From: a virus
DNA: 36,332 nt
Direction: 5' to 3' (one strand)
IMG/VR virus record: IMGVR_UViG_3300032086_000473
Coordinates: 1 to 36,332 of that record
The notes beneath the pieces were generated by a model. It did not search any database. It was not told where the DNA came from and was given only the letters and a program-made list of their open reading frames with translations. How positions within the stretch are numbered: the first letter of the stretch is position 1; each line of letters starts with the position of its first letter. Below are positions 1-36,332 of this stretch, in pieces. Position numbers and translations under genes: made by a program.

Positions 1-116
1 TCAACGATCCCCTCACCGTCACAAACCCAACAGTAATCAGGTTTTCTCTCTCGGCTATAAAATACCTTGTCAAAGATATCGCTCAACATAATCTCCATCG
101 GATCAACCTTATGCAT
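1..116 (-). CDS. Partial small protein with CxxCxGxG motif, 3' end outside window
   Basis: Reverse-strand reading frame whose first 38 codons are visible before it runs off the left edge. The start at 116 overlaps the stop of the upstream gene (stop at 111-109) by 8 bases, the same arrangement seen between its neighbours; a second in-frame ATG lies at 98. The visible part ends in CWVCDGEG, a CxxCxGxG knuckle like those in DnaJ-type zinc fingers and other small zinc-binding proteins. No family can be named from so short a piece, and metal binding is an inference from the motif. Confidence 0.55.
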   Translation of the reverse strand, partial: MHKVDPMEIMLSDIFDKVFYSRERKPDYCWVCDGEGIV

Positions 117-630
117 CTTCTTGCTCCACTTTTGAAATCCAATGCTCCAAACCCATTTCTTGTTCTTCCTCCCATCTTGCTTCTCGTTCCTTGATCTCTT
201 CTTCCGTGAGCGTCCGACAATGGTGCTCACCCAACGTGAACTCGCCAACGCAATCCGTACCTTCGACCTCGTACTCCGCTTGGACTTCGATGCCCAACCG
301 ATACAGTTCTTCCCACACAGGAATAGGTGCGTCCCATGCCGTCCAACAAGTGAACTTGAAGTATGATGTCGGTATCGGGTAGTGGTCGTCGCGTACAATC
401 TCTTCAGTAATCTGAATGTTCGTGACCTCCCACTTCGTGTTCCAATTTTCACAACGCCAGTCATACTGAGGGGATGTGCCCTTGCCATCGAAGGGTTGCC
501 CAATAACGTGCAACGGTATCGGAAGAACCGTATCACAAAATCTCTGACGCTCCCTCAGTTCCCAGTAAATATGATTGACCATGCTCGTCTCACCGTGAAG
601 ATAAACTTCTTGCATACACCAGTTAGGCAT
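109..630 (-). CDS. YubB/DUF1281 (Api92-like) ferredoxin-fold protein
   Basis: 173 residues. The N-terminus begins MPNWC, and residues 57-70 contain YDWRCENWNTKWEV; both are hallmarks of the DUF1281/YubB (Api92-like) family found on plasmids and phages, whose function is not established. I chose the ATG at 630 over the one at 645 because MPNWC is the conserved N-terminus and a GGAGGTG ribosome site lies just upstream. The C-terminal part (about residues 120-173) is very acidic and Glu-rich, probably helical. The gene overlaps the preceding 53-aa gene by 8 bases and the next gene by 8 bases, so the group is one leftward, translationally coupled operon. Family assignment rests on motifs only. 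Confidence 0.72.
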   Translation of the reverse strand: MPNWCMQEVYLHGETSMVNHIYWELRERQRFCDTVLPIPLHVIGQPFDGKGTSPQYDWRCENWNTKWEVTNIQITEEIVRDDHYPIPTSYFKFTCWTAWDAPIPVWEELYRLGIEVQAEYEVEGTDCVGEFTLGEHHCRTLTEEEIKEREARWEEEQEMGLEHWISKVEQEDA

Positions 631-784
631 TACACACCTCCACATCTAGACTGAGTTCATCTTTCATATAAGTTTGTATGCTCTCAACTTTCCCATCAGA
701 GAAAGTCTCCATAATATGCACCTTGGTATCCAAATCAATTTCATTGGATGCAAGAAACCAATACCAGAAATCTTTACTGTCCAT
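623..784 (-). CDS. Hypothetical 53-aa protein
   Basis: Short reverse-strand frame of 53 residues, starting MDSKDFWYWF and ending VEVCNA. It fills exactly the gap between its neighbours: its ATG overlaps the upstream stop as TAATG, and its end overlaps the next start by 8 bases. A GGGAGGAAGTGTA ribosome site precedes the ATG. The N-terminal ten residues are aromatic-rich and the rest acidic; no domain is recognised. Support comes from junction geometry and the ribosome site, not homology. Confidence 0.6.
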   Translation of the reverse strand: MDSKDFWYWFLASNEIDLDTKVHIMETFSDGKVESIQTYMKDELSLDVEVCNA

Positions 785-960
785 TACACTTCCTCCCTAT
801 CAGGCTTGACACAAACTATTGTATCATCCGCTCTGAACTCGTATCCAAGTTCTGCGGCAACCCGATTTATTGCTCTGTTAAGTTCGTTCCATTGACGACC
901 ATTGCCTTGATGGTCGTCCAATGTCTTGTGAATAGTTTTTAGACTTTCGATGATGTCCAT
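784..960 (-). CDS. Hypothetical 58-aa protein
   Basis: 58 residues beginning MDIIESLKTIHKTLDDHQGNGRQ. I use the ATG at 960 because it overlaps the upstream stop as TAATG and has a GGAGGA ribosome site; a longer form would start at 975. An N-terminal amphipathic helix is followed by 'NRAINRVAAELGYEFR' and a short polar C-terminus. No family is recognised. The stop overlaps the start of the next gene by one base, as elsewhere in this operon. Confidence 0.6.
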   Translation of the reverse strand: MDIIESLKTIHKTLDDHQGNGRQWNELNRAINRVAAELGYEFRADDTIVCVKPDREEV

Positions 961-1484
961 TACACTGTCCTCCAAATGTCTAAGGCATCCGCTTCGGATA
1001 GATCATTCAGAATAGTAACGTCTGAATTTTCTTTCTTGATCATCTCTTTCAAAAGCCAATCAGGTTTACCCTTCGGTTTGTTCCACTGATAAACCTTGAG
1101 TTCCCCATCCCTTTTGATCTGAGCAACGACACATCTGTTCAAAAGTCTTTTCAATTCTTTCTTATCCAAGAAATTAGTTACTTGCTCACCGCACCACAAT
1201 TCAAAACTCTGAGACAAACCTTCTGGCAAATAATCGTACTTGCCAACATCAAGGTTGGGTAATGATTTGAAATACTCTTCTATCTCATCATACTTCTTGC
1301 GCCATGCACCTTGAACCTTGGTCAATGGTGATTTGTCATGAGGGTGTACATAGTCACATCCACCGTGACCATCGTTGCTGACATCGGCAAATGGTTTGCC
1401 GTCCAGATATACGACTGCGGTGTAGCAATAAGTTTCCTGACTGCCAGATGCAAAGTGCTTGATTGATTTCATTTCTAAGTTCAT
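960..1484 (-). CDS. Conserved phage hypothetical protein, 174 aa
   Basis: First gene of the leftward operon. The start at 1484 is chosen over 1526 because GAAAGGAAATAACA sits directly before it, the same initiation cassette used in the 2.8-5.5 kb operon. Residues about 8-45 (HFASGSQETYCYTAVVYLDG followed by a Gly/His/Asp-rich stretch with HGGCDYVHPH) look like a compact domain, with His, Asp and Cys that could bind metal. The C-terminal half is Lys-rich and helical. I do not recognise a catalytic family. Proteins with this kind of N-terminus occur in other environmental phages as far as I recall, without assigned function. Confidence 0.7.
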   Translation of the reverse strand: MNLEMKSIKHFASGSQETYCYTAVVYLDGKPFADVSNDGHGGCDYVHPHDKSPLTKVQGAWRKKYDEIEEYFKSLPNLDVGKYDYLPEGLSQSFELWCGEQVTNFLDKKELKRLLNRCVVAQIKRDGELKVYQWNKPKGKPDWLLKEMIKKENSDVTILNDLSEADALDIWRTV

Positions 1485-1517
1485 TGTTATTTCCTTTCGT
1501 AATTGTTGAATACTTGT

Positions 1518-1545
1518 AGTCTGCATATATCCAGACTGATGTCAA
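1518..1545 (-). promoter_or_regulatory. Possible leftward promoter with inverted repeat
   Basis: On the reverse strand a consensus -35 hexamer TTGACA lies at 1545-1540, 56 bases upstream of the 1484 start. The -10 region is weak at any normal spacing. An inverted repeat AGTCTG-N8-CAGACT (1518-1523 and 1532-1537) occupies the spacer and would suit a repressor or activator site. The promoter call is an inference. Confidence 0.35.
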
Positions 1546-1557
1546 CAAAAAAGTTGT

Positions 1558-1795
1558 GTTTACATTGTATACGGTATTTTTCCAGATTTTTTTTGTTCAG
1601 CCCAAAAGTAAAAAAATATCGTGTAAATCTTGTAAACAGCGTAAACGAGTGCACTATAGGTGGGGTCGGCTGTTTACACCTGTTTACAAAACGGCCTTTT
1701 TGTTTACACTTCGTGCCGCTTGTTTCCACAAGATGTTTGTTGTATCGTTGTGGGAATTGCAGAAATGCGGAAAAATAGCGTAAACAAGCGTAAAC
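1558..1795. repeat. Iteron-like array of GTTTACA/TGTAAAC heptamers
   Basis: The gene-free stretch 1485-1799 holds about ten copies of one heptamer in both orientations. GTTTACA occurs at 1558, 1672, 1682 and 1702, with a GTTTCCA variant at 1722. TGTAAAC/CGTAAAC occurs at 1631, 1640, 1779 and 1789, with a TGTAAAT variant at 1622. Neighbouring copies sit 9, 10 or 20 bases apart, so one protein face could contact them all. The last copy ends five bases before the terminase small-subunit ATG, where a ribosome site would normally be. Such arrays act as multimeric binding sites: a packaging (pac/cos) site, a replication origin or an operator. Confidence 0.75.
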
Positions 1796-1799
1796 AGAA

Positions 1800-2372
1800 A
1801 TGGCATCTATAAAGAAGAAAATTGAGGCCGAACATGATCGGCAATTGACCAACCGCCAGATGACTTTTGCACAGAAAATTGTCGAAGGTATTTACTCAAA
1901 TGCAGAGTGCGCCAGACTTGCAGGTTTTAAACCTGAGTTGGCAGTAGAACATGCTTCGCGTTTTTTAAACGGCAGAGACTATCCTCACGTTGTGGAGTAC
2001 ATCGAAGAACTCAGACAAGAACGTGAACGTAGGTATGGTGTGTCAACTATCGGACAGTTGGAACGCTTGTACAAATTATCTCTTGGTGCAGAAGAAGCAG
2101 GGCAGTTTTCTGCTGCTATCAATGCGGAGAAAATACGATCAGCTTTGGGTGGTCTGACCATCGATAGACGAGAGACAATCAATACCATTGATCAGTTATC
2201 CAGAGATGAGATTACATCAAGACTTGCGGCATTACAGAAACAATATCCGCAAGCATTTCAAATAGAGGCAGACTACAAGGATATTACACCAGATGAGCAG
2301 AGGTCCAGAGGCGAACTTTTGGAGCACGATCCGCCACAATCTACCGAAGAAGTGCTTCGCAACTCGGATTGA
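1800..2372 (+). CDS. terS: Terminase small subunit
   Basis: 190 residues. Residues about 14-45 (RQLTNRQMTFAQKIVEGIYS then NAECARLAGF) match the N-terminal helix-turn-helix of Terminase_2-type small subunits, which bind the packaging site and hand DNA to the large subunit. A central helical region (about 65-115) would serve oligomerisation. The acidic C-terminus would contact the motor. The start at 1800 lacks a normal ribosome site because a heptamer repeat occupies that place, so expression may be low or controlled by protein binding there. It is separated from the large subunit by about 8.5 kb. The last 80 bases are shared, in another frame, with the downstream nuclease gene. Confidence 0.75.
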   Translation: MASIKKKIEAEHDRQLTNRQMTFAQKIVEGIYSNAECARLAGFKPELAVEHASRFLNGRDYPHVVEYIEELRQERERRYGVSTIGQLERLYKLSLGAEEAGQFSAAINAEKIRSALGGLTIDRRETINTIDQLSRDEITSRLAALQKQYPQAFQIEADYKDITPDEQRSRGELLEHDPPQSTEEVLRNSD

Positions 2373-2724
2373 AAACAAGCATGGGGGCGGTGTTCCCGAT
2401 GTGCATTTTATCTGGGATGGGTTGTCGTTCTGGTGTGAGTTGAAAACAATCAAAAGCAATGCAGTAAACATCACTGCCCATCAAGTCGCTTGGAACATGG
2501 CATATTGGGCACGAGGTGGATCAAATTTTTTCTTGGTAAAGAGCCTCAAGGAGCGCGATCTAATTTTATTTGACGGTGATCAGGGGGCTGATTTGATCAA
2601 GGGCGGAGTCTCTGCGGCTCAAGGTTCGCGGTTCTCGGATCCTGCGTCTTTGTTCTGCGCCCTGCGGCCCAGGTTAGAGCGCCGGATCTCTGCGACTCTG
2701 CGGCCCTGCGACTCTGCGGCCTAG
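2293..2724 (+). CDS. PD-(D/E)XK nuclease, VRR-NUC/Holliday-resolvase-like
   Basis: 143 residues. The core (residues 4-95) carries GPEANFW, RIEN (25-28), GVPD with Asp36, ELK with Glu49 and Lys51, and AHQVAW (62-67). These are the order and spacing of small PD-(D/E)XK nucleases of the VRR-NUC/phage resolvase type, which cut branched or damaged DNA; beside terS it may trim DNA for packaging. The start at 2293 is supported because GPEANFW already belongs to the family N-terminus, although this makes an 80-base overlap with terS. The last ~37 residues are encoded by GC-rich CTGCGG repeats and look like an accidental extension rather than part of the fold. Confidence 0.75.
   Translation: MSRGPEANFWSTIRHNLPKKCFATRIENKHGGGVPDVHFIWDGLSFWCELKTIKSNAVNITAHQVAWNMAYWARGGSNFFLVKSLKERDLILFDGDQGADLIKGGVSAAQGSRFSDPASLFCALRPRLERRISATLRPCDSAA
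2609..2721 (+). repeat. CTGCGG-rich repeats including a perfect 16-bp tandem
   Basis: CTGCGG-type units occur at 2610, 2661 (within CCCTGCGG, 2660-2667), 2698 and 2714. The end is a perfect tandem duplication of CTGCGACTCTGCGGCC (2690-2705 and 2706-2721). The GC content is far above the surroundings. The array codes for the tail of the nuclease. Related units appear at 3985-4039. Confidence 0.75.
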
Positions 2725-2767
2725 TATATTTATTATATGTGGGCCAGGCCCATGGGGCAAGTAAAAA

Positions 2768-2792
2768 GGGCAGCCGCAGCTGCCCGGTTTTT
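2768..2792. terminator. Bidirectional rho-independent terminator
   Basis: Perfect stem GGGCAGC-cgca-GCTGCCC (2768-2785) with a T-run on the right (2788-2792) and five A residues on the left (2763-2767), which read as a T-run on the reverse strand. It lies between the convergent nuclease gene and the 46-aa leftward gene and would end transcription from both sides. Confidence 0.85.
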
Positions 2793-2931
2793 AGTCTTCG
2801 TTATTAACTTCGACATTTATAAGCCAAGTAAAACCTTCGGGATTAAGCCCTAAGTCGCATAACTTTTCATAAATTATTTCGCAAATAACTTCTGCTTCTT
2901 TGTTTTCAAAATCTGTTAAATTAATTTCCAT
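2791..2931 (-). CDS. Hypothetical acidic 46-aa protein
   Basis: Last gene of the leftward operon. I choose the ATG at 2931, two bases after the upstream stop, with GGAG about nine bases before it; a longer form from 2982 would overlap the upstream gene. The 46 residues start MEINLTDFENKEAEVICEII and end NVEVNNED; they are strongly acidic and probably form one helix plus a strand. No family is recognised. The bidirectional terminator begins at its stop codon. Confidence 0.6.
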   Translation of the reverse strand: MEINLTDFENKEAEVICEIIYEKLCDLGLNPEGFTWLINVEVNNED

Positions 2932-2933
2932 TT

Positions 2934-3614
2934 TTAATGCTCCACAATTGCGATTGATTTTGCTTGGCTCGATCCCTTGCACAATTTACACGCGGTACAC
3001 TGGACGCGCCGCCCTGCTTCCTTGGATGCAGGACAAAGTGCTTCGTTCTTTTTGTCAATCTGTCCTAGATCCGCGACAACTCGGAATGTTCGCCGCCCTG
3101 CTTTCCAGTGCATAACTGCTTCGGTGTGACTATCGGCGGATTGCATTGCGATATCTGGACGCCATGGCTTTTGATGAGTATACGCCGTCCACGTCTCACA
3201 CTCGGAAAGCAATTGATCCCAAACGTGAGACGGAACAGCAGCAGGATCGCCGTATGTACCGACGCGGACGAAACGACCGCGCCCTATTGTTGCCGCATCG
3301 CCAGTCTGATAGACGCCGCGCTTGTATGCTTTCCAAACAATTAAAACACCTTGCCCTAAGTTAACGTAACACTTGCGACCCTTGGCTTGCTTGCGGCTCG
3401 GATCCGTCGTCACTTCGCCGCGCATTGGGCAATCGCCACAAATAGAATAGTCTTCGCCAGTCTTTGAAGCTTCCAATGGGTTTATATCCGAGCGCAATAT
3501 ATAAGTCTGGACTACGTGCCCAGTCTTTGTATTGCGGTTTGAATAGGTGGCAATAACTACAATTGGTTTACCATCCAATAAGCTTTGCCCGTTGTAAATG
3601 ATAGCTGACTTCAT
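2934..3614 (-). CDS. Conserved Cys-rich protein, DUF7227-like, 226 aa
   Basis: Residues about 56-64 read YSICGDCPMRG, followed by GRKCYVNLGQGVLIVWKAYKRG, a central segment with YGDPAAVP and WTAYTHQ, and a C-terminus with CPASKEAG, CTACKLCKG. This layout is shared by a family of uncharacterised phage and bacterial proteins that I associate with DUF7227. The clustered cysteines (CxxC near residue 60, then C and CxxCxxC near the end) suggest zinc or iron-sulphur binding. No enzymatic role is established. The ATG follows directly after a T-run that ends a hairpin and has no visible ribosome site, unlike most genes in this operon, so its expression may be controlled by that hairpin or start from a leaderless RNA. 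Confidence 0.72.
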   Translation of the reverse strand: MKSAIIYNGQSLLDGKPIVVIATYSNRNTKTGHVVQTYILRSDINPLEASKTGEDYSICGDCPMRGEVTTDPSRKQAKGRKCYVNLGQGVLIVWKAYKRGVYQTGDAATIGRGRFVRVGTYGDPAAVPSHVWDQLLSECETWTAYTHQKPWRPDIAMQSADSHTEAVMHWKAGRRTFRVVADLGQIDKKNEALCPASKEAGRRVQCTACKLCKGSSQAKSIAIVEH

Positions 3615-3642
3615 AAAAAATTAGAGGGGCTTTCGCCCCTCT
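3615..3642 (-). terminator. Intercistronic terminator/attenuator hairpin with GAAA loop
   Basis: In the leftward transcript the stem AGAGGGGC-gaaa-GCCCCTCT (3642-3623) is followed by AA and six T residues ending exactly at the ATG of the 226-aa gene (3614). This is a canonical terminator shape inside an apparently continuous operon, placed where a ribosome site should be, which suggests attenuation or partial termination. Confidence 0.75.
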
Positions 3643-3650
3643 CTCCCTAG

Positions 3651-3860
3651 TTATTCTTCGGTTAACATTCGTTCAAAGTCGGATACCGCATCGGCAATCG
3701 CGGCACGTTTAATTGCGCGGATATCAGATAGATTTTGTCTATCCAAGTAATTGCCGTTTTCAATATTCGCTTCATAAAACTGGATCATTCGTCCAAGTGT
3801 GCCAAGTTTAATATCTACTTTGACAACTAAAGACTTTTCATCGTTGTATGATTTTTTCAT
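3651..3860 (-). CDS. Hypothetical 69-aa protein
   Basis: Start chosen at 3860 (MKKSYNDEKSLVVKVDIKLG) because AAGGA lies nine bases upstream and a good promoter stands just before; the frame stays open to 3917 but those codons overlap the promoter -10. Residues about 20-60 form a likely helix-rich domain with 'ANIENGNYLDRQNLSDIRAI'. No family is recognised. It has its own promoter (3898-3925), so it may be expressed independently of the genes between 4092 and 5465. Confidence 0.6.
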   Translation of the reverse strand: MKKSYNDEKSLVVKVDIKLGTLGRMIQFYEANIENGNYLDRQNLSDIRAIKRAAIADAVSDFERMLTEE

Positions 3861-3897
3861 TGTTCTAGATCCTTCCGTAATAATTAAGAACACTTTC

Positions 3898-3925
3898 ATT
3901 ATATAGATATCCAACAAGTAAGCAA
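3898..3925 (-). promoter_or_regulatory. Leftward sigma70-type promoter
   Basis: Reverse strand: TTGCTT (3925-3920), 16-base spacer, perfect TATAAT (3903-3898), about 38 bases before the 3860 ATG. The -35 lies inside one copy of the 20-bp repeat (3912-3931), so a factor binding that repeat would control it. Confidence 0.65.
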
Positions 3926-3931
3926 CAACTA
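3912..3931 (-). repeat. 20-bp direct repeat, copy 1
   Basis: CAACAAGTAAGCAACAACTA on the plus strand, 19 of 20 matching copy 3 (5779-5798) and about 16 of 20 matching copy 2 (5536-5555). It covers the -35 of the promoter at 3898-3925. Confidence 0.7.
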
Positions 3932-3953
3932 AATAACAATTCCTTGAAAGATT

Positions 3954-4040
3954 TTTGTGCAGGCCCGAGCCGGATTTGTGCAGGCCCTGCGGCCCTGCGG
4001 CCTTGTGTTTATATATTCAAAAGCCCTGCGGCCTTGCGGC
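3954..4040. repeat. GC-rich intergenic repeat cluster (CCCTGCGG family)
   Basis: In the gene-free gap 3932-4091 TTTGTGCAGGCCC is repeated at 3954 and 3975. CCCTGCGG occurs at 3985, 3993 and 4024 and the variant CCTTGCGG at 4032. Flanking AGCCCTG...CAGGGCT arms could form a hairpin. The same octamer occurs in the nuclease tail (2660). No open frame with good support covers it. Confidence 0.7.
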
Positions 4041-4091
4041 CCCAGGGCTATCGAAAGGAAATGCCCGGTAACCCTGGGCCAGGGATTAGTG

Positions 4092-4232
4092 TTACATTAC
4101 AGCTGCGCCATACAGTAAAAAGATTCCGGCGAATAGTATAACGAATAGCGCAATACCGGCGAGTAGATCCTCGAGGGCAGACGTTGGTCTGCCCTGGATC
4201 CAACTAATCAAAGTTTGGATAGCGTGGAACAT
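4092..4232 (-). CDS. Small single-span membrane protein, 46 aa
   Basis: Short reverse-strand frame whose ATG overlaps the upstream stop as TAATG. The N-terminal half (MFHAIQTLISWIQGRPTSAL) is amphipathic. Residues about 23-46 are one hydrophobic segment (LLAGIALFVILFAGIFLLYG) ending AAVM. A perfect 9-bp inverted repeat AGGGCAGAC-gttg-GTCTGCCCT (4174-4195) lies inside the coding region. No family is recognised; membrane location is inferred from hydrophobicity. It could be a small inner-membrane effector of the kind phages make early in infection. Confidence 0.6.
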   Translation of the reverse strand: MFHAIQTLISWIQGRPTSALEDLLAGIALFVILFAGIFLLYGAAVM

Positions 4233-4582
4233 TAGCTTACTGCCTCCCACATCTTGTTTATTTGCCCAGAGATATTAGTCCAACTTTCAAGGCTTTCCGT
4301 GAGATCAAAAAGGTTCTTAAACTTAGGATCATCATCCTCGCAGGTATAATAGTCTCCTACTATTGCACACCTATCGCCTGCCCAACTTCCAACAAGTTCA
4401 TGACCGCAAATGTCGCCGCCGCCTCTTCTCTCGTTGCCTTGTGCAATGCTTAGAACATACAAGGTATCTGCCATGCTTTTTTCATAGCCTACTTGTTCCC
4501 AGTGTTTTCCCATGCCTCCGATATCCCACGGACTGACATATTCTTTTTTATCTATATTTACTAATATATGGTATTGACCCAT
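4232..4582 (-). CDS. Conserved hypothetical protein, MGQYH-type, 116 aa
   Basis: Begins MGQYHILVNIDKKEYVSPWD, an N-terminus seen in a widespread uncharacterised family of phage and bacterial proteins. Residues about 54-75 (RGGGDICGHELVGSWAGDRC) and YYTCEDDD supply a third Cys and a His; metal binding is possible but unproven. The initiation cassette is AACTAGAAAGGAAGTACA before the ATG. The stop overlaps the start of the small membrane protein, so the two are coupled. Confidence 0.68.
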   Translation of the reverse strand: MGQYHILVNIDKKEYVSPWDIGGMGKHWEQVGYEKSMADTLYVLSIAQGNERRGGGDICGHELVGSWAGDRCAIVGDYYTCEDDDPKFKNLFDLTESLESWTNISGQINKMWEAVS

Positions 4583-4622
4583 TGTACTTCCTTTCTAGTT
4601 AATCGATGCCAAGCGCATCACG

Positions 4623-4646
4623 GATGAGCCAGGTTCCTGGCTCATC
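4623..4646 (-). promoter_or_regulatory. Intercistronic hairpin (11-bp perfect arms)
   Basis: GATGAGCCAGG-tt-CCTGGCTCATC between the stop of the 99-aa gene and the ATG at 4582. There is no T-run, so it is not a classical terminator; an RNA processing, stability or protein-binding element is more likely. Confidence 0.7.
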
Positions 4647-4656
4647 TCTGATATGC

Positions 4657-4956
4657 TTAGACCATGGCGTTTAGTTCAGCTTTGATCTCTCTAGCTTTTT
4701 CTCCGCGCCAATTGTGTTCTATCCATCCTAAAACACTAGTAACAACAGATCTTGCATCGTTATATCCAAAATAACTAGGAAGCTTAATGAGGTCTGGGTC
4801 TTTCATGTTTAGACCAGTCTCAAAACCATCTCGATAATCATCATCGATGTGATCGACATGTAACATTATCTCAATGCAATGTCTGGCGTCCTTTGGTGCA
4901 TTCTTCCAGTTAGATTGTATGTCGGCAGCTATTTCCCTTATTTGTCTACTTGCCAT
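4657..4956 (-). CDS. Conserved hypothetical protein, 99 aa
   Basis: Starts MASRQIREIAADIQSNWKNA and ends WRGEKAREIKAELNAMV, with 'YNDARSVVTSVLGWIEHNW' in between. The pattern (REIAxDIxxxWK ... Y-x(3)-SVV ... WRGExAREIKxEL) resembles a common small phage/plasmid protein I have seen annotated only as hypothetical. It is probably all-helical. The ATG at 4956 is preceded by AATTAGAAAGGAAATACA, the consensus cassette of this operon. Confidence 0.68.
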   Translation of the reverse strand: MASRQIREIAADIQSNWKNAPKDARHCIEIMLHVDHIDDDYRDGFETGLNMKDPDLIKLPSYFGYNDARSVVTSVLGWIEHNWRGEKAREIKAELNAMV

Positions 4957-4985
4957 TGTATTTCCTTTCTAATTGAACAGTTTGA

Positions 4986-5013
4986 TTGTAGCCCGATTGT
5001 TGTCGGGCTACAA
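4986..5013 (-). promoter_or_regulatory. Intercistronic hairpin (11-bp perfect arms)
   Basis: TTGTAGCCCGA-ttgttg-TCGGGCTACAA between the stop of the 46-aa gene (5018) and the ATG at 4956. It has no T-run and the same position in the gene junction as the hairpins at 4623 and 5180, but a different sequence. Confidence 0.7.
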
Positions 5014-5017
5014 GTGT

Positions 5018-5158
5018 TTATTTCAGTTTATCAAATTCTTCGATCAGTTGATTATATAGCGCAGCTGCTTCCTTGTTACGCCCCGCGTCTAGCATCATGA
5101 ACATACATTCAAGTTTGAACTTCAACTTATTGCCGAGAGTTTGTTCTTTGGTTTCCAT
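5018..5158 (-). CDS. Hypothetical helical 46-aa protein
   Basis: Short frame METKEQTLGNKLKFKLECMF continuing to EEFDKLK. It is preceded by TTACGAAAGGAAAGACA, matching the operon's initiation cassette. It is probably two helices ('LKFKLECMFMMLDAG' and 'KEAAALYNQLIEEFDKL'), the second tetratricopeptide-like. No family is recognised. Support comes from the strong ribosome site and its fit between two hairpins. Confidence 0.6.
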   Translation of the reverse strand: METKEQTLGNKLKFKLECMFMMLDAGRNKEAAALYNQLIEEFDKLK

Positions 5159-5179
5159 TGTCTTTCCTTTCGTAATGGT

Positions 5180-5199
5180 TGGGGAGCCGTGGCTCCCCA
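5180..5199 (-). promoter_or_regulatory. Intercistronic hairpin
   Basis: TGGGGAGCC-gt-GGCTCCCCA between the 86-aa gene and the 46-aa gene, perfect over nine pairs and without a T-run. Third member of the intercistronic hairpin series. Confidence 0.7.
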
Positions 5200-5204
5200 G
5201 TTGG

Positions 5205-5465
5205 TTATTTAGTTGATGGTTCGAACTTGTTGTAAGATCTTTCTTCTACATATTTTTGCCAACTTCTAGGATAGTTTGTTTCCCACCAAGTGAAGTTAGG
5301 AACGATCTTTCTTTTAAAAGAAAACACCCACATACCATAACCTTTTTCTACTGCTTCGGTTTCTAGTCTTTCTAGTTCAGCTTTGATCTTTCTAGTTTGC
5401 TGCTCTAGTTTAGTTTTCTTTGCTTTAAGATCTTCGATCTTATCAAGTGTTTCTTGTTTATTCAT
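5205..5465 (-). CDS. Coiled-coil protein, 86 aa
   Basis: First gene of the leftward operon. Residues 1-45 (MNKQETLDKIEDLKAKKTKL onward to ERLETEAVEKG) have heptad-spaced Leu/Ile and are Lys/Glu-rich, a predicted coiled coil. The C-terminal part is aromatic (MWVFSFKRKIVPNFTWWETN). It starts after AACTAGAAAGGAAACAAA, the operon cassette. No family is recognised. Its place directly behind the promoter suggests early expression; a DNA- or host-protein-binding dimer is possible but not shown. Confidence 0.65.
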   Translation of the reverse strand: MNKQETLDKIEDLKAKKTKLEQQTRKIKAELERLETEAVEKGYGMWVFSFKRKIVPNFTWWETNYPRSWQKYVEERSYNKFEPSTK

Positions 5466-5494
5466 TTTGTTTCCTTTCTAGTTAAACTGTAACG

Positions 5495-5514
5495 TCTTGT
5501 TACAAGTAACAAGA
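5495..5514. promoter_or_regulatory. Operator-like palindrome at leftward start site
   Basis: TCTTGTTAC-aa-GTAACAAGA, perfect 9-bp arms. It overlaps the -10 and the expected transcription start of the leftward promoter, a typical repressor position; it could alternatively act as a leader hairpin. Confidence 0.6.
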
Positions 5515-5538
5515 TAATGATCTGGATCAGAATGTCAA
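5511..5538 (-). promoter_or_regulatory. Leftward sigma70-type promoter
   Basis: Reverse strand: consensus TTGACA (5538-5533), 16-base spacer, TATCTT (5516-5511), about 45 bases before the ATG at 5465. The spacer includes TGATC-ca-GATCA, another small dyad. This is the best promoter match in the window and would drive the leftward operon. Confidence 0.68.
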
Positions 5539-5555
5539 CAACCAAACAACAATTA
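5536..5555. repeat. 20-bp direct repeat, copy 2
   Basis: CAACAACCAAACAACAATTA, a diverged copy of the repeats at 3912 and 5779. It touches the -35 of the leftward promoter. Confidence 0.55.
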
Positions 5556-5577
5556 TTTTACAACCAATGCACTTTTT

Positions 5578-5637
5578 TCTGATATCAGATATTGTGTTGC
5601 AATAATACAACAACCTCCCGACAACCTCCCGACAACC
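5578..5637. repeat. Palindrome and 11-bp tandem repeat in control region
   Basis: TCTGATATCAGA (5578-5589) is a perfect 12-bp palindrome. ACAACCTCCCG is repeated in tandem at 5610 and 5621, with a third partial ACAACC at 5632. All lie in the 419-base gene-free region 5466-5884 between divergent operons, where protein binding sites are expected. Confidence 0.65.
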
Positions 5638-5720
5638 ATGACTAGGGGTTACTGTGCCGCATTGCGGCGCAAATGCTGCAACGCGGCGAGGGGCACCCCC
5701 ATATATACAGCGTGCATAGC

Positions 5721-5739
5721 ACACATATGTGTCTATAAT
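5721..5739 (+). promoter_or_regulatory. Palindrome plus TATAAT, candidate late promoter
   Basis: Perfect palindrome ACACATATGTGT (5721-5732) is followed one base later by TATAAT (5734-5739), 145 bases upstream of the first late gene. There is no convincing -35, so activation by a factor bound to the palindrome is plausible. Which strand is used is uncertain. Confidence 0.4.
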
Positions 5740-5778
5740 ATTAGTTTTGTAAATTCATTCGGGGGTATCTCCATTGGG

Positions 5779-5798
5779 CAACAAGTAAACAACAACTA
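5779..5798. repeat. 20-bp direct repeat, copy 3
   Basis: CAACAAGTAAACAACAACTA, differing from copy 1 (3912-3931) at one position. It has no promoter in the equivalent place and is followed by a small hairpin CTAGG-ttc-CCTAG (5796-5808). Confidence 0.7.
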
Positions 5799-5847
5799 GG
5801 TTCCCTAGCCCCCAGAAAAAATCGCGGGTGTATTTTCATTTCAGTTT

Positions 5848-5868
5848 GTTGTAAAGTACTTTCACAAC
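5848..5868. promoter_or_regulatory. Imperfect palindrome upstream of late operon
   Basis: GTTGT-AAAGTACTTT-c-ACAAC: a 10-bp palindromic core flanked by 5-bp inverted arms, with one extra base. It ends two bases before the AGGAG ribosome site of the transglycosylase gene, so a bound factor could affect transcription or a hairpin could affect translation. Confidence 0.5.
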
Positions 5869-5884
5869 CAAGGAGCAAGAACAG

Positions 5885-6538
5885 ATGTCCGAGAACAACA
5901 GGCACAGGCGGGTAGCTTCGCAGATGGCGGAGCGGTATGGTGTTGATCCAGAGATATTTAATAGGTTGATTGCGAAGGAGAGCAGTTGGAATCCTAATGC
6001 GAAGGGATCTGCGGGTGAGGTTGGATATACGCAGATTATGGCTGCAACGGGTATGAATCCTGGGTTTGGTGTAACGCCAATCAAGGATCGGAGTGATCCT
6101 GTTGACAACTTACGGTTTGGTGCGGAGTATTTGGGTGCATTGATTGAGTATTATAACGGGGATTATACCAAGGCATTGATGGCGTATAACGGTGGTGCGG
6201 GGAACGTGGATCAAGATAAGTCGTCTAGTGATGCAAAGAAGTACGCTGCGGAGGTATTGAGTGGGAAGGAAGTTCAGACGAAACCTGAACCACGGCCCAC
6301 GGGTCTTGTACCGCAGGCGGAGGACAAGAAGGGGATGGATGCGATTAGCAAGGGCATTGAGGAGTTGTTAGCTCCGAAGAAGAAGTTGCCATTGAAAGCT
6401 CCACCTCGTATTCAGAGATTTGGAAGAAGTGGTCGGATGAGTCCGTTGAGTGGGGCGGGGATTCCGGGTTTAGGAAACATTAAGAGGTATTCGACCCCTG
6501 GTGGTATAGAGAGTTTGTATCGTGCTACAAAAGATTGA
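5885..6538 (+). CDS. Lytic transglycosylase (SLT-type), virion-associated
   Basis: 217 residues. The N-terminal domain (about 6-125) is a soluble lytic transglycosylase fold: KESSWNP with catalytic Glu32, GYTQIM (47-52) and AYNGG (100-104), in the usual order and spacing. These enzymes cut the glycan strand of peptidoglycan. The C-terminal ~90 residues are basic, Pro/Lys/Arg-rich and probably disordered. There is no signal peptide, and the gene sits at the head of the structural module beside a probable ejection protein, so it likely acts from the virion during DNA entry. AGGAG lies nine bases before the ATG. Lysine codons are almost all AAG here, unlike the central part of the 1,286-aa gene. 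Confidence 0.85.
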   Translation: MSENNRHRRVASQMAERYGVDPEIFNRLIAKESSWNPNAKGSAGEVGYTQIMAATGMNPGFGVTPIKDRSDPVDNLRFGAEYLGALIEYYNGDYTKALMAYNGGAGNVDQDKSSSDAKKYAAEVLSGKEVQTKPEPRPTGLVPQAEDKKGMDAISKGIEELLAPKKKLPLKAPPRIQRFGRSGRMSPLSGAGIPGLGNIKRYSTPGGIESLYRATKD

Positions 6539-6989
6539 GACGGAGTATCGGGAGATTACGGGGGAAGACTTCGATGCATTGCGTGATTTAGGTCGGATGA
6601 TGCATGAAGAGGGTTCGTATTCACATTTAGAGTTTAGCGACAGGCGGTTGTTTGAGACATTCAAGCGTTACATGGATGATCCAGATCGCATTGGAATTAT
6701 AGCCATGAAGGGGGATAAGCCTTGTGGTATGATTGGTGGGTACGTTAGCAAGTATTATTTTAGTGACGAATTAGTTGCGGGGGACATTGCGTGGTTTGTT
6801 GTGCCGGAGTATCGAGGATCACGGCTCGGGTTACATTTATTAGATGCATTTGAGGACTGGGCTAAATCCAAGGGGGTTTCGGAGCTTCGTATTGGGATTA
6901 GCACGGGTGTAAACATGGAGGCGTTTGATCGTTTGATGAAAAAGCGCGGATATAGTATGGTAGGTGCAAACTACCGTTTGGAGAATTAA
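6522..6989 (+). CDS. GNAT-family N-acetyltransferase
   Basis: 155 residues starting with GTG at 6522, overlapping the transglycosylase by 17 bases; no other start would keep the whole domain. Motif A is visible at residues 90-108 (AWFVVPEYRGSRLGLHLLDA), with the acetyl-CoA-binding RGSRLG turn, followed by an amphipathic helix and the motif B region (VNMEAFDRLMKKRGY). GNAT enzymes transfer an acetyl group from acetyl-CoA to an amine. The substrate is unknown: candidates are a virion protein, a host protein or a small molecule. Similar acetyltransferases occur in structural clusters of environmental podovirus-like phages, to my recollection. Confidence 0.85.
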   Translation: MLQKIETEYREITGEDFDALRDLGRMMHEEGSYSHLEFSDRRLFETFKRYMDDPDRIGIIAMKGDKPCGMIGGYVSKYYFSDELVAGDIAWFVVPEYRGSRLGLHLLDAFEDWAKSKGVSELRIGISTGVNMEAFDRLMKKRGYSMVGANYRLEN

Positions 6990-6990
6990 T

Positions 6991-9900
6991 ATGTTTAGCA
7001 TAGTTGATCGTTATAAGTTATGGAACTGCGCAGCATTTGGGTGTGATGATGACAACGGCGGTGGCGGTGGAAGTAGTAGCAGTAGCGACAAGGATGACAA
7101 ACCGAGCGGCGTAGGCGCGGGGAACACGTTACCTGATGGAAGCACCAGTTTAGGTTCTGTATCTGCGACGGGTCAGTATGCGGGGGATGGTTTTGAGTGG
7201 AAGCAGAATCCTAACACCAATGCGTTGACGCGGGTATATACGGGTGCGAATAAGAATGCGGGTTTGGGCACCGATGTTAAGATGGGTGGTACATCGGACA
7301 AGAACACCAAGGAAGCGATTGCGAACATTTCGTTGAACGAGGGTACAGCGTTTGCGGGATCGGCAGGTTCGGCAACAGATGGGAATCTACTTAATCTAGT
7401 AACGGAAGGTACTACTGGAGCCAGTGACAGTTACGCGGATCAAGTTGGGGTAACGGATTACAATCCTGTTGTGAGTTATGATTCTACGCAGACGGGCGTG
7501 GCTAACGATCTATTACGTGAGCAACCAGAACCTTCTGCACCAGAACCCCCTGCACCTGATCCGACAAACTTCGCGGTTAGTCAGGGTGAAGCGGGGCGCG
7601 GCGGTCCAGATTCAGCGGCACCTACATTTACATATCAACCCGGTGTAGATCCTGAGATGGAGATGCTCGTTTCATTGAAGAACTCAGGCGTAGACTTAGA
7701 ACCAAATGAATATTTAAAAGCTACGGCGTATGAGAGAGATAAAATAGCAGCGGCGGGTGGTGAAGACGCTGTGATGAATGCATCTGTTTTGCCTACGACT
7801 CAAGTAGCAGATGCAGGGATTCTTTCAACTATAGGAAACTATGCTACTGATTTAGGTTCAGATATATACAAAGCTTTAACTTTTCAGGATGACGTGACTC
7901 CTGCACTTGTAGATGGTTTTTCGAATGTTGCTGTGGGTGTCCCCAGAAACATCCAAGAAGGAATCCAAGGTGCGAGTAACTACTTTTATAACACAGCACC
8001 TCTTAGTAATTTCAGCGGCTCTGGAATAACTAACCCTTTTTTCATGATCGGTGACGAAATAAACAAATACCTTATGCCAAGGGAACAACAAGTAGATCGT
8101 ATTCTTTCTCAAGATTTAACCAGAGACCCTAGCGCGGGTGTTCAAGGTGCGAACTTACTTGCAAGTGGTTTTGGGGCTGTTGCGGACAAACTTGAGGATG
8201 TACTTCAACCCGGACAATCTGGTGTATTTACTGGGGATAGGTTTAGCGATCTTAACTTTGTAGGTGCGGATACAGGTCAACAGCTTAGAGGTGGAGACGC
8301 AGTTTCGGGTGCAATTAATCTAGGTGCAAGTGAAGGGCTTGCTGACACAGGGATCGACATCCTTATGTCTTTGAATCCTTATACAAGAGGGCTTTCCGCT
8401 GTTATCAACGCGGGTGAGCAGCTTACAGGACTCGAAGCAGGAATCTCTGATCAAATAGATAACGCTTATGTTGCAGGTCAGTTAGACAACAACCCAATGT
8501 TCCAGAAAGCATTAAAAGCTCAAGATGGGAATGTTGACAACGCACTGGCTGTATTGAAGAATCTTTCTTACTCCGCTGATGTAGGAGGAGTTCCGGCAAA
8601 CTTGGCAACAATGGCTTCAGGTGCGGTAGATGCCTTTATTCCTGGGCCAAAGGGAGGATTCACTGGTCTTGCGAAAGAAGGAGCAAAAAGAGCGGGTGTA
8701 GAAGGAGGTCAAGGAGCTTTTGAAAGCTACACGGCTATTAGCGCGGTAAATAGCGCATTGGGTACAGACTTTGACCCAACAAGAAACATAGCGGGTGCAG
8801 CAACAACTGAAGCTCTTGCGGGTTCTACAGGTGCAGTTGTGAGTCCATTTGTTGGTACAAACCAGACAGCGAGTCAAAGAAGATTTGTTCAAGACTCGGC
8901 GTTAGGTAACCAAGCAGCCATGGAACAAGCTGCGGGAACCCAAGGGGTAGCATCGTTTGCGGTTGCCCCTGCAAATCAGACAGCGGTTTCAACTCAGCCA
9001 GAAGCTATGACCACGGCACCTACCGTGTTTAATCCTAATCTTTCACCAACAGCGGGTGAGCTTGCTGAATCTAATGTCCCAACGGCATATGACATAGAGC
9101 AAGACAAAGTTGCAGGATTGTTAGAGGGGCCGCAGGCACTTGACCCGATGGCAACGTCGCTCGATGTGATGGCAGCGCAGGAGATTATAGAAAACCAGAT
9201 CAGAGAAACGGGAACCATTTCTCCAGAGGTCATGACTAATTTGCAGGCGGCGACTGGGTTGTCGATGAACGACTTGAGCAGCATGGCTGTGAATGCATCG
9301 ACTGGTACGCTTGGAGGTCAGACTTTCCCGATTAACGTTGGAAGCGAGACACCTTCTGATCTGATGGATCAACCGACAGGTATTGGCGGTGGAAGCAACA
9401 TTGCCGTAGAGACTTTACCGAATGGGGACACGTTACTGCGTAACAATGAGACAGGACGTACAACTGTGGTTGATAAAGGTGAGAACCTTGCAAATGCGAT
9501 ACAGGTATTTGATGAAGTAACCACACCGTTTGGAGCACCAGAGATAGATACCGCTGCTCCGTCGTTACCTACGTTTAATGTTGCGGGAGCACCTGGACAA
9601 CCAGTTCTACCTGCGGGAACGGATACGTCTCCAGTTATGCCATCGGCACCAAAAGCTCCTAATATACCAGACATTGATGTTGCGGGTCTTGGATCCTTAA
9701 CACTGGGTTCAAGACCAGACATTGATACATCTAGTCTTCCAGAGGGTATTGCCGCTGCCGCTGCTCAAGACAATAATCCTAATCAACCTGCTCCAACAGG
9801 CACGACATTTACGACAGCCCGTGGTTCTACTTATACTGTTACGGCAGATGGAACCACGGTTAGAAACCGTGCTCCTGACGAAGAAGGTGGTGATTTTGTA

Positions 9901-10851
9901 CAACAACCACAAAGCGGCAAAACAATCTTTGTATCAAACGAAGACAAACAAAAGTTTGGATCCTTATTTCAACAAGGCGAACCTGGACTGTATCAGTTTA
10001 CGCCTGTTGCAGGGACTACGGACAAAGCTCAGTTGGTTTTCACTAAAGACTACGGTCCTAATAAAGCAGGAGATCCTGTCCCTGGTACTGAGATCACTTA
10101 TTCAAATACTCCAGAATCAGGGCAGAGTCCTATTGAAATTTACAATTCTACCAACGACAACCCTAATAACATTCATTTTGGGTCTGAGATCACTCAGGTT
10201 GGAGACGGGGACACACTTCCTGCTGCAACGGGTACTGAGGTTATTATTGACGACGATGGTTCAGCAAGAGAGGTTGGTGGTCTAGAGGGAGAGATCCTCG
10301 GGCCAGAGATTTCTACTGAGGTCACCCCAGATCAAGACACTGGTGTAACGATAGATATAGAAGCAGTGACTGAGACGGACACAACTCCTGAAGTTGAAAC
10401 CGGCACGGTAGTTTCCTTGCCACCAACAGATCAGGACACAACTCCAAAACCTCCTGTAACGGTAACACCTCCAGTAGATGTGAAACCTTTGATTGAGGTT
10501 GATGTAGACGAGCCACCAGAGCCACCAGAAGAAGAACCACCAGTGGTAACGGTTGATCCACCAGAAGAACCACCAGTTGTTTTGATTCCGCCAGTTACTA
10601 AAACAGATGATGATGGTAACACAATCACAGAGTGTCCAGAGGGGTATCAAGAAGTACAAACTCCTGATGGCATCATGTGTGAAAAGATAACCACAGCTAC
10701 AACCACGACAGGACGTAGAACATATGGTGTAGGACGCACAGCCACAACAGGTTTGGCGGGTAACATAGGCCGTCAGCTACCTAGATCACGCACTAGAACC
10801 AGAACTACAACCTCAAGAAGTCGGGTGAAACCAACAACACGTAGCGCATGA
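6991..10851 (+). CDS. Very large virion protein, probable ejection/internal protein
   Basis: 1,286 residues from the ATG at 6991, two bases after the GNAT stop; earlier in-frame codons overlap that gene. The N-terminus (MFSIVDRYKLWNCAAFGCDD) leads into a Gly/Ser run. Residues about 200-640 are Ala/Gly-rich and helical with stretches such as 'NIAGAATTEALAGSTGAVVS', which resemble membrane-inserting ejection proteins. Residues about 690-980 are low-complexity. Near the C-terminus is a Pro/Glu-rich segment (PPEPPEEEPPVV), a CPEGYQEVQTPDGIMC segment with two Cys, and an Arg/Thr-rich tail. No enzyme domain is recognised. The position between a transglycosylase and the large terminase supports an internal/ejection role, but this is inference. 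Lysine codon use shifts from AAG to AAA around 7.3-7.7 kb. Confidence 0.7.
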   Translation: MFSIVDRYKLWNCAAFGCDDDNGGGGGSSSSSDKDDKPSGVGAGNTLPDGSTSLGSVSATGQYAGDGFEWKQNPNTNALTRVYTGANKNAGLGTDVKMGGTSDKNTKEAIANISLNEGTAFAGSAGSATDGNLLNLVTEGTTGASDSYADQVGVTDYNPVVSYDSTQTGVANDLLREQPEPSAPEPPAPDPTNFAVSQGEAGRGGPDSAAPTFTYQPGVDPEMEMLVSLKNSGVDLEPNEYLKATAYERDKIAAAGGEDAVMNASVLPTTQVADAGILSTIGNYATDLGSDIYKALTFQDDVTPALVDGFSNVAVGVPRNIQEGIQGASNYFYNTAPLSNFSGSGITNPFFMIGDEINKYLMPREQQVDRILSQDLTRDPSAGVQGANLLASGFGAVADKLEDVLQPGQSGVFTGDRFSDLNFVGADTGQQLRGGDAVSGAINLGASEGLADTGIDILMSLNPYTRGLSAVINAGEQLTGLEAGISDQIDNAYVAGQLDNNPMFQKALKAQDGNVDNALAVLKNLSYSADVGGVPANLATMASGAVDAFIPGPKGGFTGLAKEGAKRAGVEGGQGAFESYTAISAVNSALGTDFDPTRNIAGAATTEALAGSTGAVVSPFVGTNQTASQRRFVQDSALGNQAAMEQAAGTQGVASFAVAPANQTAVSTQPEAMTTAPTVFNPNLSPTAGELAESNVPTAYDIEQDKVAGLLEGPQALDPMATSLDVMAAQEIIENQIRETGTISPEVMTNLQAATGLSMNDLSSMAVNASTGTLGGQTFPINVGSETPSDLMDQPTGIGGGSNIAVETLPNGDTLLRNNETGRTTVVDKGENLANAIQVFDEVTTPFGAPEIDTAAPSLPTFNVAGAPGQPVLPAGTDTSPVMPSAPKAPNIPDIDVAGLGSLTLGSRPDIDTSSLPEGIAAAAAQDNNPNQPAPTGTTFTTARGSTYTVTADGTTVRNRAPDEEGGDFVQQPQSGKTIFVSNEDKQKFGSLFQQGEPGLYQFTPVAGTTDKAQLVFTKDYGPNKAGDPVPGTEITYSNTPESGQSPIEIYNSTNDNPNNIHFGSEITQVGDGDTLPAATGTEVIIDDDGSAREVGGLEGEILGPEISTEVTPDQDTGVTIDIEAVTETDTTPEVETGTVVSLPPTDQDTTPKPPVTVTPPVDVKPLIEVDVDEPPEPPEEEPPVVTVDPPEEPPVVLIPPVTKTDDDGNTITECPEGYQEVQTPDGIMCEKITTATTTTGRRTYGVGRTATTGLAGNIGRQLPRSRTRTRTTTSRSRVKPTTRSA

Positions 10852-12311
10852 ACTTACAAACCTTACCAGAAGAAGCCTTAAAGGAGATTCTGGCTTTAAC
10901 CGAGGCCAAGAAACGGCTTGATTTGAGGGAACAAGCCTCTGAAAAATTCATGCCGTTTGCTCATCATGTGTATGAGAACTTCATTGAAGGGCGACATCAC
11001 CGAATTATCGCAGAAAAACTGGAACAAGTGGCGCAAGGAAAGCTCAAACGGCTGATCATCAACATGCCACCGCGTCATTCTAAGTCTGAATTTGCAAGTT
11101 TTTTGATGCCTGCATGGTTTTTGGGGCGCAATCCGAAGCTCAAAATCATTCAGGCCACGCACAATACAGAACTGGCGGTACGTTTTGGACGCAAGGTTCG
11201 AGACCTTATAGACGATCCACAATATAAAGACATCTTTCCTGATACTAATCTGAAAGAAGACAACAAGGGGGCGGGAAAATGGCAAACCGACAAAGGTGGT
11301 GAGTATTTTGCGGCGGGTGTTGGGGCTGCGGTTACTGGTCGCGGTGCGGACTTGTTCGTCATTGACGACCCTCATTCGGAACAGGACGCTCTGAGCGAAA
11401 GCGCATTCGACAATGCGTATGAATGGTACACTTCTGGCCCCCGTCAGCGTCTCCAACCGGGTGGTGCGATCATAATTGTTATGACTCGATGGGGAAAAAA
11501 GGACTTAACAGGCCGTTTGTTAGCTGCGCAGGGCAGTGATATCATGGCAGATCAGTGGGAAGTCGTAGAATTTCCTGCAATCATGCCCTCAGACGAACCA
11601 TTGTGGCCTGAGTTCTGGGAAAAAGACGCATTGTTGTCCATCAAAGCGTCATTGCCTGTACAAAAATGGAATGCACAGTGGCAACAAACGCCGACAAGCT
11701 CAGATTCTGCGATTATCAAGCGGGATTGGTGGCAACCGTGGGAGAAAGAAGAGATTCCCCCTGTAAAATACATCATACAGTCCTACGATACGGCGTTTTC
11801 CAAGAAAGAATCCGCCGATTACAGCGCAATTACGACATGGGGCGTGTTTGAACCAGACGAAGGTGGGGCAGATAATCTGATTTTGATGGACGCACGGCGA
11901 GGGCGGTGGAATTTTCCTGAACTTAAAGAGGTGGCGTATGAAGAACACGAATACTGGGAGCCAGACATGGTTGTGGTCGAAGCGAAAGCGACGGGTACAC
12001 CGCTCATTGACGAGTTGCGGCTACGCGGTATTCCGGCACTTGGCTTCTCACCTGGCAAAGGTAAGGATAAAATAACTAGAATGCACATGGTTGCACCATT
12101 GTTCGAAGCAGGTGTAGTATGGGCACCAATAGACAAAAAATTTGCTGACGAAGTTATAGAAGAAGTAGTTTCATTTCCTAATGGCGATCATGATGACTTT
12201 TGTGATAGTATGACGTTAGCACTAATGCGTTTTCGGCAGGGCGGATTTATATCTCTGCAAGGAGAAAACGATGAACACGACGAGTACCGTCCTAAACGGG
12301 AGTATTACTAA
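10848..12311 (+). CDS. terL: Terminase large subunit (packaging ATPase-nuclease)
   Basis: 487 residues, complete. The ATPase domain has Walker A-like PPRHSKSE (74-81) and Walker B LFVIDDPH (169-176). The RNase H-fold nuclease has SYDTAF with Asp313, VVVEAK with Glu378 and HDDFCDSM (448-455) supplying the third acidic group. The protein pumps DNA into the prohead and cuts it. The start overlaps the previous stop (ATGA) and the end overlaps the portal start (TAATG). Its small subunit is about 8.5 kb upstream, beyond a leftward operon, which is unusual. Confidence 0.95.
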   Translation: MNLQTLPEEALKEILALTEAKKRLDLREQASEKFMPFAHHVYENFIEGRHHRIIAEKLEQVAQGKLKRLIINMPPRHSKSEFASFLMPAWFLGRNPKLKIIQATHNTELAVRFGRKVRDLIDDPQYKDIFPDTNLKEDNKGAGKWQTDKGGEYFAAGVGAAVTGRGADLFVIDDPHSEQDALSESAFDNAYEWYTSGPRQRLQPGGAIIIVMTRWGKKDLTGRLLAAQGSDIMADQWEVVEFPAIMPSDEPLWPEFWEKDALLSIKASLPVQKWNAQWQQTPTSSDSAIIKRDWWQPWEKEEIPPVKYIIQSYDTAFSKKESADYSAITTWGVFEPDEGGADNLILMDARRGRWNFPELKEVAYEEHEYWEPDMVVVEAKATGTPLIDELRLRGIPALGFSPGKGKDKITRMHMVAPLFEAGVVWAPIDKKFADEVIEEVVSFPNGDHDDFCDSMTLALMRFRQGGFISLQGENDEHDEYRPKREYY

Positions 12312-14782
12312 TGGCATTGCCACCGATTGTAGATACAGGAATAAGACCTGAAGACATGTTACCGACAGATGCATCGGTAGATGTGTCAGTACCACAGCCT
12401 GAAACCTTTGATGGAGGGGCAGAAGTCATACCAGACGGTCAGGGTGGCGCAATGGTGCAAGCCTTGGCTGAAGCGATTATGGGCGCGGAACAAGAACCAG
12501 AGGTTCCGCATAACGCAAACTTAGCGGAGTTATTAGATGATGGGTATCTTGGGGAACTTTCGTCGGATCTTCGTGGATCTTACGAAGAAGATTTGGAATC
12601 TCGTTCTGAGTGGGAAGAGACGTATACAAAAGGTTTGGATCAGCTTGGTGTCAAGCATGAAGAGCGTAGTCAGCCGTTTGAAGGGGCTTCTGGGGTCACG
12701 CACCCGCTGATTGCAGAGAGTGTCACACAGTTTCAAGCACAGGCTTACAAAGAACTATTACCATCTGGTGGTCCAGTAAAGACACAAGTCTTGGGTTTAC
12801 AAGACGCAGAAAGAGAAGAACAAGCTAGTCGTGTAAAGAACTTCATGAACTATCAAATCATGGAGGTCATGGAAGAGTTTGATCCAGACATGGATCAATT
12901 GCTATTCTATTTACCGTTGTCTGGTTCTACATTTAAGAAAGTTTATTTTGACGAAGCGAAACAAAGGGCTGTATCTAAATTCATTCCGGCGCAGGATCTG
13001 GTTGTACCTTATGCTGCATCGGATCTGGCGACTGCTTCTCGTGTTACGCATGTTCTTCGCATGGATGCGAATGAAGTTCGCAAGATGCAGATCGCAGGAT
13101 TCTACAGGGAAGTAGAGTTAAGCAAGTATGATGATGACGAAAGCGAGGTTCGTCAAAAGGTAGACGAGATACAAGGTACGTCTCGAACATACACTGATGA
13201 GATCTATACGATTCTTGAAATGCATGTCGATTTAGACATTGAGGGTTTTGAGGACATGGGTCCAAACGGAGAGCCAACAGGGATTGCACTTCCTTACATT
13301 GTTACGATTGACGAGGGGTCAGGACAGGTTCTTGGTATCCGCCGTAACTTTGAAGAGGGCACAGGGTTAGCAAAGAAGACACAATATTTTGTACACTATA
13401 AGTTTATGCCAGGTCTGGGCTTTTATGGCTTTGGTCTGATCCACATGATTGGTGGTCTTGGTCGTGCGGCAACGAGTATCCTTCGACAGTTAATCGATGC
13501 GGGTACACTTGCTAACCTCCCGGCAGGATTCAAGGCTAGGGGCGTAAGGGTTCGCAATGATGACGAGCCGTTACAACCGGGTGAGTGGCGGGATATCGAT
13601 GCACCGGGTGGCAACATACGGGATGCGATTATACCGCTACCGTATAAAGAACCATCAGGAACCCTCGCACAGCTTCTAGGAGCACTCATAGAGGGCGGAA
13701 GACGTTTTGTCTCACTAGCAGACCAACAAACGGGAGACGGCAACACAGCGGCTCCTGTGGGCACTACAGTGGCTATGCTAGAGCGCGGCATGAAAGTCAT
13801 GTCAGCGATACACAAGCGGTTGCACTATTCGCAACGGCAGGAGTTCCGCGTATTAGCACGAATCTTCAGAGATAACTTACCACCAGAGTACCCGTATGAG
13901 GTTGAGGGTGGTAACCGTATGATCAAGGCGGAGGACTTTGACAACCGCGTGGATGTCATCCCTGTCAGCGATCCGAATATATTCTCAATGGCGCAGCGTG
14001 TTACGTTGGCTCAGACTCAGTTGCAGCTTGCGCAATCTAACCCTCAGTTGCACAATCTGCACTCGGCATATCGTAGGATGTATCAGGCGCTCGAAGTCCA
14101 GAATATCGACGAGATACTACCCCCACCTCCGCAGCCGCAGCCACTTGACCCCGCCATTGAGAATGCCCGTGCGTTGATGGGCGAGATCTTAAATACGTTC
14201 CCAGAGCAAGATCACGATATACACATCCGTATACACATGGCGTTTATGAAGACACCACTTGTCATGACTTCGCCACAAGTTATGGGTACGTTCTACTCAC
14301 ATATCATGGAACACGTTTCTCAGAAAGCGAGAAATATGGTCATGCAAGAGATACAAAGCATAATCTCTCAAGCAGAACTTGCAGCGCAAAGTGGAGCTAT
14401 AGATCCGCAGGCTGCACAGCAGCAGATCATGCAAGTACAGCAAGATATGCAGGATCCGGCGCAGATGGAGTCGTTGATTTCATTGCAAATGGAAAAACTT
14501 ATGGCTGAAGTTTTACCTGGACTGTTGCCAACGGGTAACAGCCCTATGGATGATCCTCTGGTTCAGATCCGTATGCAAGAGCTTGCACTGAAGCAGGAAG
14601 ACTTGCAGCGTAAGAAAGAAGACGATCAAGGTCAGTTGCTGATTGAGTTACAGAAAATGCAGCAACGTGCCGCCACAGATGCTGCTCGTATGGAGAGTCA
14701 AGAAGAAATTGCCCAGAATCGTAATGATGTAAATCGTGAACGCATTGACGTGCAACGTCAGGCGGTTCAACGGAGGGGATAA
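12311..14782 (+). CDS. Portal protein
   Basis: 823 residues, the length of large P22-type portals, directly after the large terminase. Typical elements are a N-terminal region with 'SQPFEGASGVTHPLIAESVT', a central core including 'YKFMPGLGFYGFGLIHMIGG' and 'ADQQTGDGNTAAPVGTTVAM', and a long Gln/Met/Glu-rich helical C-terminus (about 670-823), like the barrel/coiled-coil extension of P22-type portals. It forms the dodecameric DNA gate at the head vertex. Family is judged from these motifs and gene order; no alignment was run. Confidence 0.88.
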   Translation: MALPPIVDTGIRPEDMLPTDASVDVSVPQPETFDGGAEVIPDGQGGAMVQALAEAIMGAEQEPEVPHNANLAELLDDGYLGELSSDLRGSYEEDLESRSEWEETYTKGLDQLGVKHEERSQPFEGASGVTHPLIAESVTQFQAQAYKELLPSGGPVKTQVLGLQDAEREEQASRVKNFMNYQIMEVMEEFDPDMDQLLFYLPLSGSTFKKVYFDEAKQRAVSKFIPAQDLVVPYAASDLATASRVTHVLRMDANEVRKMQIAGFYREVELSKYDDDESEVRQKVDEIQGTSRTYTDEIYTILEMHVDLDIEGFEDMGPNGEPTGIALPYIVTIDEGSGQVLGIRRNFEEGTGLAKKTQYFVHYKFMPGLGFYGFGLIHMIGGLGRAATSILRQLIDAGTLANLPAGFKARGVRVRNDDEPLQPGEWRDIDAPGGNIRDAIIPLPYKEPSGTLAQLLGALIEGGRRFVSLADQQTGDGNTAAPVGTTVAMLERGMKVMSAIHKRLHYSQRQEFRVLARIFRDNLPPEYPYEVEGGNRMIKAEDFDNRVDVIPVSDPNIFSMAQRVTLAQTQLQLAQSNPQLHNLHSAYRRMYQALEVQNIDEILPPPPQPQPLDPAIENARALMGEILNTFPEQDHDIHIRIHMAFMKTPLVMTSPQVMGTFYSHIMEHVSQKARNMVMQEIQSIISQAELAAQSGAIDPQAAQQQIMQVQQDMQDPAQMESLISLQMEKLMAEVLPGLLPTGNSPMDDPLVQIRMQELALKQEDLQRKKEDDQGQLLIELQKMQQRAATDAARMESQEEIAQNRNDVNRERIDVQRQAVQRRG

Positions 14783-15258
14783 TGGATCCCGTATCTTGCG
14801 TTGCGTTAGCGACAGGGGCGTTTAAGGCGCTCAAGGGTGCTATCGGAGCGGGGAAGGACTTACAAGAGATGACGGGACAGCTTTCCCAATGGGGCAAAGC
14901 TTTCTCTGACTTTACCAATTTAGAAGAGCGGGAGAAGAATCCTCCGTTTTGGAAGAAGACGTTTAAAGGTTCTGACGAAGAAACTGCTCTTGAAATTTTT
15001 GCTAATAAAAAGAAGATGGAGCAAATGCGCTCTGAAATAAAGGAGCACATCACTTGGCATTATGGGAAGTCCGCTTGGGACGAAGTCTTGGCTATTGAAG
15101 CTAGTATGCGTAAAAGACGCAAGGACGAGTTATACAGAAAGCAAGCTCAAATAGATGCGATGATTAATTTTGCTATTGGTGCCGTAATATTTGCGGTTAG
15201 TGGTGGGATATTATTCATTGGGTTTTATCTGTTGGGTCAATGGCAGGGGCGTTGGTGA
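14782..15258 (+). CDS. Membrane-anchored helical protein, start of lysis cassette
   Basis: 158 residues. The N-terminal 125 are soluble and charged with helical stretches (KKKMEQMRSEIKEHI); one strong C-terminal transmembrane segment spans about residues 127-152 (MINFAIGAVIFAVSGGILFI). The start overlaps the portal stop (TAATG) and the end overlaps the next ATG. A single C-terminal anchor with a long cytoplasmic part does not fit a classical holin; it may be an antiholin, a membrane-remodelling protein or a head-associated protein. Not recognised. Confidence 0.7.
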   Translation: MDPVSCVALATGAFKALKGAIGAGKDLQEMTGQLSQWGKAFSDFTNLEEREKNPPFWKKTFKGSDEETALEIFANKKKMEQMRSEIKEHITWHYGKSAWDEVLAIEASMRKRRKDELYRKQAQIDAMINFAIGAVIFAVSGGILFIGFYLLGQWQGRW

Positions 15259-15419
15259 TGTGGGTATTGCTCTGGTTGCAAATGGTTAGTGGTAATTTTG
15301 ACCATTACCATGTTGGCAGTTATTCCAGTGAAGAAGCCTGTAAAGAAGCACAAAAAGAAGCTAAAGTATTGGTAACTAATCAAAATTCTAAAGTGGTGTG
15401 TATAAAAATTGAACGGTGA
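15258..15419 (+). CDS. Hypothetical 53-aa protein
   Basis: ATG overlaps the upstream stop (TGATG). The N-terminus MWVLLWLQMVSG is hydrophobic and signal- or anchor-like, followed by 'NFDHYHVGSYSSEEACKEAQ' and a short C-terminus with Cys48. The pattern 'Y-x-S-x-E-x-C-x-x-A' is common in small secreted or periplasmic phage proteins. With one N-terminal hydrophobic stretch and two Cys, a spanin-like or periplasmic role in lysis is possible but not shown. Confidence 0.6.
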   Translation: MWVLLWLQMVSGNFDHYHVGSYSSEEACKEAQKEAKVLVTNQNSKVVCIKIER

Positions 15420-15529
15420 TATTAGTTGAGCGTCGTGGAAAATACATTGTATATGACAAAAATGGAAAAGTGGTTATAATAACCACGGATAAACGGGTTG
15501 CCATAGCACACGCGAGGTCAAAGAAATGA
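15416..15529 (+). CDS. Hypothetical 37-aa basic protein, GTG start
   Basis: GTG at 15416 overlaps the upstream stop and the TGA stop overlaps the next ATG, so the frame is framed exactly by its neighbours. The product begins VILVERRGKYIVYDKNGKVV and ends in a helix rich in Ala and Arg (AIAHARSKK). The beta-hairpin/helix pattern suggests a small folded domain. The ribosome site is weak; evidence is junction geometry and amino-acid pattern. Confidence 0.55.
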   Translation: MILVERRGKYIVYDKNGKVVIITTDKRVAIAHARSKK

Positions 15530-15873
15530 CAGAGTTTGAGAAAGCAGATCTTAATAACAACGGCGTTATAGAGAAAGCAGAGTGGAACAAGATTGCTCTG
15601 GAAGATAGAAGACTTGAGATGATTGATCGAGATCTTAAACGTAATGCAGAGCGCAGATTTACAGGCTTTGCGTTGGCAGGAATGTTGATTTATCCGTTTA
15701 TTATTTTGCTTGCTTCAGTCTTAGGCTTTGACAAAGCAGCAACATTAATCACAGACATAGCGAGTGTATATGTAATCGCAGCCTCTGGTGTGGTCGCAGC
15801 TTTTATGGGATTCAATGCGTATAGCGCGAAGGCTGAAAGCAAAAAGACTAGCATTAAGATGGAGGAAGAATAA
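15526..15873 (+). CDS. EF-hand plus two-helix membrane protein, holin-like
   Basis: 115 residues. Residues 8-19 (DLNNNGVIEKAE) form a textbook EF-hand loop with Asp1, Asn3, Asn5, Glu9 and Glu12 ligands. Two transmembrane segments follow at about 48-67 (GFALAGMLIYPFIILLASVL) and 75-96 (ITDIASVYVIAASGVVAAFM), then a charged Lys/Glu C-terminus typical of holins. The gene is four genes upstream-linked to the endolysin by short overlaps. A calcium-responsive holin or lysis regulator is an inference; the EF-hand could also only stabilise the N-terminal domain. Confidence 0.72.
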   Translation: MTEFEKADLNNNGVIEKAEWNKIALEDRRLEMIDRDLKRNAERRFTGFALAGMLIYPFIILLASVLGFDKAATLITDIASVYVIAASGVVAAFMGFNAYSAKAESKKTSIKMEEE

Positions 15874-16253
15874 TGCTACAATCATTAATAGGACCGATAG
15901 CTAATTTAGCAGGAAGTTGGCTCGATGCAAAGTCACAAGCACAAGCTGCCAGTGCAAAGTTAAAACTTACAGAGGCAGAAGCCAAAGCTAAGATCATGCT
16001 TAGTAAAGAAACTTCAGTCGCTGACTGGGAACGCATTATGGCACAGGGTTCTCAATCGAGTTGGAAGGACGAATATTTTGTAATTATTTTAAGTATTCCA
16101 TTAATTTTATGTTGGATTCCAGGTGCAGAGGGTTGGGTTGATCGCGGGTTTGAACAGCTTTCAAAAGCACCAGACTGGTATTTCTACAGTTTGGGCATAG
16201 CAATCTCTGCATCGTTTGGTGTCAGGGGAATACAAAAGTTTTTTAAGAGGTAA
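15873..16253 (+). CDS. Holin-like membrane protein
   Basis: 126 residues. The N-terminal ~50 residues form an Ala/Lys/Glu amphipathic helix (AKSQAQAASAKLKLTEAEAK). Hydrophobic segments lie at about 67-83 (EYFVIILSIPLILCWIPG) and 103-118 (YFYSLGIAISASFG), ending in basic KFFKR. This layout resembles the three-helix holins associated with gene-transfer-agent and marine phage lysis cassettes. Holins make the inner-membrane hole that lets endolysin through. The start overlaps the previous stop (TAATG), and the endolysin is two genes downstream. Confidence 0.75.
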   Translation: MLQSLIGPIANLAGSWLDAKSQAQAASAKLKLTEAEAKAKIMLSKETSVADWERIMAQGSQSSWKDEYFVIILSIPLILCWIPGAEGWVDRGFEQLSKAPDWYFYSLGIAISASFGVRGIQKFFKR

Positions 16254-16255
16254 CA

Positions 16256-16525
16256 ATGGGTGATCTAAAGATACCAGTAGCTTTAGTTTTTGCTATGGCG
16301 GTGCAATTAGTTGGTTTGGTGTGGTACATTAGCAACATCGTTCACGATATCGAACACCTTCAAGGACAAACTTCAGCGCAACAAGACATCATAGATCTTT
16401 TAAATGCGGACGTGAATGATCTGTGGTATTTCTGTACCTACACTGAAAACAAATGGGCAGAAGCTTACACCGATGATATGGTGTATGAACGTGTTTGTGG
16501 ATCAAAAGAGGTTGTAAATGAGTGA
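16256..16525 (+). CDS. Single-span membrane protein of lysis cassette, spanin-like
   Basis: 89 residues with one N-terminal transmembrane segment (about 6-26, IPVALVFAMAVQLVGLVWYI), then a likely coiled coil with heptad leucines (IEHLQGQTSAQQDIIDLLNA) and a C-terminal part with two Cys. The N-in/C-out anchor followed by a periplasmic helix is the shape of an i-spanin, and it overlaps the endolysin gene by 8 bases. No partner outer-membrane lipoprotein is evident, so the assignment is tentative. Confidence 0.6.
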   Translation: MGDLKIPVALVFAMAVQLVGLVWYISNIVHDIEHLQGQTSAQQDIIDLLNADVNDLWYFCTYTENKWAEAYTDDMVYERVCGSKEVVNE

Positions 16526-17126
16526 AGCACTAAAAAATCTACAAGAAAAGATCGGAGCCACCCCTGATGGTGCGTTTGGCCCGAACACTGCAAAAAAGAT
16601 TTGTCACCACTATGTATTAAATCCAGAACGTGGTGCTCATTTTCTTGGACAACTTGTGCACGAAAGCGGCACGTTTAGGTATGTTGAAGAAAACTTAAAT
16701 TATTCTAAAGAAGCTATCCTTAAAGTTTTTGGTAAATACTTTAAAACAGAAAGTGAAGCTGAGAGTTGTGCTCGTAATCCACAGGCGTTAGCTGACCGTG
16801 TTTACGGGCACCGTTATGGTAACAATGGGCAGGGGTATTTATGGCGTGGCAGAGGTTTTTTGCAATGCACGTTTAAAGAAAATTATGCGATGTTCGCTAA
16901 TGACATGAACCTGCCAGAGGTAATGAAAGATCCTGATCTTGTAGCTACAAAGTACCCAATGGAGAGTGCACTCTGGTTTTTTAAAAGAAATGATCTTTGG
17001 GAAATTTGTGACGAGGGTGTTAATGACGACACAATTAAGCGCCTAACAAAAAGAATAAATGGCGGTTACAATGGTTTAAAACACCGTAGAGAAGAAACTC
17101 ACAAAATTTACAAATGGTTAAGTTAA
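16518..17126 (+). CDS. Endolysin, GH19 chitinase-like muramidase
   Basis: 202 residues. The N-terminus (LQEKIGATPDGAFGPNTAKK) is a degenerate peptidoglycan-binding-like repeat. The catalytic domain shows HFLGQLVHESGTFRY with the general acid Glu49, EENLNYS with the second acidic position (Glu57/58), YGNNGQGYLWRGRGFLQCT, and the C-terminal 'RLTKRINGGYNGLKHR'. These are standard for phage GH19 enzymes that cleave the peptidoglycan glycan chain. No signal peptide is present, so export depends on the holin genes upstream. Confidence 0.92.
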   Translation: MSEALKNLQEKIGATPDGAFGPNTAKKICHHYVLNPERGAHFLGQLVHESGTFRYVEENLNYSKEAILKVFGKYFKTESEAESCARNPQALADRVYGHRYGNNGQGYLWRGRGFLQCTFKENYAMFANDMNLPEVMKDPDLVATKYPMESALWFFKRNDLWEICDEGVNDDTIKRLTKRINGGYNGLKHRREETHKIYKWLS

Positions 17127-17141
17127 AAGAAAGGCACACCA

Positions 17142-17624
17142 ATGGTTAATATTATGATATCCATCCTACCAGATGGAATGCCAGTGGATGAAATTGAGGC
17201 AGATGAAAGCGGCAACTCTTGCCCTCTCCCCACCCAAGACATTGAGCTAAATATTGAAAACAGACAAACAGCAATCGATGAGTATAAATACGGACCTTTA
17301 AACCCTGGTTTAGATGATACAGGGGTAAACGATGATTTTTGGAAAGAAATAGCAAATACTTTTAACACAGACATGGAGGCTGCTTTAGATAGTCGTTGCG
17401 GAAATTGTGCGGCGTTTAATCAAACCCCTGAGATGCTTGATTGTATAGCTGAAGGAATTGGAGAAGGAGGGGTTGCTGACCCTTATGACAGTGTTGATGC
17501 AGGGGATCTCGGATACTGTCAGTTTTTAAAATTTAAGTGTGCTTCAAACAGAGTGTGTGATGCTTGGGTATCTGGTGGTCCAATAACATCTAGCACACAA
17601 GAAGAATACAGGGACAATCTATAA
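17142..17624 (+). CDS. Cys-rich protein, possible metal or Fe-S binding
   Basis: 160 residues. The N-terminal half is acidic and plain. The C-terminal half has CGNCAAFN, then LDC, GYCQFLKFKC and RVCDAWVSGGP: seven cysteines ending in a GYC-x6-C-x5-C-DAW pattern reminiscent of small high-potential iron-sulphur folds or a zinc-binding domain. Proteins with the CDAWxxGGPI ending recur in environmental phages as hypothetical proteins, as far as I recall. AAAGG lies eight bases before the ATG. The role is unknown; it sits between lysis and head genes. Confidence 0.65.
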   Translation: MVNIMISILPDGMPVDEIEADESGNSCPLPTQDIELNIENRQTAIDEYKYGPLNPGLDDTGVNDDFWKEIANTFNTDMEAALDSRCGNCAAFNQTPEMLDCIAEGIGEGGVADPYDSVDAGDLGYCQFLKFKCASNRVCDAWVSGGPITSSTQEEYRDNL

Positions 17625-17836
17625 TGGATGTTGTTGACTTATCGAAATATTTGTATAAGAAATTAGAGGAGCGGCAAAATGATTTGTCCGCCGCTCTTGC
17701 AAACGGAGCCGTAAAGGACTGGGAGCAATACAAAATGACGGTAGGAGAGATACGGGGACTCTCTTTTGCTCGAGAAGAAATCAAGTCCCTGCTGGAGAAA
17801 AACGTAGACGATGTCGAAGACCTTATATCTTCCTGA
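17624..17836 (+). CDS. Hypothetical helical 70-aa protein
   Basis: Starts by TAATG overlap. Sequence features are MDVVDLSKYLYKKLEERQND, 'LANGAVKDWEQYKMTVGEIR' and 'GLSFAREEIKSLLEK'; it is all-helical with an acidic C-terminus. Small proteins with a similar ANGxxxxxxxYxxxxGxIRGL pattern stand beside head genes in other phages, without known function. It overlaps the co-chaperonin gene by 26 bases in another frame. Confidence 0.68.
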   Translation: MDVVDLSKYLYKKLEERQNDLSAALANGAVKDWEQYKMTVGEIRGLSFAREEIKSLLEKNVDDVEDLISS

Positions 17837-18296
17837 CCACGTTGCGCAGAAAATGAACAAAGAAAAAGAAGAAGCTAAAAGCTCTTCTGCTTTGGATGGC
17901 GCATATGTTGACGCTAAAGAACGGGTACTAGACCCGTCCCTCTTAGACAAACCGTTACTCGAAAGACTCCCGCAACCAACTGGTTGGCGGGTTTTAGTTA
18001 TGCCGTATCAGGGTAAAGCTAAAACTGCGAGTGGCCTATACATTCCTGATGAAGTGCGAGAACGTGAATCCGTGGCTACAACCGTAGCATACGTGATGAA
18101 GGTTGGACCGTTGGCTTACAAAGACCCAAGCAAGTTTGGGCCAGACAGTGAGCCGTGGTGCAAGGAAGGTCAATGGGTATGCATTGGTCGTTACTCTGGA
18201 TCTCGATTCAAGATAGATGGCGGGGAGGTTCGTATAATCAATGACGATGAAGTCATTGCTACGATCCTTGAGCCTGATGATATTAAACATGTTTAA
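17811..18296 (+). CDS. GroES-like co-chaperonin
   Basis: 161 residues: a ~50-residue N-terminal extension followed by a chaperonin-10 fold (about 51-155). Diagnostic parts are RVLVMPYQ, the mobile loop KTASGLYIPDE (71-81) with the hydrophobic LYI that would contact GroEL, VAYVMKVGP, WVCIGRYSGSRFKIDGGEVR and the C-terminal DDEVIATI. Phage cpn10 proteins such as T4 gp31 replace host GroES so that large capsid proteins fold inside GroEL. The position before scaffold and major capsid genes fits that role. Confidence 0.85.
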   Translation: MSKTLYLPDHVAQKMNKEKEEAKSSSALDGAYVDAKERVLDPSLLDKPLLERLPQPTGWRVLVMPYQGKAKTASGLYIPDEVRERESVATTVAYVMKVGPLAYKDPSKFGPDSEPWCKEGQWVCIGRYSGSRFKIDGGEVRIINDDEVIATILEPDDIKHV

Positions 18297-18305
18297 GAGG
18301 TAGAT

Positions 18306-19208
18306 ATGGCAGAAGAAACCGAAACAGTTGAAGAAGAGATTGTTGTAGAAGAACCACAGCAAGAAGAAGAAAAAGTAAAGGCTGCTGAACCAGAAGCTGA
18401 ACCAGAAGCTGAACCAGAAGCTAAAACTGGTGATGAGGAACTAGATTCGTACAGCAAGGGCGTACAGAGCCGAATCAAAAAACTTACGGAAAAGTACCGT
18501 CAAGAAGAGCGAGACAAGGCCGAAGCACTTAGGGTTTCTCAAGAACTTCTTGAAGAAAACAAAAAGTTAAAGTCGCGTGTTCAGGCTTTGGATACAGGGT
18601 ATTTGTCTGAGTATGGCACACGCTTGCAGTCGCAAACTGAAGCCGCAAAACGTGCGTACAAAGAAGCCTACGACGCAGGCGACAGTGATAAAATGGTAGA
18701 GGCTCAACAAGCTCTGTCTAATATTGCGGTAGAAACACAGCGGTACAATACCGCTAAACTCCGTGCAGAACAGCAAGCAAAAGCACAAGTTGCACAGCCT
18801 CAACAACCTGTACAACAGCAAGCGCAACAACAACCTGTACAACAGCAAGCACAGCCAGACCCTCGTGCTATGGCGTGGAAAGACAAAAATACTTGGTTCG
18901 GTGAAGACAAAATTATGACAGCTGCGGCATTTGCACTTCATAATCAACTTACTGAAGAAGAGGGGTTTGACCCGAACACCGAAGAGTATTATAGTGAGGT
19001 TGATAGCCGTATGCGGAAAGAGTTCCCGCATAAGTTTCAAACGGCTAAGAAATCGGGTGGAGGAAGCCAGGTCGCTTCTGCTAGTTCCTCCGCATCCCGC
19101 AGTAATAAACAGGGGCGCAGGTCGGTCAAGTTATCGCATTCACAGGTCGCTATTGCGAAGAAACTGGGCGTACCTCTTGAAGAATACGCTAAATATGTGA
19201 AGGAGTAA
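18306..19208 (+). CDS. Capsid scaffold/assembly protein
   Basis: 300 residues, very acidic at the N-terminus (EETETVEEEIVVEEPQQEEE) with a tandem EPEA repeat (12-bp DNA repeat near 18390-18425), a long coiled coil (about 58-150), a Gln/Pro tract with a 24-bp duplication near 18800-18855 (QQPVQQQAQ twice), and a basic C-terminus (about 245-300) that would bind the capsid protein. This composition and the place two genes before the capsid gene are typical of phage scaffolds, which fill the prohead and leave before packaging. No protease domain is seen. Confidence 0.75.
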   Translation: MAEETETVEEEIVVEEPQQEEEKVKAAEPEAEPEAEPEAKTGDEELDSYSKGVQSRIKKLTEKYRQEERDKAEALRVSQELLEENKKLKSRVQALDTGYLSEYGTRLQSQTEAAKRAYKEAYDAGDSDKMVEAQQALSNIAVETQRYNTAKLRAEQQAKAQVAQPQQPVQQQAQQQPVQQQAQPDPRAMAWKDKNTWFGEDKIMTAAAFALHNQLTEEEGFDPNTEEYYSEVDSRMRKEFPHKFQTAKKSGGGSQVASASSSASRSNKQGRRSVKLSHSQVAIAKKLGVPLEEYAKYVKE

Positions 19209-19212
19209 CAAT

Positions 19213-19674
19213 ATGACTGAAACAAGAACTTCTCGAAAGAGTCAGACTCGCGAAACTGAAACGCGCAGAAAACCATGGGCACCGCCCAGTCACCTTGAAG
19301 CACCTGAAGCCCCAGAGGGTTTTGTGCATCGTTGGATTCGAATCTCTATGCGTGGTGAGGAGGACAAAATGAACGTCCACGCCAAGCTACGTGAAGGATG
19401 GGAACCCGTCCGTGCAGATGAGTATCCACACTATGAAGCTCCTGTCATCGATGATGGCAAATATCAGGGAGTGATTGGACAAGGCGGACTGATGTTGTGT
19501 CGTATACCTGAAGAGACAGCGCATGAAAGAAACGTGTATTACGGGGGCCGAACCCGCGAACAAATGACTGCTGTGGATCAGGACTTGATGAAGGAACAAC
19601 ATCCTTCAATGCCGATAAATTCAAGTCGGCAAAGTCGTGTAACCTTCGGAGGCCGTGAACGCGACTCCGATTAA
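19213..19674 (+). CDS. Hypothetical head-module protein, 153 aa
   Basis: The N-terminus is basic and Arg/Thr/Glu-rich (TETRTSRKSQTRETETRRKP), followed by a folded part with HRWIRISMRGEEDKMNVHAK and a C-terminus ending VTFGGRERDSD. The pattern 'GFVHRWIRxxxxGxxDxxNVxxKLREGWEPV' belongs to a conserved phage family always near scaffold and capsid genes, in my recollection. It may be a capsid-associated or scaffold-like factor. Function is unknown. Confidence 0.72.
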   Translation: MTETRTSRKSQTRETETRRKPWAPPSHLEAPEAPEGFVHRWIRISMRGEEDKMNVHAKLREGWEPVRADEYPHYEAPVIDDGKYQGVIGQGGLMLCRIPEETAHERNVYYGGRTREQMTAVDQDLMKEQHPSMPINSSRQSRVTFGGRERDSD

Positions 19675-19691
19675 TATAGAGGATTGCTACT

Positions 19692-20327
19692 ATGGCAAAC
19701 ACTAACGGTGCATTCGGACTTCGTCCGATTGGAGTAGTCGGTCAGGCTGCTAACACTACTGGTGCGACCGAGTATCGTATTGCCTCTGGAAACACTAACG
19801 CGATCTATCAAGGTTCTCCTGTAATCCCGCTATCAACTGGCTTTATTGACGTTGTTGGCGCGGCTGCGGGTGGCTCTGTAGGTCTTGTAGGTGTCTTCTG
19901 GGGTTGTGAGTACGTTTCGTCCACTACTGGTGAGAAAATATTTTCTAATTACTGGCCCGGTTCTGGCGCGGATTCTAACTTTCCCGTCAAAGCCTTCGTG
20001 TATGACAACCCAATGCAGACATTTGTTATCTGTTCAGACGCTTCACTAACTAGCGAAGCAACTGCACGAGGACATGTGTTCGCAAACGCAAACTTTGCTA
20101 CGGGTGCTTCTGGTTCAACAACCACTGGTATCTCATCAGCTAAGTTGGGTGTTAGCACAATCGCTGCCACAGCTGCATTGCATCTCCGTATCATCGGTAT
20201 TCAAGATGATCCTGAGAACAGTGACTTCACAGCTGCGGGTATTCCTTTAATTGTTCGATTGAATAACAGCTTCAATTCACCAAATGGTGCGATTGTAGCC
20301 GGAACTCCATCGACTACTGGCGTATAA
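19692..20327 (+). CDS. Probable head decoration/accessory protein
   Basis: 211 residues, Gly/Ala/Ser/Thr-rich and beta-strand dominated, beginning MANTNGAFGLRPIGVVGQAA. Proteins with the NGAFGLRPI start are conserved immediately upstream of the capsid gene in many environmental phages and are thought to be virion components. AGAGGA lies upstream (19678-19683). It could be a decoration or head-stabilising protein; a minor capsid role cannot be excluded. Confidence 0.7.
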   Translation: MANTNGAFGLRPIGVVGQAANTTGATEYRIASGNTNAIYQGSPVIPLSTGFIDVVGAAAGGSVGLVGVFWGCEYVSSTTGEKIFSNYWPGSGADSNFPVKAFVYDNPMQTFVICSDASLTSEATARGHVFANANFATGASGSTTTGISSAKLGVSTIAATAALHLRIIGIQDDPENSDFTAAGIPLIVRLNNSFNSPNGAIVAGTPSTTGV

Positions 20328-20339
20328 GGAGACTGACTT

Positions 20340-21251
20340 ATGGCTATATCTCGCGCACAACTAGCGAAAGAGTTGGAACCAGGTCTCAACGCCTTGTTTG
20401 GTATGGAGTACAATCGGTACGAAAACCAACATGCAGAGATCTATACAACAGAATCTTCTGATCGAGCATTCGAAGAGGAAGTGATGTTGTCTGGTTTCGG
20501 AGCGGCACCAACTAAATCAGAAGGTGGCGCAGTAAACTTTGACGACGCTAACGAAGCATACACTGCTCGTTACAACCACGAAACAATAGCGTTGGCATTC
20601 TCAATTACTGAGGAAGCTATCGAAGACAATCTATATGATCGTCTTGGTTCACGTTATACTCGTGCGTTGGCTCGTTCAATGGCACACACAAAGCAAGTTA
20701 AGGCCGCTGCGGTTCTTAACAATGCATTTACCGCAGGCGCATCCGCAGGCGGTGACGGCGTTGCTTTATGTGCGACTAACCACCCACTTACAAGTGGTGG
20801 CACGTTTGCCAACGAACCTGCAACTGCTGCTGACTTGAACGAAACATCTCTTGAAGATGCTTTGATCAACATTGCAGGTTTTGTTGATGAGCGTGGTCTT
20901 AAAGTTGCATTACGTGGTTTGAAACTAATCATCCCACGTCAGTTGCAATTTGTTGCAGAACGTCTGATGGTATCTAACCTTCGTGTTGGTACAGCGGACA
21001 ATGATACAAACGCACTAAGATCTATGGGTATGTTGCCTGATGGTTATGCCGTCAACGACTTCCTAACAGATCCTGATGCGTTCTTTATCATGACAGATGC
21101 TCCTCGTGGAATGATCCACTTTGAGCGTACTCCGCTATCCACTAACATGGAAGCAGACTTCGACACAGGCAACATGCGCTTTAAAGCTCGTGAGCGTTAC
21201 AGCTTTGGATTCTCAGATCCACGTTGTGTATTCGGTTCACCTGGAGCGTAA
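20340..21251 (+). CDS. Major capsid protein (HK97-fold type)
   Basis: 303 residues. The N-terminal region (MAISRAQLAKELEPGLNALF) is helical. The middle shows LAFSITEEAIEDNLYDRL and a helix with 'YTRALARSMAHTKQVKAAAV', followed by LCATNHPLTSGGTFANEPAT, a loop conserved in gpT-like (Mu-like) and related HK97-fold capsid proteins. The C-terminus has the beta-rich 'TDAPRGMIHFERTPLSTNME' and RERYSFGFSDPR. Strong ribosome site (AAGGAGA) and following terminator agree with high expression. Confidence 0.88.
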   Translation: MAISRAQLAKELEPGLNALFGMEYNRYENQHAEIYTTESSDRAFEEEVMLSGFGAAPTKSEGGAVNFDDANEAYTARYNHETIALAFSITEEAIEDNLYDRLGSRYTRALARSMAHTKQVKAAAVLNNAFTAGASAGGDGVALCATNHPLTSGGTFANEPATAADLNETSLEDALINIAGFVDERGLKVALRGLKLIIPRQLQFVAERLMVSNLRVGTADNDTNALRSMGMLPDGYAVNDFLTDPDAFFIMTDAPRGMIHFERTPLSTNMEADFDTGNMRFKARERYSFGFSDPRCVFGSPGA

Positions 21252-21263
21252 ACTGTGATATAA

Positions 21264-21320
21264 GGAGGAACTACCTCCTCCGTGATAGGGGCGACTTCGG
21301 TTGCCCCTTTCTTTTTGTTT
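21264..21320 (+). terminator. Terminator downstream of major capsid gene
   Basis: Two hairpins: GGAGGA-actacc-TCCTCC (21264-21281), then AGGGGCGAC-ttcg-GTTGCCCCT (21287-21308) with a UUCG tetraloop and the T-rich tail TTCTTTTTGTTT. The second is a classical rho-independent terminator. The first contains AAGGAGG (21262-21268), an ideal Shine-Dalgarno with no gene behind it. Confidence 0.85.
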
Positions 21321-21393
21321 AAAAGTTCTGTACACTTAGTTTATCCCTGACAGTCGTATGGTGCGGCTGACTAACCCAAGACAGGAGATAGAC

Positions 21394-21855
21394 ATGGGTA
21401 CAACAACTTTTTCAGGCCCGATTAAAGCGGGAACAATCAGAAATACTACTGGTACAACTCTTGGAAGCGACGTTGCAAACGTCGGTCAAGTTGTAATGTC
21501 TCAGACATTTGCAGCGGATCTATCAAATGGTGCGATTGCAGCAGACACTACATCGGTAGTTATTCCTGCAAACTCTCAGATAATTGACTGTGTGATTGAC
21601 GTTATTACAGCGGCAAGTGGAGCTACTAATTTGAGTGTTGGAGACACCGTTGGCGGTGCAACATCTATCCTTAACACATTTGCTATTGGAACAACTGCGG
21701 GTCGTAAATATCCGACTACTCAAGCAGGTGCGGCATTAGCGTGGGAAGACACTGGAACAGCGGACATTCGTTTAACGGTAACTAACTCTGCTGCAACAAG
21801 TGCGGGTGAAGTTCGCGTTACTATTTTGTATGCTCAAAACAATAACCTTGGCTAA
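21394..21855 (+). CDS. Structural protein, 153 aa
   Basis: Start chosen at 21394 because AGGAG (21383-21387) precedes it; a frame from 21358 would lie closer to the terminator and lacks a ribosome site. Thr/Ala/Gly-rich beta protein starting MGTTTFSGPIKAGTIRNTTG, with 'VVIPANSQIIDCVIDVITAA' and ending 'EVRVTILYAQNNNLG'. The 'GPIKAGTIRNTTGTTLGxDVANVG' pattern is common in phage virion proteins, possibly head fibres or decoration. Function is inferred from location and composition. Confidence 0.7.
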   Translation: MGTTTFSGPIKAGTIRNTTGTTLGSDVANVGQVVMSQTFAADLSNGAIAADTTSVVIPANSQIIDCVIDVITAASGATNLSVGDTVGGATSILNTFAIGTTAGRKYPTTQAGAALAWEDTGTADIRLTVTNSAATSAGEVRVTILYAQNNNLG

Positions 21856-21867
21856 TAGGAGGGCATT

Positions 21868-22140
21868 ATGGCTGCTTCTATTTCTGCAAAGACAGCTACG
21901 GCGACTGGCACATTACAGGGTGGTCGAACTAGGTTAAAAGCGTTTTATGTAAAGACTGCTTCTAGTGGCTCCCCCGCTGTTGTGTTCAAGAATGGTTCGA
22001 GTGGTGCAACGTTATTGTCCATGGTGTTTCACACGAGTGATGATAACCAGATTACTATTCCAGATCATGGTATGATTTTTAGCGATGAGTGTCATGTGAC
22101 GCTCACCAATGTTGATTCAATCACTGGATTCTTTGGTTAA
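21868..22140 (+). CDS. Hypothetical small structural protein, 90 aa
   Basis: Preceded by AGGAGGG. Beta-rich, beginning MAASISAKTATATGTLQGGR and containing 'TRLKAFYVKTASSGSPAVVF' and 'ILSMVFHTSDDNQITIPDHG'-like strands. It looks like a compact jelly-roll or decoration-type domain paired with the preceding gene. No family is assigned. Confidence 0.65.
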   Translation: MAASISAKTATATGTLQGGRTRLKAFYVKTASSGSPAVVFKNGSSGATLLSMVFHTSDDNQITIPDHGMIFSDECHVTLTNVDSITGFFG

Positions 22141-22143
22141 AGC

Positions 22144-22171
22144 AACGGCGGTGTAAAAGCCGCCGTTTTTT
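22144..22171 (+). terminator. Rho-independent terminator
   Basis: AACGGCGG-tgtaaaag-CCGCCGTT with a run of six T residues (22166-22171). It lies between the 90-aa structural gene and the first Lys-rich gene, so the capsid cluster and the small-basic-protein cluster may be separate units. Confidence 0.82.
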
Positions 22172-22182
22172 CTGAGGATAAG

Positions 22183-22428
22183 ATGGCTAAGATCGATAAA
22201 GATAAAATGAAGTGCAACAAGCCAAAACGTCAGGTTTCTGGTGGTAAAAAGTTTGTTGTAAAAGCATGTGACAAGGGTAAAGAAAAGATAGTCAGATTCG
22301 GGGACGCCAATATGACTATTAAGAAATCAAACCCAAAACGTCGTAAGTCTTTTCGCGCCCGTCATGGTTGTGACAAAGGTACATTGGATAAACTAAAGGC
22401 CAGATACTGGTCATGCAAAATGTGGTAG
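22183..22428 (+). CDS. Conserved basic Cys-containing protein (SFRARH family)
   Basis: 81 residues, 30% Lys/Arg. Core motifs are KKFVVKACDKGKEKIVRFGD, NPKRRKSFRARHGCD and ARYWSCKMW at the C-terminus. The SFRARHxCD...ARYWSC signature is widespread in phages and other viruses of marine origin; I associate it with DUF5754 but cannot confirm this. The conserved Cys/His could bind zinc. Located between terminator and other small basic genes, it is likely a virion or DNA-associated protein. Confidence 0.7.
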   Translation: MAKIDKDKMKCNKPKRQVSGGKKFVVKACDKGKEKIVRFGDANMTIKKSNPKRRKSFRARHGCDKGTLDKLKARYWSCKMW

Positions 22429-22432
22429 TAAG

Positions 22433-22669
22433 ATGAGTAAAACAGTACAAACACTATTGTTAGGCGCGGTTGTAACATTAGGAACTGGTGGTGTAGCATG
22501 GATGGTTTCTACTCTTATATCGGTTGATAAAAGAACAGAGGTCATGGATGTTAAAATAGATCACCTTGTTGATGCTGTTGAAGACATAAAAGAAAGGCAG
22601 TTTAGTTTTGATAAGCAGGGCACAAACCTCATTCCAAGTATCCAAGCCTCCATCAAAGAGGATAACTAA
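22433..22669 (+). CDS. Small membrane protein, 78 aa
   Basis: The N-terminus MSKTVQTLLLGAVVTLGTGG leads into one transmembrane segment (about 6-29) followed by an amphipathic/coiled-coil helix (MDVKIDHLVDAVEDIKERQF). The layout resembles phage 'hemolysin XhlA' or spanin-type small proteins. The stop overlaps the next ATG (TAATG). Function is not known; it is a second candidate lysis or entry factor, away from the main lysis cassette. Confidence 0.65.
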   Translation: MSKTVQTLLLGAVVTLGTGGVAWMVSTLISVDKRTEVMDVKIDHLVDAVEDIKERQFSFDKQGTNLIPSIQASIKEDN

Positions 22670-22947
22670 TGGCAAAAAAGAAAACCAAAAAAGACGCTTG
22701 TTATCACAAAGTAAAAAGCCGTTACAAGGTATGGCCCTCCGCTTACGCTTCGGGGGCGTTATCAAAGTGCCGCAAGGTGGGCGCAAAAAACTGGGGAAAC
22801 TCTACTAAGAAAGCCACTGGTGGTTTGATTGCAGCGGTAGATAATCCCAAACGTCCGGCTCGTAATCGTTATACAGATGGAGGCATGATAGCTTCGGGGT
22901 GCGGACAAGTTGAGGAATCTAGACGCAAGAGGACAAAGATAGTCTGA
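22669..22947 (+). CDS. Lys-rich protein with KVWPSAYASGAL motif, 92 aa
   Basis: Very basic. Residues 9-45 (KDACYHKVKSRYKVWPSAYA, then SGALSKCRKVGAKNWGNS) are a conserved phage motif with two Cys and a His, seen in many marine phages. KKATGGLIAAV follows, a motif shared with the next gene (KKATGGLV). The C-terminus has 'NRYTDGGMIASGCGQ' and an Arg/Lys end. It could bind nucleic acid, perhaps condensing DNA in the head. Function unproven. Confidence 0.7.
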   Translation: MAKKKTKKDACYHKVKSRYKVWPSAYASGALSKCRKVGAKNWGNSTKKATGGLIAAVDNPKRPARNRYTDGGMIASGCGQVEESRRKRTKIV

Positions 22948-23186
22948 TGGCTAAGAAAAAGAAAAACTCTTTACGAGAATGGTTTGGTCAAAACGATGGT
23001 AAAGGGTGGGTGGACTGTAAGACAGGCAAGCCCTGTGGTCGCCAAAAAGGAGAAAAACGACGGAGTTATCCTGCCTGTCGCCCTACTATGGCACAATGCA
23101 CGTCTGCTGCAAAGAAAAAGAAGTCATCAAAAAGAATTAGTTGGAAGAATAAAAAAGCCACTGGTGGTTTAGTGAGGGTATTTTGA
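22947..23186 (+). CDS. Lys-rich protein, DUF5872-like, 79 aa
   Basis: The N-terminal 45 residues (SLREWFGQNDGKGWVDCKTG, then KPCGRQKGEKRRSYPACRP) match the pattern LRxWF...WVD...PCGRxKxxxRxYPxCxP, which I associate with DUF5872, found in large DNA viruses and phages. Three Cys are conserved in this pattern. It ends KKATGGLVRVF, echoing the preceding protein. The start overlaps the previous stop (TGATG). Probably a virion-associated small basic protein. Confidence 0.7.
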   Translation: MAKKKKNSLREWFGQNDGKGWVDCKTGKPCGRQKGEKRRSYPACRPTMAQCTSAAKKKKSSKRISWKNKKATGGLVRVF

Positions 23187-23623
23187 TTCGTGAGTGGGCA
23201 GAAGAATTAGCAAAACCATCGGAGTACAACAACGGTGTTGCTTCGTGCCCTTTTGCTTTGGAAGCTTTTGTAAAAAACGAAGTAAAGACCGTCATCACAC
23301 ATAACTTGTGGTCTGATGTTTTGCACGAGTGTGCAAGTTTTCATAAAAATAAACATAAAGTTTGTATGTTTTTTGACTACGAGTATTCAGATGATTATGA
23401 GACTTTAGAAAAACAATGCATGACTCTAAATAACTTTTTTTCAGAATCCAAATTAGATCTATGGCTCCTTTCTTATATGGGAGAAGAAGCGGTAGTATTT
23501 GTACAGCGTTGGAGTGAACTTGAAAATGCTGCTGCAAAACTTGAAAAACTAGGTTATTATAAGAATTACGACCCTGACGATTACAAACGTCATATTTTAA
23601 TGCGTAGAAAAAGGAGTGCTTGA
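23183..23623 (+). CDS. Hypothetical protein, TTG start, 146 aa
   Basis: The TTG at 23183 overlaps the TGA of the preceding gene and has GAGG before it; the next Met is at residue 61, so the rare start is favoured. Features are 'EYNNGVASCPFALEAFVKNE', 'CMFFDYEYSDDYETLEKQC' and the C-terminus 'RHILMRRKRSA'. The protein is acidic to neutral, unlike the basic genes around it. I do not recognise the fold; the 'CPFA...VITH' and 'YKRHILMRRK' parts recur in phage hypothetical proteins, to my memory. Confidence 0.65.
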   Translation: MIREWAEELAKPSEYNNGVASCPFALEAFVKNEVKTVITHNLWSDVLHECASFHKNKHKVCMFFDYEYSDDYETLEKQCMTLNNFFSESKLDLWLLSYMGEEAVVFVQRWSELENAAAKLEKLGYYKNYDPDDYKRHILMRRKRSA

Positions 23624-23624
23624 T

Positions 23625-23771
23625 ATGCCAGGAATGATGCGCGGTAAGAAGAAAATGATGCGTGGTGGTTCAGTTAAAACTGGAGCCAAAAAGAAAATGA
23701 TGCGCGGCGGCGCGGTGAAAGCCAAGCCCGTAAAAATGATGCGCGGCGGTAAGGTAAAGGCTAAGAAGTGA
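23625..23771 (+). CDS. Tiny Lys/Arg/Gly/Met-rich repeat protein, 48 aa
   Basis: Open frame preceded by AAGGAG. The product contains MMRGG or MMRGK four times (MPGMMRGKKKMMRGGSVKTG first), separated by KxK and VKAK linkers, with no acidic residue at all. Such composition fits a protamine-like DNA-binding peptide or a packaging/neutralising factor. The TGA overlaps the next ATG. Confidence 0.68.
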   Translation: MPGMMRGKKKMMRGGSVKTGAKKKMMRGGAVKAKPVKMMRGGKVKAKK

Positions 23772-23974
23772 TGGAATCGATTAGCAAATCCAAAGAACCA
23801 GGGTTAGCAGCTTTAGCTAAAGAAGCTCCTGCCGTGGTTAAAAAAATGGGAAAAGATCCCAATAAAATTAAAATGATGCGTGGTGGCGAGGTTAAGTTTG
23901 GTCACGGCGGAAAAGTTGGTGGATGTAACACTAATGTCCAGATGTCTGGACTAAAGATGGGGACTGATCACTAA
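23771..23974 (+). CDS. Small Lys/Gly-rich protein with MMRGG motif, 67 aa
   Basis: ATG at 23771 (TGATG overlap); a GTG one codon earlier is also possible. An N-terminal helical part (SKEPGLAALAKEAPAVVKKM) is followed by KIKMMRGGEVKFGHGGKVGG, which repeats the MMRGG motif of the preceding gene, and ends with CNTNVQMSGLKMGTDH. The shared motif indicates a common origin or common partner. The stop overlaps the next gene (TAATG). Confidence 0.65.
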   Translation: MESISKSKEPGLAALAKEAPAVVKKMGKDPNKIKMMRGGEVKFGHGGKVGGCNTNVQMSGLKMGTDH

Positions 23975-24639
23975 TGGCAACTTCAGGTTCAAGAGACTTT
24001 AACCTCGATGTAGCAGAGGTAATCGAAGAAGCATACGAGAGGTGTGGACTAGAAGTTCGCACGGGGTATGATGCTAAGACGGCTCGTAGGTCTATGAATC
24101 TGATGTTTGCAGACTGGGCTAATCGTGGTCTCAACTTGTGGACGGTGAAAGAAGCTGATTTTACCGTCACACAAGGCACTTCTTCTTATACGTTAGCAGC
24201 AGATATAGTTGATGTTTTGGATGTGGTTGTTCGTCGTGATAGCACAGACTATGAGATAGAACGTATTAGTCGCGGTGATTACGCAACACTTCCAAACAAA
24301 TCTACTCAAGGTAGACCAAGTCAGTTTTGGTTAGATCGACAGATTACTCCTGTGATGTATCTGTGGTCTACTCCTGAAAACTCTACTGATCAAATTCGTT
24401 ATTATTATGTACGAAGAATAGAAGATGCTGACGCTCTTGTTAATACTACTGACATGCCTTTTCGTTTTTATCCTTGTATGGTGGCGGGGTTAGCTTACTA
24501 CATGGCGATGAAACGAGCACCAGACCGTATTCAGTTGTTGAAGACGGTATATGAGGAAGAGTTCCAACGTGCAGCGGACGAGGATCAAGGTCGAACACCT
24601 TTGAAGTTACAGCCTAGTTTAAGTTATCTGAGGGTCTAA
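23974..24639 (+). CDS. Head-tail adaptor (P22 gp4-like/tail-tube A type)
   Basis: 221 residues. The helical N-terminus (NLDVAEVIEEAYERCGLEVR, MNLMFADWANRGLNLWTV) and the C-terminal helices (FYPCMVAGLAYYMAMKRAP, LLKTVYEEEFQRAADEDQGR) match podovirus connector proteins that bind beneath the portal. The beta middle ('SSYTLAADIVDVLDVVVRRD') is also typical. These proteins seal DNA in the head and dock the tail. It overlaps the downstream gene (TAATG). Confidence 0.75.
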   Translation: MATSGSRDFNLDVAEVIEEAYERCGLEVRTGYDAKTARRSMNLMFADWANRGLNLWTVKEADFTVTQGTSSYTLAADIVDVLDVVVRRDSTDYEIERISRGDYATLPNKSTQGRPSQFWLDRQITPVMYLWSTPENSTDQIRYYYVRRIEDADALVNTTDMPFRFYPCMVAGLAYYMAMKRAPDRIQLLKTVYEEEFQRAADEDQGRTPLKLQPSLSYLRV

Positions 24640-25097
24640 TGGCATACGCTAGTGGCAAACATGCTTATGGTATATCAGATCGATCAGGTCGCCGTTACCG
24701 TCTTCGTGACATGAAGACAGAGTGGACTGGCGCAAAAGTCGGTCCTGATGAGTTTGAGCCAAAGCATCCACAGTTGTTTCCACCGAGAGCGTTTCCAGAC
24801 CCACAGGCATTACGCGGTCCCAGACCAGAAACAGGGTTATCAGAACAACGATCTATTCAATATGGATATAATCCTGTAGGATTTAAAGAGATTCCAGGGG
24901 TTACTCCTGCAAACAATTTAGTTGCGATAGGTTCTGTTGGCACGGTTATAGTAAATGTAATTGGTGCTCAAGTTTCTCTTACAGGAGTAGCGGGTTCTGG
25001 TGAAATTGGTAGCGTAACCGTAACTGATGATGCAGAGACTTTCGATAGTACATCAGTTACATTAGACTCAACATCACAGACATTTGACGAAGGATAA
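24639..25097 (+). CDS. Neck/structural protein with two repeat units, 152 aa
   Basis: Residues 1-90 (AYGISDRSGRRYRLRDMKTE, WTGAKVGPDEFEPKHPQLFP) form a conserved virion domain seen in marine phages; function unknown. Residues about 91-134 consist of two units of the 22-residue repeat found in the proteins at 29240 and 33655 (second unit: LTGVAGSGEIGSVTVTDDAE). The last 20 residues contain TFDSTSVTLDSTSQTFDEG, a short duplication. Gene order suggests head completion or neck. Confidence 0.65.
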   Translation: MAYASGKHAYGISDRSGRRYRLRDMKTEWTGAKVGPDEFEPKHPQLFPPRAFPDPQALRGPRPETGLSEQRSIQYGYNPVGFKEIPGVTPANNLVAIGSVGTVIVNVIGAQVSLTGVAGSGEIGSVTVTDDAETFDSTSVTLDSTSQTFDEG

Positions 25098-25100
25098 AAG

Positions 25101-25754
25101 ATGGCAAAACAAACGGTAGGTATTGGCTCATCTGCAAATGACGGAACAGGGGATACCCTTCGTGCAGGTGCGGATAAAATAAATGACAACTTTAATGAGA
25201 TTTATGCTGCATTAGGTAACAGTTCTAATGTTCTTACTGATATAATTGATTCAAATGGTTTATTTGATGTTAGCTCTGGCGCAAACAAGATTGTATTTTA
25301 TTATGCAGCTTTAACTGATCTCCCTAGTGCCTCTACATATCATGGCGCTGTGGCTCATGTTCATGCGACTGGCGGATTGTATTTTGCACATGGTGGAAAT
25401 TGGATTAGACTAAATGACGAAGTGTCTGGCCCTATGACAACTTATGTAGCGGGTACTAATGGTTCATCTGCATATACATTTACTGGCCCCGGCGCTACGT
25501 CTGGAGATAATCCAAACTTTACTTTTTATAAGGGTCATACTTACCTTATTGATAACACTGCAAATGTATCGAGTCACCCTTTGCAAATTAGAACATCTGA
25601 TGGAGGTTCTGCTTTCACTACTGGGGTTACAGAAAACTACAACTCTACTACAGGATTAACACAGTTTATTGTTCCCCATGAACCTTCAGATACAACCCTA
25701 GTCTATCAATGTACTGTGCATTCTGCTATGGTTGGTAATATAACAATAGTGTGA
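25101..25754 (+). CDS. Tail/fibre protein with cupredoxin-like domain
   Basis: 217 residues. Residues 1-40 (VGIGSSANDGTGDTLRAGAD, KINDNFNEIY) are a known N-terminal module of phage fibre proteins. Residues 60-105 form a beta module (GGLYFAHGGNWIRL). Residues 137-217 look like a cupredoxin: NPNFTFYKGHTYLIDN, SSHPLQI with His159, and YQCTVHSAMVGNITI with Cys204, His207 and Met210, the four type-1 copper ligands in order. Similar domains occur in marine bacterial and phage surface proteins. Copper binding or simply a binding fold on the tail is possible. Confidence 0.75.
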   Translation: MAKQTVGIGSSANDGTGDTLRAGADKINDNFNEIYAALGNSSNVLTDIIDSNGLFDVSSGANKIVFYYAALTDLPSASTYHGAVAHVHATGGLYFAHGGNWIRLNDEVSGPMTTYVAGTNGSSAYTFTGPGATSGDNPNFTFYKGHTYLIDNTANVSSHPLQIRTSDGGSAFTTGVTENYNSTTGLTQFIVPHEPSDTTLVYQCTVHSAMVGNITIV

Positions 25755-25758
25755 CATC

Positions 25759-26409
25759 ATGAGCTTTACATACGCACAACTTAAAACAGCGATTCAAGAT
25801 TATACGGAAAACACAGAAACTTCTTTTGTGACTAATCTTCCCATATTTATACGACAAGCTGAAGAACGTATTTTAAAAAATGTTCAACTTAGCTTGTTTC
25901 GTAAAAATGTGACGGCAACAACAACAGCAACAAACAAATATTTAACTTGCCCTTCTGATTTTTTAGCACCGTTTTCTTTAAGTTTAGCGGGAACAGATGG
26001 CGATAAGTTTTTTGTTGACTTTAAAGATCCAAGTTTTTTACAGACGTATACTCCTGACTCTACTACAACAGGTGCTCCAAAATACTATGCACAGTTTGAT
26101 GTAGATCACTTTTTATTTGCGCCTACACCAGATGCTGCATATACTGCTGAACTTCATTATTTTTATCGTCCTGCCAGTTTGACTGCCGGAGTAGATAGCG
26201 GAACTACTTGGTTAAGTGAAAACGCTGAAATGGCTATGTTGTATGGATCATTGATCGAAGCATACATATACATGAAAGGTGAACAAGATGTGATGGCAAT
26301 GTATGCCTCAAGATTTCAAGAAGCAATTACAGGTGTAAAAATGCTTGGAGAAGCTAAAGAGACTACAGATGAATATCGCACAGGAAAAGTAATAAGGGTT
26401 AAACAATAA
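25759..26409 (+). CDS. Phage adaptor protein (DUF6682-like)
   Basis: 216 residues. MSFTYAQLKTAIQDYTENTE, then LPIFIRQAEERILKNVQLSL, a beta middle, and C-terminal helices (MAMLYGSLIEAYIYMKGEQD, YASRFQEAITGVKML). This is the plan of phage adaptor/neck proteins related to those that join portal and tail. It is a second member of that general kind in the window, after the 23974 gene. Family name is given with moderate certainty. The TAATG overlap couples it to the next gene. Confidence 0.72.
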   Translation: MSFTYAQLKTAIQDYTENTETSFVTNLPIFIRQAEERILKNVQLSLFRKNVTATTTATNKYLTCPSDFLAPFSLSLAGTDGDKFFVDFKDPSFLQTYTPDSTTTGAPKYYAQFDVDHFLFAPTPDAAYTAELHYFYRPASLTAGVDSGTTWLSENAEMAMLYGSLIEAYIYMKGEQDVMAMYASRFQEAITGVKMLGEAKETTDEYRTGKVIRVKQ

Positions 26410-26705
26410 TGTTTAAGATAGATATAAATGTACCACAGTATGAATCTTTAGTAGAGGTTAACACTACAGAGAATCGTGGTTTTACCCCAGATGAACTTGC
26501 GGAACAGTGTGTCCAAAAGATCATATCGGTCTCCGATAGCACCCACCCCGGTGTTAGAGACCAAGCTCGTGCCTTTTCAAGGCACATTGAAAAGCTTGTT
26601 GAATATTATATGAGACAGGCGATTCGCAGTGACCGCACTACAGTGTGTAATGCAATAAAAGATGCGGGACATCCCGAACTGGCTGAACTTATAAGGAGAC
26701 TCTAA
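26409..26705 (+). CDS. Hypothetical helical protein, 98 aa
   Basis: Helix-rich, containing ENRGFTPDELAEQCVQKIIS, 'HPGVRDQARAFSRHIEKLVE' and a C-terminal 'AIKDAGHPELAELIRRL'. It recurs next to neck genes in environmental phages, as far as I recall, without known function; it may be a tail assembly factor. The start overlaps the previous stop (TAATG). Confidence 0.65.
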   Translation: MFKIDINVPQYESLVEVNTTENRGFTPDELAEQCVQKIISVSDSTHPGVRDQARAFSRHIEKLVEYYMRQAIRSDRTTVCNAIKDAGHPELAELIRRL

Positions 26706-26706
26706 C

Positions 26707-27183
26707 ATGGCCTTTACTGGAAACTTTATGTGTACTTCTTTCAAAGAAGAACTCTTGAAAGGACAACACGATTTTACTAACGGACAAGATACTTTTTGTA
26801 TCGCTTTGTACGATAACAATGCCTCTTTTACTGCGGCGACTTCCGCAGCAGTTTTTGGTTCAGGCAACAATGAAGTTGCTACATCAGGCACGTATACTTC
26901 AGGTGGTCCATCTGGTGCTACATCTACAAACTCGTTGACAAATGTGACTCCAACTTCTTCAGGCACAACAGCATTTACTGATTTTGCAGATAAAACATTT
27001 ACGTCCGCAACAATTACTGCTCGTGGTGCGTTAATTTACAACACTCAAACAGCGGGTGGAACAGATACGACAGACACTGTTGTCGTTCTTGACTTTGGTT
27101 CTGATAAAACATCTACGGCAGGTGATTTCCAAATCGCTTTCCCCGCAGCAGCTGCTTCTACTGCAATTATTAGAATCGCTTAA
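26707..27183 (+). CDS. Structural protein, beta-rich, 158 aa
   Basis: Begins MAFTGNFMCTSFKEELLKGQ, HDFTNGQDTFCIALYDNNAS; the rest is Thr/Ser/Gly/Ala-rich with 'ITARGALIYNTQTAGGTDTT' and ends 'AAASTAIIRIA'. The pattern 'SFKxELLxGxHDF...FKIALY' is characteristic of a common phage virion protein preceding fibre genes. Ribosome site AAGGAGA. Probably a tail or fibre-attachment protein. Confidence 0.7.
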   Translation: MAFTGNFMCTSFKEELLKGQHDFTNGQDTFCIALYDNNASFTAATSAAVFGSGNNEVATSGTYTSGGPSGATSTNSLTNVTPTSSGTTAFTDFADKTFTSATITARGALIYNTQTAGGTDTTDTVVVLDFGSDKTSTAGDFQIAFPAAAASTAIIRIA

Positions 27184-27208
27184 TTGTAATAGATAGGAGA
27201 TTGTTGCG

Positions 27209-29230
27209 ATGGCACTCGTTGTAAAAGATCGTGTAAAAGAGACCACAGCAACTACAGGAACTGGAACTCTGACATTGGCGGGAGCCGTGGCAGGGTTCCA
27301 AACCTTTACGTCTGTTCTCTCTAATGGAGATACTACTTACTATGGTATATTTGAAAGTAGTACAGGAGAGTTTGAGGTTGGGCTTGGTACGTTTACTTCG
27401 TCTGGCACAACGCTTGCTCGAACAACAATCTTAGAAAGCTCTAATTCAGGAAGCGCCATAAACTTAACGGCGGGGGCTGCGGATGTATTTATTACGCAAC
27501 CTGCTGAAAAGGCGGTGTATCTTGATGGGAGTGGTTATATTGCAACGGCGGATGGTAGAAATCTTACTAACGTGGACGCAGACACAGTAGACAGTTTACA
27601 TGCAAGTAGCTTTATAAGAAGTGATGCTAATGACACCTCTAGTGGCACTATTGCATTTGGTACAGGCACATTAGACCCTGATAGTTACACTAGTTATTCT
27701 GGCGGTTTTGGCACGATTGCGGATGGTAGCGGTTGGTCTGCTAGAGGTGTATTTCTTCACGGCGGGGCCACGGGACAAGCCGCAGCTTTAGCTATTTCAG
27801 GAAATACAACTTACTTTGGATCGCAAAACGGCACAGCAGCTAATACTATGGCTACCATCCTTTCGGTTCCACATAGTACAAATGTAGTAAACTTCTCGCA
27901 AACCCCGACAGTTGGTACAAATGTAATCTGGAACGCAGGCAACGATGGCTCTGGCTCTGGCCTAGATGCTGATACATTAGATGGTGTGCAAGGCTCTAGC
28001 TATTTGCGTAGTGATGCTAACGATACAGCCACAGGTGAACTTACGTTTAATTCAAAACTAGATATTGCTAACGGTGTATACCTTGGTTGGGGTGGTGGTT
28101 CTGGTAGACCTTCTATAACTGGAAATAAAAGCAGTAGTCTTATGCAGTTTTATACAGGTGGAGCTGAAAGGTTACATATTGATAACAGTGGTATTGACGT
28201 AACTGGCACTATTACGGCTGACTCGCTGACTGTTGATGACATTACAATAAACGGCTCAACTATATCTGATGGTGCTGATCTTACTGTAGATGTTGGTGGA
28301 AACATCGTTTTAGATGCTGATGGTGGGGGAATTTATTTCAAAGATGCAGGAACAACTATAGGTATTTTACAGAGTGATAGTGGAGATTTTAAAATATCAT
28401 CCTCTGTATCTGATAAAGACATTAAATTTACAGGTAATGATGGTGGCTCAACTATAACTGCCCTTACCCTTGATATGTCAGATGCAGGTGCTGCTACTTT
28501 TAACAATAAAGCACTTATAAAACATAACAACAATAATTATGACGATGGCCTTACATTACGCTCTACTTTGGATTGGGGCTACGGTGCTTCTTTATCTTTT
28601 GATGCGGTTACTTCAAGTGGCGGTTCGAATGGCACAGTTGGTAAAATACAAAGCAGGTGGCAATCGCAAGGTAATCATGCACTAGATTTTTATGCTTTTG
28701 TGAGTAATTCATTAGTTCAAAAAGCTAGGTTGGATGCAGACGGCCTTGATGTTACTGGATCGGTTACGGCTGATAATATTTATCTTGCCAGTAGTTTAAT
28801 ACATGAAGGTGATACTGATACCAAACTTGAGTTTGGCACTAATTACATTAATTTAATCACAGGTAACAGCACGTCCGCAACACTAAACAGTTCTGGTATT
28901 TTTGTTAATGACGGCTCACTAGCAGAAGATTATGATGCACTATCAGGAACAACTCCAACCTGTAACGTAGATAATGGCGGTATGTTCAGCCTAACTATGA
29001 CAGGCAATACCACCTTTACATTTAGTGGAGCATCTAGTGGGTATATTCAAGGTTTTGTATTACAGCTAACAGGCAACGGTTCAACAGTTACATATCCTAC
29101 ATCAGTAGATTGGTCAGGGGGTACTGCGCCAGACGCCCCTGCTTCTGGTGAAACCGATATACTTGTTTTTATTACAAGAGACGGTGGCACAACTTGGTAT
29201 GGCGCATTGGCGATTGACGCCGCAGCATAG
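27209..29230 (+). CDS. Tail fibre protein, 673 aa
   Basis: The N-terminal module (MALVVKDRVKETTATTGTGT, about 1-105) is a common phage tail-attachment domain. The shaft contains two units of a fibre repeat, DTVDSLHASSFIRSDANDT (125-143) and DTLDGVQGSSYLRSDANDT (255-273), each followed by SG/TG-x-(I/L)-x-F. The long Ser/Asp/Gly/Thr beta middle is typical of beta-helical or triple-spiral shafts. The C-terminal ~65 residues (TYPTSVDWSGGTAPDAPASG) are homologous to the C-terminus of the 30114 protein. It likely binds the host surface. Confidence 0.8.
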   Translation: MALVVKDRVKETTATTGTGTLTLAGAVAGFQTFTSVLSNGDTTYYGIFESSTGEFEVGLGTFTSSGTTLARTTILESSNSGSAINLTAGAADVFITQPAEKAVYLDGSGYIATADGRNLTNVDADTVDSLHASSFIRSDANDTSSGTIAFGTGTLDPDSYTSYSGGFGTIADGSGWSARGVFLHGGATGQAAALAISGNTTYFGSQNGTAANTMATILSVPHSTNVVNFSQTPTVGTNVIWNAGNDGSGSGLDADTLDGVQGSSYLRSDANDTATGELTFNSKLDIANGVYLGWGGGSGRPSITGNKSSSLMQFYTGGAERLHIDNSGIDVTGTITADSLTVDDITINGSTISDGADLTVDVGGNIVLDADGGGIYFKDAGTTIGILQSDSGDFKISSSVSDKDIKFTGNDGGSTITALTLDMSDAGAATFNNKALIKHNNNNYDDGLTLRSTLDWGYGASLSFDAVTSSGGSNGTVGKIQSRWQSQGNHALDFYAFVSNSLVQKARLDADGLDVTGSVTADNIYLASSLIHEGDTDTKLEFGTNYINLITGNSTSATLNSSGIFVNDGSLAEDYDALSGTTPTCNVDNGGMFSLTMTGNTTFTFSGASSGYIQGFVLQLTGNGSTVTYPTSVDWSGGTAPDAPASGETDILVFITRDGGTTWYGALAIDAAA

Positions 29231-29239
29231 GGGCAGCTT

Positions 29240-30103
29240 ATGTCATTTGGGTTTACATCTTTTGCACAGACTACCTATGGGGATAGTGGTGTTGTTGATG
29301 TAAGCCCTCCGATCACAGGTCTGGTCGGTGCAAGTGGCGTAGGTTCCGTTACTGTCACGGGTGAAGCAAACTTTTCTGTCACGGGTGTAGCGGGGACAGG
29401 AGGAGTAGGAACTGCTACGGCAACTCCAATAATTGTTGTAGATGTTACGGGTGTTGTCGCACAAGGTTTTGTGGGCAGCATGTCAACAGGGGGCAACGCT
29501 TTTGTTCAACCAACAGGTGTGGCAGGGACAGGCGGCGTTGGTCAAATTAATCTAGTTGGTAACGTAATAGTTTCGGTAACGGGTGTAAGCGGCACGGGAG
29601 AAGTTGGTGATGCTACAGCCGCTGCGGGAGCTATTGTTCCGCCAACAGGTTTGGAAGCCACGGGTGGCGTGGGGTCAGTCACTGTAACTCCTCGTATTGT
29701 TGTTAATCCTACAGGCGTAGCGGGAACAGGCGGCATAGGAACTCCAGTAGTTACAGGGGATGCAAATGTACCTCCAACAGGTTTAGAAGCTACGGGTGAA
29801 GTAGGGTCGGTAACGATTTCTGCGGATGCAAATGTTTCACCCACTGGGCTTAGTGGAACGGGGCAAGTTGGCTCGGTAGTAGCAACAGGAGGAGCTATAG
29901 CCACTGTCACTGGGGTTTCCGCTACGGGCGGTGTAGGATCAGTAACAGTTACAGGTAAAGCTGTTGTTTCGCCTACAGGAGTTTCTGCAACTGGTGAGGT
30001 GACATCTGTGATTGTTTGGGGTAGAATAATCCCAGATCCGGGGAATACTTGGACAGAGGAAACGCCGAACCCGAATACAACTTGGACGGATATAGCTGCA
30101 TAA
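29240..30103 (+). CDS. Protein of eleven tandem 22-residue repeats
   Basis: 287 residues: a 24-residue leader (MSFGFTSFAQTTYGDSGVVD), eleven consecutive 22-residue units (residues 25-266) and a 21-residue tail with two NTTW/NTW motifs (GNTWTEETPNPNTTWTDIAA). Unit consensus is [VP]TG[VL]xxTGxVGSVTVTGxAxVx, strongly beta with a conserved Gly pattern, suited to a beta-solenoid or fibrous stack. All units have the same length. A fibre or spike role is inferred from the neighbours. The same unit also occurs in the proteins at 24639 and 33655. Confidence 0.75.
   Translation: MSFGFTSFAQTTYGDSGVVDVSPPITGLVGASGVGSVTVTGEANFSVTGVAGTGGVGTATATPIIVVDVTGVVAQGFVGSMSTGGNAFVQPTGVAGTGGVGQINLVGNVIVSVTGVSGTGEVGDATAAAGAIVPPTGLEATGGVGSVTVTPRIVVNPTGVAGTGGIGTPVVTGDANVPPTGLEATGEVGSVTISADANVSPTGLSGTGQVGSVVATGGAIATVTGVSATGGVGSVTVTGKAVVSPTGVSATGEVTSVIVWGRIIPDPGNTWTEETPNPNTTWTDIAA
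29312..30037 (+). repeat. Eleven in-frame 66-bp repeats
   Basis: Each unit codes for 22 residues, with strict length but diverged DNA (synonymous and nonsynonymous differences). The array is conserved at protein rather than nucleotide level, arguing for old duplication under selection for the fold. Confidence 0.85.
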
Positions 30104-30113
30104 GGATAAGTAA

Positions 30114-31124
30114 ATGCCAAGTACATATACAACAAACGGTGGTATAGAAAAGATTGCTTCAGGAGAGCAGTCTGGTACATGGGGTACTACTACCAATACA
30201 AACTTTGATATCATAGACCGTCTGACCAGTGGCGTTGGAACAATAGATTTATCGAGTTCTGGGGCGGCGCATACTCTCACAACCACTGATGGAACACTAT
30301 CAGATGGGATGTATAAGGTTTTAATTTTAAGTGGGGCAACTCAAGCTTGCACGATTACTGTATCTCCAAACAATGCACAAAAGCTTTATTTTGTAGACAA
30401 TAATAGCGGATACGACTGTACGTTTTCCCAAGGGTCGGGAGCCAATGTTACAATATCTAATGGCAAAACAGGAATTATATTTTGTAATGGAGCGGGTGCA
30501 TCTGCCGCAGTAAGTCAGATTATTGACACCTCTACGCTTTCTGACTTTGGTGTTACGTCAACTGCCGCCGAACTAAATCTACTTGATGGATCGGGAGCGG
30601 GAACAATCGTAAACAGTAAGGGTGTGATTTATGGAGCCTCTGGGCAAGTAAATGCAACGACACTTCAGATTGGCGGCACCTCTATAACTGCAAGTGCCGC
30701 TGAATTAAATTATAATAACATCACAACTCTTGGCACATCCGAAGCAAGTAAAGTCGTTACGGCTGATGCGAATGGCGTAGTTACGTTTGACAACGGCACA
30801 ATTACAGAAAGCACTGCACTAGGCACTGGCGCTAATGTAACAATAAATCTGCGTGATGGAGACAACTTTACACACACTTTATCGGAAGACGTAGAGTATA
30901 CTTTCAGCAACCCTGCCGCATCAGGCAAGGTTAGTATTTTTAGTTTGAAAGTTACGCAAGATTCAACAGCAAGAAGTATCACTTGGCCTACTAGCGTAGA
31001 TTGGGCTTCTGCTACAGCGCCAACTTTAACGACAACATCAGGTGGCGTGGATGTTTTTGTATTTGCAACTTACGACGGTGGGACAACCTACTATGGATTT
31101 ACCGCAGGTCAGGCAATGGGATAA
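30114..31124 (+). CDS. Tail fibre-like protein, 336 aa
   Basis: N-terminal module YTTNGGIEKIASGEQSGTWG, TTTNTNFDIIDRLTSG is a widespread fibre-attachment motif in phages. The middle contains two 'AAELN' fibre repeats (TSTAAELNLLDGSGAG and SITASAAELNYNNITTLGTS). The C-terminal ~67 residues (SITWPTSVDWASATAPTLTT, DVFVFATYDGGTTYYGF) match the end of the 673-aa fibre protein, giving two fibres the same tip or trimerisation domain. Confidence 0.78.
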   Translation: MPSTYTTNGGIEKIASGEQSGTWGTTTNTNFDIIDRLTSGVGTIDLSSSGAAHTLTTTDGTLSDGMYKVLILSGATQACTITVSPNNAQKLYFVDNNSGYDCTFSQGSGANVTISNGKTGIIFCNGAGASAAVSQIIDTSTLSDFGVTSTAAELNLLDGSGAGTIVNSKGVIYGASGQVNATTLQIGGTSITASAAELNYNNITTLGTSEASKVVTADANGVVTFDNGTITESTALGTGANVTINLRDGDNFTHTLSEDVEYTFSNPAASGKVSIFSLKVTQDSTARSITWPTSVDWASATAPTLTTTSGGVDVFVFATYDGGTTYYGFTAGQAMG

Positions 31125-31128
31125 ATAA

Positions 31129-33102
31129 ATGAGTAATGTCAAAAAACTTTTAATGGGTGCGGCAGGTGCGGCAGGTGGTGAGCCAGTTGATGTAACTGAA
31201 GTGTTCAGCACTTATTTGTATACTGGTACAAACTCTGCACAAACAATTACTAACGGCATTGACCTTAGTGGTGAAGGTGGTATGGTTTGGAGTAAATCAA
31301 GAAGCCACGCAAATGGACATGCACTTGTAGATACTGAAAGAGGCGTAACAAAATATTTAGTATCTGAAAGTACATCAACAGAAACTACCGATACATTAAC
31401 ATTAACTTCATTCAATTCTGATGGGTATGATCTTGGCGCTGACACTAACTCTGATAGGTTTAATAGAAGTACAAGAAGCTACGTCTCTTGGACATTCCGC
31501 AAAGCCCGTAAGTTTTTTGATGTTCAAACATGGACAGGAAATGCAACCGCAGGTAGAACTATAAGCCATAATCTAGGTTCAGTTCCGGGCATGATTTTAA
31601 TTAAAAATACTAGCGGAGCCACTGGCAATTGGAGAGTTTACCACAGAGGTTTAAATGGAGGTACTAATCCAGAACAATACTCAATGCGTTTAAATCAAAC
31701 TAATGCTGAGGCCACAGACTCTGCTGCTTTCAATAACACTGCCCCTACTTCTACAGAATTTACAGTAGGAACAAGTGCAACTAACGAGTCAGGTAGAGAC
31801 TACGTAGCCTACCTATTCGCACACAACAATTCTGATGGTGGATTTGGGCCAAATTTAGACCAAGATATTATTAAATGTGGGGGTTATACTGGCACAGGTG
31901 CTACCAATCACTTTATTGATCTTGGTTTTGAGCCTCAGTGGTTAATGATAAAAAGAAGAGATTCGGCTTCTAATTGGGAAATGCTAGATATTATTCGCGG
32001 AATCCCTGCGGATCAGGAAGGATTTTATTTACGTGCAAATAGAAGTAACACAGAGGCTTCAAGTTCAGCACACAAAATTACTGCTAATGCAACAGGTTTT
32101 ACCATAGAGTCAACATCTAATATAAATGGCAATGGTGATACTTTTGTATACGTAGCAATACGCAGAGGCCCACTCGCACAACCTACAACGGCAAGTTCTG
32201 TTTTTAATTGTGAAGAAAGAACAAATTCTACTGCTCCTTTTTTTAGATCTAATTCTATAGCAGACACTCTTTTATACACTCTTTTACATACAACAAACGC
32301 AACGTATCCTTATCTTTCCGCACGTTTAATTGGTATTGAAACTAATAGAACGTATAATCCTCCGGGTTCTACATACAACCAAAGCAGTACACAATGGGAT
32401 TATAACAACGGAGTAGGTGACGGAGGAGCATCAAGTAATCATTTTGGTTATATTTGGTCAAGAGCGCCGGGATTTTTTGATGCTGTAGTTTACACCATGT
32501 CTACTTCGGGAGGAAATATAAACCATAATCTTGGCGTTGCCCCAGAAATGATGTGGGTAAAAGCTAGAGACTTTACTGATAACTGGATTGTTTATCATAA
32601 AGCACTTAACGGAGGAACTAATCCAGAACAGTATCATATGATATTAAATAGTAGTAGTAGTAATGCAGTGCAGCAAACGAACATATGGAATGACACTGCG
32701 CCTACTGCCAGTGTTTTTACTGTTGGCGCTAGTCCTAGCACTGGAACAAGCGGCAGAAAATATATTGCATATTTATTTGCAACGCTTGATGGCATATCTA
32801 AGGTAGGAAGTTATACTGGGGATGGAACTACAGATGGGTCTAAAGTTATTGACTGTGGATTTACCAATGGATCTAAACTTATAATTATCAAAAGTATGAG
32901 TTCAGGATATAGTTGGACTGTTTTGGATTCAGTTAGAGGAATTGCGTCTGGTTCAAATGATCCTTGGTGGCCTATAAATTCTCAAAGCGCCCAAATTACT
33001 ACTCAAAATTTAGTAGGAACAAATTCTAGTGGTTTTACCGTAAAACATTCTGCTGTTAATACTAACGGTGACAATTATTTATTTTATTCGGTTGCGATTT
33101 AA
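31129..33102 (+). CDS. Tail spike/fibre protein with internal duplication (DUF7483-like), 657 aa
   Basis: After an N-terminal part (VTEVFSTYLYTGTNSAQTIT), the protein contains two copies of a two-domain unit. Domain A is at about 129-232 (VYHRGLNGGTNPEQYSMRLN) and 449-552 (VYHKALNGGTNPEQYHMILN). Domain B is at about 247-346 (GGYTGTGATNHFIDLGFEPQ) and 558-657 (GSYTGDGTTDGSKVIDCGFT). Both are lectin-like beta modules of the type I associate with DUF7483 in marine phages. A host-receptor-binding or glycan-binding role is likely. RBS upstream is weak. Confidence 0.75.
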   Translation: MSNVKKLLMGAAGAAGGEPVDVTEVFSTYLYTGTNSAQTITNGIDLSGEGGMVWSKSRSHANGHALVDTERGVTKYLVSESTSTETTDTLTLTSFNSDGYDLGADTNSDRFNRSTRSYVSWTFRKARKFFDVQTWTGNATAGRTISHNLGSVPGMILIKNTSGATGNWRVYHRGLNGGTNPEQYSMRLNQTNAEATDSAAFNNTAPTSTEFTVGTSATNESGRDYVAYLFAHNNSDGGFGPNLDQDIIKCGGYTGTGATNHFIDLGFEPQWLMIKRRDSASNWEMLDIIRGIPADQEGFYLRANRSNTEASSSAHKITANATGFTIESTSNINGNGDTFVYVAIRRGPLAQPTTASSVFNCEERTNSTAPFFRSNSIADTLLYTLLHTTNATYPYLSARLIGIETNRTYNPPGSTYNQSSTQWDYNNGVGDGGASSNHFGYIWSRAPGFFDAVVYTMSTSGGNINHNLGVAPEMMWVKARDFTDNWIVYHKALNGGTNPEQYHMILNSSSSNAVQQTNIWNDTAPTASVFTVGASPSTGTSGRKYIAYLFATLDGISKVGSYTGDGTTDGSKVIDCGFTNGSKLIIIKSMSSGYSWTVLDSVRGIASGSNDPWWPINSQSAQITTQNLVGTNSSGFTVKHSAVNTNGDNYLFYSVAI

Positions 33103-33129
33103 TCAAGCTCATATGAAAGGATCAATCAA

Positions 33130-33624
33130 ATGGGTAACTATAGAAACAGAACAACAGGTGAGGTAAAAAGCCAAGGTGAGTGGAGGGCAGCGCATCCAAA
33201 TGTCTCAATGCCTAGAGTGTGGAACGCAAGCACCCTTGATGCTTTAAATCTAGACCCTGTTCTTGAAACAGCAGTGCCAACTGAGGGTATAGGGGCGTAT
33301 CAAACTGCTCAGAAAAACGGCGTCGAACAAAACTCAGACGGTGATTGGGTAGAGGTCTGGCAAATTGTTGACATGTTTGCTGATGACGATGAGTTAGGCA
33401 CAAAGGCAGAGCAAGAGGCTGCATATCAGGAAGCGTTAGATACCACCGCAGCAGATATTAATCGTAATCAACGTAATAATCTCTTAACCGAAACAGACTT
33501 CTACGCTTTGTCTGATGTTACTATGTCTACTGAAATGCAAACATATCGACAGGCTTTAAGAGATTTACCGACACATTCTAATTGGCCTAATCTTGAAGAA
33601 GCAGACTGGCCTACTAAACCGTAA
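33130..33624 (+). CDS. Tail fibre assembly chaperone (Phage_tail_APC-like)
   Basis: 164 residues. The C-terminal segment (RNNLLTETDFYALSDVTMST, TYRQALRDLPTHSNWPNLEE, ending ADWPTKP) is the hallmark of phage tail assembly chaperones: a RNxLLxxTDxxxxxD...YRQALRDLP...WPxKP pattern. The N-terminal part includes SQGEWRAAHPNVSMPRVW and an acidic stretch. Such proteins help fold or attach fibres; directly downstream of three fibre genes the role is consistent. Confidence 0.8.
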   Translation: MGNYRNRTTGEVKSQGEWRAAHPNVSMPRVWNASTLDALNLDPVLETAVPTEGIGAYQTAQKNGVEQNSDGDWVEVWQIVDMFADDDELGTKAEQEAAYQEALDTTAADINRNQRNNLLTETDFYALSDVTMSTEMQTYRQALRDLPTHSNWPNLEEADWPTKP

Positions 33625-33654
33625 AAGTTCAATTGAACTAATAAGGACTTAAAT

Positions 33655-35892
33655 ATGCCACTTACCAAGCTCCAGTTCCAACCGGGCATAAACAAAGAAA
33701 CAACCTCATATAGTAACGAGGGTGGTTGGTTTGATATGGACAAGGTTCGTTTTCGAGCGGGGTTTCCTGAGAAGATAGGTGGGTGGACAAAGATTGGAAC
33801 CAAGTCTTTTCTTGGTTCGTGCAGAGCTTTACACGCTTGGAGAACAATCGCTCTAGATAATTACGTTGGTGTTGGTACAAGTGAAAAGTACTACATTGAA
33901 AGCGGTCAGGGGTACTATGATATTACGCCTATAAGACTCACTCAACCTCCAAATAAAAATATAGATGTAAGTATCGACGGTGTATCTGCTACTGGTGAAG
34001 TTGGTGAAGTAGAGATTTCTCTCAATTTAGAGGAGGTAACAGGTCAGGAAGCTACAGGGGAAGTTGGTCGAGTTGGTGTAAAAACTAATGACGATATTAT
34101 GGTCATTGTTCCAGATGGGTTTGTAGGAGAAGACGATGCTCTTTTTGCAACTGGTCAGGTTGGCGAAGTTACCGTTGGTGGAAATTTAGATATAGCAGTA
34201 AGCGTTGATGGAGTCTCTGCCACAGGTGAAGTTTCGGTTCCTATAGTCGCTATAACAACGCTTGTTCCTGTAATTACCTTTTCTGCAACCAACAATTCAA
34301 ACGAAATAACTGTAACCCATGTAGGGCATGGGGCGGTGGCAAAAGACTTTGTGACATTTACCGAAGCTGTATCTCTTGGTGGCAACATTACGGCAGCGAT
34401 CTTAAACCAAGAGTATGAAATAAACGAAATTGTTAACTCTGATTCATATAAAATTATCGCAAGAGAAGTAGCCACAGTTGCTGACATCACTGTAGATGGG
34501 GTTTACACTCCTACGGCGGTTACAGCCAATGCCTCCGATACAACAGGAGATGGAGGAATACTTGTTACGGGTGCGTATCAAATCAACAATGGACTTGAGA
34601 CTTCTGTTTTTGGAAACGGTTGGGGTGCAGGGACTTGGTCTCGTGGAACGTGGGGATCATCAGCAAGTGTAGATTTATTGACAGATACATTGCGGTTATG
34701 GACGCATGATAACTTTGGTGAAGACTTAATTATAAATGTACACAACGGAGGAATTTATTACTGGGATGCTTCTGCATCAACGCCTCTAGATACACGAGCC
34801 GTTGCTTTAAGTGATTTAGCGGGTGCTAGTAATGTCCCTACAGTTGCTTCTAAAATATTAGTTTCTGATGTTGATCGCCATGTTCTGGCTTTTGGGTGCA
34901 ATCCTCTAGGAAGCTCAACACAAGATCCTTTATTAATAAGGTTTTCTGATCAGGAAAATGCAGCAGATTGGACGCCCACTTCAACCAATACGGCAGGGGA
35001 TTTACTAGTTGGATCTGGATCTAGAATTGTAACTGCAACCGAAACAAAACAGCAGACGCTTGTTTTTACAGACGTTTCTGTTCACGCACTACAGTTTCTT
35101 GGGCCACCGTTTACTTTTGGCATAAACATGATCTCAGAAAACATAACTATAGCAAGTCCGAACTCTGTTATTTCAATAGAAGATAGTGTGTACTGGATGG
35201 GCAAGAATGAGTTCTATGTATATACAGGTCGAGTTCAAAAGCTTCCTTGCACGGTGAGGGACTTTGTATTTAGCGATTACAACGAAGCTCAAGCTGAGAA
35301 GGTGTTTGCTTCTTCCAATACGGCATACTCTGAAGTCTGGTGGTTTTATCCTTCCGCAGATAGTAGCACAATAGATCGTTATGTTGTTTATAACTATGTT
35401 CAAAACATTTGGTATTATGGAACACTGGCAAGAGGTGCTTGGATCGATAGAGGCATTCAGGATTACCCAATAGCCGCAGGTCTAGATGGTTATTTGTATT
35501 ATCACGAAAACGGCTTTGATGACGGAAGCACAGCACCTGCTTCAGCCATAGCTGCACACATTGAGTCTAGTCAATTTGATATTGGCGATGGGAATAACTT
35601 TTCTTTTGTTAACAAAGTAATACCTGACATTACGTTTAGAAACTCATCAGCTTCCACACCTAGTGTAACATTTACGATGAAAGCCAGAAACTTCCCTGGA
35701 GGAAATTATCTACAAACAGATGATGAGGCAGTAACTAAAACTGCTTCTGTACCTGTGGAACAGTTTACTAATCAAAGTTTTGTAAGACTTCGTGGGAGAT
35801 CTATGGCGTTACGTGTAGAGTCTTCTGAGACGGGCATGAGTTGGAGACTTGGATCTCCTCGTATAGACATAAGACAGGATGGAAGAAGGTAA
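33655..35892 (+). CDS. Tail nozzle/stabilisation protein (P22 gp10/T7 gp12-like) with repeat insertion
   Basis: 745 residues. The core shows LQFQPGINKETTSYSNEGGW, FRAGFPEKIGGW (early), then 'HVLAFGCNPLGSSTQDPLLI', 'WTPTSTNTAGDLLVGSGSRI', 'DSVYWMGKNEFYVYTGRVQK', 'DRYVVYNYVQNIWYYGTLAR' and a C-terminal 'GMSWRLGSPRIDIRQDGRR'. This is typical of podovirus tail nozzle/beta-propeller proteins. Residues 108-197 (nt 33976-34245) hold four diverged units of the SATGEVGxV repeat found in two other proteins, between the conserved N-terminus and the propeller. The overlap with the next gene is TAATG. Confidence 0.8.
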   Translation: MPLTKLQFQPGINKETTSYSNEGGWFDMDKVRFRAGFPEKIGGWTKIGTKSFLGSCRALHAWRTIALDNYVGVGTSEKYYIESGQGYYDITPIRLTQPPNKNIDVSIDGVSATGEVGEVEISLNLEEVTGQEATGEVGRVGVKTNDDIMVIVPDGFVGEDDALFATGQVGEVTVGGNLDIAVSVDGVSATGEVSVPIVAITTLVPVITFSATNNSNEITVTHVGHGAVAKDFVTFTEAVSLGGNITAAILNQEYEINEIVNSDSYKIIAREVATVADITVDGVYTPTAVTANASDTTGDGGILVTGAYQINNGLETSVFGNGWGAGTWSRGTWGSSASVDLLTDTLRLWTHDNFGEDLIINVHNGGIYYWDASASTPLDTRAVALSDLAGASNVPTVASKILVSDVDRHVLAFGCNPLGSSTQDPLLIRFSDQENAADWTPTSTNTAGDLLVGSGSRIVTATETKQQTLVFTDVSVHALQFLGPPFTFGINMISENITIASPNSVISIEDSVYWMGKNEFYVYTGRVQKLPCTVRDFVFSDYNEAQAEKVFASSNTAYSEVWWFYPSADSSTIDRYVVYNYVQNIWYYGTLARGAWIDRGIQDYPIAAGLDGYLYYHENGFDDGSTAPASAIAAHIESSQFDIGDGNNFSFVNKVIPDITFRNSSASTPSVTFTMKARNFPGGNYLQTDDEAVTKTASVPVEQFTNQSFVRLRGRSMALRVESSETGMSWRLGSPRIDIRQDGRR

Positions 35893-36146
35893 TGTCGTCA
35901 AGAGAGATTCCCGCCCCGTATTTTCCATCTCCTCCACAAGGATATGATCCGACATACTTTGCAGAGATTATGCGTTCTTTTTCTTTATATATACAACAAG
36001 CACAGAACCCAGGAACTGCTGTATTTAATACTTTAAATCTGCTAAACTTACCTACATATGCAGACAACGCAGCTGCTATTACTGGAGGTTTAGAAACAAA
36101 TGATGTATATAAAACTTCAACTGGTGAATTGAGGATAGTGGTATGA
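35892..36146 (+). CDS. Hypothetical 84-aa protein
   Basis: Start chosen at 35892 by the TAATG overlap with the nozzle gene. The product begins MSSREIPAPYFPSPPQGYDP, followed by an amphipathic helix (YFAEIMRSFSLYIQQAQNPG) and a polar C-terminus (GLETNDVYKTSTGELRIVV). The 'TYFAEIxRSFSLYxxQxxNPG...LPTYADNAAAxxGGLxxNDVYKTxTGELRIV' pattern is common behind tail genes of marine phages, with no known function. Confidence 0.72.
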   Translation: MSSREIPAPYFPSPPQGYDPTYFAEIMRSFSLYIQQAQNPGTAVFNTLNLLNLPTYADNAAAITGGLETNDVYKTSTGELRIVV

Positions 36147-36332
36147 GTGACGAAACAATCATTACAACGATAGATGGTAGTAAATGGAAACCCGCTACTT
36201 CTGAAGATAAATTACAATGTCATAATTGTGACAACTTAGTGGACACACCAGAAGAAGTTGCTTCGTATCCAGATGGAAACTGCCCTGACTGCGGAGAGTC
36301 ATGGACAGGTGACACAAAAAGACATACAAAGA
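36143..36332 (+). CDS. Partial protein with zinc-ribbon-like C4 motif
   Basis: ATG overlaps the previous stop (ATGA); 63 codons are visible before the right edge. CHNC at 26-29 and CPDC at 47-50 form a C-x2-C-x17-C-x2-C zinc-ribbon-like pair. No further family can be assigned. The C-terminus lies outside the window. Confidence 0.6.
   Translation, partial: MSDETIITTIDGSKWKPATSEDKLQCHNCDNLVDTPEEVASYPDGNCPDCGESWTGDTKRHTK

Follow-up and report, generated by a model that had tools for sequence, protein, structure and literature searches.

In the satellite phage P4, a winged-helix domain of the alpha primase binds the repeats of the replication origin, according to the account in PMC4234260, which cites Yeo et al. 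2002. An archaeo-eukaryotic-type primase (AEP) domain joined to a C-terminal winged-helix DNA-binding domain is present in ORF904 of pRN1 and in other AEP Prim-Pols (PMC4234260; for PolpTN2, PMC5862659), and the AEP primase-polymerase of phage NrS-1 needs a recognition sequence of 8 nt, located at a possible origin (PMC7102993). The SCCmec Cch2 and SaPI Rep origins are short iterons located beside the replication genes and recognised by the C-terminal domain of the replication protein (PMC7581432). In the PLE satellites of Vibrio cholerae the origins and the DNA-binding domains of the RepA initiators covary and have been swapped, and an origin-directed phage nuclease may drive this switching (PMC8263062). 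Here we describe a repeat array in a viral DNA of 36,332 nucleotides (IMG/VR record IMGVR_UViG_3300032086_000473; this whole stretch is called the window). Comparison of sequences among relatives makes it very probable that the array represents the iterons of a replication origin, read by the AEP primase of the phage itself through a C-terminal winged helix.

The array lies between a leftward gene (start at 1526 or 1487) and terS, and all of its copies are collected in Table 1. Eight exact GTAAAC sites were counted in 1527-1799, while 5,000 dinucleotide shuffles averaged 0.43 and never exceeded 4, and a search of the whole window revealed no further GTAAAC cluster outside the array. The repeats are short and non-coding and keep a phase of roughly one turn of the helix, as is characteristic of iteron origins, with steps of 9 bp (1623-1632-1641), 10 bp (1672-1682 and 1780-1790) and 20 bp (1682-1702-1722). 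The original prediction had described about ten copies at such steps in the gene-free region before terS, which proved right with eight exact and three degenerate copies, but it did not stress that this region separates diverging operons. Its heptamer, GTTTACA/TGTAAAC, strictly applies to only five of the array sites, the remaining exact ones matching the hexamer GTAAAC only, and over the whole window this heptamer is mildly enriched (its count was reached in 7 of 100 shuffles). It was also correct that the array abuts terS; the last site ends at 1795 and leaves four bases before the ATG at 1800. That an iteron stands in place of the ribosome site is true of the window and its nearest relatives (L002-L005), but many other relatives have a spacer with a GGAG/GAGG-like sequence between the array and terS.

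Table 1. Features of the array region and the adjoining genes, in window coordinates
Feature	Position	Strand	Basis or remark
First gene of the leftward operon, phrog_17767, unknown function	960..1526	-	alternative start 1487
Divergent intergenic region, 273 bp, with the whole array inside; proposed replication origin	1527..1799	.	count against shuffles; place kept in relatives
Left pair of leftward iterons, GTTTAC 1558 and degenerate GTATAC 1567, 9-bp step	1558..1572	-	sequence
A/T-rich tract with T- and A-runs; candidate DNA-unwinding element	1574..1620	.	sequence; putative function
Three rightward iterons at 9-bp steps: degenerate GTAAAT 1623, GTAAAC 1632, GTAAAC 1641	1623..1646	+	
TATAG element between the converging iteron sets; candidate promoter -10	1651..1660	.	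sequence comparison; putative promoter
Leftward iterons in 10-bp phase: 1672, 1682, 1702 and degenerate 1722	1672..1727	-	same order in relatives
Two rightward iterons, 10-bp step, beside the terS start	1780..1795	+	sequence, site count
terS (terminase small subunit), adjoins the array	1800..2372	+	Terminase_2 E 2.2e-4 (below Pfam cut-off); phrog_51 E 6e-10
Exact GTAAAC/GTTTAC sites	1558(-), 1632(+), 1641(+), 1672(-), 1682(-), 1702(-), 1780(+), 1790(+)		
Degenerate array copies	GTATAC 1567, GTAAAT 1623, GTTTCC 1722		read from the sequence; same phasing as exact sites

Relatives were collected by a TerS scan of a viral collection, which found 482, and 80 of these were kept. Nearly all of the 80 carry an array at the same place, with a lineage-specific core in which all copies differ together. 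The first relatives showed the cores GTAAAC, GTAATC, GTAAATC and GTACTC, and the loci fetched later added GTCCTC, GTATCC, GTCATC, GTCCTA, GTAATA, GTTCTC and GTACTA. The conservation of the heptamers in related phages, proposed as a check of the original prediction, was confirmed for the position of the array but not for the exact heptamer. The finer layout recurs as well: two exact copies occupy the place of the left pair in L060, L061 and L066, three exact copies at 9-bp steps stand in L060, L228 and others where the window has the iterons of 1623-1646, most relatives have a T-tract at the spot equivalent to 1574-1620, and the counterpart of the TATAG element is TTATTTATATAG or CACTATAG. Mixed arrays were also observed, with GTACTC, GTAATC and GTCCTC-like copies upstream of terS in L199 and with GTAAAC and GTAATC in L182 and L016; these have possibly been caught in the middle of a switch.

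The longest relative (G001) encodes a primase, a UvrD-like helicase and a DNA polymerase in its leftward arm and the virion genes in its rightward arm; its terL (25922-27386, L086) is in two reading frames, by a frameshift, an intron or an assembly error. In each of six contigs of 56-58 kb, the principal cluster of the core is the array itself. G024 has a small second cluster of its core 4.5 kb from the array, and in G028 (L381) a second cluster of six GTAAAC copies stands close to the main array. In the GC-skew analysis that had been suggested for an origin, the cumulative minimum fell on the array in two of the six contigs, G024 and G026, and was no more than about 3.7 kb away from it in the other four; the sign change is there, but it is weak as origin evidence because it coincides with the change in gene direction.

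The gene of the AEP-type primase is found about 9.5 kb from the array, and its C-terminal winged helix contains the residue that covaries with the core. The contig of the window ends before this gene, so the rule described here is that of the relatives. Residue numbers refer to the primase of G002, in which the wing residue that goes with core position 5 is 476; for the primase of the window's phage the rule predicts Ala or Ser there. When the primases of G002 and G003 were compared, the changes were clustered in the C-terminal part, at residues 476-485. In the 34 genomes with both features, a set enlarged by three further scans, core position 5 and the wing residue agree without exception: T with Asn (16/16), A with Ala or Ser (13/13) and C with His (5/5). 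The rule had been derived from 11 genomes, and it then fitted G012, which had not yet been inspected, and the genomes added later; two later lineages outside the 34, L362 and L368, also obey it. L271 was excluded from this count; upstream of terS it has a core in the form TGACTCA/TGACGCA, its wing residue is Asn, and the N-terminal part of its primase is nearly identical to that of L270, the array of which is GTAAAC. With A at core position 3, nearly all genomes have Thr as residue 486, and with C or T it is Lys, Asn or Ile; residue 474 largely tracks core position 4, these two codes being less complete than that of position 5.

On a tree built from primase alignment columns 1-430, with the wing and the C-terminal domain left out, position 5 switched independently nine times, and the wing residue switched along with it in all nine cases (sign test, p 0.0039). 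Among the 6,235-6,237 columns of 28 reference proteins, TerS, the helicases and the DNA polymerase included, the wing column was the only perfect predictor of position 5 (1.00, leave-one-out); the next-best column outside it reached 0.71-0.75, depending on the exclusion rule. Since the genomes are related, a tree-structured null was simulated with labels evolved on the tree, and some column was perfect in 3 of 200 runs, about 1.5% scan-wide. Chance becomes much less likely once three further points are considered: the rule was later confirmed in new clades, the column belongs to a DNA-binding wing, and there are the two pairs of near-twin genomes, L225/L228 and G002/G003. In the first of these pairs (GTATCC in L225, GTCATC in L228) TerS is 99.5% identical, and of 11 differences between the primases 7 are located in wing residues 469-481.

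The predicted structure of the primase is compatible with such a reading. AlphaFold models of the relatives' primases give a winged-helix C-terminal domain whose wing strands span 472-478 and 484-493; the first strand carries residues 474 and 476, which alternate along it and so point to one face, and the second carries residue 486. The N-terminal domain is of AEP type (Pfam AEP-TOTE, E 8e-15; Foldseek to CAPP Prim-Pol, E 3e-9). A fold search with the isolated C-terminal domain gave no significant match, the best one being a PadR winged helix (E 0.07).

On this basis we propose that the C-terminal winged helix binds each GT-NNN-CA repeat: its conserved HTH helix would grip the flanks, which are constant, and the three variable bases would be read by the wing through residues 474, 476 and 486. 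Several primases, assembled on one helical face beside the A/T-rich tract, might open the DNA and recruit the separately encoded UvrD-like helicase, and replication would then be primed where the leftward early and rightward late operons meet. Specificity would evolve by a joint switch of all repeats and the wing.

The most serious alternative is that the array is an operator of two diverging promoters, bound by the primase or by another regulator, and that replication starts elsewhere. The position between diverging operons and the TATA-like element between the converging repeats speak for it, but the covarying protein is a replication primase and not a dedicated repressor, and the genomes of cultured Acinetobacter and Klebsiella phages are organised differently, with arrays upstream of the primase gene; we therefore regard this explanation as unlikely. 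An operator role for the diverging promoters in parallel with the origin role is possible. Origin and operator functions can coexist, as they do in many iteron plasmids.

Small terminase subunits often bind DNA near their own gene. The original prediction favoured a pac/cos site or operator recognised by TerS, which might also repress terS, and the four-base distance from the terS start is in line with this, as is a second array in Acinetobacter phage SH-Ab 15497, located close to the terS end of its genome. The covariation analysis nevertheless rejected TerS as the reader, and this explanation has become very improbable: G002 and G003 share one TerS sequence (100% identity over 193 residues) in spite of different cores (GTAATC and GTAAATC), the TerS recognition helix differs between L002 and L004 over the same array, and the best TerS column predicted position 5 with an accuracy of 0.62 against 1.00 for the primase wing column. 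Among close relatives the TerS recognition helix is highly variable (KPELAVEHASRLL, SPEVAPKQASVLL, SVDAANVFASKLL and others; window 1800-2372 and terS of L002-L081), and it varies without following the array; the DNA target of TerS may be elsewhere. Two other candidate readers were also rejected. The left neighbour gene differs between L004 and L005, which have the same array type, and encodes similar proteins in L009 and L017, which differ in array type; the UvrD-like helicase is divergent between G002 and G003, but its best column reached 0.67. A chance or composition effect, suggested by the A/T-richness of GTAAAC and the mild window-wide enrichment of the heptamer, is refuted by the conserved position with its concerted sequence change, besides the local clustering, and can practically be dismissed. 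The iteron replication origin, which the original prediction had named last, is the reading that the evidence supports through the covariation with the primase wing.

In cultured phages with 28-30% identical primases, repeat arrays, often at 8-bp steps, immediately precede the primase gene. These phages include the Acinetobacter phages SH-Ab 15497, DMU1 and others, Klebsiella phage VLCpiS6a, Salmonella phage PMBT28, Pseudomonas phage PSA28 and Providencia phage Kokobel2. Second arrays away from the primase were observed in SH-Ab 15497 (L340; 43039-43236, just before the terS end of the circular record) and in VLCpiS6a (L341; 1677-1893). HTVC023P has an array of TAGGAAA repeats upstream of terS; in HTVC027P no clear array was found, and with 7-mers no convincing one in MW202510 and DSL-LC04, the primases of which are 37-38% identical. 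Cores vary in the Acinetobacter group too, where the simple wing code does not hold, because Bhz9 and Bhz20 share the same wing and differ in core.

For the large group of uncultured marine relatives of the Pelagibacter phages HTVC023P and HTVC027P, the origin reading points to the replication start and to the responsible protein. It also provides a natural set of matched pairs, about a dozen variants of DNA site and wing, in which protein-DNA specificity can be followed as it evolves one readable step at a time, and an AEP-type enzyme, present in cultured Acinetobacter, Klebsiella, Salmonella, Pseudomonas and Providencia phages, joins the repeat-reading primases. As to the cause of the repeated switching, which the origin reading makes testable, we can offer a conjecture. 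The array and the wing might form a rapidly switching code of origin identity, simple enough to be read off the sequence (residues 486, 474 and 476 for bases 3, 4 and 5, respectively), so that the primases of relatives, or origin-directed nucleases or satellites, miss each other's origins, with competition in co-infection as the driving force. This idea is tentative, and the conjecture as a whole is rather less probable than not.

Our literature searches, the coverage of which was incomplete, found no report of this origin system. The SCCmec Cch2 and SaPI Rep origins are similar in their short iterons and in having the C-terminal domain of a replication protein as the reader, but there the reader is a helicase and not a primase. 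In PLE, too, the origin iterons covary with the DNA-binding domain of the initiator; it differs in the RepA_N initiator domain, in semi-palindromic iterons of about 30 bp and in the exchange of whole domains instead of single wing residues. NrS-1 likewise has a phage AEP enzyme tied to a short sequence at a possible origin, but its genome contains two copies of the sequence with no phased array, and the C-terminal region of the enzyme is ring-shaped. ORF904 of pRN1 and its kin combine AEP and a C-terminal winged helix, as predicted for the primase described here, whereas the pRN1 origin is without iterons and has a stem-loop (PMC4234260). The P4 alpha protein likewise carries a winged-helix DNA-binding domain, here predicted by AlphaFold, within the primase polypeptide; it is, however, a Toprim-type primase with its own unwinding activity, in contrast to the AEP-type primase and separate UvrD-like helicase of the marine phages, in which, furthermore, the repeat specificity varies between close relatives. 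The best reading of this locus is an iteron origin with a logic like that of P4 alpha, realised with a different primase and with switchable specificity.
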